From contig NZ_CP134696.1 in the NCBI RefSeq assembly GCF_031851795.1, positions 4,236,501-4,300,500 of the forward strand: a DNA stretch of 64,000 nt, in the 5' to 3' direction. Position numbers and translations under genes: made by a program. This DNA is from Pontibacter sp. G13 (GTDB lineage: Bacteria; Bacteroidota; Bacteroidia; J057). The notes beneath the pieces are model-generated. The model searched no databases and had not been told where the DNA came from. It worked only from the letters and a program-made list of their open reading frames with translations. This document shows positions 1-64,000 of the stretch, piece by piece. Position 1 is the stretch's first letter. Every line of letters begins with the position of its first letter.

Positions 1-823
1 TACGCGCTTTTACATCGTTACCGGTCAATTCTACATAGCGCTCCATGTCATCACGAGCGTCACCGAATTTCTTCTGGATCAAGCGGATCTCAGCACGTAC
101 GCGGTATGCAGGTGGGTATTCGGAGTCAAGTTCAATCGCTTGATTAGCGAAGTCCAATGCCTTTTTGAAGTCAGCACCTTGGTTGGTCTCCTTACCTTGT
201 TCGAAGTAAAGTTCCGCCAAGCTAGCGTAGAGGCTTGGAGAGTTGTCAACGATGGTGATCGCCTTTTCGAACTCCTCGATCGCCAATTCAGGTACACCTG
301 TTTGCTTGTAGTAGGTAGCCAACAAGATGTAAGACTGAGGATTCTCAGGATACTTCTCACGCGTTTGGTAGAGGATCTTTTTTGCTTCGGCGATCTCAGA
401 GCGACCTCCCAACAAGTAAGCCTCAGCTACAGCAAACTCCACTTCAGGGTCTTTGCCTTTACCGTACTTCAGGGCATTTTCGAGGGAAAGGTTGGCATCC
501 GCCAATTCTCCATCGAGCATTTCCATACGACCTTTACCGGCAGTACCAATTGGGGAGCGTGGCTTTTCTTCGAGGGCTTTTTGGAAGTCCTCGCGAGCAC
601 CTTCGTAGTTTTCGCCCAAATAGTCGATCATTCCCAACCAGTAGTACACTTGGTCCTTGTTCTTGATCTTCTGGGTAGTATAGCCTTCCAACTCTTCCTG
701 GGCCTCGGCAGTTTTACCGCCCCGGATGTTGGCGATGGCGTTTGACAGATCTACCTGAGCGAATGCACCTGTCTGGGCCAACAGGATTACGCTCGCGCAG
801 AAAGTCAATACACGTTTCAACAT
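1..823 (-). CDS. Secreted TPR-repeat protein (partial, runs off left edge)
   Basis: Read on the minus strand from an ATG at 823, the frame is open to the window edge (about 274 codons), so the C-terminus is missing. The N-terminus (MLKRVLTFCASVILLAQTGA, then FAQ) is a signal peptide with a likely cut after AFA. The rest is made of helical repeats with the TPR pattern, for example YYWLGMIDYLGENYEGARED and SYILLATYYKQTGVPELAIE. TPR proteins are scaffolds, so the partner cannot be read from the sequence. It follows a PstS-like lipoprotein gene by 44 nt in the same direction. In many Bacteroidota a PstS-like gene followed by a TPR gene lies behind exbB/exbD/tonB; those genes are not in this window. 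Confidence 0.85.
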   Translation of the reverse strand, partial: MLKRVLTFCASVILLAQTGAFAQVDLSNAIANIRGGKTAEAQEELEGYTTQKIKNKDQVYYWLGMIDYLGENYEGAREDFQKALEEKPRSPIGTAGKGRMEMLDGELADANLSLENALKYGKGKDPEVEFAVAEAYLLGGRSEIAEAKKILYQTREKYPENPQSYILLATYYKQTGVPELAIEEFEKAITIVDNSPSLYASLAELYFEQGKETNQGADFKKALDFANQAIELDSEYPPAYRVRAEIRLIQKKFGDARDDMERYVELTGNDVKAR

Positions 824-867
824 AATCGTAATCGGTTAAAAATATGTTCAAATATCAGGTTACAGGG

Positions 868-1944
868 TCATGTTTCGGTCGAATCGACCTGGGCGGTGGC
901 TTTGCGCTGCTTGGGGAATTTTACCTCACGAGGGATTCCTTTGTGCGCATTCAAACCCGCTTTGTGGACAATTCGTTGTCCTTGCGGGCCATTTAGATAT
1001 GACACAAACCCAGTTCCGAGCCCAAAAATGGATTCTCGAAGAATGGTGGTCATGTGCCTCCGCAATGGATAGCAATCCGTCGCCAAATAACTCTGCCAAG
1101 GTCCTACATATTTCAAATCGTAGGGACAGGGGCCATTGGCGCCGTCTTGTTTCTCCAATAAAACCAGTTGGAGACCATCCATCAGCTCTTGGCTCATGAT
1201 CTGATCTGAATCACTGAGCCAAGCCCATCCCACAAATCCAATGGCTCCGGGATTGGTCTTCACATATTCTAACAGGGCAGTAGAGCTATCCATCGCAAAT
1301 ACATTGCTGCTGGAGATCGCCTGGCCACCCATGATGCTGTCAGTCAAAAATCTCAGTACGCTAGACTGAGGATGGTCGAATATCAACGAAATTTTGTCTT
1401 CTGGTGCCGCTGGATCAATCTGCTTCCACGACGTGATCTTACCTGATAGGACGCCTTGAAGCTCAGCCTTGTCCAGTTTCATGACAGGGTTGCTGGGGTG
1501 GTTCACCACGGCAATGGCATCACGGCCGAAGCTGGTATAATCCGGCAGAACTGTCTGGTCCACCAAAAACTTTTTCTCGTCGTCAGTCAGAATTCGAGAA
1601 GAGATGACCAGTCGGATATCCCGATTGTTCAACATTTCTTGAATGGCCTCCTCAGCGGGTAGGTAAGTTGCGTGGATCACCGCCTTGGCGTTGACGGCAT
1701 GAAAAACCTCCAATTCCTGCTCGATGATAGGCTTGAGGGATTCATCGACGACAATTTCGATTTCTCCCACCGTAGCATGCTCCTTGGCGGGAGCGGTAGA
1801 TGGGGTAGGAGTGGGTTGCGTAGAATCGGCTGAAGATGGTTCAGGCTGTTCTATGGGAGTAGTACTGGAGTTGGGGCTAGATTGGCAGGCTGCCAGGACC
1901 ACCATCATAGAGGCAGTGAAAATGGCCCATCGAAATGCACTCAT
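868..1944 (-). CDS. PstS-like phosphate-binding lipoprotein
   Basis: The start is set at ATG 1944 (MSAFRWAIFTASMMVVLAAC). It gives a lipoprotein signal with lipobox LAAC, and a TAnnTTTG promoter element lies 27 bp upstream; a longer frame to 2055 would overlap that promoter. After a Ser/Thr/Pro-rich linker (about 35 residues) comes a periplasmic-binding-protein fold of the PstS family, with motifs such as FGRDAIAVVNHPSNP, LSGKITSWKQI and NPGAIGFVGWAW. Family members bind phosphate or serve as envelope scaffolds near TonB systems. No pstCAB genes are nearby, so an ABC-transport role is doubtful. It is probably co-transcribed with the downstream TPR gene. Confidence 0.8.
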   Translation of the reverse strand: MSAFRWAIFTASMMVVLAACQSSPNSSTTPIEQPEPSSADSTQPTPTPSTAPAKEHATVGEIEIVVDESLKPIIEQELEVFHAVNAKAVIHATYLPAEEAIQEMLNNRDIRLVISSRILTDDEKKFLVDQTVLPDYTSFGRDAIAVVNHPSNPVMKLDKAELQGVLSGKITSWKQIDPAAPEDKISLIFDHPQSSVLRFLTDSIMGGQAISSSNVFAMDSSTALLEYVKTNPGAIGFVGWAWLSDSDQIMSQELMDGLQLVLLEKQDGANGPCPYDLKYVGPWQSYLATDCYPLRRHMTTILRESIFGLGTGFVSYLNGPQGQRIVHKAGLNAHKGIPREVKFPKQRKATAQVDSTET

Positions 1945-1970
1945 CTTTGATCGATTCTCATTTGCGATGA

Positions 1971-1978
1971 CAAATTTA
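1971..1978 (-). promoter_or_regulatory. Putative -7 promoter element (TAAATTTG) for the PstS-like gene
   Basis: On the minus strand the sequence TAAATTTG matches the Bacteroidota TAnnTTTG -7 consensus. It lies 27 bp before ATG 1944, giving a predicted leader of about 20 nt. No clear -33 TTG was found at the usual spacing. Confidence 0.5.
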
Positions 1979-2121
1979 GGATATTTTTTCAAGAATTCTG
2001 TCATACCGTTGACGATGCACGAATTGGCAATGGTTTTTGGAAATGCCTTGATCACACCAACTTGCGGTAAACAAGCGGGTTCAATCAGCCACTTTTGTAT
2101 GAGATAGATGGTGTTCAGCGG

Positions 2122-3603
2122 TCAATTCCATAAGAATCCTAACCACGCGATCCATCGATCAAAACCCCAGACCCCAAAGATTAAGACTGGAATCACACAC
2201 ATTCCCACGATTAACCCAGCGGGAACAGACGATGTTTGATCAACTGGAGGTTGCATCGATTTTCGAAATACCATCTCCCTCGCGGGCTTGAGATAGTAAA
2301 CAAATCCGATTACCGTGGCCAAGGCGCAAGTGACCAATAGGGAGACAGAAAAGGGATCTGCCGCTTCCACCAATGCGAGGAACAGGTACCATTTTGCCAT
2401 GAAGCCAATGGTGGGAGGTAGTCCAGCCAAGCTGACCAAAAGGATCACAAGCCCAATTCCCAAGGCCCGTTCTGTCTTGACTTTTCCTGCAAGCAGCGAA
2501 AGCAAATCTTCCTTTCCCGGTCCAGTGAGCCTATCCGCCAACCCAAATGCGATCATGGTCGCCCAAGCGTAGGTGATGGCATAAAACCAGAATGCAGCCA
2601 AATGATCAGTGGTTTGAACGGCTAGAATGGCTAGCATGAATCCACTCTGGGTGATTCCAGACCATGCCAGCAGGCGCTTGATCTCGGGTTGCCAAATCGC
2701 AGCAGTGGTACCAAATACCAGCGATAAAATGGCGATAATCCCCACAAATCGTTGCACTTCAGAGAAGCTTGGATAAGCTTCCCAAGCGATCATAAGCTTG
2801 GCCAAGACGGCAAGGGCGGACAATTTGGAAGCCGTAGCCAAAAACCCAGCTACGGGATAAGGAGCCCCTGCATAGGTGTCGGGCGTCCAGAAATGGAAGG
2901 GAACTGCACTGACCTTGAATAGGAGCCCTGCCAACATGGTGCATTGGATGATCGCAATCGGAAGGGGAGAAACTTGTACATCCAATGGCCATGTGGGAGC
3001 AAACACAAGCGAGCCCGTCAAGCCATACCACCATGAGATAGCATAGATCATGATCGCCGAGGAAAAGGCTCCAAACAAGACATATTTCAATGCTGCTTGA
3101 GAGGCTTGACGATCAGTTTTTCGCCACGCTACCCAGACATAGGACGAAATGGAGACCATTTCCATGGCGACGTAAAGGACGATCCACTGCTGGGCAAGAA
3201 GCATGAAATGCATCCCCAGTACAGATGTCAAAAGTAAGAGCAGGTATTCGGGCTTTGTGTGAATGAGCTTTTTGGGGGAAATGGCATGCATGACGATCAG
3301 CATGAGCGCGAGTATATTCACGGTCACACATCCAAGACTCGCGATTCCATCAATCTGGAGTTGATCCCCCATCAGTGGGGTATTCAACGGTGTGGTCAAT
3401 CTGCTTGAAATCTCCATGATCGTTGAAATCACAATCCCAAGACCTGCCAAAACACGAGGGGTGGCTTGGGCTTTCGGAGAGATCATGCCGACTAGCGCCA
3501 GAATGATGAAGGTCAATAGAAGGACACCTTCGGGAAGAAGCAGTGAAAGATCAGATCCGATGGCGACAGGAAGCAAGTCAGACGTATGCATGGCAAAATT
3601 CAT
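2122..3603 (-). CDS. nuoN: NADH-quinone oxidoreductase subunit N
   Basis: Membrane proton-pumping (antiporter-like) subunit of respiratory complex I, about 493 residues with roughly 14 membrane segments. The key residues of the fold are present: the TM5 glutamate in LYVAMEMVSISSYV and the TM7 lysine in LLFKVSAVPFHFWTPDTYAG. The longest frame begins with GTG at 3624, but its first codons form TATCTTTG, a good -7 element. The real start is therefore taken as ATG 3603 (ATG 3591 is also possible). It stands alone here: nuoL/nuoM, nuoK and a second nuoM are at 20.9, 33.7 and 54.0 kb. The downstream PstS-like gene has its own promoter. Confidence 0.93.
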   Translation of the reverse strand: MNFAMHTSDLLPVAIGSDLSLLLPEGVLLLTFIILALVGMISPKAQATPRVLAGLGIVISTIMEISSRLTTPLNTPLMGDQLQIDGIASLGCVTVNILALMLIVMHAISPKKLIHTKPEYLLLLLTSVLGMHFMLLAQQWIVLYVAMEMVSISSYVWVAWRKTDRQASQAALKYVLFGAFSSAIMIYAISWWYGLTGSLVFAPTWPLDVQVSPLPIAIIQCTMLAGLLFKVSAVPFHFWTPDTYAGAPYPVAGFLATASKLSALAVLAKLMIAWEAYPSFSEVQRFVGIIAILSLVFGTTAAIWQPEIKRLLAWSGITQSGFMLAILAVQTTDHLAAFWFYAITYAWATMIAFGLADRLTGPGKEDLLSLLAGKVKTERALGIGLVILLVSLAGLPPTIGFMAKWYLFLALVEAADPFSVSLLVTCALATVIGFVYYLKPAREMVFRKSMQPPVDQTSSVPAGLIVGMCVIPVLIFGVWGFDRWIAWLGFLWN

Positions 3604-3613
3604 CCATTTGCTC

Positions 3614-3621
3614 CAAAGATA
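3614..3621 (-). promoter_or_regulatory. Putative -7 promoter element (TATCTTTG) for nuoN
   Basis: Minus-strand TATCTTTG, a full match to TAnnTTTG. It covers the first codons of the longest nuoN frame, which argues for translation starting at 3603 or 3591. Confidence 0.55.
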
Positions 3622-3840
3622 CACAATCCCATTTGGTTCGCAGAAATCCCACGCGCTAAGTTAGGGAGCTTCCGAGTAGTTGATTTAACGTTTTTTCATA
3701 CAGTTCGCGATATTAAAATGACCGTTCGGAAGGAATGCTGTGATAACAATGAATTTGCTCAGTAACTAGAAGATTCATTTTGCTCATTTTCTGCCCTCCT
3801 AGGACTACAGGAGACGCGGACTTGCCTGATTTTCCCTAAA

Positions 3841-5187
3841 ATGATTGTTTCCCGCTTCTGGATTTCCATGCTGACAGCTTGGATGTGTCTGGGAGTTTCG
3901 CTGTCACTGCACGCGAACACCCCTAGACTCACAGCTTGCGTTGGAGAGCCCATCACTTTTCCCACCCAGATCGAGGCGGTATCAGCTCGAATCATTTCCT
4001 ATGCGTGGGATTTTGGAGACCCTTCCAGTGGGCCTGCCAATTTTTCAGATTTAGAGAGTCCCTCTCACATTTATGATCAAATCGGAGAATACCTCGTTTC
4101 CTTGACCATCGAGTCGGTTTTGGGGCCTATGGATACCATTTTCACCAAGGTCGAAGTATTTCCGCGTCCTCAGCCAGATTTCTGGATTGATGGGGTGTGC
4201 GTTTCTTCTCCCACCAAATTTGGCGCAGAAGTCCTTCGAGGAACAACTGGAGGCTGGATTTGGCAGTGGGATTTTGGAGATGGAAAAGGCTCCGCAGTTG
4301 GAAAGCAGGTGGCTTATCAATATAGCGATCCCGGTAAATACGAAGTGACCCTCAAGGTTATATCCCGGGGAGGCTGTGAGGTTTCCGCTACAGATACGGT
4401 CAATTTGTTGCCTGCCCCACTGGGACCACGTCTGACAGGAGATAGCATCTGCTTTGGCGACCGTGCGTTGCTTTTGGCTGAAACGGCTGATTCTGTACAG
4501 ATTTTCTGGTATGAGCAAATGAGCGATACGGCAGCCATCGGTATGGGGCATCGATTCGTGACCGAGCCATTGGCTTTTTCTGAAAAATACTACGCCGAAG
4601 TGCACACGGGCCAACTTTGCCGAAGTGTCAGAAAGTCCATTACTGCCGCTGTGTTTTCCGAGGAGGATGTTTCCATTCGCATCGATCCTGGCGTAGTCTT
4701 GGAAGATCCCAATACCCCCCTTTCATTCTCCGTATTTCCCGAGCAACCGATCCAGTCCTACATTTGGGACTTTGGAAATGGCGAATCGTCTCAAGCGGCA
4801 AATCCCGTCTGGAACAATTGGTCCCCAGGACAATACGAGGTGTCTGTCATGCTCCAAAATTCCAAGGGTTGTGCCCTGACGCTTCGCGAATCTTTCACCT
4901 TGCAAATTGATCAGGAAATCAAATTTCCAGAAGCCTTTTCCCCAAATGGAGATGGGATTCAGGATGAGTTTTTCATTTCTGCGCCCAAGTTGAAAGTCTT
5001 TTATCTAAAAGTATTGGATGATTTCGGACAAATCTGGTTTGAGACCCGTGATCGATTGTTCCGGTGGGATGGAATGGGCCCTGATGGTGAGCCCGCTCCT
5101 GCAGGGTTCTACCAGGTGCAGGTGATGGGAAATGACGAATATGGAACCGATCTCGGCATCCAGGGCTCTCTGATGCTTTTGAGATAG
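3841..5187 (+). CDS. PKD-domain surface protein with T9SS type-B sorting domain
   Basis: A 448-residue secreted protein. A signal peptide (to about LHA at residue 25) is followed by PKD modules, each with the WDFGD motif (YAWDFGDPSSG, WQWDFGDGKGS, YIWDFGNGESS), and an Ig-like segment of the kind that asks 'which symbol is meant' (CFGDRALLLAETADSVQIFW). The last 80 residues match the gliding-motility-associated C-terminal domain: FPEAFSPNGDGIQDEF, then WDGMGPDGEPAPAGFYQVQV. That domain directs export through the type IX secretion system. PKD modules usually mediate adhesion or binding; the ligand is unknown. It stands alone between nuoN (divergent) and a small secreted protein. Confidence 0.85.
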   Translation: MIVSRFWISMLTAWMCLGVSLSLHANTPRLTACVGEPITFPTQIEAVSARIISYAWDFGDPSSGPANFSDLESPSHIYDQIGEYLVSLTIESVLGPMDTIFTKVEVFPRPQPDFWIDGVCVSSPTKFGAEVLRGTTGGWIWQWDFGDGKGSAVGKQVAYQYSDPGKYEVTLKVISRGGCEVSATDTVNLLPAPLGPRLTGDSICFGDRALLLAETADSVQIFWYEQMSDTAAIGMGHRFVTEPLAFSEKYYAEVHTGQLCRSVRKSITAAVFSEEDVSIRIDPGVVLEDPNTPLSFSVFPEQPIQSYIWDFGNGESSQAANPVWNNWSPGQYEVSVMLQNSKGCALTLRESFTLQIDQEIKFPEAFSPNGDGIQDEFFISAPKLKVFYLKVLDDFGQIWFETRDRLFRWDGMGPDGEPAPAGFYQVQVMGNDEYGTDLGIQGSLMLLR

Positions 5188-5286
5188 GTGTAACCATTTG
5201 CGAAAAGAGGATTATGTGTTTGTAGTCAGACAGCGTTTTCCCAAAAGGGATCGTCTTCCACATATCTATCTGCAAATCACGTCGTC

Positions 5287-6042
5287 ATGAAGGAATTTGG
5301 TTTGGCAATGCTAGCACTATTGTTGATGGTGTTCTCACCTGAAATGATTGCCCAAAGTCCCCCTTGTAGCTCATCCGGCAAAGTGAAGGTGATGCTGCTC
5401 GGAGCGGATATGCTTCCCGATGATTTATTGGCACCCAATCGTCAGTCTGAATGGGATCATTTGGTCCAAGGTCTTGAGCGATTCCATCCGGATCAGGTCC
5501 TGTTTCCGATTGTGGGAGGTGATTTGGAAGACACGTTGATGAATCGTGCCTACACTCGATACGTGCGTGGCTATCAACCCCTCAGTAGATCCCTCGTCGC
5601 TCAGCTTGGTTACCGCTTGGCCTTTGCATCTCATCTGGATCGAATAGATGGCTATGAGCTTTCAGAAACCATGATCCCTACCTTGGATCAGCAGGTTTCC
5701 CCCAATCTGAATATCTTGAGCCTGAAACACAAAATGGCCAACAAGAACTCCCTGACCAATTATTTTCGATTCCTCAATGACCCCAAGGTTGTGGCAGCTG
5801 AAAGGCGTGATCTCAATGCCTGGGCGATGTCCCACCCTGATCCTCAGGTGTCGAAATACATGGGGGCGCTGACTTCTTCCCATTTGGCGACTATGCGAGA
5901 AATCCTCCAATCAGTAGATGCTGACAGTAAGGCTGTATTGGTATTGGTGGATGCGAGTTCGCTTTCCTTTTTGATTCCCTTGATGGATTCGATGCACGAA
6001 ATCGAGCGTGTCGATCCTATGGCTTATCTGCAAGTGCAATAG
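5287..6042 (+). CDS. Secreted protein, distant DUF5694-like
   Basis: 251 residues with a signal peptide ending near MIAQS. The first part (KVKVMLLGADMLPDDLLAPN, then a LERFHPDQVLFPI segment and YTRYVRGYQPLSRS) resembles the layout of DUF5694 proteins, which usually have GTFHF near the N-terminus and a helical middle. Here that histidine motif reads GADML, so if the assignment is right the usual motif has been lost. No function can be assigned. It lies 99 bp after the PKD protein in the same direction, and the two may be co-transcribed. The family call is from memory of the pattern and is uncertain; that it is a real secreted protein is more certain. Confidence 0.6.
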   Translation: MKEFGLAMLALLLMVFSPEMIAQSPPCSSSGKVKVMLLGADMLPDDLLAPNRQSEWDHLVQGLERFHPDQVLFPIVGGDLEDTLMNRAYTRYVRGYQPLSRSLVAQLGYRLAFASHLDRIDGYELSETMIPTLDQQVSPNLNILSLKHKMANKNSLTNYFRFLNDPKVVAAERRDLNAWAMSHPDPQVSKYMGALTSSHLATMREILQSVDADSKAVLVLVDASSLSFLIPLMDSMHEIERVDPMAYLQVQ

Positions 6043-6104
6043 GCACCGGACTGGGTAGAAAGAAATTCCCGTGACCCTACATATTAGCTCATAAGGATTT
6101 GGTG

Positions 6105-6112
6105 TATCTTTG
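6105..6112 (+). promoter_or_regulatory. Putative -7 promoter element (TATCTTTG) for purC
   Basis: Full TAnnTTTG match 21 bp before ATG 6134. It overlaps a TTG at 6110 that would otherwise extend the purC frame, so it fixes the start at 6134. Confidence 0.55.
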
Positions 6113-6133
6113 CGGAAAACCGACTTATTCAAG

Positions 6134-7087
6134 ATGGTGAACGCGATCAAAGACACTGACTTCCACTTTCCCGGCCAGACCGATGTCTACAAAGGCAAAG
6201 TCCGGGACGTATACAGCATCGGAGACGATTACTTGGCCATTGTCGCCAGCGATCGCATCTCCGCATTTGACTATATCCTGCCAGCTCCGATTCCCTTCAA
6301 GGGGCAGGTGCTTAACCAGATTTCTGCTCACTTCTTTGAAGCTGTGGGAGATATGGTTCCTACCCATGTAGTTTCTACCCCAGATCCCAACGTTACAATT
6401 GGCCTCAAATGCAAGCCTGTGATGGTGGAGGTCGTTGTGCGTGGCTACTTGGCTGGTCATGCTTGGCGTACCTATAATTCCGGTAAGCGCGAGCTTTGTG
6501 GTGTAGCATTGCCAGACGGCCTTAAGGAAGGAGATAAGCTTCCTGAACCTATCATCACGCCAGCAACAAAGTCTACCATTGGACACGATGAGGACATCAG
6601 CGAATTTGAAATCCTGAAAAGCGGATTATTGGAAGCTGACGAATGGGGACAAATCAAACACTATGCATTGAGCTTGTTTGATCTCGGTACCAAAATGGCT
6701 GCTGAGCAAGGCTTGATCCTCGTGGATACCAAGTACGAATTTGGTGAGCGAGATGGACAGATCTACCTCATCGATGAAGTACACACGCCTGATTCCTCCC
6801 GTTACTACTATTTGGATGGGTATGCCGAGCGTCAAGCAGCTGGTGAGCGCCAAAAGCAATTGTCCAAAGAGTTTGTGCGCGAATGGTTGATGGAAAATGG
6901 ATTCCAGGGCTTGGATGGTCAAGTGATGCCTGAAATGCCAGAGGAATTCGTGAACTCGGTTACGGAGCGATATGTCGAGCTGTACGAGCGTATCACAGGC
7001 AAGAAATTTGTGCCAGCAGACGTGACAGACATTCAGGCTCGCATCGAAGCCAATGTCGTGCCTGCACTTGCTGAAATCAACGCATAA
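6134..7087 (+). CDS. purC: Phosphoribosylaminoimidazole-succinocarboxamide synthase (SAICAR synthase)
   Basis: Cytoplasmic enzyme of purine synthesis that ligates aspartate to CAIR using ATP. At 317 residues it is the longer PurC type also seen in yeast Ade1. Visible motifs are GKVRDVYSIGDD (ATP loop), ASDRISAFDYILP, VVVRGYLAGHAWRTY, LVDTKYEFG and LIDEVHTPDSSRYY. The start ATG 6134 is set by the promoter element just upstream. uup follows after 33 nt and may be in the same transcript. Confidence 0.97.
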   Translation: MVNAIKDTDFHFPGQTDVYKGKVRDVYSIGDDYLAIVASDRISAFDYILPAPIPFKGQVLNQISAHFFEAVGDMVPTHVVSTPDPNVTIGLKCKPVMVEVVVRGYLAGHAWRTYNSGKRELCGVALPDGLKEGDKLPEPIITPATKSTIGHDEDISEFEILKSGLLEADEWGQIKHYALSLFDLGTKMAAEQGLILVDTKYEFGERDGQIYLIDEVHTPDSSRYYYLDGYAERQAAGERQKQLSKEFVREWLMENGFQGLDGQVMPEMPEEFVNSVTERYVELYERITGKKFVPADVTDIQARIEANVVPALAEINA

Positions 7088-7120
7088 TTCTGCCTTTCCA
7101 TCGATTGATTACCGGTCCAA

Positions 7121-9037
7121 ATGAATTACCTCTCTGCGGAAAACATCTCCAAAGGATTTGGGATGAAGACGCTTTTCCAAGACATCAGCTTTGGGATTGA
7201 CCAAGGTCAGAAAATTGCGCTTATCGGCGTAAACGGAAGTGGCAAATCCTCGCTTCTCAAGATCTTGGCAGGTGTGGAACAGCCCGACAAGGGCAATGTC
7301 ACTTACCGAAATGGAATACGCGTCGCCTATCTACCTCAGGAACCCGATCTCCCGCTTCACAAAACGGTATCGGAAGTGGTGTTTTCCGCAGACCTTCCCG
7401 CCGTCAAATTGATCGCCAAATACGAAGCCTTGTTGCTCAAATCTGGCGATGACCCGAAGGCGCAGGCTGAATTGGTCGATGTCATGTCTGAAATAGATGC
7501 GCAGGAGGCTTGGGACTACGAGGTGAAGATCAAGCAGATCCTTTCCAAGCTAGATGTGGGCTTTTTGGACCGAACCATCTCAGAACTCTCTGGTGGTCAG
7601 AAAAAGCGGGTAGCAATGGCGCAAGCCTTGATTGGTGAACCCGACCTCATGATCATGGATGAACCCACCAACCACTTGGATCTGGAGAGTATCGAGTGGC
7701 TGGAAAAATTCCTGTCTACCTCCAAGCAGAGCTTGCTACTGGTCACTCACGACCGGTACTTTCTGGATGGTATCACCACCGAAATTGTCGAGTTGAACCG
7801 AGGAGAGCTATTTTCCTATAAGGGGAATTACGCCTACTTTTTGGAGAAGCGCGCTGAGCGAGAAATGAATCGCATGGCTGAGACTGAAAAGGCCAAGTCT
7901 CTCTACAAGCGCGAACTGGAATGGCTCAGGAGATCTCCCAAAGCACGAACGACCAAATCCAAAAGCCGAATCGATGCAGCTGGCGATTTGAAGCAAAAGG
8001 CGAGCTACAAGCAGCAAAATGACGAAGCCACACTGATGGTAAAAGGGCGTCGGATCGGAAGCCAAGTACTCGAGATCAAGCACCTCAACAAATCCTATGG
8101 TGAGAAAGTCCTACTGGACGGATTCACTTATACCTTCAATCGAAAAGATCGGATCGGAATCATTGGTCCCAATGGGGTCGGTAAGTCTACTTTTCTGCGA
8201 ATGATCGTGGGAGAAGAGCAGGCAGACTCAGGGAAAATTCGAACAGGAGAAACCATTGTCTACGGCTATTACCGTCAAGATGGGCTGAATTTCAAGGACA
8301 ATGCGCGTGTAATCGAGGTGGTAACCGAGGCCGCAGAGGAAGTGGAGATGAGCAAAAATCAGAAGGTGCCCGCCTCAAAGTTGTTGGAACACTTCCTGTT
8401 TCCGCGATCTATGCACTACAACTTGGTGGAGACGCTCAGTGGTGGTGAAAAACGTCGATTGCACTTGCTGCGAGTCTTGATGACCAATCCTAATTTTTTG
8501 ATTCTCGATGAGCCTACCAACGACTTGGACCTAATTACGCTCCGCAAATTGGAGGAATTTTTGGCGGAGTTTGATGGTTGTTTAGTGGTGGTTTCTCACG
8601 ATAGGTTCTTCATGGACCGATTGGTGGATCACTTGTTTGTTTTCCAAGGGGATGGAACAATCAAGGATTTTCCGGGAAGTTATTCACAATATCGAGAATG
8701 GGCAGACAAGGCAGCGGCAGATGTTGAGAAGGCTAAGTCTGATGCAGCCAAACAAAAATCCGGCAAATCGAACCCAGAGTCAGCTCCTAAAGCCAATAGT
8801 GGCAGTCGCAAAGGGAAGTTGAGCTACAAAGAGAAGATGGAATTCGAGAAGCTTGAAGCTGAAATTCCTAAATTGGAAGAGAAGCGGACTGGGCTTTCTG
8901 CACAAATCAACTCTGGGGGCTCGGATTATGAGATGCTTGATAAGCTTTCGAAGGAATTGGAAGCGCTGGATGAGGAGATTGAGGAGAAATCTTTTCGGTG
9001 GATGGAATTGACGGAGATTTTGGAGGGGAATGGGTGA
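7121..9037 (+). CDS. uup: ABC-F family ATPase, Uup type
   Basis: 638 residues with two ABC modules and no membrane segments. Module 1 has Walker A GVNGSGKSS (36-44), signature LSGGQKKRVAMAQ and Walker B IMDEPTNHLDLES. Module 2 has GPNGVGKST, LSGGEKRRLHLL and ILDEPTNDLDLIT. Both catalytic glutamates are present. The linker has the long basic ABC-F coiled coil. The C-terminal 80 residues form another coiled coil (KEKMEFEKLEAEIPKLEEKR), which is typical of Uup rather than EttA. Uup proteins act on ribosomes or nucleic acids and affect transposon excision in E. coli; the role here is inferred. The 3' end is G-rich and runs into a pair of short repeats. Confidence 0.93.
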   Translation: MNYLSAENISKGFGMKTLFQDISFGIDQGQKIALIGVNGSGKSSLLKILAGVEQPDKGNVTYRNGIRVAYLPQEPDLPLHKTVSEVVFSADLPAVKLIAKYEALLLKSGDDPKAQAELVDVMSEIDAQEAWDYEVKIKQILSKLDVGFLDRTISELSGGQKKRVAMAQALIGEPDLMIMDEPTNHLDLESIEWLEKFLSTSKQSLLLVTHDRYFLDGITTEIVELNRGELFSYKGNYAYFLEKRAEREMNRMAETEKAKSLYKRELEWLRRSPKARTTKSKSRIDAAGDLKQKASYKQQNDEATLMVKGRRIGSQVLEIKHLNKSYGEKVLLDGFTYTFNRKDRIGIIGPNGVGKSTFLRMIVGEEQADSGKIRTGETIVYGYYRQDGLNFKDNARVIEVVTEAAEEVEMSKNQKVPASKLLEHFLFPRSMHYNLVETLSGGEKRRLHLLRVLMTNPNFLILDEPTNDLDLITLRKLEEFLAEFDGCLVVVSHDRFFMDRLVDHLFVFQGDGTIKDFPGSYSQYREWADKAAADVEKAKSDAAKQKSGKSNPESAPKANSGSRKGKLSYKEKMEFEKLEAEIPKLEEKRTGLSAQINSGGSDYEMLDKLSKELEALDEEIEEKSFRWMELTEILEGNG

Positions 9038-9048
9038 TGATTGTTGGG

Positions 9049-9156
9049 GGTTTTATGTGGGGTATGTAAACCAGGGAGGGTGCAGAGGATGTTAGTGTTG
9101 CAGAAAGGGTTTTGTGAATGAAGGTATATTGTGGTTTTATGTGGGGTATGTAAACC
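9049..9156 (+). repeat. Pair of identical 24-bp repeats downstream of uup
   Basis: The same 24 bp occurs at 9049-9072 and 9133-9156 (starts 84 bp apart). Each copy has short inverted ends (GGTTT ... AAACC), and a similar G-rich tail follows each copy (GGGAGGGTGCAGAGGATG and CGGAGTGTGGGGAGGATG). The plus strand of the whole stretch is almost free of C. No protein-coding meaning was found. With only two copies and a non-unique spacer, it is not a CRISPR array. Confidence 0.8.
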
Positions 9157-9312
9157 ACGGAGTGTGGGGAGGATGTGCGAGGTAGGAGTGGAGAGGGTTG
9201 GTGTGGGGTGTTTTTGTGGTTGAGGTAGGTGTTTGATTGTTAAGGAGCTGCTAGGGGAAGGAAATTGGTTGCTAGCCTGAAGATGTTTGGATGATCATTG
9301 CCGCTAAATGAA

Positions 9313-9343
9313 AAGGGCTATCTCTTGGATGGAGACAGCCCTT
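9313..9343 (-). terminator. Terminator of serS
   Basis: Hairpin with 7-bp outer arms (AAGGGCT ... AGCCCTT) and a further short inner stem. Read on the minus strand it is followed by TTTTC, 22 bp past the serS stop codon. Confidence 0.7.
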
Positions 9344-9364
9344 AATTATTTGGGTGAACTTGAT

Positions 9365-10639
9365 CTATCCGATCTGATCGAAGCTCGTGTATGGTACGAG
9401 GGCTTCAGGAATGCGGATTGATCCGTCGGCTTGTTGGTGATTTTCCAGCATGGCAGCTACGATTCTTGGCAATGCCAGTGCGCTACCGTTGAGGGAGTGG
9501 GCAAGCTGATTTTTCTTGCCATCCTTGAAACGGAGCTTGAGGCGGTTGGTCTGGTAGGTCTCGAAGTTGGAGATAGAGCTCACTTCGAGCCAGCGATCTT
9601 GGCCTGCACTGAACACTTCCATGTCGAAGGTCTTCGCAGAAGTGAAGCTCATGTCTCCTGTGCAGAGCAGCAGTCGGCGGAAAGGCAGTTCCAACTTGAC
9701 TAGCAAGGACTCCACATAACTAGTCATTTCCTCTAGCACGTCATAGGACTTCTCGGGATGTACGACTTGTACAATCTCGACTTTGTCAAATTGGTGCAGG
9801 CGATTGAGACCTTTCACATCTTTGCCATAGGAGCCTGCTTCACGACGAAAGCAAGGAGTATATCCACAAGCTTTGACGGGAAGTTCTGCGGCTTGGACCA
9901 CGACATTTCTAAACAAGTTGGTGATGGGCACCTCAGCGGTTGGGATCAGGTAAAGATTGTCCCGTTCGATGTGGTACATCTGTCCCTCTTTGTCTGGGAG
10001 CTGTCCGGTACCGAATCCAGAAGCTTCATTGACGACGAGTGGAGGCATATATTCGGTGTAGCCCATTTGGTGCGCCTGATCGAGAAAGAATGCGATGAGG
10101 GCACGTTGTAGGCGAGCACCTTTGCCTTTATAGACAGGAAATCCAGCACCGGTAATTTTGGAGCCGAGTTCCCAATCGATCAAATCGTGTTTGCGGGCCA
10201 GATCCCAGTGTGGGAGCGGCTTAAAGTCGAATGAGGTGTCTACCTTATGCTCGGATACGACTACGTTGTCATCGGCATTGCGGCCAGCGGGGACAGATTC
10301 GTGAGGCGTATTGGGGAGCTGTACGACGAGGTCGTTTTGAGCTTGCTCAGACTCAGTGAGGGCAGTTTCGAGTTCTTTGATCTTCTCTTTGGCTGCCGAG
10401 GTAGTTTTTTTGGCCGCTTCAGCCTCTTCCCTTTGTCCGGCTTGCATGAGCTTGCCGATGGATTTCGAGGCATCATTCATTTGCTTCCGGAGCTGTTCGA
10501 GCTCGGTGATGGTAGCACGGCGCTGTTCGTCGATATCGAGAATCTGTTGCACCGTAGACGCTGCGTCTTGCACTCCTTTTTTGTCGAGTGCTGCGACAAT
10601 GTTGTCGGTTTGGCTGCGAAGTTTTTGTATTTCCAGCAT
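9365..10639 (-). CDS. serS: Seryl-tRNA synthetase
   Basis: 424 residues, the usual length. It charges tRNA-Ser in the cytoplasm. The N-terminal arm (about residues 1-110) is the long tRNA-binding coiled coil (ITELEQLRKQMNDASKSIGK). The class II catalytic core follows: motif 2 in CFRREAGSYGKDVKGLNRLHQF, motif 3 in NGSALALPRIVAAMLENHQ, and GAGFPVYKGKGARLQRAL before them. The start MLEIQKLR fits the family. It is divergent from rho across 280 bp. A near-consensus CAAATTTG about 10 bp before the start may be its promoter. Confidence 0.97.
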   Translation of the reverse strand: MLEIQKLRSQTDNIVAALDKKGVQDAASTVQQILDIDEQRRATITELEQLRKQMNDASKSIGKLMQAGQREEAEAAKKTTSAAKEKIKELETALTESEQAQNDLVVQLPNTPHESVPAGRNADDNVVVSEHKVDTSFDFKPLPHWDLARKHDLIDWELGSKITGAGFPVYKGKGARLQRALIAFFLDQAHQMGYTEYMPPLVVNEASGFGTGQLPDKEGQMYHIERDNLYLIPTAEVPITNLFRNVVVQAAELPVKACGYTPCFRREAGSYGKDVKGLNRLHQFDKVEIVQVVHPEKSYDVLEEMTSYVESLLVKLELPFRRLLLCTGDMSFTSAKTFDMEVFSAGQDRWLEVSSISNFETYQTNRLKLRFKDGKKNQLAHSLNGSALALPRIVAAMLENHQQADGSIRIPEALVPYTSFDQIG

Positions 10640-10753
10640 AATGGGCCAAATTTGAAGCGAAATAACAAAAACCTTGGCACAATCGTAAGAAACTCACCGC
10701 GATTCCTAAAAAACGATTGCCTTAATTGTTTGGAATTGATCTGATACTTTGAT

Positions 10754-10761
10754 TACCTTTG
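10754..10761 (+). promoter_or_regulatory. Putative -7 promoter element (TACCTTTG) for rho, with a ~150-nt leader
   Basis: TACCTTTG matches TAnnTTTG, and a TTTG 21 bp upstream could serve as -33. The rho start is at 10920, so the mRNA would carry a leader of about 150 nt. That is long for this genome, where most leaders look shorter than 40 nt. The leader is pyrimidine- and C-rich with little structure, which fits possible autoregulation by Rho (an inference). Confidence 0.5.
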
Positions 10762-10919
10762 TGGCCGAAGTTCAATTCTTTCCTACGCTTCAACGCATTT
10801 CACTTCTCTGAAGCGTACCCACAGACTTACTCTCTTTTTCACCCAAGTCAATCCCATTATTTGACGAACACTACCACCGTTCAGGATGTTCCTTTTCCTG
10901 ATCAAATCACGCTAGGTAT

Positions 10920-12623
10920 ATGTATGATATTATTGAGCTGAACAACAATGATATCTCCGAATTGAAAGAGATCGCCAAACGTCTCAATATCGGAGATTTG
11001 GATAAGCTCGGAAAGCAAGACCTGATTTTCAAGATTCTCGACCAACAGGCTGTCATGCCAGAGTCCAAAATTACCGAAATCAAGTCCAAAAGCGCTCCCG
11101 CCAAAAAGCCTTCCCCAAAACCAGTAGCCAAGCCTGTAGAGAAAAAAGAAGCCGCTGCACCTGCTGAAGAGGCACCAGAAGCAGCTACTGAACCTGAAGC
11201 TGACGCCCCTGTCAGAAAAACACGTAAGCCGGTTGCCAAAAAACGTACCCGCAGTGCTGAACCGAAAGAAGAAGCTCCGGCCAAATCTGAGGACCAACCT
11301 TCTGAAGCACCAAAACCTCGTGGACGTAGAAAACCACAAGAGGTAGAGGATAATGCCGATGATGATAGACAGGACAAAATGAAGCGTCCAGCCAAACGCA
11401 AACGGGTGGCTCGCAACGATAAAAACGGCCGCGGCGACCAAGAGGACGGTCGCGGAAAAGATAATCGCCCTGAATTAGATCAGTCTATTCTGGCTGAACT
11501 CGATGGGATCATCTCCAATCAAGGAGTTCTGGAAGTTATTCCTGAAGGATACGGATTCCTCCGCTCTTCTGAATACAATTACCTTCCTTCCCCTGATGAC
11601 ATTTATGTGTCTCCTAGCCAGATCAAACTATTTGGCCTCAAAACAGGGGATACAGTCAACGGACAAATTCGTCCCCCAAAAGAAGGTGAGCGCTATTTCG
11701 CGCTCCTCAAAGTAGAGACCATCAATGGCCGCACGCCAGAAGAGGTGCGCGACCGTGTCTACTTCGACCACTTGACTCCGCTCTTCCCAGATGAGCGATT
11801 CAAGCTGTCTGAAGGTGACCGAAATGCCAAGGACTTGTCTCTCCGAATCATCGACTTGTTCTCCCCTATTGGTAAAGGACAGCGTGGTTTGATCGTAGCC
11901 CAGCCTAAAACGGGTAAAACGGTCTTGCTGCAAAAAGTAGCCAACGCCATTGCTGCCAACCACCCAGAGGCTTACTTGATCATCCTCTTGATCGATGAAC
12001 GCCCGGAAGAGGTGACCGATATGAGACGGAACGTAAACGCTGAAGTGATTGCCTCTACCTTTGATGAGCCAGCTGATCGCCACGTTCAAGTGGCCAGCAT
12101 TGTCATGGAAAAGGCAAAGCGGATGGTAGAATGTGGTCATGACGTAGTCGTGTTGTTGGATTCCATCACACGTCTTGCTCGTGCGCACAACACCACTCAG
12201 CCTGCTTCCGGCAAAATCTTGTCAGGTGGTGTTGATTCCAACGCCCTTCACAAGCCTAAGCGTTTCTTCGGTGCTGCTCGTAATATCGAGAATGGCGGAT
12301 CTTTGACCATCTTGGCCACTGCGTTGATTGAAACCGGTTCCAAAATGGATGAGGTGATCTTCGAAGAATTTAAGGGTACCGGTAACATGGAGCTCCAATT
12401 GGATCGCCGTCTTGCCAACCGTCGTATTTATCCTGCGATTGATGTCACCGCTTCCGGTACGCGTCGTGAGGATCTTCTGATGGACCCTGCGGATATCAAC
12501 CGTATTTGGGTACTCCGTAAATTCATGGCGGATATGAATCCAATCGAGGGAATGGAATTCTTGCGTCAGCGGATGTCCAGTACCACCGATAATGAAGAGT
12601 TCCTACTTTCGATGAATTCTTAA
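10920..12623 (+). CDS. rho: Transcription termination factor Rho
   Basis: Hexameric RNA helicase that ends transcription. 567 residues compared with 419 in E. coli; the extra length is a low-complexity K/P/A/E- and later R/D-rich segment at about residues 60-190. The N-terminal Rho-N domain ([20 protein letters not shown]) is before the insertion. The RNA-binding OB fold ([20 protein letters not shown]) and the RecA-like ATPase follow it, with Walker A QPKTGKT near residue 330, the segment [13 protein letters not shown] and the Q-loop/R-loop region [20 protein letters not shown]. Long disordered insertions are common in Rho of Bacteroidota. A strong intrinsic terminator follows 23 bp after the stop. 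Confidence 0.97.
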
Positions 12624-12646
12624 TCGACAAGTAGCACAACATATTG

Positions 12647-12681
12647 GGCCTGCCTCTTCATTGAGGTAGGCCTTTCTTTTT
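12647..12681 (+). terminator. Terminator of rho
   Basis: 10-bp stem GGCCTGCCTC / GAGGTAGGCC with a 6-nt loop, followed by TTTCTTTTT. Confidence 0.85.
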
Positions 12682-12690
12682 GTATGTCCT

Positions 12691-12916
12691 TTGTGGGTGT
12701 GCCCTGGCGTGCTTGGCATCAAGTTTCGGTGGAGTATGATTGTCGCCGGGTCGGGCTGATCCATGGGTTCGCCAAGGCTCCGTCCTCGCATAGGGGCCAA
12801 AAGAGCTGCTTTCTGGCGCAGAGAAATTGTCCTCGCTGGGATCTATAGTACTGCATTTCGGACTGCTCGTACCTCGCACCATTCCCATCCCTCACACCTC
12901 ACCTGCCAGCCGCACC
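12691..12916 (+). repeat. Dispersed intergenic repeat, copy R1
   Basis: Begins TTGTGGGTGTGCCCTGGCGT, contains CGCCGGGTCGGGCTG and ends CCAGCCGCACC. It shares this layout with copies at 18.9, 28.4, 41.7 and 62.3 kb. It fills the gap between the convergent rho and NUDIX genes, bracketed by their terminators. Any reading frame in it is not shared with other copies. Confidence 0.75.
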
Positions 12917-12932
12917 TGAACATACTCCTGCC

Positions 12933-12962
12933 AAAAAAGAAGCCCCCCAATAGTTGGGAGGC
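12933..12962 (-). terminator. Terminator of the NUDIX gene
   Basis: 9-bp stem (GCCTCCCAA / TTGGGGGGC read on the minus strand, one wobble) with a 3-nt loop, followed by TTCTTTTTT. Confidence 0.8.
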
Positions 12963-12985
12963 CTTTCCGATAGATGTCTTTATGG

Positions 12986-13633
12986 TCAAGATTGGATCAG
13001 ATCTTGATACATGTAGATGGCCAGTAGGCCATTGGTATTGGTGATGAGCTTTTTGCCTTCATCAAACGGGACAACCTTGGTGGTGATCCGCTCATGTTCG
13101 GACGCTAATCCTGTTTCTTGGGCATCGAGCGCCTGAATTTCAGACAGTGGCAAAGTAAGATCGCAGTAATAAAAGTAGAAAGCCTCATCCGAAGTGCCAG
13201 TCGAGGGGTATAGCAACTCCTCGTTCATTTGGACGACTTTGGCAGGATCGACTTCGATTCCGCTTTCCTCTGCCACTTCGCGTACGGCGACATCGTGTGG
13301 GTCGTCTTCTCCATCAACCATCCCTGCTACCAATTCGTAGATATGGCCTCCTGTGCAAATTCTCCGTTGCTTGACCAGCAATAGATAGCGATCGCCGGTA
13401 GCTTCGTCGATCAAGCAAATTAGGACGATGACCACTTCGCCCTTGATGAAGCAGACGGGCGGGATCTTGTCTCCTTCGGGAGTTGTGGCATCCAGCATGA
13501 CCAAAGAAAAAAGCGGTTCGCCTCCATGATATCGGGTAAATTTTTCGTCGATAGAATGGATGTCCAGTCCGTGCTTTTTCAGGTTGCTGGTCCAGAGCTT
13601 GTATTTGTGGGATTCGTTGAGTGGCTTGTTCAT
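12986..13633 (-). CDS. NUDIX hydrolase, ADP-sugar diphosphatase-like
   Basis: 215 residues. The NUDIX box is at GMVDGEDDPHDVAVREVAEE, then SGIEV: the REVAEESG core with its metal-binding glutamates is intact, while the first glutamate position reads D. The N-terminal part (YKLWTSNLKKHGLDI) and the overall layout resemble plant NUDT14-type ADP-sugar diphosphatases, so a nucleoside-diphosphate-sugar substrate is plausible but not shown. ATG 13633 is chosen over an upstream TTG because TAACTTTG ends 22 bp before it. It is divergent from mltG; the two promoters are about 24 bp apart. Confidence 0.85.
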   Translation of the reverse strand: MNKPLNESHKYKLWTSNLKKHGLDIHSIDEKFTRYHGGEPLFSLVMLDATTPEGDKIPPVCFIKGEVVIVLICLIDEATGDRYLLLVKQRRICTGGHIYELVAGMVDGEDDPHDVAVREVAEESGIEVDPAKVVQMNEELLYPSTGTSDEAFYFYYCDLTLPLSEIQALDAQETGLASEHERITTKVVPFDEGKKLITNTNGLLAIYMYQDLIQS

Positions 13634-13654
13634 GGGCAAAAGATGCTAGTTGGG

Positions 13655-13662
13655 CAAAGTTA
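13655..13662 (-). promoter_or_regulatory. Putative -7 element (TAACTTTG) for the NUDIX gene
   Basis: Minus-strand TAACTTTG, a full TAnnTTTG match, predicting a leader of about 16 nt before ATG 13633. Confidence 0.5.
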
Positions 13663-13686
13663 GCAGGGGAAGGACCAAAAAAAACG

Positions 13687-13694
13687 TAATTTTG
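13687..13694 (+). promoter_or_regulatory. Putative -7 element (TAATTTTG) for mltG
   Basis: Full TAnnTTTG match 17 bp before the mltG ATG at 13712. It is back to back with the NUDIX promoter. Confidence 0.5.
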
Positions 13695-13711
13695 CATCAA
13701 ACTGAAATTGC

Positions 13712-14749
13712 ATGAAAAGGTTGCTCAAGCACCCATTGATTTGGTTGGGGTTGATCGTGGCTGCTGGAATGGTGGCCTATCCGTTTTATCAGCGGATCTT
13801 TGCCCCCAATGTGACTACTCCCAATGAAGCTCCTGCTGAATTCTACATATACCGTGGGTCTGATTACCGCATGGTCGGTGAGGCACTTAGAGATCAACAG
13901 CTCATACAGGATCTAAAAGGATTTCACTGGGTGGCCAATCAGATGAACTATCCCAATCACGTGTATCCGGGACGATATGAAATTCCACACGGTCTCAGCA
14001 ATCTAGAATTGATCCGACTGCTCCGATCAGGTGTGCAATCCCCATTGAATTTCACTTTTGTCAAGTTCCGCACTGTAGACCAGCTAGGAGATTATGTGGC
14101 TTCCAAGCTAGAGATGTCCAAGTCTGAATTCATGGAAGTCATGAATGATGAGGAATTTCTGAAGGAACACAATGGGCTGACCCCACAGACCGCGATGACA
14201 GTATTCCTCCCCAATACCTACGAATTATATTGGAATATCAAGCCTCGTGCGTTTTTCGAGCGAATGTTCAAAGAGTACAAGGCATACTGGAATGACACCC
14301 GGAATGAACGCCGCAAGCAGTTGGGCTTGACACGCCTGGATGTCATGACCTTGGCGTCTATCGTGGAGGAGGAAACCAATAAAAAGGACGAAATGCCTAC
14401 CGTAGCTGGCGTTTATCTGAATCGTCTGCGAAAGCGTTGGCCGCTTGAAGCCGATCCTACGGTCAAATATGCGGTGGGAGATTTCTCTATCAAACGCGTG
14501 TTGGATCGCCACTTGGAGACTGATTCCCCCTATAATACCTATATGTATCCCGGTTTGCCTCCGGGCCCGATTTGTACCCCATCTTTGCCTGCAATCGATG
14601 CCGTATTACAGAATGAGCAGCACAAATACATGTTCTTCTGCGCAAGGATTGATGGCTCTGGGTACCACCATTTTTCCAAGACACTTTCTGAGCATAATCG
14701 CTATGCTCGCGAGTATCATCGCATGCTGAACCGCCGAGGAATCCGGTAA
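13712..14749 (+). CDS. mltG: Endolytic murein transglycosylase
   Basis: Inner-membrane enzyme that cleaves nascent glycan strands and so sets their length. One N-terminal membrane segment (residues 8-25) is followed by a LysM-like part (FYIYRGSDYRMVGEALRDQQ) and the YceG catalytic domain. The catalytic glutamate is E219 in LASIVEEET; EADPTVKYA and YNTYMYPGLPPGPICTPS are also family signatures. 345 residues is the normal length. It stands alone with its own promoter and a strong terminator 21 bp after the stop. Confidence 0.95.
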   Translation: MKRLLKHPLIWLGLIVAAGMVAYPFYQRIFAPNVTTPNEAPAEFYIYRGSDYRMVGEALRDQQLIQDLKGFHWVANQMNYPNHVYPGRYEIPHGLSNLELIRLLRSGVQSPLNFTFVKFRTVDQLGDYVASKLEMSKSEFMEVMNDEEFLKEHNGLTPQTAMTVFLPNTYELYWNIKPRAFFERMFKEYKAYWNDTRNERRKQLGLTRLDVMTLASIVEEETNKKDEMPTVAGVYLNRLRKRWPLEADPTVKYAVGDFSIKRVLDRHLETDSPYNTYMYPGLPPGPICTPSLPAIDAVLQNEQHKYMFFCARIDGSGYHHFSKTLSEHNRYAREYHRMLNRRGIR

Positions 14750-14770
14750 GGACAGCTTTGTGAAGGATGG

Positions 14771-14814
14771 CACGCGATTTGTTACTGTTGGTGGTAACAA
14801 GTCGCGTGTTTTTT
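14771..14814 (+). terminator. Terminator of mltG
   Basis: 15-bp stem CACGCGATTTGTTAC / GTAACAAGTCGCGTG (one G-U pair) with an 8-nt loop, followed by T6. Confidence 0.9.
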
Positions 14815-14919
14815 ATTTACGCGAAGGTTAAGCGATTTCATCATAGATCAAGGACTAGGCCGATATGCTTCCAGATGGCAGCAAATGGGCTATTTTCTAT
14901 ATACAATCTTACCCTTTTA

Positions 14920-14970
14920 AAACGAGCATATCCCATGCATTTCATCGAAATGCATGGGATATGCTCGTTT
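14920..14970. repeat. Perfect inverted repeat, 24-bp arms with 3-nt loop
   Basis: Arms 14920-14943 and 14947-14970 are exact reverse complements around ATC. There is no run of T after either end, so it is not a classical terminator. It sits in the 744-bp gap between mltG and the kinase gene. No gene was found in that gap. Confidence 0.9.
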
Positions 14971-15138
14971 ATGACTGCTTTGTCCGTCATTTTTGGAATG
15001 AGTGATTTTTTATATATTACATTTGTTATTTCAAATCTGCGATCCATTCATGCGAGCATTTGAACCGTTCATGCGAAAAGGACAACCATTCGAAGGTCGA
15101 AACGATGTGGAACGCCTTCTGTGTGTTATACTTGTATT

Positions 15139-15218
15139 CGAAAGGGCGATAATCCTGGATTACAAGAGCAAGGGCTAGGGTTGATTCACGAATGCGTTTG
15201 AGTCCCCTAGTTTTTTTT
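15139..15218 (+). ncRNA. Structured leader/terminator RNA element, copy A
   Basis: A TATACTTG at 15127-15134 (one mismatch to TAnnTTTG) is followed by about 35 nt of leader, the conserved GAGCAAGGG, and a hairpin: CTAGGG, bulge TT, GATTC, inner stem ACG/CGT, bulge TT, GAGTC, CCCTAG. It ends in T8. From GGATTACAAG onward it closely matches copy B (15.4 kb) and more loosely copy C (27.3 kb). Copies A and B lie in tandem before the kinase gene. Confidence 0.7.
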
Positions 15219-15238
15219 GGGCCTTAGGGCCTTTCATG

Positions 15239-15271
15239 CAGTCGCGAGGGCAGAAATTGCTTTCGCGACTG
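15239..15271 (+). terminator. Second hairpin between leader copies A and B
   Basis: 9-bp stem CAGTCGCGA / TCGCGACTG with a 15-nt loop, followed by ATGTTTTTAT. It is a weak terminator candidate and could also be a protein site. Confidence 0.4.
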
Positions 15272-15360
15272 ATGTTTTTATTTGAACCAATCTAACACTC
15301 AGAACGTCCGCTGGCACGACATGACATGGCAGATGTAATAATTCATAGTATCATTGCTAT

Positions 15361-15444
15361 ACAACAGGACGGTAAACCTGGAATTACAAGAGCAAGGGCT
15401 AGGGTTGACTCACGCGCCGCGTTTGAGTCCCCTAGTTTTTTTTT
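15361..15444 (+). ncRNA. Structured leader/terminator RNA element, copy B
   Basis: Starts after TATCATTG (15349-15356, one mismatch to the -7 consensus). It carries GAGCAAGGG at 15390-15398 and the hairpin CTAGGG-TT-GACTC-ACGC-GCC-GCGT-TT-GAGTC-CCCTAG, then T9. The T-run ends exactly 49 nt before the kinase start codon. No other promoter was seen in those 49 nt, so it may act as an attenuator for the kinase gene (an inference). Confidence 0.75.
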
Positions 15445-15493
15445 GTGCTTATCTCGAAATATGGTAGTTTCAGAATCCTAATCTTTTAGTGGA

Positions 15494-17890
15494 ATGACAA
15501 AAAAGGGCTGGTTGTGGTATCTCGCGTTAGGAATGTTTTACCTCGGCCTGTGTGTACTTGGATATACCTATTACCTGCAGGTTCAGCACATTGCCAACTA
15601 CCGCGTAGATCCTGAGATCGATGGAGAATTCGAGGGAAATGACTGGGTCTCTTGGATCAATACCACCCAAGGCGTGATCGCCGATCAAGTGCATCCCTTG
15701 CCTGGATACAAACCTTCTTCACATCCCAAGATCCGAAAAGGGGATCGGGTGAAGGAGATTCAATATAATCCCATCACACAAGCTGAGGTTGCCGACCGAA
15801 TCACAGCTTCTTCCCGCCCGGGACAAGCCTTCCAGTGGAAATTCGAAACCACCGACCCCCTCTCCCAAACCAAGGACGAAAAACTCGGATTCATCATCAA
15901 TGGGTTTCGGATCCCATTCGGATTCAATCATTTTGCTGGTTATTGGCACCTCTCAGGTTGGATTGTTGGAATTGGTGCTTTCGTATCATTGGTGATGCTC
16001 ACCATCCTCCTGCCCATTGTGCGGGGGAATTGGAGAGACTTTCTCCCTCTCATGGGGATCGTCGGATCGGCTTTTGCCTTCTTTTTGTTACAGCTGTTCC
16101 ATCATATCTATTTGATCGTCGAAAGTGACCTTGAGCATGTTGGACCCGAGAAGATATTTATGCTGGGCTATGCAGGATTGCTATTCCTGTATGTGCTGTA
16201 TTATTTCTATTACAAATCCGGCGTAAAGAGTGTCCTATTCATGATTCCCTCCGTGAGCTTGGGAATTTTCTTCATGGTGCAATTCTTCCAGATCATTTTC
16301 ATCGATAAGCAATTGCGCTTCTTCCATGATATGGTGGAGATGTACACAGGACTCTTTTTCCTGGTCCATCTGCTCGGAGCTGTACTGTTGCATATTTCCA
16401 CCTACGAAGGCGGACGACCTGTGCAAGGATTGTTGGGACTGATAGCCATTGCAACCTGCTCGGCGGGAGGTATTTGGTTTTTGGCGGGGTATGGTGACTA
16501 CTCTGCAGGAGAGCGAGAGCATGTGATGTTCTTCTACAACCTGCTGGTATTCTTCCCGCTGTTCAACGCCACTTTCCTCCAACTCCAATTTGGTAAGGTC
16601 AGCTTGGTCGTCACTCAGACCATCCAGTATCTCGTGACATTTGTGGTGAGCATTATCCTGTTTCTGCTCATCTCGCAATTGTTCGATATGATTCGACCCA
16701 ATATCCAATACCGCCGATTCCTCGAATTCACGACCTTCCTCATCGCGCTGGGAATGATCAGGCTGATCTATCAGGCCAATGAGAATAGGTTCTCCAAATA
16801 TTTCGTGTCGTCTCAGCGGGAGCGGATGAGCAAGTTCAAAGGCTTTATTGCCCGCATTCCTCAATACACTTCTGCCGATTCGCTTCGGAAAGATTTGCTC
16901 TCCCAGATGCAGGATTTCTTCAATTCTGAAGAAGTGATTTTCTGGTGGAATGTAGATATGCCTTCGACACAGGAGGAGGAGCACTTTCATCAGCGTCAAG
17001 AGAGCATTTATCGGCAGCTTACCGATCATCATACAGTCTGGTCCAGAACCAAGGAGTTGTCGCCATTCAGGCTGACACATGGGCTTGAGAAGATGGTGCT
17101 CTCATCGCCTTATACCTTGATTTGTCCGGTAACCATCGATCAAGACAATTATGCCTTGCTCATGCTCTGCAAGAAGCGGCGAGGCGTGTATAACTTGACC
17201 GATTTGGAGTTGATCTCCCAATTGATCCAGCAGACGCAGCTCACCCTGAACGTCCTGCAATTGGTCGATCGCGAGAAGGAGTTGATTCAGCAGACCTACG
17301 AAGCCAACCTGACGGCGCTTCGTTCACAAATCAATCCGCACTTCCTCTTCAATACCCTGAACTCCATTGGCGAATTGGTCCATGAGTCAGCAGAATTGGC
17401 CGAGGAGGCTGTCGAGAAATTGGCGTTCATCTTCCGATATACCCTCAAGAAATCCAGCGAAAACTTCGTCGCCCTCGGGGATGAGATGAGCCTGATCACC
17501 ACTTACCTTGAATTAGAGAAGATCCGATTCGGAGAACGATTGGATACCCACATCGAGGTGGCTCCGGATGTGCGGGATATTTCTATTCCGGCCTTCATCC
17601 TCCAGACCTTGGTGGAAAATTGCATCAAGCATGGAATCGCCAAAATCCTGCACAAGGGCCTAGTTTCTGTGGTGGCTTTTCGGGAGGAAGGCTTCTTGGT
17701 GTGCGAAGTTGTGGACAATGGCCCGGGCATCGATCTTTCTCGGATATTCAAAAGTACTGGATTGAGCAACTCCATTGCTCGTCTGGAAAATATCTACGAG
17801 CGTAAGAATCTCCTGCATTTCGAAAACACTGGAGATGGGACGTATGTTAGACTTAAAATTCCGCTTGTAGAACACCCGCAGCTCAGTTAA
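15494..17890 (+). CDS. LytS-type membrane sensor histidine kinase with PDZ-like sensor part
   Basis: 798 residues. A first membrane segment (9-28) is followed by an outside domain whose core (KIRKGDRVKEIQYNPITQAE, then VADRITASSRPGQAF) looks like a PDZ domain. Seven or more membrane segments follow (about 155-425), then a GAF-like region (about 455-590). The kinase core has H616 in SQINPHFLFNTLN, the N-box LVENCIKHG and the G-box VDNGPGID. His_kinase/LytS proteins phosphorylate LytTR regulators, and one is encoded 173 bp downstream. The signal sensed is unknown. The gene is preceded at 49 nt by copy B of the leader element. Confidence 0.9.
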   Translation: MTKKGWLWYLALGMFYLGLCVLGYTYYLQVQHIANYRVDPEIDGEFEGNDWVSWINTTQGVIADQVHPLPGYKPSSHPKIRKGDRVKEIQYNPITQAEVADRITASSRPGQAFQWKFETTDPLSQTKDEKLGFIINGFRIPFGFNHFAGYWHLSGWIVGIGAFVSLVMLTILLPIVRGNWRDFLPLMGIVGSAFAFFLLQLFHHIYLIVESDLEHVGPEKIFMLGYAGLLFLYVLYYFYYKSGVKSVLFMIPSVSLGIFFMVQFFQIIFIDKQLRFFHDMVEMYTGLFFLVHLLGAVLLHISTYEGGRPVQGLLGLIAIATCSAGGIWFLAGYGDYSAGEREHVMFFYNLLVFFPLFNATFLQLQFGKVSLVVTQTIQYLVTFVVSIILFLLISQLFDMIRPNIQYRRFLEFTTFLIALGMIRLIYQANENRFSKYFVSSQRERMSKFKGFIARIPQYTSADSLRKDLLSQMQDFFNSEEVIFWWNVDMPSTQEEEHFHQRQESIYRQLTDHHTVWSRTKELSPFRLTHGLEKMVLSSPYTLICPVTIDQDNYALLMLCKKRRGVYNLTDLELISQLIQQTQLTLNVLQLVDREKELIQQTYEANLTALRSQINPHFLFNTLNSIGELVHESAELAEEAVEKLAFIFRYTLKKSSENFVALGDEMSLITTYLELEKIRFGERLDTHIEVAPDVRDISIPAFILQTLVENCIKHGIAKILHKGLVSVVAFREEGFLVCEVVDNGPGIDLSRIFKSTGLSNSIARLENIYERKNLLHFENTGDGTYVRLKIPLVEHPQLS

Positions 17891-18063
17891 CTTCCCACTA
17901 TTGACCGTTCACGCAGGGATTCGGGCAATTTCCCAAAATGGGCACGAGATTTGATAACTGTGTACCAATTGCGAAAGAATACAAAGTCCTCCCTCGCCTG
18001 ATCCGTTCTTTTACCTCCCTTCCAATTTGTTTCACCGCGAAAGAGCGATCTTAACTAGCATAT

Positions 18064-18831
18064 ATGTCCAAACTACGCGTACTCATTGCCGATGACGAAT
18101 TGCCAGCACGCAACAAGATGAAGCGTCTGCTGAAAAAGCACGATAATGTTGAGCTGATCCACATGGCCGAAAATGGGTTCGATGCCCTCGAACACATCCA
18201 GTCTCTCAAGCCGGATCTCGTATTTCTTGATATCGAGATGCCAGGGATGAATGGGCTGGAAGTCGCCGAGAACATTGACCTCGAAGATATGCCTTCCGTG
18301 GTGTTTGCGACAGCTTACAGCGAGCACGCCATCAAAGCTTTCGAACTGAGCGCGATGGATTACCTCCTCAAGCCTTTCAACGAGGAGCGCCTAGGACAAG
18401 CCATCGAAAAGGTCATCGAGAATCGCTCCGATTCCGCTCTCGACAAAAACAAGATCGCCCAGATCCTCAAAAGCGAACTTGCAGAAGACATCAAAACGCC
18501 TTTTTCCAACAAGGTGCCTATCCCAACTCGCGACCGTTACAAATTGGTCGATTACTCCGAGGTCGTCTGCATCGAAGTGGAAGAGCGGAGCGTACGCCTT
18601 TTCACCAAAGAAAAAAGCTACCTTCTCAACCACACGCTTGATACTTTTGAGCGTAAGTTGCCGCAGGACCAATTCTTCCGCGTCAATCGCTCTTGCATCA
18701 TCGGACTCAAGCACGTCAAGGAGATCGTCATCTGGTTTGGTAACCGCTTCAAGATCATCCTGAGCAATGACAAGGAGGTGATCTCCAGCCGCGAGAAATC
18801 CAAAGTCCTCAAGCAGGTGCTGAAATTCTAG
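18064..18831 (+). CDS. LytTR-family response regulator
   Basis: 255 residues. The receiver domain has D10/D11, phospho-acceptor D56 in VFLDIEMPG, T/A switch residues in VVFATAYSEHA and the lysine in YLLKPF. A LytTR DNA-binding domain fills about residues 150-255 (VPIPTRDRYKLVDYSEVVCI, FFRVNRSCIIGLKHVKEI). It is the evident partner of the kinase upstream (173-bp gap). Targets cannot be read from the sequence. A strong terminator follows 23 bp after the stop. Confidence 0.95.
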   Translation: MSKLRVLIADDELPARNKMKRLLKKHDNVELIHMAENGFDALEHIQSLKPDLVFLDIEMPGMNGLEVAENIDLEDMPSVVFATAYSEHAIKAFELSAMDYLLKPFNEERLGQAIEKVIENRSDSALDKNKIAQILKSELAEDIKTPFSNKVPIPTRDRYKLVDYSEVVCIEVEERSVRLFTKEKSYLLNHTLDTFERKLPQDQFFRVNRSCIIGLKHVKEIVIWFGNRFKIILSNDKEVISSREKSKVLKQVLKF

Positions 18832-18854
18832 TGAAGACATACTTGGACATGTTC

Positions 18855-18887
18855 AAAGGGCCTTCCCAATCATCGGGACGGCCCTTT
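18855..18887 (+). terminator. Terminator of the LytTR regulator gene
   Basis: Stem AAAGGGCC / GGCCCTTT extended by CCC/GGG with a 7-nt loop, followed by ATTGTT. The T-run is short. Confidence 0.7.
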
Positions 18888-18907
18888 ATTGTTGGGCGTT
18901 CTGATGA

Positions 18908-19123
18908 TTTGGGCGTGTCCCGGCGTGCTTGAGCAGGATTCCTTCGCTTGGCAAAATGGTCGCCGGGCCAGACCCTTTCGGACTACGCTGTCGCTTCGGT
19001 CGGTGGAAGTCATTCTGAAGCTTGACCATACGAAAATGCCTATTCTTGAGGTAAATGCAGACAGGTAGGATACCCCACCGACTACTCCTTCAGGCTCTTC
19101 ACGCCGCACAAGCCATCCGCACC
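18908..19123 (+). repeat. Dispersed intergenic repeat, copy R2
   Basis: Begins TTTGGGCGTGTCCCGGCGTG, contains TCGCCGGGCCAGACCC and ends CAAGCCATCCGCACC. About 216 bp. It is closest to copy R5: both contain a CTTTCG..CT.CGCTG segment, CGCTTCGGTCGGTG and CACCGACTAC.CCTTCAGGC. Confidence 0.75.
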
Positions 19124-19145
19124 TGTTCGAATCGGTTTTTTGTTC

Positions 19146-19153
19146 TACCTTTG
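19146..19153 (+). promoter_or_regulatory. Putative -7 element (TACCTTTG) for rsmI, nearly leaderless
   Basis: TACCTTTG is a full TAnnTTTG match only 4 bp before ATG 19158. The transcript would then begin at or next to the start codon. Confidence 0.5.
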
Positions 19154-19157
19154 CGCA

Positions 19158-19838
19158 ATGGCAGCTATTTCCCTCGTCCCGACACCTATCGGCAATCTCA
19201 AAGATATCACGCTTAGAGCGCTCGAAGTCCTGCAATCCGCGGACTTGATTGTCGCTGAAGACACGCGTACTACAGGTATTCTCCTCAAGCATTACGAGAT
19301 CGACAAGCCGCTCTCCTCGCTGCATATGCACAATGAGCACCGCGCAGTCCCCAAGCTCTTGGACCGAATTCAGGCGGATGATATGCATGTGGCCGTCGTG
19401 AGCGATGCAGGGACACCGGGGATTTCCGATCCGGGGTTTTTATTGGTGAGAGAAGCCATTGCACGTGAGGTTCCGATAGATCCCCTACCCGGTGCTACCG
19501 CGTTTGTTCCAGCACTTGTCGGAAGTGGGTTGCCATGTGATCGGTTTATTTTTGAAGGCTTTCTACCCCAGAAAAAAGGCCGACAAACTCGAATCCTCGC
19601 CTTGGTGGATGAGCCCCGAACCATGGTGTTCTACGAGTCTCCTCATCGACTCGAAAAGGCCTTGACTCAGTTTATGGAACATTTTGGCGCTGATCGCCAA
19701 GCAGCTGTCGTACGGGAGATCAGCAAGCTCCATCAAGACTATGTTCGTGGCACTTTGGAGGAATTGGTGCAGCATTTTGCCCAGCACAAAGCCAAAGGTG
19801 AAATCGTCATGGTCGTAGGTGGTAAGCCCGGAAAGTAG
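19158..19838 (+). CDS. rsmI: 16S rRNA (cytidine-1402-2'-O)-methyltransferase
   Basis: 226 residues. It methylates the 2'-O of C1402 in 16S rRNA using SAM. Motifs of the tetrapyrrole-methylase fold are clear: LVPTPIGNLKDITLRALE, AEDTRTTGILLKHY, VSDAGTPGISDPG, LPGATAFVPALVGSG and FEGFLPQKKGR. ATG 19158 matches the family start (...LVPTPIGNL), and the upstream promoter rules out the longer frame. The next gene has its own promoter. Confidence 0.96.
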   Translation: MAAISLVPTPIGNLKDITLRALEVLQSADLIVAEDTRTTGILLKHYEIDKPLSSLHMHNEHRAVPKLLDRIQADDMHVAVVSDAGTPGISDPGFLLVREAIAREVPIDPLPGATAFVPALVGSGLPCDRFIFEGFLPQKKGRQTRILALVDEPRTMVFYESPHRLEKALTQFMEHFGADRQAAVVREISKLHQDYVRGTLEELVQHFAQHKAKGEIVMVVGGKPGK

Positions 19839-19878
19839 AGAGCTACCCTTAAATGCTGGATTAGTAGCGGGACATCGC

Positions 19879-19886
19879 TACATTTG
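19879..19886 (+). promoter_or_regulatory. Putative -7 element (TACATTTG) for the flavin reductase gene
   Basis: Full TAnnTTTG match 22 bp before ATG 19909. It lies inside the longest frame, so it supports the later start. Confidence 0.5.
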
Positions 19887-19908
19887 TGGATTCACCAAAT
19901 CCAAGCCC

Positions 19909-20793
19909 ATGATGAAATCCATCGATCCAGCCCATACACCCGTTCCGGAACTCCATCAATTTCTGGTCGGCGCAGTTGCTCCACGTCCTATCGCATTCGT
20001 CAGTACCATGACGGAAGATGGAAAGCCCAATCTGGCGCCCTATTCCTTCTTTAACGTCTATAGCTCCAACCCGCCGACCTTGGTTTTTTCCTCCAATCGT
20101 CGAGTTCAGGGAAATACTACCAAGGACACGCTGCACAATGTCCAGGCTACTGGAGAAGCTGTCGTCAATATCGTGAATTACGATATCGTACATCAGATGA
20201 CCCTAGCAAGCGTCGAATATGACTCAGAGGTCAACGAGTTTGAGAAATCTGGTCTGACCCCGATTGAGTCCGAATTGGTCGAGCCATTTCGCGTAGCAGA
20301 ATCGCCTGTGCAACTGGAATGCAAGGTGAAGGAAATCAAGCCGCTAGGAGATCATGGTGGCGCTGGTAATCTCGTGATCTGCGAGATCGTCCGACTGCAC
20401 ATCAATGAAGATATCCTGGACGAGAAAGGACGCATCGATCCCTTCAAGGCGGATTTGATGGGACGCATGGGACGTGCTTTTTATGTGCGTGCCAATGGTG
20501 AGGCGGTATTCCCCATCTACCGTCATGTCCGAGAGTTGTCGTTGGGATTTGACAAGCTCCCAACCCACATCCGCGAAAGCAATGTCCTCACCGGAAATGA
20601 TCTCGCCAGACTGGCCGGTGTGCTGGAAATTCCTGCCGCCGACCCCGAAATCAAGACCGATCCAGAAGTTATGAACGCACTTGCTGGAAATTCCCAAGAT
20701 CGAGACTTGAGACTGCACAGATACGCCAAAGAGTTGGTAGAAGAAGGCGAAATCGACAAGGCTTGGCAGGTTTTGCTCGCAGATCATGCTTAG
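19909..20793 (+). CDS. Flavin reductase family protein (FMN-binding)
   Basis: 294 residues. The first 200 form the split-barrel flavin-binding domain of the flavin reductase-like family: VGAVAPRPIAFVSTMTEDGK, NLAPYSFFNVYSSNPPTLVF and VVNIVNYDIVHQM. The last 90 residues are an extra helical tail seen in many Bacteroidota members. These proteins bind FMN and reduce flavins or act as partners of monooxygenases; the substrate is not known here. It lies between rsmI and nuoL in the same direction (72 bp before nuoL), but no functional link is evident. Confidence 0.87.
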   Translation: MMKSIDPAHTPVPELHQFLVGAVAPRPIAFVSTMTEDGKPNLAPYSFFNVYSSNPPTLVFSSNRRVQGNTTKDTLHNVQATGEAVVNIVNYDIVHQMTLASVEYDSEVNEFEKSGLTPIESELVEPFRVAESPVQLECKVKEIKPLGDHGGAGNLVICEIVRLHINEDILDEKGRIDPFKADLMGRMGRAFYVRANGEAVFPIYRHVRELSLGFDKLPTHIRESNVLTGNDLARLAGVLEIPAADPEIKTDPEVMNALAGNSQDRDLRLHRYAKELVEEGEIDKAWQVLLADHA

Positions 20794-20865
20794 TAAGGCA
20801 TTCAGGTAGATGGATTTTTTGTAGGGAGATGCAATTCGCTGTCAAAACTCGTAGATTGGCGGCGC

Positions 20866-23004
20866 ATGAAAAATCTGGACCTCTTGCATGAATCTATCCC
20901 GCCGGGAAGCTGGGAATGGGTGGCATTGGCCATTTGGCTGACTCCGCTCATATTGTTTCTCAGCCAGTTGATTGTGGGAAACAAGCTCCCCCGGAAAGGC
21001 TCGCTCTGGTCGGTCTCTCTGATGGGAGTAGCTTTTGCATTGGCGCTGTTCCTGTTTTTCGGAATGGAAGATGGAGCGTCCCTGCATGCGCGTTGGAATT
21101 GGATCACGCTCTCTGGCGGATCTAGCATTCCCATGTATTTGACCCTGGGCATCCAAGCCGATTCATGGGCGCGACTCATGTTGGTACTCGTCACAGGAGT
21201 CGCGTGGCTTGTTCTGATATATTCTGTGTCATATATGAAAGGAGACCCCGAACTCGCTCGATACTGGGCGTATTTGGGGCTTTTCTGCTTTGCGATGCTG
21301 GGAATCGTTCTGGCAGACGGCCTTGTGATGCTGTTTGTCAATTGGGAGCTGGTGGGAGTGAGTTCCTATTTATTGATAGGCTACTATCGCCACACCGCAG
21401 AAGCCGCGAGTGCCAGTCAGCAAGCTTTCCTCGTCAATCGGATTGGGGATGCAGGGCTATTGGCGGGTATGTGCATCTTGTTGGCTCAGTTGGGTACGCT
21501 GGATTTTTCGGCTATGTGGTCGATGATCGAGCATAGCCAATTTACAGATGGCAATTGGCAGACCTCCATTTTGTTGGAAGATGGATCATCCATTCTCCGA
21601 ACCCTGAATATCCAATGGGTGACCTGGGCGGGAATTTTATTGGCTTGCGGAGCCATCGCGAAGTCTGCGCAATTTCCTCTTCAGCTTTGGTTACCTGATG
21701 CCATGGCTGGACCGACTCCCGTGAGTTCATTGTTGCATGCTGCGACCATGGTGGCAGCAGGAGTTTTCCTCTTGGGTAGAATTTCACCGCTGCTGACCGA
21801 ACAAGCGGGGGCTTTGTTGGCGATTGTTGGTGCAATCACTGCATTGATGGCAGCCATTGCTGCTTTGACTCAATGGGACATCAAGCGAGTTTTGGCGTTT
21901 TCGACCATTTCGCAGCTTGGATACATGGTGATCGGAATAGGTGTTGGAGCTACGGACATGGCACTTTTTCACCTAGTGACCCATGCATTCTTCAAATGTG
22001 CCCTCTTCCTAAATGCTGGAGCCGTAATCCATGCGCTTCACCAGGCCTTTGGACATCACGGTCCGAATGCGCAGGATATGCGCAATATGGGTGGGCTCAA
22101 GGAATTTCTCCCTCGGACATTTGGGGTATATCTCCCCGCCATGCTCGCCTTGGCAGGAATTCCGTTGTTCTCTGGCTTCTTGTCCAAGGACGGTATTTTG
22201 CTGGGGGCAGTACATTGGGCACAGGCGGGAGTTTGGCTGAGATGGTTGGTCCCAATTGCTGGATTCCTGACGGCAGGTCTTACGGCCTTCTACATGGCTA
22301 GACATGCTTGGCTGATATTCGGAGGATCCTTCCGTGCAAATGATCATATCAAAGATCCCATACATCGGACTGATGCTTGGATGCTGATTCCGATGATACT
22401 GTTGGCGATTGCGAGTGTCGGGTTTTGCTTCTCCCTGAATCCTTGGGATGGAAGCCATAGTTGGGTGCTTGACACAATTTCCAATCCTGGCATTTTACCT
22501 CAATCGCTCGGCATCCCATCCAATGCTTCGCACGATGGACATCATCTAGTCGGGCTTATATCTGTTTTCCTTGCAGTGGCAGGAATGGGAACCTTCTGGT
22601 TGGTTTCGCGATCCAAAGTCCTAGTCGAGAAAACTTCAGTCTGGACTGCACTTTCTTTCCACCATTTCTATCAATCCCAATTGTACGATTGGCTGATCAT
22701 CAAACCCGTTCTGACTATATCTCAGATGTTGGCGTGGTTTGATCGGGTGTGGATAGATGGCGCGGTAAATGGACTCGGCATATTGGTGGCGGGTGAACGC
22801 CGCAAGGACCCCAGTCTGTCAGCTTTGGCCGCTAGGTTCGATGAATGGGGGGTGGACGGTCTGGTGAGAAGGGTGATCGGATTCTTTGGAGGAATCGGTC
22901 GAGCGGTGTCCAAGTTTCAATTGGGTCAATTCCAGAAATACCTCCTGGCGCTTCTCTTGGGTTTGGGCGCTTTGATTTTCCTGTTGATTAGTATTTACAC
23001 TTGA
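20866..23004 (+). CDS. nuoL: NADH-quinone oxidoreductase subunit L with extended lateral helix
   Basis: The distal antiporter-like pump subunit of complex I. 712 residues compared with about 610 in E. coli. The TM5 glutamate is in FVNWELVGVSSYLLIGYY and the TM7 lysine in IAKSAQFPLQLWLPDAMAG. The C-terminal amphipathic helix that runs along the membrane arm appears lengthened. Two similar stretches, WIDGAVNGLG (near 628) and WGVDGLVRR (near 655), lie 33 residues apart, where I recall one (GIDGLVNG-like) in Thermus NuoL. Insertions of this sort are known from complex I types that carry a fourth pump subunit, and a second nuoM exists at 54.0 kb. nuoM follows after 3 nt. Confidence 0.95.
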   Translation: MKNLDLLHESIPPGSWEWVALAIWLTPLILFLSQLIVGNKLPRKGSLWSVSLMGVAFALALFLFFGMEDGASLHARWNWITLSGGSSIPMYLTLGIQADSWARLMLVLVTGVAWLVLIYSVSYMKGDPELARYWAYLGLFCFAMLGIVLADGLVMLFVNWELVGVSSYLLIGYYRHTAEAASASQQAFLVNRIGDAGLLAGMCILLAQLGTLDFSAMWSMIEHSQFTDGNWQTSILLEDGSSILRTLNIQWVTWAGILLACGAIAKSAQFPLQLWLPDAMAGPTPVSSLLHAATMVAAGVFLLGRISPLLTEQAGALLAIVGAITALMAAIAALTQWDIKRVLAFSTISQLGYMVIGIGVGATDMALFHLVTHAFFKCALFLNAGAVIHALHQAFGHHGPNAQDMRNMGGLKEFLPRTFGVYLPAMLALAGIPLFSGFLSKDGILLGAVHWAQAGVWLRWLVPIAGFLTAGLTAFYMARHAWLIFGGSFRANDHIKDPIHRTDAWMLIPMILLAIASVGFCFSLNPWDGSHSWVLDTISNPGILPQSLGIPSNASHDGHHLVGLISVFLAVAGMGTFWLVSRSKVLVEKTSVWTALSFHHFYQSQLYDWLIIKPVLTISQMLAWFDRVWIDGAVNGLGILVAGERRKDPSLSALAARFDEWGVDGLVRRVIGFFGGIGRAVSKFQLGQFQKYLLALLLGLGALIFLLISIYT

Positions 23005-23007
23005 TAT

Positions 23008-24609
23008 ATGGGCACAATATCGTTTTTGATCGGTTTGCCTTTGTTGGGATTGCTGGTGATGACATTCGTCCCCAACAAATTCACCTCGTCATTCAAATGG
23101 ATGGCTTTGGTCACCACTCTGCTTCAATTGGGGTGGTTTTTGGGGGACTGGCTTCCTCATTTTACCAGCGCTGAAGGCATCGTGGAATCCGGGGCAAGAA
23201 TTTCCTATCTGCTCTCGGAGCAAATGCCCTGGATCACGTTGTCGGTTGGCAAGTGGGGGACTCTTCTGATCCAGTATGCGCTTGGGGTGGATGGGCTTGC
23301 GATGATGCTTGTGCTGCTCACAGTGATCGTGATGCCCATTGCGGTGCTCTCATCTTGGAACATTCAGGATCGACCTAAGGCATACTTCCAATTGCTGATG
23401 CTGCTCAACGCCTCAACGATTGGAGTATTCTGTGCGGTGGATCTCTTCCTTTTTTATGTGTTCTTCGAGTTCATGTTGCTTCCCATGTTTTTCCTGATCG
23501 GAATTTGGGGAGGGCCGAGGAAAGAGTTTGCTGCGATCAAGTTTTTCATCTACACCCTAGTTGGGTCGATCCTGATCCTGCTGGTGATGGTGGGATTGGC
23601 GTTTTCCTATCAACTTCCCGGAGAGGTGTTGACGTTGAATCTCGCTGATATGGCTGGAATGGATAGTTCGGGTGGATTCAAGTATTTGAGATCTGATGGG
23701 GTATTTGCGGCAGGGCAGACCATGCTCGGCTTTGATGCTCGCTCGCTGGCATTTTGGGCGATGTTCATTGGTTTTGCCATCAAGCTTCCCATGGTGCCTT
23801 TCCACACTTGGCTTCCTGATGCCCACGTCGAAGCGCCTACCCCTGTTTCAGTGATACTTGCCGCCTTGTTATTGAAGATCGGCGGATATGGGATGATTCG
23901 GATCTTGTTGCCTTTGTTTCCTGCCGAATTTGCCCAACATGCTGCTTGGGTTGGCATTTTGGGGATGGTTTCGATTGTCTACGGGGCCTTGGTAGCAATG
24001 GCCCAGAGGGACCTAAAAGCACTCGTAGCGTACTCTTCGATCTCGCATATGGGGTATGTTCTCTTGGGATTGGCTAGTGGAGAATTGGCGGGATGGAATG
24101 GTGCCGCTTTCCAGATGTTTACGCACGGCTTGGTTTCTGCCATGCTGTTCTTGATTGTGGGAGTGGTATACGATCGTGTACATGATCGTATGATCGAGAA
24201 TTTCAGAGGTTTGTGGGATTTGATGCCAAGGTATAGCCTATTCGTCTTGATTGCCTTCTTTGCTTCACTCGGCTTGCCCGGATTCTGTGCCTTTATCTCA
24301 GAGGTGCTCGTCTTCATGGGGGCATTCAGCTCTGGCGTTTCTACAGGTTGGTTACCCGGATGGGTGGCGGCGGTCTCTTTGTTGGGACTAGTTTTGGGAG
24401 CTGCCTATTATTTGAGGACCTATCGTCAGATGTTCTTCGGGAAATTTGACCCAAACCACACCAGTTCTTGGGAAAATGCTTTGGTTGATCTGAATGCTCG
24501 TGAATATCTCATGCTAATTCCTCTTTCCTTGCTCGTAATTGCCTTTGGGCTGTTTCCGATGCTTATTTTGAGCTGGGTTGATAGCGCAATGGGGGCGCTT
24601 ATGGGTTAG
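23008..24609 (+). CDS. nuoM: NADH-quinone oxidoreductase subunit M (copy 1)
   Basis: 533 residues, about 14 membrane segments. The pump residues are conserved: glutamate in FYVFFEFMLLPMFFLIGIWG and lysine in GFAIKLPMVPFHTWLPDAHV. It begins 3 nt after nuoL and was surely co-transcribed with it. nuoN, which usually follows nuoM, is instead at 2.1 kb. A 17-bp perfect hairpin ends the unit. A second, divergent NuoM lies at 54.0 kb. Confidence 0.96.
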   Translation: MGTISFLIGLPLLGLLVMTFVPNKFTSSFKWMALVTTLLQLGWFLGDWLPHFTSAEGIVESGARISYLLSEQMPWITLSVGKWGTLLIQYALGVDGLAMMLVLLTVIVMPIAVLSSWNIQDRPKAYFQLLMLLNASTIGVFCAVDLFLFYVFFEFMLLPMFFLIGIWGGPRKEFAAIKFFIYTLVGSILILLVMVGLAFSYQLPGEVLTLNLADMAGMDSSGGFKYLRSDGVFAAGQTMLGFDARSLAFWAMFIGFAIKLPMVPFHTWLPDAHVEAPTPVSVILAALLLKIGGYGMIRILLPLFPAEFAQHAAWVGILGMVSIVYGALVAMAQRDLKALVAYSSISHMGYVLLGLASGELAGWNGAAFQMFTHGLVSAMLFLIVGVVYDRVHDRMIENFRGLWDLMPRYSLFVLIAFFASLGLPGFCAFISEVLVFMGAFSSGVSTGWLPGWVAAVSLLGLVLGAAYYLRTYRQMFFGKFDPNHTSSWENALVDLNAREYLMLIPLSLLVIAFGLFPMLILSWVDSAMGALMG

Positions 24610-24660
24610 TTAGAGAGATTTCGTCTGCTTTATGCGCAAATGAAAAAGGTGTTGGTGTAA

Positions 24661-24697
24661 AATAAAGGGGATCATTTGTAAAATGATCCCCTTTATT
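24661..24697 (+). terminator. Terminator of nuoLM
   Basis: Perfect 17-bp stem (24661-24677 / 24681-24697) with a 3-nt loop, A-rich before and TTTATT after. It could also work on the other strand. Confidence 0.85.
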
Positions 24698-24831
24698 AAT
24701 GATTTTTATAAAAAATCTCGTGTTTAATTGTGGTTTTATCAAACTTGTGCCGTATTATTGAGTTGTCATTTCGAAACACAAACAAAAACGAGGTCTACCA
24801 TCATTATTGTTTAATTCCAAACCTTCGCCCC

Positions 24832-25149
24832 ATGGGTTCCCATTTTCGTATCAATCACCTGAGCTTTGTGGTCCTGATCGAGATTTTCAAACGGAATCAA
24901 CAATCACAAACAGCCCCCGTCTCTGTTCAAGATTTGAAATCGACACTTTCTGTTAACCCTAATCATATCCAGGCGGCTTGCCAATACCTACTTCGTGAGC
25001 AATTGATCGAGCAATCTGCTCACAACCCTACGCAGTTTCATCTAACCAAAGACGGCTGGGAGCAAGGAAAAAGTGCTCGCCAGTATCAAAACCGAAGCTA
25101 TCAACCGAATTCAACTTTTAGCAATTTTAGCGTAGGAAACACTCCATGA
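24832..25149 (+). CDS. Small winged-helix-like protein (hypothetical)
   Basis: Not recognised as a named family. The 105 residues from ATG 24832 (MGSHFRINHLSFVVLIEIFK) have the shape of a winged-helix DNA-binding domain: a first helix, then VQDLKSTLSVNPNHIQAACQ as a helix-turn-helix, YLLREQLIEQS as a recognition-helix end, and FHLTKDGWEQG as the wing. The C-terminal 25 residues are polar (SYQPNSTFSNFS). An earlier ATG at 24730 is open but its added residues look random. It ends 28 bp before the convergent hydrolase gene. Function and target are unknown. Confidence 0.5.
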   Translation: MGSHFRINHLSFVVLIEIFKRNQQSQTAPVSVQDLKSTLSVNPNHIQAACQYLLREQLIEQSAHNPTQFHLTKDGWEQGKSARQYQNRSYQPNSTFSNFSVGNTP

Positions 25150-25177
25150 TGTAGTGCTATTGCGAACGGGGGTCCAG

Positions 25178-26059
25178 TTAACGGTCTTTTGGGTCAAACT
25201 GGATCCCTATTTTCCTGGAGATAATCTCAAAAACTGCCCCCGGTTTTTCCTCCATGACCAAATGCTTGGCCGGAAGTATGTACACGTCCGTGTCAGTGAA
25301 TAGCCGAGCAAACCGATCCGCGAGCCGAAAGGACAAGCTTTGGTCAAACCTTCCCCAGATAATGGTCCAGTTCACTTTGCCCTCCGTATGCTTTGCCAGC
25401 TTACGAAGGGAGAGTGCTGGACCGCTATACACCGCTAAGGTCCCGAGCAGCAGCTCCCGCTGATGTGCATGTTCGAAATTCCCCCTCAAAAATCTGTGAA
25501 GAAATTTGTCGATAAGCCGAAAACGGTAGGCAGTATCCACCATGCCCAAAATGATCGCAGGATGATCACAGAACCATTTCACCACTACATTTCCCAGAGG
25601 ATTGTGCATCACCCAACGATGGAAAAAGTTGGATTTGATCCCATCAGGAGCTACGAGGATAGCGTTTCGGATGGGATCGTGGAGGGCTTGCTGTAGGCAG
25701 AGCGCTACTCGACCTCCCATACTGAAGCCCAATATGATGGGATCAGGTGCCGGAAATGTCCCTCGGATTTTTTTCCAAAGGTCTAGTAGGTAGGACTCAT
25801 GAAGTGTTGGATGATCGGCTGGCCAATCTGTCCCTCCAAACAAAGGCAGGTCCACTGCGAGGATGGTCAGGTCCTTCACGGCATGGGGAAATAGATGCCG
25901 AAAGGTACGTCCCGTCTGAAGGTATCCATGAAAACAAACCAATAGTTTGGGACCATTTCCAAGCTTCCATCCGCGGACTTGATGTTCACCGAATGATAGA
26001 TCTACGGTTGTCCATACTTGACGATTGGATGGTTGGTGAGAAGGAAATTGGCTATTCAT
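25178..26059 (-). CDS. Alpha/beta hydrolase
   Basis: 293 residues, no signal peptide. The oxyanion-hole region is VCFHGYLQTGRT. The nucleophile S113 is in LGFSMGGRVA, the probable acid is in IIWGRFDQSL and the catalytic histidine in LPAKHLVMEEKPG, so the catalytic triad looks complete. Substrate unknown; the fold covers esterases, haloperoxidases and C-C hydrolases. It is divergent from the rfaE2-like gene across 67 bp. Confidence 0.85.
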   Translation of the reverse strand: MNSQFPSHQPSNRQVWTTVDLSFGEHQVRGWKLGNGPKLLVCFHGYLQTGRTFRHLFPHAVKDLTILAVDLPLFGGTDWPADHPTLHESYLLDLWKKIRGTFPAPDPIILGFSMGGRVALCLQQALHDPIRNAILVAPDGIKSNFFHRWVMHNPLGNVVVKWFCDHPAIILGMVDTAYRFRLIDKFLHRFLRGNFEHAHQRELLLGTLAVYSGPALSLRKLAKHTEGKVNWTIIWGRFDQSLSFRLADRFARLFTDTDVYILPAKHLVMEEKPGAVFEIISRKIGIQFDPKDR

Positions 26060-26126
26060 GACGATACCTTTTGAGGAGAAGTTATATATTTCGGGATAAT
26101 AGTCACGCCCTTATTCTTCTTACGAT

Positions 26127-26663
26127 ATGTATCAGACCCGAGACAAAATTCTGGACCTTGCGCAATTGACGGAACGGATTCATGCTTGGCGAGTAACCGG
26201 TGAGTCCATTGTCTTCACAAATGGTTGCTTTGATCTGCTGCATTTAGGCCATATCGACTACCTCGAGAAAGCTCGACAGTTGGGAAATCGCCTCGTGGTA
26301 GGACTCAATGCAGATCTCTCAGTCCGAAGACTCAAGGGGGAAGCCAGACCTGTCAATGGGCAGACCAGTCGTGCGCGTATGCTTGCCGCTTTGGGCTTCG
26401 TGGATGCTGTAACTGTTTTCTACGAAGACACGCCGTACAATCTCATCCAACATGTGGAACCAGATGTACTCGTCAAAGGTGCAGACTATGAAGTGCATGA
26501 AATTGTTGGGCACGATATCGTGCAGGCTCGTGGAGGATTTGTCCACCGAATCAAATTCCTTGAGGGATATTCTACTTCCAATCTGATCGAAAAGCTCAAA
26601 CTGGATATTCCGGCAGCTTTGGAGGATGATGCCCCTACAGGGAACACTCCGCAAACCACCTGA
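26127..26663 (+). CDS. rfaE2: RfaE2-like nucleotidyltransferase (ADP-heptose synthase domain)
   Basis: 178 residues. A stand-alone cytidylyltransferase-fold domain equal to the C-terminal half of Hld[21 protein letters not shown] contains the HxGH nucleotide-binding motif at 39-42, followed by [20 protein letters not shown] and [17 protein letters not shown]. It would join ATP and heptose-1-phosphate to make ADP-heptose for lipopolysaccharide; separate rfaE1/rfaE2 genes are known in other bacteria. Its last 29 bp overlap the end of the convergent PIG-L deacetylase gene. Confidence 0.9.
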
Positions 26664-27279
26664 CCACCTCGAATCCCTCTGCATATCGGTAGCCAGACTC
26701 CATCCCCCGGAATGCCGCCAAATGCTCAAGTCCTTCCAACGAATAGGGGTCTGGCATCTCTCGGAGCTCGTGCCCATAGCAGGAAAATGCCTCCAGCTTG
26801 GTGGGCAAATATGGCTCAATTCCTACGTAAAAATTGGGCGCGAAAGGTTGCTGATTCCAGGTCGCAACCGCTGGAATTTCACAGGCTAATACGCTGACTC
26901 TGCGACTACGGGGCCTTGAGACGATATTCACGGCTTCGCGGACGATTCTGTGATCGCGATTGAGATCTTTGTCGCTGTGGGTGATGATCAGATCTGGGGC
27001 ATCCAATTCCTGATGGATGGCATGGGCAATCTCAGCAACTGGATACGTTTCAAATCGCTGATCTTGAAAATTGAGCTTGGCTCGATGCTGAAGCCCCAGC
27101 TTGTCGCAGGCTTGATCCCACGCGGGTCCGTTATCGTCAATTTGGCTTCGTAGCGTAACCACCGCATCGGATACGATGATCAATCTCACTTCATGGCCGC
27201 GGGAGAGCAGATAGCGGACAGTACCGCCTGCTCCGAGCGTCTCGTCATCGGCATGTGCGAGGATAAGTTGAACTTGCAT
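26635..27279 (-). CDS. PIG-L/LmbE-family deacetylase
   Basis: 214 residues. The zinc motif is [12 protein letters not shown] near the N-terminus (H9, D11, D12) and [12 protein letters not shown] supplies the further ligand and catalytic site. Family members remove acetyl groups from N-acetyl-sugar moieties (GlcNAc-PI, GlcNAc-malate, antibiotic precursors). The first motif has A where PHPDDE has P, which is a minor change. Its ATG is exactly 49 nt downstream of the third copy of the structured leader element, and no other promoter is visible in between. Its 3' end overlaps rfaE2 by 29 bp. Confidence 0.88.
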
Positions 27280-27328
27280 GGGGTGGGAAATTCAGGCGTT
27301 TGCAAGGTGCGAATCTTGGGGTAGATAC

Positions 27329-27401
27329 AAAAAAATTAGGGGACTCAAGTACCATGTACGAGTCAACCCTAACCCTTGCTCATTCTTTACTTTAACCTGT
27401 T
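27329..27401 (-). ncRNA. Structured leader/terminator RNA element, copy C
   Basis: Read on the minus strand: promoter TACATTTG, about 20 nt of leader, GAGCAAGGG (27373-27381), then TTAGGG-TT-GACTC-GTAC-ATG-GTAC-TT-GAGTC-CCCTAA and T7. Compared with copies A and B, the outer pair C-G is replaced by T-A and the inner stem ACGC/GCGT by GTAC/GTAC, so pairing is kept while sequence changes. The T-run ends 49 nt before the PIG-L gene, the same distance as copy B to the kinase gene. Confidence 0.75.
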
Positions 27402-27405
27402 GATA

Positions 27406-27413
27406 CAAATGTA
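27406..27413 (-). promoter_or_regulatory. Putative -7 element (TACATTTG) for leader copy C
   Basis: Full TAnnTTTG match on the minus strand. The predicted RNA to the end of the T-run is about 72 nt. Confidence 0.55.
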
Positions 27414-27621
27414 AATACGGATTTCGGTTTTTCTGGCGGATGGTGTGCGAACGGTCGGTTTGTAGGCTCAAATGGATGTTTCGAAATCCGTTATGTAATT
27501 CCTTCCCGATAAACCCACAAAATCGTCCATTCAGACATTCTGAAGCAGAGAATTTGTTTCATCCGCATGATGAAGACTCGCACTTCGCGTATATTGCTAC
27601 CGATAAAACCGCCCAAATCTC

Positions 27622-28398
27622 ATGGAGACAAAAGCTTCGAAAACCGATATTTCGTCAAAAGACATGCTCACTGCCCGCCTTGCAGCCAATAAGATGGCCA
27701 CACGGGATTTCGATGAGTGGTGTATTCGACAACTCCCCGAATTGCCCATGCCCGCCAAGGTGATGGACATCGGCTGTGGAACCGGCAAACAGCTCAATCT
27801 GTTTGGGCCGCTTCTGTCCCCCAAATCTACGTTGATGGGGATGGATCTATCCGAAGCCAGTATTCAGACCGCCAAGGATTCCTATCGCGGAGCTGCACAG
27901 CTTGCTGCCGAGGTGGGGAGTTTCGATGAGCTGGATAGCATGAATCTCCCAGATGGCGAATGGGACTTGATCTATGCTGTCTACGCGATGTACTACACCC
28001 AGGACCTTCCCAAGCTGATTCGTGAGGTCCATAGGCTACTCAAGCCGGGCGGTATCTGCTGGGTGATTGCTCCGTATTTTGGTACCAATGACGAATTCCT
28101 CCGAATTCTGAGGCCCTTGCACGAGGTTGAGGATTTCATGGATTATGTGTTTGATCGCTTTCATCAGGAGGTGATCGCAGAAGGCGAATCAGTGGGATTC
28201 TCGAGCTTGAAGACCTCTCATCTCCGCAATGAGGTCAGATTTCCGCATCCAGAGGCCTTCATGAAATATCTCCGGAATTCGCTCTTCTATCGAGCGGGGC
28301 ATGATGACGCGATCGCCCGTGAAGTTCAGGCGGTATGCGATGCCCAAGGATATTTTGGGGTGAGCAAGCGCATCATTTCGATTCAACTCAGAAAGTAG
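27622..28398 (+). CDS. SAM-dependent methyltransferase (class I)
   Basis: 258 residues. The SAM-binding motif is KVMDIGCGTGKQLNLFG (about 46-62), with motif II in GEWDLIYAVYAMYYT and EVHRLLKPGGICWVI as the post-motif. The C-terminal 90 residues are variable and probably bind the substrate, which is unknown. It resembles the UbiE/Methyltransf_11 group. Upstream lies a 342-bp gap that also holds leader copy C on the other strand. Confidence 0.87.
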   Translation: METKASKTDISSKDMLTARLAANKMATRDFDEWCIRQLPELPMPAKVMDIGCGTGKQLNLFGPLLSPKSTLMGMDLSEASIQTAKDSYRGAAQLAAEVGSFDELDSMNLPDGEWDLIYAVYAMYYTQDLPKLIREVHRLLKPGGICWVIAPYFGTNDEFLRILRPLHEVEDFMDYVFDRFHQEVIAEGESVGFSSLKTSHLRNEVRFPHPEAFMKYLRNSLFYRAGHDDAIAREVQAVCDAQGYFGVSKRIISIQLRK

Positions 28399-28410
28399 AT
28401 TTCGAGCCTT

Positions 28411-28653
28411 TGGGTGTGCTCTCGGCGATCGGAGAAGAGGTTGTCGCTCGGTAGTATAACGCCGGGTTCGGGCTGTTCCAAGAGTCAGCGAAGCCTGTCC
28501 CCGGCTCCGATCGGGGGCTTCTGTCCTCGGAATCCTTGATGGAGCCTGAGTTCAAGGACTGTGACTTAGGCTGCTCTTCAATAGATCGGGGGCCTCGGAC
28601 CTTGTCAGAAGGCTCGTCGTTCCCTTCTCTCATGCCTCCTCAAGCAGCCGCAC
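28411..28653 (+). repeat. Dispersed intergenic repeat, copy R3 forward
   Basis: Begins TTGGGTGTGCTCTCGGCGAT, contains GCCGGGTTCGGGCTGTTCC and ends AGCAGCCGCACC. It is followed after about 20 bp by a second copy in the opposite orientation. Together they fill the gap between the convergent methyltransferase and secA genes. Confidence 0.75.
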
Positions 28654-28673
28654 CAGATCTGGAGTATTCTCCA

Positions 28674-28842
28674 TGTGCGGATGGCTTTGCCGCGGCGTAA
28701 AGGGCCTGAAAGGTGAGGCTTTGCCGAAGTCCCGTAGCCTCAAGCGGAGGGACCGAGCCTTTGGCGAGCCTGCAAGGGCCTGACCCGGCGACTCAGATGC
28801 CCTGCGGATGCACGATGTCCAGCACGCCGGGATACGCCCAAA
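28674..28842 (-). repeat. Dispersed intergenic repeat, copy R3 reverse
   Basis: Reverse-oriented copy: read on the minus strand it starts TTGGGCGTATCCCGGCGTGC and ends CCATCCGCAC. It is nearly identical over long stretches to the reverse copy at 42001-42168; the CGGCGTAAAGGGCCTG, AGGTGAGGCTTTGCCGAAGT and CTCAAGCGGAGGGACCGAGC blocks are shared exactly. Confidence 0.85.
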
Positions 28843-28875
28843 CAATCATTCCCCTCCCAATCTTCCATCAAAATC

Positions 28876-28907
28876 AAGCGGCCGCCTCCATCTGGAAGCG
28901 GCCGCTT
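28876..28907 (-). terminator. Terminator of secA
   Basis: 10-bp stem AAGCGGCCGC / GCGGCCGCTT with a 12-nt loop, followed on the minus strand by GATTTTG. It lies 27 bp past the secA stop. Confidence 0.7.
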
Positions 28908-28934
28908 ATAGGTTTTATGTGGTCAGGAAATCGA

Positions 28935-31900
28935 CTAGCGACGTCCGCCTTTCTTCTTGCCACGCTCTTGGGCACGACGCTCTGCACGGCTCATTTTGCG
29001 TTCAGCCTGTTGTTCGCCTCCGCTTGGGCCAGCCATCACGCGACGCTCTTGATCCATCTGCTGGCGACGAGCTTGCTCAACCTCGCTATGTCCGGTCTTC
29101 ATTTTGGAGAAGTCATCACGCTTGTACTCGGCCTGCTTGTTGGGCTGGCGATTTTCTACGTGAAGATCTGCCTTGAAGAGGAGCGACAGCACATTCTGAT
29201 TGACGCGTGTCAGCATCTGCTCAAACAGCTGGAAGGACTCGAATTTGTAGACGAGCAATGGATCCTTCTGCTCAAACACCGCATTTTGTACGGATTGGCG
29301 CAACTGGTCCATCTCCCGCAAGTGCCCTTTCCAGTTGTCATCGATGATGGACAGGATGGAGACCTTTTCCAGCTCGTTGACTACATGGCGACCTTCAGAT
29401 TCGAGAGCTTTATCGACAGGCACGACGATCTGGAGGTTTTTGCTTCCATCAGAGAATGGAATCAAGATGCGCTCGATTTGAGGATTCTCGGACTTGATGC
29501 GGCCGATTCCAGCAGCCAGTGTCTCGGAAAGACGCTTGGACTTGCGGGCGTAGGCATCCTGCGCAGTGCGATAAAGCGTTTCTGCGATGGTGTCCACATC
29601 TTGATCGTTCATTTGGGCAGCAGTGATACCGGAGTCCACGCCCAAGAAACGAAGGGAGTCCATTTTCAGGCCTTCCTCATCTGTCATGTCGATGTGCTGA
29701 TCCACCAAGGTCTTGCAGAAGTCGAACAACATGTTGTCCAAATCCACCTTGATACGGTCGCCAAACAAGGCATTGCGGCGGCGGCGGTAGATGACCTCAC
29801 GTTGGTTGTTCATGACATCATCATACTCCAGCAGGCGCTTACGCATGGCAAAGTTGTTTTCCTCGACCTTGCGTTGGGCATTGGAGATGGATTTGGAGAT
29901 CCAAGAGTGCTGAATCACCTCACCATCTTGGTGGCCCATGCGGTCCATGACCTTGGAGATACGATCGGAACCAAAGAGGCGCATCAAATCGTCTTCCAGG
30001 GAGACGTAGAATTGAGATGCACCCGGGTCTCCTTGACGGCCGGAACGACCTCGGAGCTGGCGGTCAACTCGGCGAGATTCGTGGCGCTCGGTACCGATGA
30101 TGGCCAGACCACCATTCTCCTTGACGCCCTCGCCCAGTTTGATATCCGTACCACGACCTGCCATGTTGGTTGCGATAGTCACGGCACCGGGCTTACCTGC
30201 TTCGGCTACAATTTCGGCTTCTCGCTGGTGCTGCTTGGCGTTCAAGACATTGTGCTTGACCTTGCGGATGGTGAGCATCCGACTCAATTTTTCCGAAACA
30301 TCGACGGAGGTAGTGCCTACCAGAACCGGTTGGCCTTTGTCCTGTAGTTCGACAATTTCGTCGATGACGGCATTGTATTTTTCACGCTTGGTTTTGAAAA
30401 CCAGATCCTCGCGGTCATCACGAGCGATCGGACGGTTGGTAGGGATGACCACTACGTCCAGCTTGTAGATTTCGTAGAATTCGGATTCCTCCGTCTCGGC
30501 CGTACCGGTCATACCCGCTAGTTTGTGGTACATCCGGAAGTAATTCTGGAGGGTTACAGATGCAAATGTCTGAGTGGCTTTCTCGACTTTCACATCTTCC
30601 TTGGCTTCAATTGCTTGGTGCAAACCGTCGGAATAGCGACGACCCGGAAGCACACGACCCGTCTGCTCATCGACGATCATGACCTTGCCTTCTTGAACGA
30701 TGTACTCGACATCTTTTTCGAAGAGGGTGTAGGCCTTGAGGAGCTGATTGATGGAGTGCAGCAATTCTGACTTGTCGGCATAATCCTTAGAAGCCTCATC
30801 CTTTCTCTGAAGGCGCTCATCGGCACTCAAGGACGTGTCGTTTTCGATTTCCGCGAAAACGCTTCCGATATCCGGGAGAACGAAGAGGTCTGGATTTTCA
30901 CCAGACTGAGCCAGCAAATCACGCCCTTTGTCGGTCAGTTCGGTTTGCTTGTTTTTGGCGTCGATAGTGAAGTACAACACATCGGTCGCCTCATGCATAT
31001 TTTTGGAGTTGTCCTGCATGTAGAAGCCTTCCGTTTTGTTGAGGATGGCTTTCGTACCTGTTTCGGACAAGAATTTGATCAGGGGAGAGTTGTTCGGAAG
31101 CCCTTTGAAGGCACGGAACAACGCAAGGCCACCTTTTTCTTCATCACCGGCGGCGATCAATTTTTTGGCATCAGCGAGGTACTGATTGACCAATTGACGC
31201 TGGGAGCGAACGAGACGCTGAATACGTGGCTTGAGTTCCTTGTACTGCGCTTGGTCGCTCTTGTCTTTTTGGACAGGTCCTGAGATGATCAATGGCGTAC
31301 GAGCCTCATCAATCAATACGGAGTCAATCTCATCGACAATGGCGAAGAAGTGGCGTTTTTGAACGAGGAATTCCGGGTGGGTGGTCATGTTGTCCCGGAG
31401 GTAGTCAAAGCCAAATTCGTTGTTGGTACCGTAGGTGATATCGCATGCGTAGGCGCGGCGACGCTCATCGGAGTTGGGCTGGTGACGGTCGATACAATCC
31501 ACAGATAGGCCGTGGAACTGGAAGACCGGGCCATTCCATTCGCAGTCACGCATAGCGAGATAGTTGTTGACGGTCACAACGTGAACGCCCATACCTGCCA
31601 ATGCATTGAGATAGACGGGAAGGGTTGCGACGAGGGTCTTACCTTCACCAGTTGCCATCTCCGCGATTTTACCTGTGTGGAGGACAGATCCACCAATCAA
31701 CTGGACATCGTAGTGGACCATTTTCCACTCGATTTCAGCTTCAGCGGCAGACCAGTGATTTTTCCAAGTCGCTTGATCACCATTGATTGTCAGAAAGTCC
31801 TTGCCAGCTTGGGCCAATTCACGGTCCATGTCAGTGGCAGAGACCACCAGCTGCTTGTTTTCGGTCAAGCGGCGGGCCGTTTCCTTGACGACGGCAAAAG

Positions 31901-32225
31901 CCTCGGGCATAAGTTCGAGCAGGATATCATCCAATTGCTCGTAGTGTTGTTTTTCCAGCCCGTCGATCTGCTCGAAGAGTTGATCTTTGACGTGGATATC
32001 CGCTTCATTTTCGGCTTTGGTCCGGAGATCTTCGATTTCCTTGACCACTTCGGCCGTAAATTCCTGAATTCGTTGTTTGAATTCGGCTGTTTTTCCACGC
32101 AGCTCATCATCCGAAATATCGTGCAACTTGGCGTATTCGGTATTGATTTGCTCAACGATCGGCTGCAGCTCCCGCAAGTCCTTCTCCTTTTTCGATGGAA
32201 ACAGCTTTCTGAGCAGGTTTTTCAT
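28935..32225 (-). CDS. secA: Preprotein translocase ATPase SecA
   Basis: 1096 residues, longer than E. coli SecA (901), as is usual in Bacteroidota because of inserted segments (residues 60-110 and about 330-420). It drives secretory proteins through SecYEG. Walker A is GEGKT at 193-197. NNEFGFDYLRDNM, FAIVDEIDSVLIDEARTPLI, ATNMAGRGTDIKL and ERHESRRVDRQLRGRSGRQG are all family signatures. The C-terminus is a basic tail (RAERRAQERGKKKGGRR); the zinc-binding CxCxSG..CH tail is absent. It has its own terminator. Confidence 0.98.
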   Translation of the reverse strand: MKNLLRKLFPSKKEKDLRELQPIVEQINTEYAKLHDISDDELRGKTAEFKQRIQEFTAEVVKEIEDLRTKAENEADIHVKDQLFEQIDGLEKQHYEQLDDILLELMPEAFAVVKETARRLTENKQLVVSATDMDRELAQAGKDFLTINGDQATWKNHWSAAEAEIEWKMVHYDVQLIGGSVLHTGKIAEMATGEGKTLVATLPVYLNALAGMGVHVVTVNNYLAMRDCEWNGPVFQFHGLSVDCIDRHQPNSDERRRAYACDITYGTNNEFGFDYLRDNMTTHPEFLVQKRHFFAIVDEIDSVLIDEARTPLIISGPVQKDKSDQAQYKELKPRIQRLVRSQRQLVNQYLADAKKLIAAGDEEKGGLALFRAFKGLPNNSPLIKFLSETGTKAILNKTEGFYMQDNSKNMHEATDVLYFTIDAKNKQTELTDKGRDLLAQSGENPDLFVLPDIGSVFAEIENDTSLSADERLQRKDEASKDYADKSELLHSINQLLKAYTLFEKDVEYIVQEGKVMIVDEQTGRVLPGRRYSDGLHQAIEAKEDVKVEKATQTFASVTLQNYFRMYHKLAGMTGTAETEESEFYEIYKLDVVVIPTNRPIARDDREDLVFKTKREKYNAVIDEIVELQDKGQPVLVGTTSVDVSEKLSRMLTIRKVKHNVLNAKQHQREAEIVAEAGKPGAVTIATNMAGRGTDIKLGEGVKENGGLAIIGTERHESRRVDRQLRGRSGRQGDPGASQFYVSLEDDLMRLFGSDRISKVMDRMGHQDGEVIQHSWISKSISNAQRKVEENNFAMRKRLLEYDDVMNNQREVIYRRRRNALFGDRIKVDLDNMLFDFCKTLVDQHIDMTDEEGLKMDSLRFLGVDSGITAAQMNDQDVDTIAETLYRTAQDAYARKSKRLSETLAAGIGRIKSENPQIERILIPFSDGSKNLQIVVPVDKALESEGRHVVNELEKVSILSIIDDNWKGHLREMDQLRQSVQNAVFEQKDPLLVYKFESFQLFEQMLTRVNQNVLSLLFKADLHVENRQPNKQAEYKRDDFSKMKTGHSEVEQARRQQMDQERRVMAGPSGGEQQAERKMSRAERRAQERGKKKGGRR

Positions 32226-32300
32226 TGGTGATATACGATTATGAATGTTTTCTCAACTCGTAGGAACCCCTTCTTTAGGTGGTTTTCGGCAATCGCTAAG

Positions 32301-33119
32301 TTACGGATTTCCTTGGATATCATGCTCCGGAACTCGGTGTTTACGCAAGATGTCGAGGATCTGTCCGTGCACCTGACCATTGCTAGCGACTAGCTGTTTG
32401 CCGTAGAGGGCACGATCTTTTTCCTGAAAATCCGTCACCTTTCCGCCTGCCTCGTGTACAAGCAAAATGCCTGCGGCCACGTCCCAGGGGTTGAGGTTGT
32501 ACTCGAAAAATCCTTCGTATCGACCAGCCGCAACAAAAGCGAGATCCAGCGCAGCGCTTCCCATTCGGCGGATTCCATGTGCAGCAGCTTGAATGTCAGA
32601 TACTGCTGAGACGTATGCGCCTCGCCACGGAAGGTCTTCATAGGGAAAGCCAGTCGCGATGACTGCCTTGGACAAATCGCTGTGATCCGTAACATGGATC
32701 GGGCGGTCGTTCAAAAAAGCGCCATGTCCCTTCCGAGCGGAAAATAATTGGTCATGGGCGGGTTCGTATACATATCCCAACGTCAATTCTCCCTCAATTT
32801 CTAGCGCCAAGCTGATTGCATAATGCGGAATGCCGTGGATGAAATTGGTGGTGCCGTCAATCGGATCGATGATCCAGACTGCTCCATTGGTGGATTCGAC
32901 ATTGTCTCCTTCCTCATTGATGAATCCGGAACCCGGAATCAGTTCCTTGCAGCGAGCCACAAGCTTCTGCTCGGTGGTGACATCTACATACGTAAAGGGG
33001 TCATTCAGCCCCTTGTACTCGATTTTGCTGTGTGAAAACCGCTCAAACTCATACTTGGTGTAGGCACCAACCTGCTTGAGGAGAGATTTGAGCTCGTTGT
33101 CCAGTTGATCCAAATTCAC
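32301..33119 (-). CDS. Inositol-1-monophosphatase family phosphatase
   Basis: 272 residues. Li-sensitive sugar-phosphatase fold with all metal ligands: FINEEGD (E69, E70), WIIDPIDGTTNFIHG (D85, D88) and LNPWDVAAGILLVHEAGG. Likely substrates are inositol phosphate or related sugar phosphates; SuhB-type members also help rRNA transcription, which cannot be judged here. It is 111 bp downstream of the gamma-carbonic-anhydrase-like gene in the same direction, and secA follows. Confidence 0.92.
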   Translation of the reverse strand: MNLDQLDNELKSLLKQVGAYTKYEFERFSHSKIEYKGLNDPFTYVDVTTEQKLVARCKELIPGSGFINEEGDNVESTNGAVWIIDPIDGTTNFIHGIPHYAISLALEIEGELTLGYVYEPAHDQLFSARKGHGAFLNDRPIHVTDHSDLSKAVIATGFPYEDLPWRGAYVSAVSDIQAAAHGIRRMGSAALDLAFVAAGRYEGFFEYNLNPWDVAAGILLVHEAGGKVTDFQEKDRALYGKQLVASNGQVHGQILDILRKHRVPEHDIQGNP

Positions 33120-33230
33120 GATGGAGGAATCTTGGAGGTGAATATGTTGAGAATGCGGGGGCTAATGGTGTTCCATCCGCAGATATATCGGACGAAATTG
33201 CCACGAAGGATGCCAGATTGACAGCGCACC

Positions 33231-33737
33231 TTAGTGATGGCGGGCGTTCTCCACATAATGCGAAGCGCCTTCCCGGATCATTTCGATGTGTTTGGGGGTC
33301 AATGGCTTGATCTTTTTGGCGGGGATTCCTGCATAGAGATAGCCGGATTCTAGCTGCTTCCCAGCGGGGACAAGGGCTCCCGCAGCCACAATGGTGTGCG
33401 TCGGAACCAGTGCCTCGTCCAAGACGATTGCTCCCATTCCGATGAGGCATTCATCTTCGACGGTGCATCCATGGAGGATCGCCCGATGACCTACAACGAC
33501 GTCATTTCCGATCACCGTAGGGGTCAAGCCCGTGGTGCAATGAATCATTGCATGGTCCTGAATATTGGTCCGTTCGCCGATTTTGATGGCGCCGACGTCT
33601 CCTCTCAAGACTGCGAAATACCAGACGGAACTCTGAGCGCCGATCTGCACCTCTCCGATGACAGTGGCATTTTCAGCCAAAAATACATCTGAGGCGATCA
33701 CGGGCTTGTGCGATTGATAAGATTTGATCAATGCCAT
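33231..33737 (-). CDS. Gamma-carbonic-anhydrase-like hexapeptide protein
   Basis: 168 residues of left-handed beta-helix repeats. The residues of the gamma-CA (YrdA/PaaY/CaiE) group are visible: AVLRGDVGAIKIGERTNIQD, the zinc histidines in AMIHCTTG and VGHRAILHGC, and the C-terminal helix with SGYLYAGIPAKKIKPLTP. A longer frame to 33851 would run into nuoK, so ATG 33737 is used; it lies 4 nt after the nuoK stop. Activity as a carbonic anhydrase is not certain for this group. Homologous proteins are subunits of complex I in plants and some protists, which makes the pairing with nuoK noteworthy. Confidence 0.88.
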   Translation of the reverse strand: MALIKSYQSHKPVIASDVFLAENATVIGEVQIGAQSSVWYFAVLRGDVGAIKIGERTNIQDHAMIHCTTGLTPTVIGNDVVVGHRAILHGCTVEDECLIGMGAIVLDEALVPTHTIVAAGALVPAGKQLESGYLYAGIPAKKIKPLTPKHIEMIREGASHYVENARHH

Positions 33738-33741
33738 GGGA

Positions 33742-34053
33742 TCAATTGGGGGGCGTTTCTTCCGCTGGGAGTTTGCCCAGATCGAGGGTGTTCCAGCGGC
33801 GATAGAGATTGAGCACGATGGCCAATGCAACGGCAATTTCCGCAGCCGCAAGCACCATCACAAACAGCGCCGCCATCTGACCGTCGAGGTCGATTCGGTC
33901 CGTTTGGGCAAATCCTACAAAGTTGACATTCGCAGCATTCAACATGAGCTCAATTCCCATGAGCGCCATGATCGCATTTCGCCGAGTGAGTACCAAAAAT
34001 ACCCCTACGGAAAATAGGACAATACCTACCGCCAAATATGCCTGAATATCCAT
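33742..34053 (-). CDS. nuoK: NADH-quinone oxidoreductase subunit K
   Basis: 103 residues, three membrane segments, the normal size. The conserved glutamates of the proton path are in ALMGIELMLNAANV (TM2) and VLAAAEIAVALAIV (TM3). ATG 34053 (MDIQAYLAVGIVLFSVG) matches the family start; the frame stays open up to 34125 but the added part is unlike any NuoK. It normally sits beside nuoJ and nuoL; here it is followed after 4 nt by the gamma-CA-like gene and has no other complex I neighbour. Confidence 0.95.
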   Translation of the reverse strand: MDIQAYLAVGIVLFSVGVFLVLTRRNAIMALMGIELMLNAANVNFVGFAQTDRIDLDGQMAALFVMVLAAAEIAVALAIVLNLYRRWNTLDLGKLPAEETPPN

Positions 34054-34299
34054 GAATGGATGGTTGATTGCGGTTTGGATAAATTCCACATACTCGCATG
34101 AATGTGGAGCCTGATTGGGTGACAATTGCTAGAAAAATACATTTTCAGCGGATTCGCGAAAAGCAAATCGTGGAACATAATCGTGCATAGGACTAGCAAA
34201 ATGCCTATTTGGGTGGAAAAATAAACCGCCGGTTTGACAATGCAAAATCAGGGGAGTAGCTTGATTCTTTTGTTTGTTATAACTCAAACGCCTTTGTTC

Positions 34300-36000
34300 A
34301 TGACTAGCTATTCATTCCGAATTCAGCGCTGTGTTTGGATGTGGATCTGCATGATGGGTGTGGTGACAAGCCTACAGGCCCAGAACCCCTCTGAGCAAGT
34401 AATGCCCGTTACGGGTACTTATGCGATCACAGGTGCCTATGTTGTCCCCGCTCCCGGACAGGTCATCGCCGGGGGAACCGTCTTGATTCAAGATGGACTG
34501 ATTGTGGAAGTTGGAACTTCCGTCAAGATCCCCGGTCACGCCCGTATCATCCAAGCCGACTCCATGTATGTGTATGCAGGGTTCATTGACGGCTTTTCCC
34601 ACGCAGGAATCCCCAAGCCCAAAGAACCCAGCAGAAGCGAACGTCCCAAAGTCAAAAACCCCGGGACGCCTCCAGACAATCTCGCTGGAATCATGCCTCA
34701 ACGCCAGGTCCGTGACCTGATGGACCCCAAAGACAAATCCATTGCTGAGCTTCGCGCAGCAGGATTCACTGCGGCTCATATCGCCCCACACGGAAAAATG
34801 TTGCCCGGCCAATCTGCATTCATTTTGACGGATGGATCGCATGCCGATGAGATGATCTACCAAGCTCAATCCGGACTGTATGCTCGATTTCAGGGAGCAT
34901 CTGGGATGTATCCCAACACAGTCATCGGAGTGATGGCCAAATTCCGCGATCTATACCGCTCAGCAGAGGGACTCAAACAGCACGAAGTTCAATATGCTTC
35001 CTCGGCTGTTGGAATGGCCCGCCCGCCCCAGAATCAGGTCCTGCAAGCATTCTTCCCTGTAATCGACCAGTCTCTACCTGTCTTTTTCGAAACGCCCAAA
35101 TTGCTGGATGCCCATCGTGCGATGGCTTTGCAGCGTGATCTGGGATTCCCGCTCGTATTGGCAGGATTGGAGCAAGGGGGGGATCTGATCCCCCAATTGT
35201 CCAATGGAGAATTTCCGGTGATTCTTTCTCTTGAACTTCCTGATGAGGTAGATGAGGAAGATGCCCCCAATTCAGGGAAAGCATCTGTCAACGAAGAACG
35301 TGACCAGCTCTTCAAGCGAAAACTGGAAGCATACGAGCAGTATGTCAGCCAGGCAGGAAAATTTGCTCAAGCCAATATCCCATTTGCATTCTCCACAGCA
35401 GGTGTCAAAACCAAGGAGATCCGCAAAAATCTCCAAGTCATGGTGGAATATGGATTGGACGAGGCCACTGCTTTGGCGGCGCTGACAACCGTACCTGCGG
35501 AATTGATGGGGGTTTCTGATGTGATGGGAACACTGGAAGCTGGAAAAATGGCGAATGTGATCGTGACCACTCAGCCATTTCTCGCCCAAAAGTCTCAGGT
35601 GAAATACGTATGGGTAGACGGCCATTTCCACGAATACGAAGCCAAGAAAAAGAAGAAATCGGCGGTAAGTCCTGATGCTCCTGTAGAAGCGGCTGGCCTC
35701 TGGTCTTTCACCGTGGAATCTCCACAAGGTACGGTGAATGGAACCCTCAAGCTCTCAGGTTCTGAGGGTGACTATGAAGGTACCATTAGCACGGATATGT
35801 CTCCCGACGAAAACACCTTGGAGTCCATCGAACTTGAAGGCAATATCCTGACATTCTCCTACAGCTTGAGCATGGGCGGCGACCAAGCCAGTGTCGATGG
35901 CGAGCTGGAACTGGATGGAGACACTTTCGAGGGGACCTTGAGCGTGGGCAATTTTGGTTCATTCCCCATCGAAGGAACCCGCGAAGGAGGCCCACAATAG
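34300..36000 (+). CDS. Secreted amidohydrolase-like protein lacking the first metal histidine
   Basis: 566 residues from ATG 34300, with a signal peptide ending SLQAQ. Amidohydrolase fold of the imidazolonepropionase-like group: composite beta part (GTYAITGAYVVPAPG), barrel, and a C-terminal TVPAELMGVSDVMGTLEAGK. The metal-binding H-x-H after the ID motif reads F-S-H (GFIDGFSHAG), so one ligand is lost. About 110 residues at the C-terminus form an added beta-rich domain (LWSFTVESPQGTVNGTLKLS). It is probably periplasmic or surface-attached and catalytically altered. It is the first of three tandem family members, 39 bp before the intact one. Confidence 0.85.
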   Translation: MTSYSFRIQRCVWMWICMMGVVTSLQAQNPSEQVMPVTGTYAITGAYVVPAPGQVIAGGTVLIQDGLIVEVGTSVKIPGHARIIQADSMYVYAGFIDGFSHAGIPKPKEPSRSERPKVKNPGTPPDNLAGIMPQRQVRDLMDPKDKSIAELRAAGFTAAHIAPHGKMLPGQSAFILTDGSHADEMIYQAQSGLYARFQGASGMYPNTVIGVMAKFRDLYRSAEGLKQHEVQYASSAVGMARPPQNQVLQAFFPVIDQSLPVFFETPKLLDAHRAMALQRDLGFPLVLAGLEQGGDLIPQLSNGEFPVILSLELPDEVDEEDAPNSGKASVNEERDQLFKRKLEAYEQYVSQAGKFAQANIPFAFSTAGVKTKEIRKNLQVMVEYGLDEATALAALTTVPAELMGVSDVMGTLEAGKMANVIVTTQPFLAQKSQVKYVWVDGHFHEYEAKKKKKSAVSPDAPVEAAGLWSFTVESPQGTVNGTLKLSGSEGDYEGTISTDMSPDENTLESIELEGNILTFSYSLSMGGDQASVDGELELDGDTFEGTLSVGNFGSFPIEGTREGGPQ

Positions 36001-36039
36001 GCGAGCATTTTCACAATCAACCAGACAATTCTATCCATC

Positions 36040-37398
36040 ATGAATAGATTTTTGCTTGGCCTGATGGGGCTGTTGTTCGCCACAGGTGTGGTGGCCCAGA
36101 CCCAGACAGGCAGTCTCATGATTAAGCATGGGACCGTCATGACCATCACGGACGGGACGTTGGAAGATACCGACATCCTCGTCGTAGATGGGAAAATCAA
36201 AAAGATCGGCCAGAATCTCAAAACCCCCAATGGGGTCCAAGAGATCGATGCCACTGGACAATATGTCATGCCCGGAATCATCGATGCGCACTCGCACATT
36301 GGCATTTCCGCGGTCAATGAAGCGACCAATCCCGTTACTGCCGAAGTTTGGGTTGGCGATGCACTCGATCCGATGGATGTGTCCTTGTACCGTGCGCTTG
36401 CGGGCGGGGTGACTATTTCCCACGCCATGCACGGATCGGCAAATGCGATCGGAGGCCAGTGCGAGACCATCAAGCACCGCTATGGTACCGTGAATCCCGA
36501 AGAACTGAGGATGGAAGGTGCGCCACGTACCATCAAATTTGCCCTCGGTGAGAATCCGATTCGTGTCCACGGAATTGGCAAGAACATCCAGCCTCGTACT
36601 CGTATGGGGATCGAGCAGGTGTTCCGTTCGGCATTTGCGGAGGCTCAAGCATACGCGGAGGAATGGAAAGCCTATGAAAAGGAAAAGAAGTCCAACCCAG
36701 CGGCTATAGCGCCAGCATACAGTTTGCGCAAGGAAACCATCGCCGGAATCCTATCTGGGGAGGTCCTGATTCACTGCCATTCATACCGTGCGGATGAGAT
36801 CCTGATGCTCATGAATGTCTGCAAAGACTACGGAGTGAATAACATCACCTTTCAGCACGTCAATGAAGGATTCAAAGTCGCTCCCGAATTGGCGGAGTTT
36901 GGTGCTTCCGCCTCGGTATTCTCCGACTGGTGGGCATACAAATTCGAGGTGTACTATTCCACTGCCTACAATGCATCCATCCTGACGAAAAATGGCGTAA
37001 CAACTTCGATCAATTCCGATTCGGACGAATTGATCCGTCACCTCAATCACGAGGCTGCCAAGACTCAACGCTATGGAAGCCTTTCCGATGAGGAAGCGCT
37101 CAAGTTGATCACCTTGAATCCTGCCAAGCAATTGGGGATTTCAGATCGAGTAGGTTCCATCGAAGTAGGCAAGGAAGGGGATTTCGCCATTTTCAGTGCC
37201 AATCCACTTTCTGTGTATGCCATCAACCAGATGACCATTGTGGATGGGGTGATTCGATTCGATATCGAAAACGATCCAGACGACATGCGTCTGTACGCAG
37301 ATCCCGAAGAGACCCTGCAACCGGTATTCTCCGGCAATCATGGGCACGACCACGAGCGATGCATGCAGGATGTGCGGGAAATGTTGTTTGGCTATTGA
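36040..37398 (+). CDS. Secreted amidohydrolase (intact metal site)
   Basis: 452 residues with a signal peptide ending VVAQ. All metal-site motifs of the amidohydrolase superfamily are present: MPGIIDAHSHIGI (H-x-H), LIHCHSYRADE (H), NITFQHVNEGFK (H) and INSDSDELIRHLNHE (D). The SHAMHGSANAIGGQ segment is typical of Bacteroidota secreted members, which are often annotated as imidazolonepropionase-like or dipeptidase-like. The substrate is unknown. It is the middle gene of three; the third begins 18 bp after its stop. Confidence 0.9.
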   Translation: MNRFLLGLMGLLFATGVVAQTQTGSLMIKHGTVMTITDGTLEDTDILVVDGKIKKIGQNLKTPNGVQEIDATGQYVMPGIIDAHSHIGISAVNEATNPVTAEVWVGDALDPMDVSLYRALAGGVTISHAMHGSANAIGGQCETIKHRYGTVNPEELRMEGAPRTIKFALGENPIRVHGIGKNIQPRTRMGIEQVFRSAFAEAQAYAEEWKAYEKEKKSNPAAIAPAYSLRKETIAGILSGEVLIHCHSYRADEILMLMNVCKDYGVNNITFQHVNEGFKVAPELAEFGASASVFSDWWAYKFEVYYSTAYNASILTKNGVTTSINSDSDELIRHLNHEAAKTQRYGSLSDEEALKLITLNPAKQLGISDRVGSIEVGKEGDFAIFSANPLSVYAINQMTIVDGVIRFDIENDPDDMRLYADPEETLQPVFSGNHGHDHERCMQDVREMLFGY

Positions 37399-37416
37399 TC
37401 ACCCAAATTCAAGGAA

Positions 37417-38739
37417 ATGAAGTTCATGACAACTGTCATTAGACATATCATCATGCTGGGAGCTGTGTTGGTGAGTAGCCTCGCAGTTGGGCCGATGGTC
37501 CAAGCCCAGATGTCCAAGGGCACCTTTGAGACGGTGGTTTTGGAAAATGCCACGATCGTCACTGTTACCCAAGGCACGATTCAAGGAGACCTTTTGATCC
37601 AAGATGGAAAAATCGCAGCCATTGGCGAAGTCGATGCTCCGGAGGGAACCAACCGCATCGATTGCACCGGGAAATTTATCTATCCGGGAATGATCGATGG
37701 AGGAACACGCATAGGTCTGGCCGAAATCGGTGCGGTGAATGTGACACAGGATTACCGGGAAATTGGCGACATCACCCCGCACGTTCAAGCGTTGACCGCT
37801 GTGAATCCCAATTCCGTGATTATCCCTGTGACGCGTACCAATGGTGTGACTACTGCCCTGTCCGTTCCGGGTGGAGGACTCTTCACGGGAACTGCAGCAC
37901 TCGTCAATCTGCATGGGTATACGCCCAATCAGATGTATGCTGGATTCAAGGCAGTGGTCTTGAATTTTCCTAGTTCCGCAAAACGTGGACGATGGGATCG
38001 TCGCAGCGAAGAAGACATCCAGAAGGATCTGAAGAAAAAGCTGAAAACCCTCAATGAAGTGTGGGATGGGGCCATTCGCTATGCGGCCATCGATTCTGCC
38101 TATCAGGCTGGTGGAGGCGAGAAGCCTGCCTACTATCCTCAGATGGAAGCTTTGGTTCCTGCCGTCAAGGGAGATGCCAAGCTGCTCATAGAGGTCAATG
38201 CGGCTTCTGATATTCTTGCAGCTATCGACTGGGTACAGAGCCGGAAGGTGGATGCTGTCTTCACGGGAGTAGGCGAGGGCTGGAGAGTTGCCGAAGAATT
38301 GGCTGAAGCTCAAATTCCGGTCGTCACAGGACCCATTCTGGAAACACCTAGTCGCGAATCTGATCGTTTTGATCGTCCATATGCCAATGCTGGTTTGATG
38401 CACAAGGCGGGAGTCAAAGTGGCGATTCGTACCAATGAAGCTGAAAACGTCCGTAACCTGCCCTTCAATGCTGGATTCGCAGCAGCTTATGGCATGGGAA
38501 AGGAAGAAGCACTCAAGGCAGTGACCATCGTTCCTGCGGAGATCTTTGGACTGGCGGAAGAACTGGGATCCATTGAGGTAGGCAAATGGGCCAACCTCTT
38601 TGTCTCGGATGGAGACCCCTTCGAGCCCAAAACTCAGATTACCCAACTGTTTATCAAAGGATGGAATATCCCGATTGATAGCCGACACATCCGATTGTAT
38701 GAGGAATTTCTCGAAAGAGATCCGGGTATCGCCCGATAA
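37417..38739 (+). CDS. Secreted amidohydrolase-like protein with lost metal site
   Basis: 440 residues with a signal peptide ending VQAQ. It aligns with the preceding gene in layout (TIVTVTQGTIQGDLLIQDGK, KFIYPGMIDGG, AVTIVPAEIFGLAEELGSIE), but the H-x-H position reads G-T-R (IDGGTRIGL), and the later histidine motifs are not visible. It is therefore probably not a metal hydrolase and may be a partner of the intact neighbour. It ends the operon; a 12-bp-stem terminator follows after 22 bp. Confidence 0.85.
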   Translation: MKFMTTVIRHIIMLGAVLVSSLAVGPMVQAQMSKGTFETVVLENATIVTVTQGTIQGDLLIQDGKIAAIGEVDAPEGTNRIDCTGKFIYPGMIDGGTRIGLAEIGAVNVTQDYREIGDITPHVQALTAVNPNSVIIPVTRTNGVTTALSVPGGGLFTGTAALVNLHGYTPNQMYAGFKAVVLNFPSSAKRGRWDRRSEEDIQKDLKKKLKTLNEVWDGAIRYAAIDSAYQAGGGEKPAYYPQMEALVPAVKGDAKLLIEVNAASDILAAIDWVQSRKVDAVFTGVGEGWRVAEELAEAQIPVVTGPILETPSRESDRFDRPYANAGLMHKAGVKVAIRTNEAENVRNLPFNAGFAAAYGMGKEEALKAVTIVPAEIFGLAEELGSIEVGKWANLFVSDGDPFEPKTQITQLFIKGWNIPIDSRHIRLYEEFLERDPGIAR

Positions 38740-38761
38740 GTCCGATATGCAATTTGCGAAT

Positions 38762-38804
38762 ATCTCCCTGACAGGCACTTGCTTGTCAGGGAGATGTTGT
38801 TTTT
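38762..38804 (+). terminator. Terminator of the amidohydrolase operon
   Basis: Perfect 12-bp stem ATCTCCCTGACA / TGTCAGGGAGAT with a 10-nt loop, followed by GTTGTTTTT. Confidence 0.9.
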
Positions 38805-38964
38805 GGAGGGAAACTATCCCCTGAAAGGAGCGCAGGGTGATTGGCTTTCGAAAGCAGGATACGTAAGTTTGCCGAACATCCACGAGGTTGAAATGCCCGT
38901 ATTGGCAGATGTTTAGATGGGCAAGGCAGACCCAAGATGCCTTTTGATGGTTTTAGTGAGACTC

Positions 38965-39930
38965 ATGCGAATTTCGATAGTCATACCCCTTCACAACGAA
39001 TCCCCCAATATCTCTCCTTTGCTGGAAGCCATTCGCAATGCTGGCATTGGGGATGATTATGAGGTGGTCCTCGTGGATGACGGCTCTACAGATGATACCG
39101 TAGCTCAAGTCAAGCTCCATGCAGACGATCACACCAAGCTGGTGGTCCTCGCCAAAAATTTTGGACAGACAACAGCCATGATGGCGGGCATCGATGCTGC
39201 TGAAGGCGATTACATCGTCACGATGGATGGAGATTTGCAAAATGACCCTTCGGATATTCCCATCATGCTGGACAAGCTGGAGACCGAGCAATGGGATGTG
39301 GTGGCTGGTATCCGGCAGAACCGCCAAGATGGATTTCTGCTTCGGAAACTCCCTAGCAAATGGGCCAATTGGTTGATCCGGAAACTCACAGGCGTCCACA
39401 TGAAGGATTACGGCTGTACGCTGAAAGTCTTCAAAAAGAATATCGCCAAGAACCTAGGTCTGTATGGAGATCTGCACCGGTTTATCCCGGTCTTGGTACA
39501 GATGCAGGGAGGCCGCATGGTGGAGATGGAAGTCAAGCACCATGCCCGGCAATTCGGCCAATCCAAGTATGGTCTGGGACGGACGACCAAGGTCCTCTCC
39601 GATTTGCTGCTGATGGTCTTTTTCCAGAAATACCTTCAGCGGCCGATGCACATCTTTGGGCTCATTGGCTTGCTTTCATTCGCAGTGGGGGGGATGATCA
39701 ATATCTACCTGCTGATCCTCAAACTCATGGGACAGGACATCTGGGGCCGCCCGATCCTGATCTTGGGCGTGACGCTTGTATTGGCCGGAATCCAATTCCT
39801 GATTTTCGGGGTGTTGGCAGAGGTCCTCGTTCGGATCTACTTCGAGTCTCAGGGAAAGAAAACCTACTATGTCCGCGAAATCTTCCATCAAGGCAGTTCT
39901 ACAGCACCCCATAGCCAAGCTGTTTCTTAA
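38965..39930 (+). CDS. GT2 glycosyltransferase, polyprenyl-phosphate sugar type
   Basis: 321 residues from ATG 38965 (MRISIVIPLHNESPNI). Cytoplasmic GT-A domain with VVLVDDGSTDDT and the metal motif TMDGDLQNDP, then KDYGCTLKVFKKN, and two C-terminal membrane segments (about 228-300). The layout matches DPM1/ArnC/GtrB-like enzymes, which move a sugar onto a polyprenyl phosphate carrier. The downstream flippase-like gene overlaps its last 62 bp, so the two are translated together. An ArnT-like enzyme 2.3 kb away could use such a lipid-linked sugar (an inference). Confidence 0.92.
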   Translation: MRISIVIPLHNESPNISPLLEAIRNAGIGDDYEVVLVDDGSTDDTVAQVKLHADDHTKLVVLAKNFGQTTAMMAGIDAAEGDYIVTMDGDLQNDPSDIPIMLDKLETEQWDVVAGIRQNRQDGFLLRKLPSKWANWLIRKLTGVHMKDYGCTLKVFKKNIAKNLGLYGDLHRFIPVLVQMQGGRMVEMEVKHHARQFGQSKYGLGRTTKVLSDLLLMVFFQKYLQRPMHIFGLIGLLSFAVGGMINIYLLILKLMGQDIWGRPILILGVTLVLAGIQFLIFGVLAEVLVRIYFESQGKKTYYVREIFHQGSSTAPHSQAVS

Positions 39931-40813
39931 GCTGGGATTGACGGGAATCGCCCTGTGGATCGTCTGGACCAATATCGACCTGAAACAGACCTGGGAAGTG
40001 GTGCAGGAATTGGACTTCTGGACGATCCTTGTAGCCCTCCTATTCTTCCAAGGTTCCAAAATCATTGCCAGTCTCCGGCTCAATCGCTATATGCGAACGA
40101 TGGGGATTTTCCTGTCTGAATGGGATCACCTCAAGCTTTACTACTTGGGGATGTTCTACAATCTGATCCTTCCCGGCGGAATCGGCGGGGATGGCTACAA
40201 GGTGATCCTTCTCCAAAAAAGATCTGAGGCCAAAACCAAGCGACTGATTCAGGCCATGGTCCACGACCGACTGATGGGGGTGTCGGGCTTGGGTATGCTG
40301 GCGGGGGTATTGGCGGGGTTGCTCTTTTGGCAGTTTGGCAAACCTCTTGAGGCAGGATTGGGAATTGCAGCCAGTCTGGCCATTCCGATAGGTGCTTGGG
40401 TGATCAGCCGCTGGATGTTTAAGCCGTTCGTTTCGCTGATTCCGATTTCCCTCTTCTACTCTTTTGGGGTCCAGTTGTGCCAATTGGTGCTGGGCTGGAT
40501 CATGCTCCGAGGCATGGGCGTGGAGGACCACATTCCGGTGTACCTGTGCGTTTTCCTCGTCTCTTCGATTGCTGCGGCCCTGCCTTTGTCGATCGGTGGA
40601 GTAGGGGCAAGGGAATTGGTGTTTTTCTATGCGGCTTCGATCGTGCCGATTTCCAAGGAGCCGGGCGTCGCTTTCTCCCTGATGTTTTTCTTGATCTCGG
40701 CGGTAAGTTCGTTGGCGGGCGTGTTGGTCCAGACCGACCGATTGGAGATTGTCCCCATGTCGGATGCATCCAAAAAATCTCCGGCAGACCCCACTGGTTC
40801 CGCCGGAGATTGA
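39869..40813 (+). CDS. Flippase-like integral membrane protein (LPG synthase TM / AglD family)
   Basis: 314 residues, about eight membrane segments. Family motifs are FFQGSKIIASLRLNRYMRTM, YYLGMFYNLILPGGIGGDGY, VHDRLMGVSGLGMLAG and LPLSIGGVGARELVFFY. The YbhN/AglD/MprF-N group is thought to move lipid-linked groups across the membrane, though few members have been tested. It begins 62 bp before the end of the GT2 gene in another frame. No later start would keep the first membrane segment, so the overlap is real. The stop codon is inside a terminator hairpin. Confidence 0.9.
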   Translation: MSAKSSIKAVLQHPIAKLFLKLGLTGIALWIVWTNIDLKQTWEVVQELDFWTILVALLFFQGSKIIASLRLNRYMRTMGIFLSEWDHLKLYYLGMFYNLILPGGIGGDGYKVILLQKRSEAKTKRLIQAMVHDRLMGVSGLGMLAGVLAGLLFWQFGKPLEAGLGIAASLAIPIGAWVISRWMFKPFVSLIPISLFYSFGVQLCQLVLGWIMLRGMGVEDHIPVYLCVFLVSSIAAALPLSIGGVGARELVFFYAASIVPISKEPGVAFSLMFFLISAVSSLAGVLVQTDRLEIVPMSDASKKSPADPTGSAGD

Positions 40814-40820
40814 TGTTTTT
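40776..40820. terminator. Bidirectional terminator overlapping the flippase stop codon
   Basis: 10-bp stem AATCTCCGGC / GCCGGAGATT with a 16-nt loop. GATGTTTTT follows on the plus strand, and the A6 before the stem gives a T-run on the minus strand. It serves the convergent flippase and lipoprotein genes and lies largely within the last flippase codons. Confidence 0.8.
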
Positions 40821-40832
40821 CCTGAACTTTCC

Positions 40833-41198
40833 TTATTCCACTACCGCTGTGCTCAGCCCATTCTTCGGCATTTCGAAGAAGAGGTAGTTGGTAGCGTAGT
40901 CAGAAATCTCAAAGTACACTTTGTCTTCCCCACGGTCTACCTGACCATTCAGGTTGACATCGAGGATTCCATATCCATAGCGGTATGGGCGAGACGCCTC
41001 TCCCACAGTGGATTTGGCGGTGGAGATTTTGTCGATTTTGAGGAATCGGCGGGCAACTTGGTCGCCAGCATAGATTTCGAGTACCCCATCGGTTCCTGTC
41101 CAGTTCTGGATGCTTCGGCCGATTTGGTTTTGGGTTTCTTGGGTACAGCTCGTCAACACGAGGAGCGATGCTGCTGCCAGCAAGAGAAATTGACGCAT
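40833..41198 (-). CDS. Small lipoprotein (hypothetical)
   Basis: 121 residues. Lipoprotein signal with lipobox LTSC (MRQFLLLAAASLLVLTSC). The mature part has no family I recognise; it is polar with a mixed helix/strand pattern and contains LDVNLNGQVDRGEDKVYF, which resembles a dockerin/EF-hand-like acidic loop (DVNLNGQVDRGE). Calcium binding is a guess from this one loop. It is convergent with the flippase gene; upstream lies a long gene-free stretch. Confidence 0.75.
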   Translation of the reverse strand: MRQFLLLAAASLLVLTSCTQETQNQIGRSIQNWTGTDGVLEIYAGDQVARRFLKIDKISTAKSTVGEASRPYRYGYGILDVNLNGQVDRGEDKVYFEISDYATNYLFFEMPKNGLSTAVVE

Positions 41199-41658
41199 GA
41201 TACGCTGATTGAGAATTCCGGTGAATGAGTGAGCGGCGCTTGGCTAGCTCTGTCGAACATGGATAGCAAAAGCGGCGCTAGGATGAAAATCACTTGTGGG
41301 AAATAACGAATTCCCGCCGTAGAGAACCAAGGGAATCGACGAAAAATACCGAAAAGTTGATCATTTGCGATTCATGAAGTCTTGATCTGTTGTTCACGCT
41401 GGCTTCATGTTGAGGAGTGATTTTGCGCCCGATTTCGGTAGAGCCAATCGCTCTTCCATTCATACCATCTTCTGATCGCGTGTTATTACCATGTCGATTG
41501 CGGCGCTTGGAAGCCAAGTCCCTTTCGGCGATTTTTTCTGATTGAGGCATTCGCTGAACACGTTTACATACCCAATTTGCCATCTATGCCCGATGGATGA
41601 GCATGATACATCGAGGTTGTCCATTTGGGCAGCCTCGTTTTGGCTTTGTGTATGGGGA
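41199..41658. other. Gene-free stretch of about 460 bp
   Basis: No convincing gene or structure found. Open frames here (for example minus strand 41290-41583) have irregular composition and no recognisable motif. It holds the promoter region of the small lipoprotein gene. Confidence 0.5.
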
Positions 41659-41910
41659 TTTGGGGGTGCCTCGGCGTGCTTGGGAGGAGGGCGTCTCTCG
41701 GGGCTTCGAGTCGCCGAGTCGGGCTGTTCCATGGGTCCGCGTTGCTTCCGTCCTCGCAGATTGGATGACTTTCCCCGGGTAAATTCTGAGTTTTGGCGGT
41801 AGGATCTTGCCGATACATTGGGACTGGTGTGCTCGGACCTCGCCCCCTGCACACAATCCTACGCTGGGGCTCGCCATTCCCATCCCTCACCCCCACAGGG
41901 CCATCCGCAC
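41659..41910 (+). repeat. Dispersed intergenic repeat, copy R4 forward
   Basis: Begins TTTGGGGGTGCCTCGGCGTG, contains CGCCGAGTCGGGCTGTTCC and ends GGGCCATCCGCAC. It is followed after about 90 bp by a reverse-oriented copy, the same arrangement as R3. Confidence 0.8.
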
Positions 41911-42000
41911 TAGGAGTTTCATCGCTCCAAATGCAGCCAATGATCCGCTTGCTTTTTTCTCCGGTGAGTCTCAGACTGAGTATCTGAGTCCAATCTCCAT

Positions 42001-42168
42001 GTGCGGATGGCTTGCCGCGGCGTAAAGGGCCTGGAAGGTGAGGCTTTGCCGAAGTCCCGGAGCCTCAAGCGGAGGGACCGAGCCTACGGCGAGCCTGCAA
42101 GGGCCTGACTCGGCGACACGTATGCGGAGGGGCATTCAATATGCCCAGCACGCCGAGATACGCCCAAA
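42001..42168 (-). repeat. Dispersed intergenic repeat, copy R4 reverse
   Basis: Read on the minus strand it starts TTTGGGCGTATCTCGGCGTG and ends CCATCCGCAC. Its first 120 bp as written on the plus strand (GTGCGGATGGCTTGCCGCGG onward) are almost identical to 28674-28790, including CAAGCGGAGGGACCGAGCCT. Confidence 0.85.
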
Positions 42169-42191
42169 TGATCCCAATCCAGCTTCAGGGA

Positions 42192-43856
42192 TTAGCCCGC
42201 TTCTTGGAGCTGCGGTTGCTTGGCCATCGCTGGTTTTTTGGGGCGCCATTTCTTGACGGGATTGGCTTGGAAGAAGGCTGAATCCGCTTCGAAGATCATC
42301 ATGGTCTTGCCTTCGAATGGGTCCTTGTGCGAAAATACGAGGTCCAAGTCTGGGTAGTATTTCAGGAGCGAATCGGTGAATCGCTTCTGTGTCACGAGGT
42401 AGCCATCGGGATATGCGTGAAAAAACTGCGGCACACAGGAAGTGGTATCCAACGGCTCGACCATCTCCTGTAGATGAAATGGCAGCGCTTGGTTCATGTT
42501 CTTGAGGTAACCATAGGTCTGATTGGGATACAGATATTCGGTGCCGATGGCCAAAGGCGTTTGGCTGTCGATGGAAGGCAAAATGTGATAATGAGCAGCC
42601 TGACCGACAATCATGAATCCAGCTGCAAGGGCACAAAGTCCTGCGGCCATTTTCTCCCTGGAAAGCCACCAAATCCCCAATCCCGCACAGATAGGCATCG
42701 CCAAGAACCATGCGGAAAGGCCATAGAATTGGGCGAGGTGCGGTGTCCCCTTGAGGCCGAAGTACGCCCCGACAGGGAGGATTACGCAAATTGCGAATAG
42801 CACCCACAGAGAGATCCGATCGCCCTTGGAGACGCCCTCCGTCCACAATTTGTCCAAATATGCGCCAATCAAGATGGCCAAGAAAGGGTAGCAGGGAACC
42901 GCGTAGTTGGGGAGCTTGGTGCCTGAGATCGAAAAGAATCCCACGATAATCGCCACCACGAGAAAGCTGAGCCAAAGGAGTGGCTGCTGGGTGCGAGATT
43001 TCCAGCCTAGGCGCATCGCCTGAATCGCAAATACCGAAGCTGGAAGCATACCTACCCAAACGATGAGCGGGACGATGAGGAAGATGCCGCCGTGCCCTTC
43101 CATCGGTCCAGAGAAGCGGTCCACATTGTGGTAGAAGAAAAACTCTTTGAGCCAAGTTCCCTTGGTTTCGATGCCGACGAGCACATACCACGGGAAGGCA
43201 ATCGCCGCATACAGCAAGGAGCCAGTGGGTATTCTCAATTTGCGAAGCGTGGTCAAATTGAGCTGTCCGGTCGTCAGGAGATACATCAGGAAGATCAGGC
43301 CAGGTATTGCCAAGGCGACTGGGCCTTTGGAGAGGGTTGCCAACCCGAGGAAGAGGTAGATCCCATAGATTGCCCAGATGCTATTTCGCTCCAATCCATA
43401 GATGAAGCACAGGATGCCGATCGTCATCATGGTGATCAGATACGGGTCTGGCACCGCCAAATGGTACTGCACGGAAAGGTGCAAAGAAGCCAGCAAGGTT
43501 CCTGCCGCCAGCAATGCTGAACGAAGTCCCAGCAGCTTTTCCGAAAACCAGAGGACACTCATCACGAGGATCACGCCCATGAGACTGGAGAAAAACCTCG
43601 CACCTAGCGGATTGACGCCGAAGATGCTGTACCCCGCCATCATAAAATAGTAATGGAGCGGTGGCTTGTCGTAACGGGTGTGATAGTTGTAGGAAGGAAC
43701 AATCCACTCTCCTTCCTCGAGCATTTCCCGAGCGCATTCGGCATTGCGGGACTCGTCGATGATGTAGATCGAGTATCCCCAGTCGTTGGCGAAGAATACC
43801 CAGATGGAGAGGAGCAGAATGCCGCCGTAGAGGAGGTTTCGGTTTTGGAATCCCAT
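42192..43856 (-). CDS. ArnT-like glycosyltransferase (PMT/GT83 type)
   Basis: 554 residues, about 12 membrane segments. The first periplasmic loop has the expected acidic motif YIIDESRNAECAREMLEEGE, followed by YDKPPLHYYFMM. TLSKGPVALAIPGLIF and GTKLPNYAVPCYPFLA are also typical. These enzymes take a sugar from a polyprenyl-phosphate donor and add it to lipid A or other envelope molecules. The nearby GT2 and flippase-like pair could supply such a donor (an inference). It is flanked by the R4 repeats downstream. Confidence 0.9.
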   Translation of the reverse strand: MGFQNRNLLYGGILLLSIWVFFANDWGYSIYIIDESRNAECAREMLEEGEWIVPSYNYHTRYDKPPLHYYFMMAGYSIFGVNPLGARFFSSLMGVILVMSVLWFSEKLLGLRSALLAAGTLLASLHLSVQYHLAVPDPYLITMMTIGILCFIYGLERNSIWAIYGIYLFLGLATLSKGPVALAIPGLIFLMYLLTTGQLNLTTLRKLRIPTGSLLYAAIAFPWYVLVGIETKGTWLKEFFFYHNVDRFSGPMEGHGGIFLIVPLIVWVGMLPASVFAIQAMRLGWKSRTQQPLLWLSFLVVAIIVGFFSISGTKLPNYAVPCYPFLAILIGAYLDKLWTEGVSKGDRISLWVLFAICVILPVGAYFGLKGTPHLAQFYGLSAWFLAMPICAGLGIWWLSREKMAAGLCALAAGFMIVGQAAHYHILPSIDSQTPLAIGTEYLYPNQTYGYLKNMNQALPFHLQEMVEPLDTTSCVPQFFHAYPDGYLVTQKRFTDSLLKYYPDLDLVFSHKDPFEGKTMMIFEADSAFFQANPVKKWRPKKPAMAKQPQLQEAG

Positions 43857-43971
43857 GGTGATATCGGGCTTGAGAGGGCGAATTTAGCAGATTCTATGAC
43901 CCGATCACAAGCAAAATCCTTGGGACTATCGACTCGGCAGACAAAATCTTCCACCTGCTTGCAATCCTCTA

Positions 43972-45498
43972 TCAATGGAACATCTGGCCCCACGGTAGTA
44001 CATCCGCCCAAAACAATCGATGAGACCTAGCGGGGTCATCCACCACATGTGGTTTGAGGTCCAGAATCTGAGTAGCTCGCTTGCGGAGGTGGTAGGTAGG
44101 CCAGTCGGGGAGTCCCTCGTGATTCGGATTTCCCGAACGGACAAATTGCGCCCAGGCACGAGACATCATATCGGCCATTTGCTGAGGAGGATTGTCTCCG
44201 AGGAGATAGGGCGTGGAGGGCGAGTGTAGATTGCCGAAGGAAAACGGCAGATCTACAAAATGTCCGGCGCCCATTTCCAGATCCTTCACGGGCGACACCC
44301 AATCGAAGCGGTACATGTACACAGGCTGATGACGACTCAATGCGCCTGCCAATTCGTGAGCAGGTACTTCGAATCTCAGATCTTGTAGGACCTTGCCGTA
44401 TATCTCTGGGCAACTTCCCTTGCGGTATTGATAGAAAATCTCTTCTCCTGCACCCGGGGCGATTCGCTGGTCGAGCAACTCTCTAAGTGCAACGGACGAA
44501 TGCGGCAATTTGGCCGGGTCGATGGTGTGGAGGAAGGGGCGATAGTCATGATGATTACACCCAATGAGAATAGGGACTTTGGCCAGTTTTCCGCCACGGG
44601 CTGCGTCCCAAAGATTGATCGGGAGGTGAACTCCATCCCCCGTGGGCTGGAAGGGTTCGTCAAAATCATCGCATTGGGCAAGTAATTCGGATTGGGCGTG
44701 AAGCAGATGGCAGATGTCTTTTTTGTTCAATTCCTCCAGCGATTGGGCCTTTGCCAATTCCATGAACCGATTGGAGATGGATTCGGCATACTTGACTCCC
44801 TTCAAATGATAGAATGATCCGCTCTGCAAAATGGCTTTGGAGAAAAGTCCTTCAGCGGAAGGGTAGGCCATAAGCGAAACTGCTGCAATCGCTCCAGCTC
44901 CTTGTCCTGCGATACAAACATCCTCCGCGTTGCCGCCAAATTGCTCGATATTGGCACGAATCCACCTCAATGCTTGCACGAGGTCATTCAATCCATTTCG
45001 CTCCGTGGAGGCATGACCATCTAGTCGAAGCGAGCCCCGAACCCCCAACCGATAGTTGAGCGTGACTACCACCATGTCCCCAACTTCCGCCAAATGCTGT
45101 CCATCGAACAAATGAAAAGATCCCGATCCACTCGCAAATCTCCCCCCGTGAATCCATACCATCACAGGTCGCTTGGCATGGTCGGGTTGTGGGGTGAAAA
45201 TGTTGAGAAATAGTGAGTCCTCGGATTGTCGCTGCCGATCCAGTCCCAAAAACCCCGAGAACCTACTCGGCATTTGTGGCTGTATGGGGCCGAATTGTGT
45301 GGCATCTCTCACCCCCTTCCAAGGTTTGGGAGATTGCGGGGGCGCAAATCTCAATGGTCCCACAGGTGCTTCGGCATAGGGAATAGCTGCGAATCTGACG
45401 CCTGCTCCCCAATCGTATCCTTGCAGGACTCCGCTGGGGACTTGGACTTTGGTTTTGCGGACAGGTGATTTGCCTCCGGCTCGGCTGGAACGGATCAT
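43972..45498 (-). CDS. Carboxylesterase-fold protein without catalytic serine
   Basis: 508 residues from ATG 45498. Type-B carboxylesterase fold is clear: GVRFAAIPYAEAPVGPLRF, SEDSLFLNIFTP, PVMVWIHGGRFASGSG, VTLNYRLGVRGSL and GLNDLVQALRWIRANIEQFG. At the nucleophile elbow, where the family has GESAG, this protein reads GQGAG (codon GGA at 44899-44901). The acid position has D (NHHDYRPF) and the histidine is kept (GAGHFVDLPFSFG). It should not hydrolyse esters by the usual route; cholinesterase-like adhesion proteins of animals show the same loss. No signal peptide is obvious. It is divergent from rlmN. Confidence 0.88.
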   Translation of the reverse strand: MIRSSRAGGKSPVRKTKVQVPSGVLQGYDWGAGVRFAAIPYAEAPVGPLRFAPPQSPKPWKGVRDATQFGPIQPQMPSRFSGFLGLDRQRQSEDSLFLNIFTPQPDHAKRPVMVWIHGGRFASGSGSFHLFDGQHLAEVGDMVVVTLNYRLGVRGSLRLDGHASTERNGLNDLVQALRWIRANIEQFGGNAEDVCIAGQGAGAIAAVSLMAYPSAEGLFSKAILQSGSFYHLKGVKYAESISNRFMELAKAQSLEELNKKDICHLLHAQSELLAQCDDFDEPFQPTGDGVHLPINLWDAARGGKLAKVPILIGCNHHDYRPFLHTIDPAKLPHSSVALRELLDQRIAPGAGEEIFYQYRKGSCPEIYGKVLQDLRFEVPAHELAGALSRHQPVYMYRFDWVSPVKDLEMGAGHFVDLPFSFGNLHSPSTPYLLGDNPPQQMADMMSRAWAQFVRSGNPNHEGLPDWPTYHLRKRATQILDLKPHVVDDPARSHRLFWADVLPWGQMFH

Positions 45499-45652
45499 GA
45501 TGATGGACTTGAAAACGGATGGATAAATTGTATAACTGACTGGCGTTTGGATGGTTTTAGTATGGGGGTAACCCAACATCTAGATCTTGCCGTACGGACA
45601 AACTTCACTGGAAAGCGCGTATTCTTTCATCGCGATTTCGGACACAAATGCC

Positions 45653-45660
45653 TAGTTTTG
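45653..45660 (+). promoter_or_regulatory. Putative -7 element (TAGTTTTG) for rlmN
   Basis: Full TAnnTTTG match. The leader to ATG 45733 would be about 70 nt; a start at 45685 would shorten it to about 20 nt. Confidence 0.4.
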
Positions 45661-45732
45661 TAAAGAAGTTGATCCTGACTGTTTTTGAAGCAAATTCAGA
45701 TGAATGGCCAGACGGCTTCGTTTTCTATCATT

Positions 45733-46806
45733 ATGAAGCAAAGAATTCCCAACATACGGTCCTTCACTTTGGAGGAATTGCAGGTGAAACTCGCGGAGTT
45801 TGGCGAACCCAAGTTCCGGGCCAAACAGATCTATGAATGGCTCTGGAAGAGGGGGGCGGGCTCTTTTGACGAAATGACCAATGTCGGCAAAGGGCTCCGA
45901 GAAAAACTCGCCGAGCACTTCACCATCGGCAAGGCAGAGATTGAGGCTGGACAGCGAAGCGGAGATGGGACGATCAAGTATATGTTCCGATTGGCGGGAG
46001 GTCAGTTGGTCGAGGGGGTGTTGATTCCTACGCCCAAGCGGATGACAGCCTGTGTATCCTCTCAAGCTGGATGCTCTCTCTCCTGCAAATTTTGCGCTAC
46101 GGGGTTCTTGGATCTCAAGCACAATCTCCACCATTACGAGATATATGATCAGGTCTACATGCTCAATCAGCGTGCGATGGAGGAATTTGGCAAGCCGCTT
46201 TCCAATATTGTCTACATGGGCATGGGCGAACCGCTCCTGAACTACCGGAATGTGATGGGATCGATCGATATGGTGACCTCCGAAGCGGGAATGGGAATGT
46301 CTCCCAAGCGAATCACGGTTTCTACTGCGGGCGTGGCCAAAATGATCAAGAAGTTGGCCGATGATGGCGCGCGCTTCGAATTTGCCCTTTCGCTTCATGC
46401 GGGCAATGACGACAAGCGTAGCCAAGTCATGCCGATCAATGACAGCAATTCACTCGAAGCCTTGAAGGATGCGTTGATCTATTTCTACGAAAAGACACAT
46501 ACCCGCATTACGCTGGAGTACTGTATTTTCAAGGATGTCAATGACTCCATCGAAGATGCCAAGGAGTTGGTAGCCTTTTCGCGGATTGTGCCCTCCAAGA
46601 TCAATGTTATTGAATACAATCCCGTTCCTGAGTCTGGATTCCAGAACACCACCAATCGCAGGATGGATGCGTTTATCCAATACCTCGAACAGGCGGGCGT
46701 CATCGTGAACGTGCGTCGGAGCCGAGGCAAGGACGTGGATGGTGGCTGTGGCCAATTGGCGTTGAAGAACTGGGATGAGACGCCTTCCTCCATTGGCACG
46801 TCCTAA
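45733..46806 (+). CDS. rlmN: Dual-specificity 23S rRNA/tRNA adenine-C2 methyltransferase
   Basis: 357 residues from ATG 45733 (MKQRIPNIRSFTLEELQVKL). Radical-SAM enzyme that methylates A2503 of 23S rRNA and A37 of some tRNAs. The cluster motif CSLSCKFC places cysteines at 114, 118 and 121. NIVYMGMGEPLLNY and VSTAGVAKMI follow, and the second catalytic cysteine is C339 in DGGCGQL. An ATG 48 bp upstream is also in frame but its added residues are not conserved-looking. The NUDIX pair follows. Confidence 0.95.
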   Translation: MKQRIPNIRSFTLEELQVKLAEFGEPKFRAKQIYEWLWKRGAGSFDEMTNVGKGLREKLAEHFTIGKAEIEAGQRSGDGTIKYMFRLAGGQLVEGVLIPTPKRMTACVSSQAGCSLSCKFCATGFLDLKHNLHHYEIYDQVYMLNQRAMEEFGKPLSNIVYMGMGEPLLNYRNVMGSIDMVTSEAGMGMSPKRITVSTAGVAKMIKKLADDGARFEFALSLHAGNDDKRSQVMPINDSNSLEALKDALIYFYEKTHTRITLEYCIFKDVNDSIEDAKELVAFSRIVPSKINVIEYNPVPESGFQNTTNRRMDAFIQYLEQAGVIVNVRRSRGKDVDGGCGQLALKNWDETPSSIGTS

Positions 46807-46924
46807 ATCTTGAAGGAACTTTTTCCGTACAAGGAGCCATTTTATCAGGAAGCTATTTTTGGTTTTCCCCTCAAGGTGTAGTCTTAAGCAACTTCAATTT
46901 GAACGATCGCAAAGGGGTATTTTG

Positions 46925-47566
46925 ATGATAGAATTTTCACAACTGGTTCTAGACTTAAAGCACCGTCTCACCTCTCCTTTGCCCGGTCTGGATGCCCAAA
47001 TGATCATGGCACCCGAGATTCGCGGCAGAGACGTGGAGGTTCCAGCTGATGCGCGCTTGTGTTCGGTGATGGTACTCCTCTATCCACATGAGGATGCTGT
47101 CAAGGTGGCTTTCATGAAGCGTTCCGAAGACGGGCGGGTTCACAGCGGACAAGTCTGTTTTCCCGGCGGGCGTAGAGATCCCGTCGATACTGACCAGATT
47201 GCGACCGCACTTCGGGAAGCCGACGAAGAATTGGGGATCAAGCCCGATGAAATCGAGGTGTTGGGAGAGATGACTGAGCTGTACATCCCCCCGAGCAATT
47301 CGCTGGTTTATCCTGTTTTGTCTGTTTCGGATACCCGTCCAGCATTTGCGATTGATCCCATAGAAGTCGCTCAGGTTATCGAGGTGGATCTTGAAGAGTT
47401 GCTGGATGATTCCATCAAGGGTATGCACACGGTCGATGTGTTTGGCGGGAATTTCATCGAAGCTCCGGGCTACACGGTACAATCTCAGCATTTGATTTGG
47501 GGAGGTACTTCCATGATGATTGCCGAATTGGTGGAAATCATTCGCCAGATCCGCGTATTGGGCTAA
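46925..47566 (+). CDS. CoA-pyrophosphatase-like NUDIX hydrolase (copy 1)
   Basis: 213 residues from ATG 46925. The NUDIX box is in FPGGRRDPVDTDQIATALRE, then ADEELGI. The preceding VHSGQVCFPGG matches the CoA-pyrophosphatase (NudL/PCD1) signature, and the C-terminal LIWGGTSMM is also typical. It would cleave CoA or acyl-CoA into phosphopantetheine and ADP; the exact substrate is inferred. It is paralogous to the next gene, which starts 50 bp after its stop. Confidence 0.9.
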   Translation: MIEFSQLVLDLKHRLTSPLPGLDAQMIMAPEIRGRDVEVPADARLCSVMVLLYPHEDAVKVAFMKRSEDGRVHSGQVCFPGGRRDPVDTDQIATALREADEELGIKPDEIEVLGEMTELYIPPSNSLVYPVLSVSDTRPAFAIDPIEVAQVIEVDLEELLDDSIKGMHTVDVFGGNFIEAPGYTVQSQHLIWGGTSMMIAELVEIIRQIRVLG

Positions 47567-47616
47567 TGTCCCCCTGAATCTCAGATCGCTTCATTTCTAA
47601 TAGGTAGATTCCTCCC

Positions 47617-48246
47617 ATGACGATTCCAGCATTTATCAATTCCTTGGCGACTCAACTCAGCCAGCCCTTGCCGGGCCTTTCAGCGCAAGTGGAAATGGCA
47701 TCTATGCGTAGAGGTGGATCTTGGGATGTGCGTGATGATCATCGCAAAAGCGGTGTGTTGGCGTTGTTGTATCCGCACTTGGAGGAACTACAGATGGTAT
47801 TCATGAAGCGGACCGAGGATGGCCGAGTCCACAGTGGACAGGTCAGTTTTCCGGGAGGGAAAATGGAGCCTAGCGATTCAGATTCCACTTTCACGGCCTT
47901 ACGCGAAGCGCATGAGGAATTGGGTATTTTGCCGGATTCGGTCAAGGTGTTGGGCCAATTGACCGAATTGTACATTCCCCCTTCGAATTTCATGGTGTAC
48001 CCCACGGTGGGATTTTCTGCCCAAAGGCCGGATTTTCTGCCTGAACCCGGGGAGGTCGCGGAGATCATCGAGGTTCCCGTTCGCCATTTGCTGAATCCCG
48101 ACACCCGTCAGGAAGTCAAGGTCAAGGTGGCTCAGGGGATGAAGGTGCAGGCGCCAGCTTTTGTGGTCAATGACCATATCATCTGGGGAGCTACCTCCAT
48201 GATGTTGAACGAGCTCCTGACCATTATTCGCAGACTCGATCAATAG
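47617..48246 (+). CDS. CoA-pyrophosphatase-like NUDIX hydrolase (copy 2)
   Basis: 209 residues. Same architecture as the preceding gene: VHSGQVSFPGGKMEPSDSD, TALREAHEELGI, LTELYIPPSNFMVYPTVGFS and HIIWGATSMM. The two differ at many positions, so the duplication is old or they differ in substrate. Its last 7 bp overlap the end of the convergent polysaccharide deacetylase gene. Confidence 0.9.
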   Translation: MTIPAFINSLATQLSQPLPGLSAQVEMASMRRGGSWDVRDDHRKSGVLALLYPHLEELQMVFMKRTEDGRVHSGQVSFPGGKMEPSDSDSTFTALREAHEELGILPDSVKVLGQLTELYIPPSNFMVYPTVGFSAQRPDFLPEPGEVAEIIEVPVRHLLNPDTRQEVKVKVAQGMKVQAPAFVVNDHIIWGATSMMLNELLTIIRRLDQ

Positions 48247-48887
48247 TAAAATTCCGGTTCGGGCAGTTTCCTGAACTTGTAGCCTTTTTCTGAAAAATGC
48301 TTCAGGACGATGGGGAGTGCGACTTTCAACCGATCCCACGCTTTGACGGAGTCGTGAAAGACGACAATAGACCCCGGCTTGGCATGCTTGATGACTTGCT
48401 CTGCACAGTATGCTCCCTCAAGCGTAGTATCAAAATCGCCCGCCACGATATCCATCATCACGATTTCATGGGACTTCAGGATTTGCCGAGCTTGGGATTT
48501 GCGGACCTTGGCATAGGGAGGGCGGAATAATTTGGTCTGAAAACCCGTGTACTCCGCGATGGTCTGTTGCCCTTGGAGAAAATCCTTCAGATAGGTTTTG
48601 GTCTCGGTTTTCCAGCCGTTTTTGTGGGTTTCGGTATGATTGCCCACCAGATGCCCTTCATCCAAAATCTGATGTGCGAGTTTGGCGTGCTTCCGGACAT
48701 TTTCACCAATCCAAAAGAATGTCCCCTTGGCATTGAACAGTGCGAGTTGCTCTGTCACCCAATCTGAAATGTCGGGTATGGGTCCATCATCAAAGGTCAG
48801 ATACAGCACAAGCTCGTCTGTATGATGCCTCCAAGTGTAATCTTGGTACACTTGACTAAACAAGGGGGGTAATTTGTGCAAATACAT
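48240..48887 (-). CDS. Polysaccharide deacetylase (NodB fold)
   Basis: 215 residues, no clear signal peptide. NodB motifs in order: LTFDDGP (D33, D34), NHTETHKN (H84, H88), LFRPPYAKVRKSQ, DIVAGDFD and IVVFHDS. The metal triad D-H-H is complete. Likely action is removal of acetyl groups from peptidoglycan or another polysaccharide. It lies 22 bp downstream of the HMG-CoA-lyase-like gene in the same direction, which seems a chance pairing. Confidence 0.9.
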   Translation of the reverse strand: MYLHKLPPLFSQVYQDYTWRHHTDELVLYLTFDDGPIPDISDWVTEQLALFNAKGTFFWIGENVRKHAKLAHQILDEGHLVGNHTETHKNGWKTETKTYLKDFLQGQQTIAEYTGFQTKLFRPPYAKVRKSQARQILKSHEIVMMDIVAGDFDTTLEGAYCAEQVIKHAKPGSIVVFHDSVKAWDRLKVALPIVLKHFSEKGYKFRKLPEPEFYY

Positions 48888-48909
48888 GCCGATCGTTCCC
48901 AGCTATCTG

Positions 48910-49770
48910 TCAGGCAAACACTTGTTGAGACAACTCCATTGCTGCCTGTAGGGCAGAATTGTTTAACCTTGGGTCCAAGGTATGATGAGCGCAAAACTCC
49001 AGCAAGCTTTCGGTGGAAATATTACCCACAAGTTCGTCCTCTGCGAACGGGCAGCCACCAAATCCCTTCATCGCCACATCAAATCTTCTACAGCCAGCTT
49101 CCCACGCTGCCTCCAGTTTTTCCTGACGGGTATCTGGATGACTGTGGAAATGAGCGCCAATCTCAGCATTCGGAAATCGTGGAATGAGCGTCTCGAACAG
49201 CGGAGAGATCACGGAAGGATCAGCCACGCCAATCGTATCGGCCATTGCGATGGTCTGGACGCCAATCTTCACCATTTCATCTACCCATCGTTCGGCAATC
49301 TCGGGACTCCAAGGGTCTCCATAGGGATTGCCAAAAGCCATAGAAATGTACACCACCAGCTCTTTGCCATTGGCCAGACAAAGCGCTTGCATCGCCTTCA
49401 CAAGATCCAATGACTCGGCAATGGACTTCTTGGTATTGCGTTGCTGGAAGGTTTCGGAGATTGAAAATGGGTATCCCAAATATTTGATTTGGGGGTATTG
49501 GACGGCTGTTTCAGCACCTCGTTTGTTGGCGACAATAGCCAATAACTGGGTGTCGGAAGCATCAGTGTCCAGCAGGTCAAGGACTTCGGCCGTATCAGCC
49601 AGTTGAGGAATTGCCTTGGGGGACACAAAGGAACCGAAGTCCAAGGTATGGAATCCTACTTTCAGGAGCTGATTGAGGTACTGAGCCTTGAGTTGGGTCG
49701 GAATGAATGGCGTAATGCCTTGCATGGCATCTCGCGGACATTCAACGATTTGAATGTGAGAAGGTCGCAT
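48910..49770 (-). CDS. Hydroxymethylglutaryl-CoA lyase-like enzyme
   Basis: 286 residues, TIM-barrel HMGL family. The signature with the catalytic cysteine is AMKGFGGCPFAEDELVGN; the metal-binding AHFHSHPD and the N-terminal VECPRDAMQGI (usual form EVGPRDGLQ) are visible. It would split HMG-CoA into acetoacetate and acetyl-CoA at the end of leucine breakdown. No other leucine-pathway gene is here, so a related lyase reaction is possible. It is divergent from proB across 94 bp. Confidence 0.9.
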   Translation of the reverse strand: MRPSHIQIVECPRDAMQGITPFIPTQLKAQYLNQLLKVGFHTLDFGSFVSPKAIPQLADTAEVLDLLDTDASDTQLLAIVANKRGAETAVQYPQIKYLGYPFSISETFQQRNTKKSIAESLDLVKAMQALCLANGKELVVYISMAFGNPYGDPWSPEIAERWVDEMVKIGVQTIAMADTIGVADPSVISPLFETLIPRFPNAEIGAHFHSHPDTRQEKLEAAWEAGCRRFDVAMKGFGGCPFAEDELVGNISTESLLEFCAHHTLDPRLNNSALQAAMELSQQVFA

Positions 49771-49864
49771 GAAATGGTCTCGGGGGGTAAACCAATACGG
49801 GGTGCCAGAATTTTTTGAGGACTAAATAGCCCTCAATCGTTATCTTGGGCACAGCGAAATTACA

Positions 49865-50902
49865 ATGAAAAAACCGATTCTCATACTCAAAATCGGGACT
49901 GCATCGATCACCAAATCCGATGGAAGTCTCGATGAGCCAGCCATGGTGGAAATCGCCCGGCAAGTGGCTCTCCTTCACCGCCAATATCGGTTAGTGCTGG
50001 TTTCCTCTGGAGCAGTAGGCACAGGGAAAAAATACCTGAACTCGTTCCAAGGAAGCATCACAGACCGGAAAGCAGCGGCTGCCATCGGCAATCCGATCCT
50101 CATGGGCAAATACAGCCAGTTCTTTAGTCCGTATGGAATAGCGGTTGCCCAAAGTCTCTGCGAGCGTCAGCACTTTTCCAGTAGACGTCAATTCCTCCAG
50201 CTTCGAGAGACCTTCCATACCTTGTGGGATCATGGGATTATCCCCATTGCCAATGAAAACGATGTCGTGAGCAATCTGGAACTCAAATTCTCAGACAACG
50301 ACGAATTGGCCACCTTGATCGCTGTGGGATTTGGGGCCGATCAATTGCTGTTGGGGACTTCAGTTCCCGGAGTGTATGATCAAGCTGGGCAATTGGTGGA
50401 TCGCATTCCCCGATTCAATAGCGAGGTCATGGGCTGGGCACGTAAGGAGACTTCTTCTGGAGGTTTGGGGGGAATGATCTCCAAGCTCACGTTTGCGAAA
50501 TTGGCCACGAAAATGGGAACTGAAGTGGTCATCTTCGGGGCCAAATCCCCCAATGGAATCATCGATGCAGCAGCTGGACGTACAGGCACGATTTGCGAAC
50601 CTCAGCCAGCAGAACTATCTGCGAGAAAAAAATGGTTGGCGAGTGGCTGTCTGGTAGCTGGCCAATTGATCCTAGATGAAGGAGCCAAAAAAGCGATGGA
50701 AGCTCGGAAAAGCCTGCTCGCTGTAGGCGTGAAAACCGTACAAGGAGAGTTCTCTGCGGGAGAGGTGGTAGAGCTTCTTTGTGAAGATGGAAGGTCCTTT
50801 GCACTTGCACGCGTGAAAATCAATGCCCGCAACATGCAAACTGCCTTGGGAACCCAAGACGTGGAAGTGGCCCACGCCGATGAAATCGTCCTGCTGGATT
50901 GA
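49865..50902 (+). CDS. proB: Glutamate 5-kinase
   Basis: 345 residues. First step of proline synthesis. Amino-acid-kinase domain (KIGTASITKSDGSLDEP, LVSSGAVGTGKKYL, PIANENDVVSNLELKFSDND, ETSSGGLGGMISKL) followed by a C-terminal PUA domain (about 265-345). proA follows after 78 bp. TATCTTGG, one mismatch from the -7 consensus, lies about 20 bp before the ATG. Confidence 0.96.
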   Translation: MKKPILILKIGTASITKSDGSLDEPAMVEIARQVALLHRQYRLVLVSSGAVGTGKKYLNSFQGSITDRKAAAAIGNPILMGKYSQFFSPYGIAVAQSLCERQHFSSRRQFLQLRETFHTLWDHGIIPIANENDVVSNLELKFSDNDELATLIAVGFGADQLLLGTSVPGVYDQAGQLVDRIPRFNSEVMGWARKETSSGGLGGMISKLTFAKLATKMGTEVVIFGAKSPNGIIDAAAGRTGTICEPQPAELSARKKWLASGCLVAGQLILDEGAKKAMEARKSLLAVGVKTVQGEFSAGEVVELLCEDGRSFALARVKINARNMQTALGTQDVEVAHADEIVLLD

Positions 50903-50980
50903 TCGAGATTGTCGGAAAAGCCCTATCTTTAGCCCTCCCCCCTCGAGGATCATTTTTCTGTGTGATCCAACATTCCTTTC

Positions 50981-52228
50981 ATGCAAATTATTCACTCCTT
51001 GCTGGCAGAAACCAAAGCTGCCGCACCGGAGATTCAAACGCTTACCAATTCCCAGCGACAATCGCTTCTGCGGGAAATGGCAGACTCCTTATTGGCTGAA
51101 ACTGCCCAGATTTTGGCAGCCAATCGTCTAGACCTGAATCGGATGGCTGATGATAACCCCAAAAAGGATCGGTTGCTCCTCACGCCCGACCGACTCGCAT
51201 CCATGGCAGAAGGATTGCGACAAGTCGCAGATTTGCCAGATCCTGTCGGAGCTAAATTGCTGGAACGTACCTTGGACAATGGATTGGAATTGCAGAAGGT
51301 CAGCACACCGCTAGGGGTCGTAGGGGTGATCTACGAAGCCCGACCCAATGTCACCATTGACGTGGCGGGATTGTGTCTTCGTGCTGGAAATGGGGTAGTG
51401 CTGCGTGGAGGCTCGGATGCTGAATACTCCAATCTCGCTTTGGTCAAAATGATTCACGAGACGCTCAAGCAAATGGGACTGCCAGCGTCTGCCGTGCAAT
51501 TGCTGCCGATCGACCGAAAATATGTTCAGCCATTTTTGGAGGCGGAAGAATATGTCGACATCCTCATTCCGAGGGGTTCGCAGCAGCTCATTGATTTCGT
51601 CCGGACACACGCGAAAGTGCCCACCATTGAAACTGGTGCCGGAGTTTGCCACACCTATGTACATGCTGCCGCCGATCTCGACAAGGCTCGCGACATTGTG
51701 GTCAATGCCAAAACTTCTCGGCCGTCCGTTTGTAATGCATTGGACACGATTTTGGTGGATGCCGAAATTGCGGAATCATTTTTGCCCATGATCCGTTCCG
51801 GACTTGCAGGCTATCAGGTTGACATTCATGCTGACTCAGAGGCTTACGAGATCTTAAAAGCAGGGGAATACCCATTTTTGCAGCAAGCAGAGGAATCGGA
51901 TTTCGGAAGGGAATATTTGGGGTTCGCTTGTTCTGTCAAGTTGGTTCAGGGCTTGGATTCTGCGCTAAAACATATTCGTCAGTATTCCTCCAAACACTCC
52001 GAAGCCATTGTCTCGGAAGATCAAGAGGTCTGTGAAGCCTTTCTCCAAAAAGTCGATGCTGCGGCAGTCTATGCCAATGCTAGCACGAGATTCACAGACG
52101 GCGGTGTATTCGGACTAGGTGCTGAGATTGGGATTTCAACCCAAAAGCTGCATGCGCGGGGACCATTTGCCCTCGAAAAGCTGGTAACGGAAAAGTGGGT
52201 GGTTCGTGGAAATGGCCAAGTCCGATAA
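50981..52228 (+). CDS. proA: Glutamate-5-semialdehyde dehydrogenase
   Basis: 415 residues. Reduces glutamyl-5-phosphate with NADPH, the second step of proline synthesis. Motifs: PLGVVGVIYEARPNVTIDVA, LRAGNGVVLRGGSDAEYSN and the catalytic cysteine in IETGAGVCHTYVH, then FTDGGVFGLGAEIGISTQKL. It follows proB in the same operon. Confidence 0.97.
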   Translation: MQIIHSLLAETKAAAPEIQTLTNSQRQSLLREMADSLLAETAQILAANRLDLNRMADDNPKKDRLLLTPDRLASMAEGLRQVADLPDPVGAKLLERTLDNGLELQKVSTPLGVVGVIYEARPNVTIDVAGLCLRAGNGVVLRGGSDAEYSNLALVKMIHETLKQMGLPASAVQLLPIDRKYVQPFLEAEEYVDILIPRGSQQLIDFVRTHAKVPTIETGAGVCHTYVHAAADLDKARDIVVNAKTSRPSVCNALDTILVDAEIAESFLPMIRSGLAGYQVDIHADSEAYEILKAGEYPFLQQAEESDFGREYLGFACSVKLVQGLDSALKHIRQYSSKHSEAIVSEDQEVCEAFLQKVDAAAVYANASTRFTDGGVFGLGAEIGISTQKLHARGPFALEKLVTEKWVVRGNGQVR

Positions 52229-52333
52229 CTTCGGATAGAAACCTCGTCTGCGTAACATCCACCTTGAGGCTGAGCGGCTAGATCCTTAGTTTTGGCTAGG
52301 TCGTATCAGATTGGTTGTATTAATTGATTCTAG

Positions 52334-53755
52334 GTGATGTTGAAGGGGTTTCGATTTACGGTCCTAGGTGGACTCATGCTCATGATGTGGACGGGCTTTC
52401 TTTGTCAAAATCCCAAAGAAAGCTCGCCCTCTTCTCCTGGTACGGCCATTGACACTCCGATCCAGCCTTCTGACCCGCCTTCCCTCCCCAAGTATATTCG
52501 CTTGAACTTGGCCAAGCTTGTCAAGCATCCCAGTATCATGGACCAACTGGAAGTCAAGCGAGAAGGGATATTCATCTATGAAACGGCTGAAGACAAATCC
52601 TCCAACCAGCCGGAATGGGTCATTTATCCAGAAGAGTATGATGCAGTAGGAGAGATGCTCTCCAAGCTTCCTACGGATTCGGCTATCTCCATCCTAAATC
52701 GAAAAGGTGCAGCGCCTTGGGATCAAGAGCTGGATCAAGTTTGGGGTAAATCAGCGGTCAAGCCCCGCAGAACTCCCGGATTGCCCTTGCAAGGAATGCG
52801 GATCGCCCTAGATCCTGGGCACATGGCAGGAGATATGGAAATGGCCGAAATCGAAGGGAAGTACATGAAAATGCGTGCTTCCAAAGAGACGGATGGCATT
52901 TCCGTGAAATTCTGGGAGGCGGATTTGGCGCTTGCCACTGCCTTTTTGGTACGGAATAGATTGACTGAATTGGGCGCGATGGTGTACATCACACGGCCCC
53001 AGTCAGGGGTGGGAGCTCAAGGGTACAGATGGGATGAATGGAAAGACCGCTATTTGGATAGCTTGGCACAAGCAGAGGTGATAGCTGGGAGAATGACCCG
53101 CAAGCAATTGAAGAAATTCATGCGCAGGGCCAAGGAGAAGGATTTGTACAGCAAGTTTTTCAATCCGATGGACCTTCGTAAACGCGCGGAATTGGTGAAT
53201 GCCTTCCAGCCGGATTTGACGCTGGTCATCCATTACAATGTCGATTCTCCCAATTGGGAAAAGCGTGATCGAAGAGGATTTTTCAAGCCCACCGATGCCA
53301 ATTATCTCATGGCATTCGTCCCAGGAAGTTTTATGAAAGGTGAATTGGCCACCCAAGAGGATCGGGCGCTCTTCCTGCAATTGCTACTTTCTGACGATAT
53401 CGATCAATCTGCGAAATTGGCGGAATCATTTATCCAACAGTCCCTGGAGCTGACCCATGTGCCTGTGGTTGATCCGGTCGATCATGGGTTGAGTTATCTG
53501 GAAGCCAGTAGCATCTTGCTGGAATCGCCGGGAGTGTATGCGCGGAACCTCACCTTGAGTCGATTGATCAAAGGTCCTATCTGCTATGGCGAGAGTCTGT
53601 GCCAGGACAATCGAGCCGAAGCACTGGCGTTTGCCCAACCCGATATCGAGGTGGAAGGAATTGCAGTGTCCAGTCGGTTGGAATGGGTAGCGGAAGCCTA
53701 CATACAAGCAGTGCTGGAATTTGCCGATGCACAGGAAGAAGGAGATAATTGGTAA
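52334..53755 (+). CDS. N-acetylmuramoyl-L-alanine amidase (Amidase_3), membrane-anchored
   Basis: 473 residues. N-terminal hydrophobic segment ending in GFLCQNP, possibly a non-standard lipoprotein site; otherwise a membrane anchor. A Pro/Ser linker and a family-specific region (about 55-155) precede the amidase. Zinc ligands: H in IALDPGHMAGD, E in FWEADLALATAFL, H in LTLVIHYNVDSP; the catalytic glutamate is probably in ILLESPGVYA. It cuts the peptide from the glycan in peptidoglycan. Two insertions within the catalytic domain (around 230-270 and 310-340) make it larger than AmiA/CwlM-type enzymes. Confidence 0.87.
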   Translation: MMLKGFRFTVLGGLMLMMWTGFLCQNPKESSPSSPGTAIDTPIQPSDPPSLPKYIRLNLAKLVKHPSIMDQLEVKREGIFIYETAEDKSSNQPEWVIYPEEYDAVGEMLSKLPTDSAISILNRKGAAPWDQELDQVWGKSAVKPRRTPGLPLQGMRIALDPGHMAGDMEMAEIEGKYMKMRASKETDGISVKFWEADLALATAFLVRNRLTELGAMVYITRPQSGVGAQGYRWDEWKDRYLDSLAQAEVIAGRMTRKQLKKFMRRAKEKDLYSKFFNPMDLRKRAELVNAFQPDLTLVIHYNVDSPNWEKRDRRGFFKPTDANYLMAFVPGSFMKGELATQEDRALFLQLLLSDDIDQSAKLAESFIQQSLELTHVPVVDPVDHGLSYLEASSILLESPGVYARNLTLSRLIKGPICYGESLCQDNRAEALAFAQPDIEVEGIAVSSRLEWVAEAYIQAVLEFADAQEEGDNW

Positions 53756-54032
53756 AAAATTGGATTGATTTTGTTGAATAAATAATCGGTTATATTCGAT
53801 TTGGGAACCTGTGTTTGCTGTGAAATATATGAGATCAGAATGATTCGTGAATAGTGTTCAAAAGAAAAAAATAAAACCTAATGTCGGGAGAGTGATTAAT
53901 TGTGAGCCAGTTGCGGAGATTTGGTCTGTCAATAAACTGTTATTGATTGTCCGTCATAAAATGTCTATATTATAGTGTTACGACGGTGTAAAAGGACTGT
54001 AATTTCGAACTACTAACCTGACTGCCTCAACT
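53756..54032. other. AT-rich gap before nuoM copy 2
   Basis: 277 bp, clearly more AT-rich than its surroundings. It has no gene and no terminator for the amidase gene that I can see. TAATTTCG, near 54000, is one mismatch from the -7 consensus and may drive nuoM copy 2. Confidence 0.4.
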
Positions 54033-55784
54033 ATGTTTACAGAAACTCTTCTGATCATCATGGTGTTCCTGCCTTTGGTGGGAGCTGCAATCATTGGAGC
54101 GCTCAGCTATGGAAACCGTAAATGGTCCAAGCGTATCGGGCTCTTCACTTCACTCGCGACCTTTGCAATTAGCATTGTGGTCTACCTCCAATATTTGGGC
54201 ATTGTCAACGCAGGAGAAGGATACTCCGATGGCTATGTCATGTACTTCGACTTCGATTGGCTCACCCAAAGTGCCCTCGATATCAACTTCACTTTTGCTG
54301 TAGATGGGATCTCGATTTATCTGATCCTCCTTACGACCCTCATTTTTCCACTTGCGATTTATTTCAGCTGGGGATCGGTAGATCGGCATCCCCGTGCTTA
54401 CTACTCTTTGCTCCTCCTATTGCAAGTGGGAGTATTGGGATTCTTCGTCTCTCTGGACATGATCCTTTTCTACGTGTTCTTTGAGATGGTATTGATTCCG
54501 ATGTATTTCCTGATCGGGATCTGGGGAGGAAAGAATCGGGTGTACGCTTCGATGAAATTCTTTTTGTACACATTGGTGGGTTCCCTGCTGATGTTGGTGT
54601 CCATCCTATATTTGGGTACCCATGTGAATTTCGAGGCGTTGGCACAGCTGCCGGAATTCGCCAACAAGACCGGAATCGAGAATCTCTACTTTACCTCCGA
54701 CTATCGATTATTGCTCGCCAATGCCAATTTGCCTGCCGAGCTCCAGACGATGACCATTCCGGTCCAGCATCTCCTTTTCTGGGGATTTGCGATCAGCTTT
54801 GCGGTCAAGGTTCCCCTATTTCCGCTGCATACTTGGTTGCCTGATGCCCACGTTCAGGCACCTACGGCAGGTTCAGTGATCCTTGCAGGTGTTTTGCTCA
54901 AAATGGGTGCTTACGGATTGATCCGTTTCTGCCTGCCATTGTTCCCCATATCATCGCTGTATTTTGCCCCTGTCATGTGTATTCTCGCAGTAGTTGGGGT
55001 GGTCTATGGTGCGATGGCTGCAATGGTGCAGACGGATATCAAGAAATTGGTGGCCTATTCATCGGTCTCTCACTTGGGCTTCATTGTTTTGGGAATCTTC
55101 GCATTCACCCAAGAATCCATGGATGGAGCAGTGATCCAAATGGTGAACCACGGGGTCACAACTGGGGCTTTGTTCCTCTTGGTGGGAATGATCTATGACC
55201 GCCGCCACACGCGCCAGATCAGCGACTTTCAGGGAATTGCCGAAGTCATGCCTCGATTTACCGTGCTATTTCTGATCACGGTGATGGCCTCTATCGGCTT
55301 GCCGGGATTGAATGGGTTTGTGGGAGAGTTCACCATTTTGGTGGGATCATTCTCTTCTCCCGTGATTTCTGTAGCCTTCCCGATCATTGCCGCTACTGGG
55401 GTTATCATTGCTGCAGTGTACCTGCTGTGGATGTTCCGTCGTGTGATGTATGGAAAACTCGATAAAGAAGAAAACCGCAAATTGGTGGATCTCAACCGTC
55501 GGGAAATGTGGGTGATGGCCCCATTGATCGCCTTGATGTTTATCATGGGCGTTTATCCGCAACCAGTATTCCGCCAAATTGAGCCTGCTTCAGAAATTGT
55601 CGTCAACGCGGTTATGGATCACTACGATCCAGAAATCAAGAATACCGCAGAAGTGGCACCCGAACCGCTCCCAACCAGTCCTGAGGATTTGGCGATCGAA
55701 GATGGTGCTGCTGAGGCTACAAATTCAACCGAGTCGGCGACTGCTACGGTGTCGGAAGAATTACAAACCGAGTCGCCAGAATAA
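54033..55784 (+). CDS. NADH-quinone oxidoreductase subunit M (copy 2)
   Basis: 583 residues; about 530 form the NuoM membrane body and the last 50 an acidic tail rich in E/S/T/P (residues about 535-583) that copy 1 lacks. The pump glutamate (FYVFFEMVLIPMYFLIGIWG) and lysine (AISFAVKVPLFPLHTWLPDA) are intact. It is clearly NuoM rather than NuoL, NuoN or Mrp. It has no complex I neighbours. Together with the elongated NuoL at 20.9 kb it suggests a complex I with four antiporter-like subunits; it might instead belong to a separate NuoM-containing complex. Confidence 0.93.
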   Translation: MFTETLLIIMVFLPLVGAAIIGALSYGNRKWSKRIGLFTSLATFAISIVVYLQYLGIVNAGEGYSDGYVMYFDFDWLTQSALDINFTFAVDGISIYLILLTTLIFPLAIYFSWGSVDRHPRAYYSLLLLLQVGVLGFFVSLDMILFYVFFEMVLIPMYFLIGIWGGKNRVYASMKFFLYTLVGSLLMLVSILYLGTHVNFEALAQLPEFANKTGIENLYFTSDYRLLLANANLPAELQTMTIPVQHLLFWGFAISFAVKVPLFPLHTWLPDAHVQAPTAGSVILAGVLLKMGAYGLIRFCLPLFPISSLYFAPVMCILAVVGVVYGAMAAMVQTDIKKLVAYSSVSHLGFIVLGIFAFTQESMDGAVIQMVNHGVTTGALFLLVGMIYDRRHTRQISDFQGIAEVMPRFTVLFLITVMASIGLPGLNGFVGEFTILVGSFSSPVISVAFPIIAATGVIIAAVYLLWMFRRVMYGKLDKEENRKLVDLNRREMWVMAPLIALMFIMGVYPQPVFRQIEPASEIVVNAVMDHYDPEIKNTAEVAPEPLPTSPEDLAIEDGAAEATNSTESATATVSEELQTESPE

Positions 55785-55802
55785 GTTCAAGTCAGGTAAT
55801 AG

Positions 55803-55834
55803 AAAGAGGCTTTCCGCGAGGGAGGCCTCTTTTT
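55803..55834 (+). terminator. Terminator of nuoM copy 2
   Basis: Stem AAAGAGGC / GCCTCTTT extended by TTCC/GGGA with loop GCGA, running into TTTTATTT. Confidence 0.85.
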
Positions 55835-55857
55835 ATTTGTGGAAATCGCAGATGTTC

Positions 55858-58782
55858 CTACTTCAATGCCTGCCAAAGAATCTCCAATGGGTGGAGTGCC
55901 TTGCGTTTGGTACCATCGTGGATTTGATGCCTACAACTTGTCCCCGGTGCGGCAATCAAGGTTTGGGGTGCAGCATCGCGGACAGCTGGGAATAGTACCA
56001 ACTCCCCGACCTTCATCGACAGGGCATAGTGCTCCGCTTCGTATCCAAATGACCCCGCCATTCCGCAGCAGCCAGAAGGGATCACTTCCACTTCATAGCC
56101 TTTAGGCAATTGCAAGAGCTCTACAGTCGGATCGATCGATGACAACGCCTTTTGATGACAATGACCGTGCAGCAAGACTTGCTTGGGAGCTTGATGAAAT
56201 TGGTCGGAAGAGATCTTTCCTGCCTTCCATTCACGATGCAAAAATTCTTCAATCGTCAAGGCGTGTTGGCCTATTCGCTTGGCATCTTCACGATCCTGCT
56301 CAGACACAAGTCTAGGATATTCATCCCGAAACCCGAGGATAGCGGAAGGCTCGACTCCCACCAGTGGGGTTTCAGCTGTGATGAGATCCTTAAAAATATG
56401 GACGTTGTGACTGGCCATTTTCTGGGCCATTTCCAACAAACCCTTGGAGATTGGACCTCGGCCACTTTCTGCATGTTTGACCATGACCACTTCATACCCC
56501 AGCTTTACCAAAAGCTTAATCCCCATGATACCGATCGGCGTATCGTTGTAATCGGTGAATTCGTCGCAGAAGAAATAGACCTTGCCCTTGGGCTCTTTGG
56601 GGTTTAGGTGACGTCGGTTTCGCCCGTACCAAGTCCTCAAGGTTTGCTTGTGAATGAGGGGTAGATTACGCTCTGGAGCTACCTTGAGCGTTCGTTTGAG
56701 AAATCCGCCTGATAGTTTGTTGGAAAGCGCGAAGTTGCTCAACACGGGAAAGAAGGACGCCATTTTATTTAGCCGCCCAAAGAAGGCAAATGCCTTAGCT
56801 CGCAACGGTACGCCATGCGTGCGGTAATATTGCTGAAGAAATTCTGCTTTGAGGGAAGCCACATTGACATTGGAAGGACACTCGGATGCACATCCCTTGC
56901 ATGACAGACAGAGGTCCATAACCTCATAAATGTCTGGGTTGGCAAATGGGTTTTCATCATTCGATCTGGTCAGAACCTCGCGGAGGATATTGGCTCTTGC
57001 ACGTGTGGTGTCCTTTTCATTCCGCGTAGCCATGAAGCTCGGACACATGGTACCTCCTGAAAGATGGCTTTTTCGGCAATCGCCAGAGCCATTGCACTTC
57101 TCCGCAGCTCTAAGAATTCCGCCCGTATCAGAAAAATCCATGACTGTATCGAACTGAGGAGTTTTTTGCTCTGCCTCATATCGCAGTGATTCGTCCATCG
57201 GAGGCGCATCGACAATCTTGCCTGGGTTGAAGATATTCTGCGGGTCCCAAGCGAATTTGACCCGTCTCAGGAGTTCGTAGTTTTCCTCGCCCACCATCAA
57301 GGGGATAAATTCTGCCCGGACTCGACCATCTCCATGTTCCCCGCTCAGTGAGCCTTGGTACTTCTTGACCAATTCAGCCGTGTCTCTAGCAATATCTCGG
57401 AAGTCCTGGCGATCTCGCGATTTCTTCAGATCCAAAATAGGCCGCAAATGTAGTTCCCCCGCACCTGCATGGGCATAGTAGACTGACCGCTGGTTGTAAT
57501 TGGCCATGATATGCGTAAAGTCCCGGATGTAGGATGGAAGTTCCGCCAGCTCTACCGCGGTGTCCTCGATGACTGCAACTGGCTTGGCATCACCGGGTAC
57601 ATTGGCCAGCAAGCCGAGCCCAGCTTTCCGCAAGTCCCAAACTTTTTTGATGTCTGGGCCTAGCACCTTGGGGATGGCGTAGCATTTCCCCTCGCGGGTG
57701 AGGGCTGATTCCATTTCGTCCAAGGCCGACAGCATCTCTGGCTCAGTCTCGCCACCTACCTCAATGAGCAAAATGCCACCCGGATCACCCTGCACAAAGA
57801 ATCGGTTTTGCTGATACATCCGATTATCCTTGGTGCAATCCATGATGATCTTGTCCATGAGCTCAACAGCTCTGGGCTTGAACTTCATGGCGGTAAGCAC
57901 CGATTGGAGGGCTTCGTCTACCGTTTCGTAGTGGGCTGCCAATAGGCCGATATGCTTGGGGGGGAGCGGATCGCAATGGAGCTTGATGGCAGAGATCAAT
58001 GAAAGAGTTCCTTCAGATCCCGTGAGCAGATCACAGAAATTGAAGGTGCGACCACCTTCCGTGAAGACCTCTGATTCCAACAGGACATCTACGGCGTACC
58101 CCGTGTTTCTCCGGTGAATGGATGCTTTGGGAAATTCAGCTCTGATTCGTTGTTGCTGGTCTTTTTGAGAAAGCTCCTCCTTGATTTGGCGATAGAGATT
58201 GCCTTCTAGGGAATTGAGCTTGCATTTCGCTTCGAATTCCGCCTGTGTAATCGGACCGAATGTCACCTCCGAGCCATCACTCAGGATAACTTCCAATTCC
58301 ATCACATGGTCGCGGGTAGTCCCATAGACGATCGAGTAGGAACCGCAGGAATTATTGCCGACCATTCCGCCTACCATGGCACGGTTGGCGGTAGAAGTAT
58401 TAGGGCCAAAAAACAGTCCGTGCGGTTTGAGGAATTTGTTGAGATCATCACGGATCACGCCCGGCTGAACTCGGACCCATGATTCCTCGGGGTTGACCTC
58501 AAGGATCTGGTTGAAATATTTGGAAGTGTCTACGACAATTCCCGAACCGACGCATTGGCCTGCGAGGGAGGTTCCGGCAGCACGAGGAATGAGGGAAGTT
58601 CCGGCACTTTTGGCAAATGCCACGAGTTGTTTGAGGTCTTCGGTGTGCTTGGGAATCGCCACCGCTGCGGGCATTTCGCGGTAGACGGATGCATCTGTGG
58701 CATACAGGGCCCGCATGGCAGTATCATCGAACAAATCTCCGTCCAGAGATGCTCGGAGAATATTAAGTTGGGTAGACTTCAT
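55858..58782 (-). CDS. FAD-linked oxidase / Fe-S oxidoreductase fusion (D-lactate or D-2-hydroxyacid dehydrogenase type)
   Basis: About 974 residues. The N-terminal 520 form a PCMH-type FAD domain (PRAAGTSLAGQCVGSG, VGNNSCGSYSIVYG, LTGSEGTLSLISAI, then SGEHGDGRVRAEFIP). The middle has an Fe-S part with a CNGSGDC..TMCPSF segment and a 4Fe-4S motif (CLSCKGCASECP). The C-terminal third carries two GlpC/HdrB-like cysteine regions (LLHGHCHQKALSS, IPSGCCGMAGSFGY). YdiJ/Dld-type fusions oxidise D-lactate or D-2-hydroxyacids and pass electrons to quinone. TATATTTG at 58848-58855 excludes the longest start at 58845; ATG 58782, with AAAGGA nine bases before it, is preferred over ATG 58791. Confidence 0.92.
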   Translation of the reverse strand: MKSTQLNILRASLDGDLFDDTAMRALYATDASVYREMPAAVAIPKHTEDLKQLVAFAKSAGTSLIPRAAGTSLAGQCVGSGIVVDTSKYFNQILEVNPEESWVRVQPGVIRDDLNKFLKPHGLFFGPNTSTANRAMVGGMVGNNSCGSYSIVYGTTRDHVMELEVILSDGSEVTFGPITQAEFEAKCKLNSLEGNLYRQIKEELSQKDQQQRIRAEFPKASIHRRNTGYAVDVLLESEVFTEGGRTFNFCDLLTGSEGTLSLISAIKLHCDPLPPKHIGLLAAHYETVDEALQSVLTAMKFKPRAVELMDKIIMDCTKDNRMYQQNRFFVQGDPGGILLIEVGGETEPEMLSALDEMESALTREGKCYAIPKVLGPDIKKVWDLRKAGLGLLANVPGDAKPVAVIEDTAVELAELPSYIRDFTHIMANYNQRSVYYAHAGAGELHLRPILDLKKSRDRQDFRDIARDTAELVKKYQGSLSGEHGDGRVRAEFIPLMVGEENYELLRRVKFAWDPQNIFNPGKIVDAPPMDESLRYEAEQKTPQFDTVMDFSDTGGILRAAEKCNGSGDCRKSHLSGGTMCPSFMATRNEKDTTRARANILREVLTRSNDENPFANPDIYEVMDLCLSCKGCASECPSNVNVASLKAEFLQQYYRTHGVPLRAKAFAFFGRLNKMASFFPVLSNFALSNKLSGGFLKRTLKVAPERNLPLIHKQTLRTWYGRNRRHLNPKEPKGKVYFFCDEFTDYNDTPIGIMGIKLLVKLGYEVVMVKHAESGRGPISKGLLEMAQKMASHNVHIFKDLITAETPLVGVEPSAILGFRDEYPRLVSEQDREDAKRIGQHALTIEEFLHREWKAGKISSDQFHQAPKQVLLHGHCHQKALSSIDPTVELLQLPKGYEVEVIPSGCCGMAGSFGYEAEHYALSMKVGELVLFPAVRDAAPQTLIAAPGTSCRHQIHDGTKRKALHPLEILWQALK

Positions 58783-58847
58783 GTTGATCATTCCTTTCCA
58801 GGTACCAGCGTGTGGGGCGGGCTTGGGCTCGCTGGTGGATTCCAACT

Positions 58848-58855
58848 CAAATATA
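58848..58855 (-). promoter_or_regulatory. Putative -7 element (TATATTTG) for the FAD/Fe-S oxidoreductase gene
   Basis: Full TAnnTTTG match on the minus strand. It touches a TTG at 58845 that would otherwise be the first possible start, so translation must begin later. Confidence 0.55.
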
Positions 58856-58892
58856 CGATCAATTCACGGGATGATGGATGCCGAAAGTGAGC

Positions 58893-59378
58893 CTATCTCC
58901 CCCGTACCCAGAAAATGTAATCGGTGGCCGGTGGGGTGATCCCAAACGATCGCAATCTGGCGCAGATTTGTGCCCGGTGATGCGTAGAATGATTGATGAT
59001 GTGAGTCAAGATATCTTTGGGGGTAGTCTGATAGGAGGTCCCTTTTGAATTGTGATAAGAAATCGGAACAAACAGCGAGCCCTCGGATTGCGCAGAAATC
59101 CATTGGGTAATCTGGTCGTTGACCTTGAGGATTTTGTTGGGGATATCTTGGTCTAGGTGACTCTGCCAGACAGTCACTTGGGGGGATTGAGGTACCAAAC
59201 GATCGTACCAAAGCTGTTCAGCATTGTAGATGTGCGACATCCATCGAGAGATTTGACTGTCTTGGGGCTCTGCATCTATCACCGACTGAAAGGTCTCCAG
59301 ATTGGCCCAGAGATCGTATTGGAACATCTGGAGGAAATGCCCCTGAAAAGTGGTGGGAGTGGGAGTAGCTGATTCCAT
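58893..59378 (-). CDS. DinB-family protein
   Basis: 161 residues, four-helix DinB/YfiT fold. The metal-binding histidines are H49 (WMSHIYNAEQLW) and H130/H134 (INHSTHHRAQI). Family members include thiol transferases and proteins of unknown role. Its stop is about 37 bp before the oxidoreductase promoter; the two genes run in the same direction. Upstream lies the repeat unit at 59.5 kb. Confidence 0.88.
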   Translation of the reverse strand: MESATPTPTTFQGHFLQMFQYDLWANLETFQSVIDAEPQDSQISRWMSHIYNAEQLWYDRLVPQSPQVTVWQSHLDQDIPNKILKVNDQITQWISAQSEGSLFVPISYHNSKGTSYQTTPKDILTHIINHSTHHRAQICARLRSFGITPPATDYIFWVRGR

Positions 59379-59459
59379 GTATGCGATTTCGTTGAGGAGA
59401 AATAACTGGCAATAATCGGAATAATGGAAGACGTAACCGCCGATTCTCTGTCTTGGCCA

Positions 59460-59650
59460 GCTATGTTCGAAAAAATGGCCAATTGAGGTTCTGAAAATGG
59501 GTATTAGCCATCGAGTTCTACCACAGCAACTGTTTGAGCGCCGAATTGAAAACGTTCAGTTTTAGGTTCTCAAGCCGCCATTTTTGCAGAGCATAGTGGG
59601 GCTATGTTCGAAAAAATGGCTAATTGAGGTTCTGAAAATGAACGTTTTCA
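59460..59650. repeat. Direct and inverted repeat unit (about 190 bp)
   Basis: A 40-bp sequence beginning GCTATGTTCGAAAAAATGGC occurs at 59460-59499 and 59601-59640 with one mismatch. Between them, 59547-59596 is an imperfect reverse complement of the second copy and its flank. So 59547-59596 and 59602-59650 form an imperfect palindrome of about 50-bp arms around TGGGG. No gene is inside. It lies between the start of the dinB gene and the end of the beta-propeller gene. Confidence 0.8.
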
Positions 59651-59654
59651 GCAG

Positions 59655-59688
59655 AAAAAAGCCACATGACCCCTTAGACCATGTGGCT
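59655..59688 (-). terminator. Terminator of the beta-propeller lipoprotein gene
   Basis: Perfect 9-bp stem AGCCACATG / CATGTGGCT with an 11-nt loop, followed on the minus strand by T6. Confidence 0.9.
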
Positions 59689-59710
59689 TATGATTACGCT
59701 TTCAAACCCA

Positions 59711-60637
59711 TTAGATGGCTTGAACAGTCAACGTATTTTCTTGCATCCCGGGTATCCACAGCTCGCCACGCGCTTGGTCGTAGAAGAAGTCTGCAGGTCC
59801 GTTGATCGTCTTGGAAGGCAATGGGAACATCCCTACTTGGCCAGTCGCTTGATTCAAGATCAGGACGGCCTGACGATTCCAGTCAGAGAAGATCACCAGA
59901 TCTCCAGCCAGCGCCAATCCATCCAAAGCTCCCTGGAAAGGGTTCAGCTCTTTGTAGGAGTTGCCTTTAACTTCGAACTTGATCTCACCGACCACGCCAT
60001 TGGGCTCAGATCCCATGAACGAAGCAACCAGCAGGCGACGATTCAACTCGTCCCACCAAAGGCCGTTGGGCTTCTGTACGTTGGGGGCGGTTTCAATTTC
60101 CTCAAAGGAATTATCGGCTGTGGAGATCTTGTAGATGCGGTTGATATCTGTAGCGGACAAGAAGAGCGTCTTCTCGTTTTGCATCGCCAAGTCATTCAGG
60201 AAGGCAGTTCCGGAGGAGGAGAAGTCAATTTCTCCTGCAGGTTGTCCATCGGCGAGTGTGAAGATTTTCACCTTGTCGATATCGGTGACATAAAGCTTTC
60301 CACCAGCAATGGCCATGCCTTTGGGCGCATCCAAGCCAGCAATGAAAGCCTCAGTTACAACATTGCCCTCGAAATCCAATTTCATGATGAATCCGTCACC
60401 GTCCTTTTCAGAGGGTGCCAGTTCTTTACCCATATTGGAGATGTAGTAGTGGGTTCCATCACTGATGACAGACTCAGGAGAAGCCAGTCCGATATTCTCC
60501 AATTTCATGGAGCGGGTGGATTTTTCAGGAGCAGGTGCGTTGTCTGCTTGCGCTTCAGATTGCTCGGGAGATCCCCCACAAGCCATCAATGAAAAGAGCA
60601 AGCCAATCGTCATCAAACGAGAGAGCGTCTGGTTCAT
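59711..60637 (-). CDS. SMP-30/NHL-type beta-propeller lipoprotein
   Basis: 308 residues from ATG 60637, with a lipoprotein signal (MNQTLSRLMTIGLLFSLMAC, lipobox LMAC). A longer frame to 60751 adds residues with no sense. The body is a six-bladed propeller of the SMP-30/gluconolactonase-like group: GLASPESVISDGTHYYISNM, LDAPKGMAIAGGKLYVTDID and KPNGLWWDELNRRLLVASFM. It probably faces the periplasm. Whether it is an enzyme (lactonase) or a binding protein cannot be told. It has its own strong terminator. Confidence 0.85.
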   Translation of the reverse strand: MNQTLSRLMTIGLLFSLMACGGSPEQSEAQADNAPAPEKSTRSMKLENIGLASPESVISDGTHYYISNMGKELAPSEKDGDGFIMKLDFEGNVVTEAFIAGLDAPKGMAIAGGKLYVTDIDKVKIFTLADGQPAGEIDFSSSGTAFLNDLAMQNEKTLFLSATDINRIYKISTADNSFEEIETAPNVQKPNGLWWDELNRRLLVASFMGSEPNGVVGEIKFEVKGNSYKELNPFQGALDGLALAGDLVIFSDWNRQAVLILNQATGQVGMFPLPSKTINGPADFFYDQARGELWIPGMQENTLTVQAI

Positions 60638-60802
60638 GTACTTAAGAATTTTCGAGACAAAGGGAAATATGCAGTTGCCAAGTGTAGTCAATCTCGGATT
60701 GATTGAGTACGGAATATACGAAATTCTGTGAAATACTGGACCCCGCATCAAGGCTTTTGATGGGGTATTTACGCGGGTGGAAAGGTCTCTTGAGCAGAGA
60801 TT

Positions 60803-61705
60803 TTAGGGGCGTGGGTGATGCATCGCATGTACCGAACGAAGATATGTACGATCCATGTGCAGATACATTTCTGTCGTCGTGATGGAGGCATGGCCCAACA
60901 TGTCCTGAACCGCTCGGAGGTCGGCTCCGCCCTCGATCAAATGGGTCGCAAATGAATGCCGAAAGGTGTGGGGACTCACCGATGTCTGAATACCTGCCAG
61001 AGCGGCAAGTTCCTTTACAGCTGTAAATACCGAGATCCGGGACAATTGCTTGCCGAATCGATTGAGGAGCAAGAAGTCTTCATGCCCAGGCTTGGGACGT
61101 GTGTCTGCTCGATCCGTATACAGATAGTGGTCGATAGCATCGAGGGCAGGTTGGCCGATCGGAACCAATCGCTCTTTCCCGCCTTTCCCGAAAATTCGTA
61201 CAAATCCTTCCTGTGGGTGGATATCTGATAGCTTGAGGTGGGTAAGCTCCGAGACGCGTAATCCGCAGCCATACAGCACTTCGACTATCACCCGATTGCG
61301 GGGCCCTTGGGGATGATGATCCTCGATGATCGTCAAGATCTGCTCAATCTGATGGACGGAAAGTACGGTCGGCAGCTTTCGACCAAACTTGGGCTGCTGG
61401 AGCAATTCGCTGGGATCTTGATCGGTCCATTCCTCCGAAAACAAAAAGCCATGAAATGCCCGGATACTGGACATGTTTCGAGCTAGGGACCGTTGTTGCA
61501 GAAGACATTCTTCCACCAGAAATCGAAGGTAATCCTGAATGTCCGACAGTCTGATCTGGTCTGGATCGGCGATTTCCCAGATGTCTTCCATGGATTGCGC
61601 ATACCTCCGGATATCAGTCAGATAAGCCTGCTGCGTCAGCTCAGAGGCCCCTCGCTCCACTTGCAGATAGCGCTCAAATTCCGTGATGGCTTGCGAAAAT
61701 TTCAT
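60803..61705 (-). CDS. xerD: Tyrosine recombinase XerD/XerC type
   Basis: 300 residues, the normal Xer length. Chromosome-dimer resolution at dif with FtsK. N-terminal SAM-like domain (1-105), then the catalytic residues R150 (YGCGLRVSEL), K174 (GKGGKERLVP), H246 and R249 (SPHTFRHSFATHLIEGGADL), H272 (MLGHASITTTEMY) and Y281. It is not part of an integron or island; its neighbours are housekeeping genes. It is divergent from aroQ. Whether it is the XerC or XerD partner is not certain from the sequence alone. Confidence 0.93.
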   Translation of the reverse strand: MKFSQAITEFERYLQVERGASELTQQAYLTDIRRYAQSMEDIWEIADPDQIRLSDIQDYLRFLVEECLLQQRSLARNMSSIRAFHGFLFSEEWTDQDPSELLQQPKFGRKLPTVLSVHQIEQILTIIEDHHPQGPRNRVIVEVLYGCGLRVSELTHLKLSDIHPQEGFVRIFGKGGKERLVPIGQPALDAIDHYLYTDRADTRPKPGHEDFLLLNRFGKQLSRISVFTAVKELAALAGIQTSVSPHTFRHSFATHLIEGGADLRAVQDMLGHASITTTEMYLHMDRTYLRSVHAMHHPRP

Positions 61706-61779
61706 ATCTGTTAGAATCTCCGATTGAATTTTATATGCGGAAAAAAATTCCGTACGTTGGCCCCCAAAATCCTACCCAC

Positions 61780-62208
61780 ATGCAGCTGCTAATCATCAAT
61801 GGCCCCAACCTCAATCTGCTGGGTCATCGCGAACCGGACATTTACGGGACCCAAACCTTCGAGGATGTGCTCCTTCGCATTCGGCAGAAATATCCATCGT
61901 ACAAGATCGGATATTTCCAATCCAATCACGAGGGGGAGTTGGTGGATCGCGTCCAAACTACCCTTGCGGAAGAGCTGGATGGCGTAGTCCTCAATTTGGG
62001 CGCATTGACGCATTACAGCTACGCGCTGCATGATGCACTGAAAATGGTGAAATGCCCCAAGGTCGAAGTGCATATTTCCCACATTTTTTCCAGAGAGGCC
62101 TTCCGTCACCAATCCGTCATTGCGCCAGCATGCGATGGTATGATCTCCGGTTTGGGCACCGCAGGCTATGATTTGGCTATTCAATGGTTGGCGGCCAAAG
62201 GCCAATAG
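61780..62208 (+). CDS. aroQ: Type II 3-dehydroquinate dehydratase
   Basis: 142 residues from ATG 61780 (MQLLIINGPNLNLLGHREPD). Third step of the shikimate pathway. Catalytic Y22 (DIYGTQTF) is present. SNHEGELVDRV, the LNLGALTHYSYALHDAL segment (family form NPGAxTH) and EVHISHIFSREAFR (family form HISN) are recognisable with small changes. A TACGTTGG before the start is close to a -7 element. The R5 repeat lies downstream. Confidence 0.95.
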   Translation: MQLLIINGPNLNLLGHREPDIYGTQTFEDVLLRIRQKYPSYKIGYFQSNHEGELVDRVQTTLAEELDGVVLNLGALTHYSYALHDALKMVKCPKVEVHISHIFSREAFRHQSVIAPACDGMISGLGTAGYDLAIQWLAAKGQ

Positions 62209-62270
62209 CTAGGCAGCCACGATATTTGTGGAGCTAGTCGGGTCTCCTTGAAGATCCTAATTTGGCTGAT

Positions 62271-62484
62271 TTGGGGGTATCCCGACGTGCTTGGCAGGAA
62301 GATCTTCCCAGTGGGATCAGTCGTCGGGTCGCTCCCTTTCGTGCTCCGCTGCCGCTTCGGTCGGTGAGCGGTACGGCGGAATGATCTTGATTGGGAGGTC
62401 TACTTGATCTTTTGAACCTGGCAGATTGATCTAGGCTCACCGACTACCCCTTCAGGCAGCTTACCCCCCACGGGCCATCCGCAC
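62271..62484 (+). repeat. Dispersed intergenic repeat, copy R5
   Basis: Begins TTGGGGGTATCCCGACGTGC, contains CGCTTCGGTCGGTGAGCGG and ends ACGGGCCATCCGCAC. It shares several 15-20 bp blocks with R2. It fills the gap between the convergent aroQ and pdhA genes. Confidence 0.75.
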
Positions 62485-62486
62485 AC

Positions 62487-62522
62487 AAAAAAAGCGGGGC
62501 TATCCACAAAGGTAGCCCCGCT
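62487..62522 (-). terminator. Terminator of pdhA
   Basis: 12-bp stem AGCGGGGCTA(C)C.. / ..TAGCCCCGCT with a short loop, followed on the minus strand by T7. Confidence 0.9.
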
Positions 62523-62545
62523 CGGTATATGGTCTAGTTGGGAGA

Positions 62546-63571
62546 TTAGTCCATGATGTATGGGTAATCGCCAACATAAACGTCTTCGTACAAAGCGCTC
62601 ACATCTGGGTATGGAGACTGCTCAGCGAAGGTTACGGACTCAGCAACAGTTGCCTTGATCTGAGTATCGATCTCCTTCAATTGCTCCTCGGTAGCCATGT
62701 CATTCTCCAACAAGTAGAGTTTCAAGCCAACGATTGGGTCACGGTCTTTGAACTCATTGAGTTCGTCGCGTGTACGGTATTTCATTGGGTCGGACATGGA
62801 GTGACCGCGGTAGCGGTAGGTCTTCATCTCCATCAGCATAGGACCTTTTCCGGAACGAGCATGCTCCACAGCAGCGGTCATGGCATCGTACACTTCGAAG
62901 GTGCTCATGGCGTCTACAGACACTGAAGGCATGTCGTAGGAGAGACCCAATTTGTGCAGCTCAGTCACATTGGAAGTACGCTCTACAGAGGTACCCATTG
63001 CGTAAGCGTTGTTTTCGATCACAAAGATCACAGGAAGTTCCCACAGCATCGCCAAGTTGAAGGCTTCGTGCAGGGCACCTTGACGTGTAGCACCGTCACC
63101 CATCAAGCAGACGGTCACGTTATCACCACCCTTGTATTTGGATCCGAAAGCAATTCCGGCTCCGAGTGGAATCTGGCCACCGACGATCCCGTGTCCACCC
63201 ATGAAGTTGTGCTCCTTGGAGAAGAAGTGCATAGAACCACCTTTTCCTTTGGAACAACCAGTAGCCTTGCCATACAGCTCGGCCATACAGGCGTTGGGGG
63301 TTACCCCGCGTACCAATGCTCCACCGTGATCGCGGTAAGCGGTAATGACATAATCGTCAGGACGGATCGCCCCTTCGATTCCAACAGCAACCGCCTCTTG
63401 ACCGATATACAAGTGGCAGAACCCGCGGAACTTACCCTGCATATACAACTGGCCAGCTTTTTCCTCAAAGCGACGGATCATTAAAGCTTGCTCGTACCAT
63501 TGCATCACCTGCTCTTGGGTATATGCAGCTTTTTTCTTTCGTGTGCGCGACTTCGTTTTCGTGGTAGACAT
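62546..63571 (-). CDS. pdhA: Pyruvate dehydrogenase E1 component, alpha subunit
   Basis: 341 residues. Cytoplasmic TPP-dependent decarboxylase half of the pyruvate dehydrogenase complex. TPP/Mg site is GDGATRQGALHEAFN with the closing ENNAYAMGTS; RYRGHSMSDPMKYR is the regulatory-loop region, and YRDHGGALVRG and GKGGSMHFF are also typical. The N-terminus is lysine/arginine-rich (MSTTKTKSRTRKKKAAY). The E1-beta gene is not next to it on either visible side. Confidence 0.97.
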   Translation of the reverse strand: MSTTKTKSRTRKKKAAYTQEQVMQWYEQALMIRRFEEKAGQLYMQGKFRGFCHLYIGQEAVAVGIEGAIRPDDYVITAYRDHGGALVRGVTPNACMAELYGKATGCSKGKGGSMHFFSKEHNFMGGHGIVGGQIPLGAGIAFGSKYKGGDNVTVCLMGDGATRQGALHEAFNLAMLWELPVIFVIENNAYAMGTSVERTSNVTELHKLGLSYDMPSVSVDAMSTFEVYDAMTAAVEHARSGKGPMLMEMKTYRYRGHSMSDPMKYRTRDELNEFKDRDPIVGLKLYLLENDMATEEQLKEIDTQIKATVAESVTFAEQSPYPDVSALYEDVYVGDYPYIMD

Positions 63572-63866
63572 AGGAGTAACGAGATTGGCGTACGTTCTAG
63601 AATCTCAGAATTCGAAATTAAACTCAACGTTAAAATTGGAAATTCTTACCTTCAAACACAAATTAAATCGTTTGGGTTTCCGAGGTCTTTCATGAATTTC
63701 TCTGTATCCATTTGTGCCCAATGATAGTGCCAGATACAAGGAATATGGCTGAACTGCCTACAATGCCCACTCACTGGGACAGTTGGACGTTTGGTCGAAA
63801 AAATGGCCGACTGCCTGATTATCAAAGCTGTCCTGTGTTTTTTCATAGGCTCAAATCCTGACCTTC
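63572..63866. other. Intergenic region between divergent pdhA and recF
   Basis: About 295 bp with no convincing gene. TAATTTCG on the minus strand near 63615, one mismatch to the -7 consensus, may serve pdhA. A GTCGAAAAAATGGCCGA near 63794 resembles the core of the 59.5-kb repeat but is too short to be called a copy. Confidence 0.4.
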
Positions 63867-64000
63867 TTGCATTTTTCCAACCTACACCTCATCCAATTTC
63901 GAAACTATCCAGAGCTTCAAGTTTCTTTTAGCCCTGACATCAATTGTATCACCGGACCCAACGGTGCAGGGAAGACAAATATCCTCGATGCACTCCATTT
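63867..64000 (+). CDS. recF: DNA replication and repair protein RecF (partial, runs off right edge)
   Basis: Only the first 44 codons are inside the window. From a TTG at 63867 the frame reads (M)HFSNLHLIQFRNYPELQVSF, then NCITGPNGAGKTNILDALH: the RecF/SMC start with FRNY and the Walker A GPNGAGKT. A stop codon (63846-63848) lies upstream with no in-frame ATG between, so TTG is the best start. RecF loads RecA at gaps with RecO and RecR. Confidence 0.88.
   Translation, partial: MHFSNLHLIQFRNYPELQVSFSPDINCITGPNGAGKTNILDALH

Follow-up and report, generated by a model that had tools for sequence, protein, structure and literature searches.

Copies A, B and C and the genes around them

The window analysed here, the whole 64,000-nucleotide stretch of the Pontibacter sp. 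G13 genome, contains a LytS-type sensor kinase gene (15494..17890, plus strand; Pfam His_kinase 9.9e-27) with a LytTR-domain response regulator gene 3' of it (18064..18831, plus strand; LytTR 8.7e-25). The initial annotation had placed two copies of a structured RNA element, A and B, before a kinase gene of this type and a third, C, on the other strand. We find all three, at 15139..15218 (A) and 15362..15444 (B) on the plus strand and at 27402 to 27329 (C) on the minus strand, and the Pfam match bears out the naming of the kinase. Matches to our purpose-built models have E-values of 2.5e-16 (A), 2.3e-19 (B) and 2.1e-13 (C), all of which are rough. The sequence GAGCAAGGGYTAGGGTTGAYTC, searched with up to three mismatches allowed, occurs three times in the window, each time exactly (mean of 100 shuffles, 0.00).

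Copy A, of subclass Ib, is made up of a 5' mini-hairpin, the linker ACAAGAGCAAGGG (with GAGCAAGGG at 15166-15174), a terminator hairpin at 15175-15210 and a run of eight T. The corresponding parts of copy B, of subclass I, are GAGCAAGGG at 15390-15398, the terminator hairpin at 15399-15435 and nine T, and those of copy C, which belongs to subclass II and has no 5' mini-hairpin, are GAGCAAGGG at 27381-27373, the hairpin at 27372-27336 and seven T; subclass labels follow sequence patterns that we defined. As annotated, 49 nt separate the end of the T-run from the next ATG in both B and C, the ATG being that of the kinase gene for B and that of a PIG-L gene for C, and TAnnTTTG, a promoter consensus given in an excerpt of PMC9723704, is absent from both stretches. 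This 49-nt spacing is not conserved in relatives. Copy C also neighbours a methyltransferase-like gene (27622..28398, plus strand; named by eye), a conserved neighbour that adjoins the RNA in genomes G001, G006 and G009 as well.

Two features had escaped the initial annotation, a box resembling a promoter ahead of every copy and, ahead of A and C, LytTR-like sites. The boxes, read from the sequence, are the -7-like TATACTTG (15127..15134, plus strand) before A and TATCATTG (15349..15356, plus strand) before B, and the -7 box TACATTTG (27406..27413, minus strand) before C. Three LytTR-like half-sites with 21-bp phasing lie before A (15044..15092, plus strand; CCATTCA at 15044, CCGTTCA at 15065 and CCATTCG at 15086), and a pair with the same phasing, CCATTTG / CCGTTCG, lies before C (27448..27475, minus strand).

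Fold, conservation and distribution of the RNA family

Sequence and covariance comparison places A, B and C in one covarying RNA family. The compensatory changes previously noted among them proved genuine in an alignment of 52 terminator hairpin cores, in which 9 of the 15 pairs vary on both sides (shuffle mean 6.8; 9 was reached in 7 of 500 shuffles), 96.8% of cells are paired as against 84.9% in shuffles, and the covariation score is 0.432 as against 0.194 in shuffles and at most 0.160 in slid versions. The cores comprise 50 picked by hand from 69 distinct ones (one being the L056 array unit) and two array units of Pontibacter sp. G13, after removal of near-duplicates and of odd cores (L058, L059), and this choice by hand may favour structure. 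The 5' hairpin of subclasses I, Ib and IV varies on both sides at three of its four pairs in 14 sequences hand-picked out of 40 copies; subclass II as a whole is without it, and subclass III has a different 5' hairpin, judged by eye. Single-sequence folding energies of the copies are modest (z of -0.86, -2.67 and -1.81).

The conserved module consists of single-stranded AGAGCAAGGG and a stem with nearly invariant GGG-UU-GAYUC/GAGUC-CCC. Within the hairpin alignment, the pairs flanking the UU bulge hardly change while the outermost and uppermost pairs are variable, and the linker is strongly conserved across copies. The initial annotation recognised no named family, in agreement with a search of the window against the Rfam 15 covariance models, which gave no match at the gathering threshold; up to an E-value of 10, no Rfam 15 match overlapped the RNA in loci L001, L003 and L005. 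Among the open PMC matches listed, which were obtained by means other than the RNA's own sequence and judged from titles and the starts of abstracts, none describes it. The family looks previously unlisted.

A model search of related genomes, as the initial annotation had suggested, yielded many more covarying copies, with homologues in 19 of the 22 genomes of the order. In a sample of the class (n=395), homologues occurred in six further genomes outside the order, three of them weak, and a match in G546 from a search of the phylum was judged by eye to be due to chance. From these sequences, most of the family appears to occur in a single group of uncultured Bacteroidia. The genome of Pontibacter sp. 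G13 (G000) contains eight single copies and a tandem array of 40 units; array sizes across genomes are 40, 18, 7, 4, 3 and 3 or more units, repeating at a constant spacing of 52-58 bp. Units inside the arrays finish in a terminator-like hairpin and a short T-run, and in the Pontibacter array the final unit shows no stronger terminator. Open frames are present in the 40-unit array, but its 56-bp period argues against coding repeats, a reading that we rejected.

The counts that follow draw on a list of 79 copies, of which 78 are single copies and one, in L056, is the unit that opens the G008 array, with the contig-end copy L064:1-60 excluded. Lying outside the context and promoter counts are at least the matches on C28, C581, C747 and C586 of G001, C30 and C507 of G009, C395 and C118 of G005, and C51 and C83 of G059.

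Promoter signals, LytTR-like sites and neighbouring genes

A strict TAnnTTTG box lies near the RNA start in 24 of the 79 copies and a relaxed one in 48, with backgrounds of 0.7% and 5.4% that, like all promoter and LytTR-site backgrounds here, were drawn from the same loci and so contain real sites. The sigma54-type motif TGGYN7TTGC precedes 9 of the 78 copies with at least 59 upstream bases (background 0.22%), eight times at exactly 23 bp and once at 26 bp before the model start; seven of the nine are in G001 and are thus not independent. A sigma54 protein is encoded in all 22 genomes of the order. Ten of the 78 copies lack all three promoter signals. Different promoter types precede the same RNA start. 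Judged by these signals, most but not all copies appear to have a promoter and a terminator of their own, independent of the orientation of their neighbours.

Published LytTR sites consist of a pair of 9-11 nt repeats separated by 11-13 nt (excerpt of PMC4847170), and the core of the AlgR site is CCGTTCGTC (excerpt of PMC4064291). Upstream regions of at least 142 bases that differ in their last 60 number 77, those of orthologous and tandem copies not being independent, and 39 of them contain the element CCRTTCR, against a mean of 3.0 and a maximum of 8 in 300 shuffles and a background of 4.3%. Its strand bias is pronounced, with 58 sites on the RNA strand and 1 on the other, and exact 21-bp pairs occur in 13 of the 77 regions and in none of the shuffles. 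By subclass, the element precedes 7/7 copies of Ib, 11/12 of II, 7/27 of I, 2/10 of III, 3/6 of IV and 10/17 of the others. The remaining 38 regions, including those of copies B, D, E and F, have no strict site, and none of them passed a phased-pair score (windows per array uncorrected). Across five genomes, only 4 of the 25 exact 21-bp pairs lie before an RNA copy (2/7 in G000, 1/11 in G004, 1/3 in G006, 0/1 in G002 and 0/3 in G010), the rest lying elsewhere, some inside ORFs; in three of these genomes the pairs are at most slightly in excess of a reversed-pattern control (1 v 1 in G002, 3 v 2 in G006 and 3 v 3 in G010). Predicted response-regulator sites precede about half of the copies, LytTR control of the copies that bear them appears likely, and the response regulator encoded 3' of the kinase is the probable activator of many copies.

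The initial annotation had favoured an attenuator or riboswitch-like element that acts in cis on the gene downstream. Copy B indeed stops 49 nt short of the kinase ATG and the interval has no TAnnTTTG, in 11 genomes including Pontibacter sp. G13 a LytS kinase homologue has a copy or an array upstream of it (in G008 the homologue beside the RNA has 31.6% identity; the other ten genomes were found separately), and readthrough of the terminator could feed the kinase operon. Against this, the distance from RNA to kinase ranges from roughly 33 to roughly 600 nt, and a tblastn search (E 1e-4) matched no PIG-L near copies in the other loci searched. The next downstream ORF is on the same strand for 38 and on the opposite strand for 36 of 74 copies, as scored on mechanical ORFs of at least 100 aa with copy-overlapping ORFs set aside (7 copies), tandem copies counted singly and copies D-F scored as same-strand through an ORF inside a tandem repeat. 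Together with the RNA's own promoter signals, including the differing promoter types before one start, these observations do not support a cis leader as the general function, which we rejected as very improbable; a secondary cis role at the lytS locus, through readthrough into the kinase operon, is possible. The orientation counts and the promoter signals before the RNA agree better with the alternative named in the initial annotation, a family of small RNAs that carry their own terminator, and the RNAs are, on this evidence, very probably stand-alone sRNAs.

Many intergenic copies, tandem arrays and a palindrome with a conserved foot would also suit a repetitive palindromic DNA element or a spread terminator with no regulatory function. 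REP-like mobile elements associate with a RAYT/HUH transposase, and by eye we saw no transposase among the neighbours recurring in at least three genomes. The promoter signals at near-fixed distance, the covariation in the hairpin and the paralogues that adjoin the same neighbour genes in several genera further argue against such an element, making it the most improbable of the readings considered. One RNA pattern gave no exact match in viral_contigs, which also led us to reject a phage-borne element.

Candidate mode of action and related RNA systems

We favour, with some confidence, the reading that A, B and C are genes of trans-acting sRNAs of about 75-85 nt, multicopy and partly under LytTR control, whose shared module may titrate an RNA-binding protein. 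The LytTR response regulator would switch on the locus that encodes it together with many of the RNA genes; other copies would respond to other inputs. AGAGCAAGGG and the UU-bulged stem would be bound by a common partner, for which an RNA-binding protein is the likeliest candidate; the RNAs, above all the arrays, might then titrate this protein. The nearly invariant pairs beside the UU bulge fit recognition by a protein, and the repetition of the unit 3 to 40 times in arrays is suggestive of titration; the terminator-like hairpins with short T-runs inside the arrays could prevent a long transcript.

Alternatively, the stand-alone sRNAs may pair with mRNAs through the single-stranded linker or their variable 5' part. 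Their size, 5' hairpin, single-stranded linker, terminator and multicopy arrangement resemble those of csRNAs and FopS as described in excerpts of PMC3091779 and PMC11697453, and the linker is very conserved. A search of three genomes for the exact 11-nt antisense CCCTTGCTCTT returned 25 sites, 11 of which are the RNA genes; the other 14, as against 11 matches of a reversed control, include none at a start codon in a rough ORF check, shorter or discontinuous seeds lying outside this test. The exact 11-nt targets at start codons were accordingly rejected, the nearest sites being about 20 codons into a frame (L200) and 66 nt before an ATG but within another frame (L222). Moreover, a seed needs no nearly invariant paired bases by the UU bulge, and in the arrays the stem is repeated along with the linker. 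We regard pairing with mRNAs as a possibility of lower probability, and hold the chances that the RNAs act by protein titration rather than by base pairing to be about even.

The titration that we favour could amount to Csr-like control with no detectable CsrA, in which LytS/LytTR induces sRNAs and tandem-unit RNAs of up to 40 modules that titrate a protein recognising AGAGCAAGGG and the UU-bulged stem, a proposal that we make tentatively. CsrA was found in none of the 22 genomes of the order, with profile controls positive in E. coli, B. subtilis and T. maritima; the titrated protein would therefore not be CsrA, and the Csr system itself was rejected. CsrB and RsmZ carry repeated motifs within one RNA. 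Abstracts describe them as controlled by two-component systems and as sequestering an RNA-binding protein, features that are both predicted for the present family; they differ in their GGA motifs, where we find the module of AGAGCAAGGG and bulged stem, as well as in their dependence on CsrA. In this family a two-component system, promoters of the sigma54 type and arrays of modules come together, next to gene neighbours that are conserved from genus to genus, and the family offers a clear test of the targets of the LytTR system in these bacteria. To our knowledge, little is known of small-RNA networks of Bacteroidota outside Bacteroides.

Qrr RNAs use Hfq, and no Hfq over the cut-off was found in the 22 genomes of the order (G014 has a sub-threshold match, 23.2 bits against 27), so a classical Hfq-dependent sRNA was rejected. 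Five Qrr paralogues of Vibrio are activated by a response regulator with sigma54, according to an excerpt of PMC8043402, whereas sigma54-type promoters were seen in only the few copies noted above. The csRNAs of Streptococcus, controlled by CiaRH, resemble our RNAs as paralogous short intergenic RNAs with a terminator and with control, predicted in our case, by a response regulator through a direct repeat, many of them having two stem-loops (excerpts of PMC3091779). The same excerpts do not mention tandem arrays and describe segments of csRNAs able in principle to pair with regions of translation start, a potential that we did not find here for the exact 11-mer. The CiaR repeat of csRNA genes is TTTAAG-N5-TTTAAG, where the element enriched here is CCRTTCR with 21-bp phasing. 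Phylum and regulator family are also unrelated to those here, CiaR not being a LytTR protein.

RbpB of Bacteroides is an RRM protein. It binds the FopS/GibS RNAs, 14 paralogous sRNAs with sigma-ABfr promoters that are likened to ours, also from Bacteroidota, by description only (excerpts of PMC11697453). Those excerpts give the FopS regulator as unknown and do not mention tandem arrays, whereas LytTR-like and sigma54-type signals precede copies of our family. The repeated unit provides a direct handle with which to fish for a new RNA-binding protein. RRM_1 proteins are encoded in 17 of the 19 RNA-positive and in 1 of the 3 RNA-negative genomes, a loose association.

Copies, spread and fold of the RNA family

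The three RNA copies of the window, A (15139-15218, + strand), B (15362-15444, + strand) and C (27402-27329, - strand), are borne out as the initial annotation described them. Their common 22-mer GAGCAAGGGYTAGGGTTGAYTC, searched for with up to 3 mismatches permitted, gives three hits in the window, each free of mismatches, whereas 100 shuffles average 0.00 hits. The folding energies of A, B and C by themselves are modest (z -0.86, -2.67 and -1.81); support for the copies rests on comparison. A perfect inverted repeat with 24-base arms (14920-14970) lies between a YceG-like gene and copy A and overlaps weak, sub-threshold matches to miRNA families.

The window occupies C1:4236501-4300500 of a 7.67-Mb genome in 3 contigs. 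Searching this whole genome with the exact pattern GAGCAAGGGYTAGGG gave six copies: A, B, C and a tandem trio D, E, F (C1:6194968-6195631). A covariance model built from these six (R1) adds two weaker single copies at C1:3858166 and C1:3927555 and, on the minus strand at C1:6190687-6192930, an array in which 56-bp units are repeated in tandem.

Searching related genomes with a covariance model, the check proposed in the initial annotation, yielded many further copies. R1 matches 20/60 relative genomes at E <= 0.1, and a second model of the RNA core (R2) is positive in 19/22 genomes of the order, comprising 13/13 of the same family and 6/9 of other families. All samples of more than 40 genomes were scored under stricter filters that lose weak matches; in the larger samples R2 matches 19/395 genomes of the class (13 of the order, three of family f46 and, weakly, three of family f50) and 2/395 of the phylum, namely the genome itself and one match judged to be chance. 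By eye, LytTR-like sites in phase occur several times at the f46 copies; matches in f50 retain GGGTTGATTC...TTGAGTCCCC and have a TAnnTTTG-like box. When 84,980 named species genomes were scanned for an exact pattern, 28 stretches were returned, all titled Bacteroidia or Bacteroidetes MAGs; the identical pattern has no match in viral contigs.

The compensatory change first noticed in the stems holds in a MAFFT alignment of 52 cores that was not fitted to any structure. Both sides change in 9 of the 15 pairs of the terminator hairpin (shuffle mean 6.8; 9 reached in 7/500), with 106 cells changed on both sides versus 32.5 in shuffles and 96.8% of cells pairing versus 84.9%. The hairpin scores 0.432 for covariation, compared with 0.194 in shuffles and no more than 0.160 when the partners are slid, the latter comparison being biased in favour of the hairpin since its structure was derived from those same sequences. 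The number of further pair types is less informative (27 versus 24.3; reached in 29/500 shuffles). RNAalifold, unaided, returns the identical helix together with weak G-U pairs to the T-run. The GGG/CCC and GAYUC/GAGUC pairs flanking the two-base bulge are nearly invariant in this alignment, and the upper stem and outermost pairs vary freely. A 5' hairpin in subclasses I, Ib and IV (RNA types set by our own patterns) covaries at 3/4 pairs in 14 hand-picked sequences; copy C, of subclass II, is without it.

Promoter signals and LytTR-like sites

We tabulated 79 copies with their flanks, 78 singles and one array unit. TAnnTTTG-like boxes, seen by eye directly before A to F, stand at the RNA start in 24/79 copies in strict form (background 0.7%) and in 48/79 in relaxed form (5.4%); TAnnTTTG is described as the sigma-A -7 box in a flavobacterium (PMC9723704). 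In 9/78 copies (L065, L093, L095-L098, L100, L062 and L048; seven in G001, one in G010, one in G002) this box is replaced by a strict sigma54-type TGGYN7TTGC (background 0.22%), placed exactly 23 bp before the model start in eight copies and 26 bp before it in one. Two unlike promoter types thus precede one RNA start. The sigma54 domain occurs in 22/22 genomes of the order. Ten of the 78 copies have no -7-like box, sigma54-type signal or LytTR-like site.

LytTR-like sites were counted in 77 distinct 150-bp upstream regions. There are 58 CCRTTCR motifs on the RNA strand and one on the opposite strand; 39/77 regions contain the motif (random stretches 4.3%; mean 3.0 and maximum 8 in 300 shuffles), and 13/77 regions hold exact 21-bp pairs versus none in the shuffled sets (n=300). 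Published accounts give LytTR sites as repeats of 9-11 nt, 11-13 nt apart (PMC4847170), and the AlgR core as CCGTTCGTC (PMC4064291); the Streptococcus mutans LytTR regulator HdrR is described as activating its own operon via two 9-bp direct repeats (PMC6193735). By subclass, sites are found in 7/7 Ib, 11/12 II, 7/27 I, 2/10 III, 3/6 IV and 10/17 other copies, the strict site being absent from 8/10 of subclass III. In 11 genomes (the window's own, G000, and G001, G002, G003, G004, G006, G007, G008, G009, G010 and G021) a homologue of the window's LytS-type kinase lies 3' of an RNA copy or array; this homologue is diverged in G008 (31.6% identity over 361 aa) and also in G021 (38% and 24% over two pieces).

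We infer that the LytTR regulator activates many of the RNA genes. Other inputs must exist, since the 38 regions without strict CCRTTCR fail the relaxed phased score as well. It also counts against a simple LytTR picture that five genomes together hold 25 exact 21-bp pairs, of which 4 precede an RNA copy; a reversed control pattern gives 7 such pairs in these five, none in the window's genome. That genome has seven exact pairs, two before copy A, three in other intergenic DNA and two inside ORFs. Away from RNA copies, intergenic tandem CCRTTCR with 21-bp phasing at L173, L188 and L190 (C1:2648282, 4923436 and 5290154) possibly marks further LytTR-regulated genes.

Genomic neighbours and mode of action

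The initial annotation had preferred a cis-acting attenuator or riboswitch-like leader. As a general function this is not supported: where a downstream ORF of at least 100 aa is present (74 copies), it lies on the same strand in 38 and on the opposite strand in 36, and PIG-L, encoded after C, was not found near copies in the other loci searched (tblastn, E 1e-4). A divergent methyltransferase-like gene is the neighbour common to C and copies in G001, G006 and G009. Some copies of subclass III (core AGAAGCTAGGGG; L032, L033, L071, L073, L076, L077, L079, L081, L084, L087) adjoin scpA, and others an outer-membrane-type gene and a sigma-factor-like gene.

The alternative it had offered, a small RNA family with its own terminator, is supported; judged by sequence, the members are genes for RNAs that have promoter signals, a fold and a terminator. 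Three features suggest a protein-titration site: the nearly invariant pairs beside the bulge, the conservation of the single-stranded foot, and arrays that repeat the module in full. The module would be the binding site of a protein titrated by the RNAs, as in Csr systems, a suggestion more open than LytTR activation. CsrA is found in 0/22 genomes of the order; Hfq is above cut-off in 0/22, with one sub-threshold match, and RRM proteins occur in 18/22. A serious rival is that the RNAs act by base pairing, the mode of csRNAs and FopS. Exact 11-nt antisense matches to the linker number 14 non-RNA sites in three genomes versus 11 for the reversed control, and 0/14 lie at a start codon in a rough ORF check. 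We regard the family as real, unlisted and of a known general kind, the multicopy regulator-controlled sRNAs.

Tandem arrays

The unusual trait of the family is that its unit is multiplied into tandem arrays. Fixed-period arrays occur in six genomes: 40 x 56 bp in G000 (L021:688-2931, that is C1:6190687-6192930, minus strand, near trio D-F), 18 x 52 bp in G004, 7 x 56 bp in G006, 4 x 52 bp in G005, 3 x 53 bp in G003 and at least 3 x 58 bp, split over contigs, in G008. The units displayed inside any one array resemble each other. By eye, the last unit in G004, G006, G005 and G003 has a longer T-run than inner units or is followed by an extra hairpin, and the last unit of the G000 array has neither; the array leaders of G000, G004 and G003 have TATTTGACAT in common. 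When the DNA before each of the six arrays is scored for phased LytTR-like sites, every score ranks within the highest 0.6-1.6% of background (uncorrected).

In G004, G006 and G005 the array is followed directly, on its own strand, by a dynamin-like GTPase gene (L072:3820-5544, L078:7820-9532 and L088:2019-3746; identity 61-62%), and the G004 protein matches Pfam Dynamin_N. Past the G000 array, tblastn over 14.7 kb found no such gene. Long open frames run over parts of that array, and a different tandem repeat of about four 160-bp copies lies 3' of copy F (L021:5805-6499).
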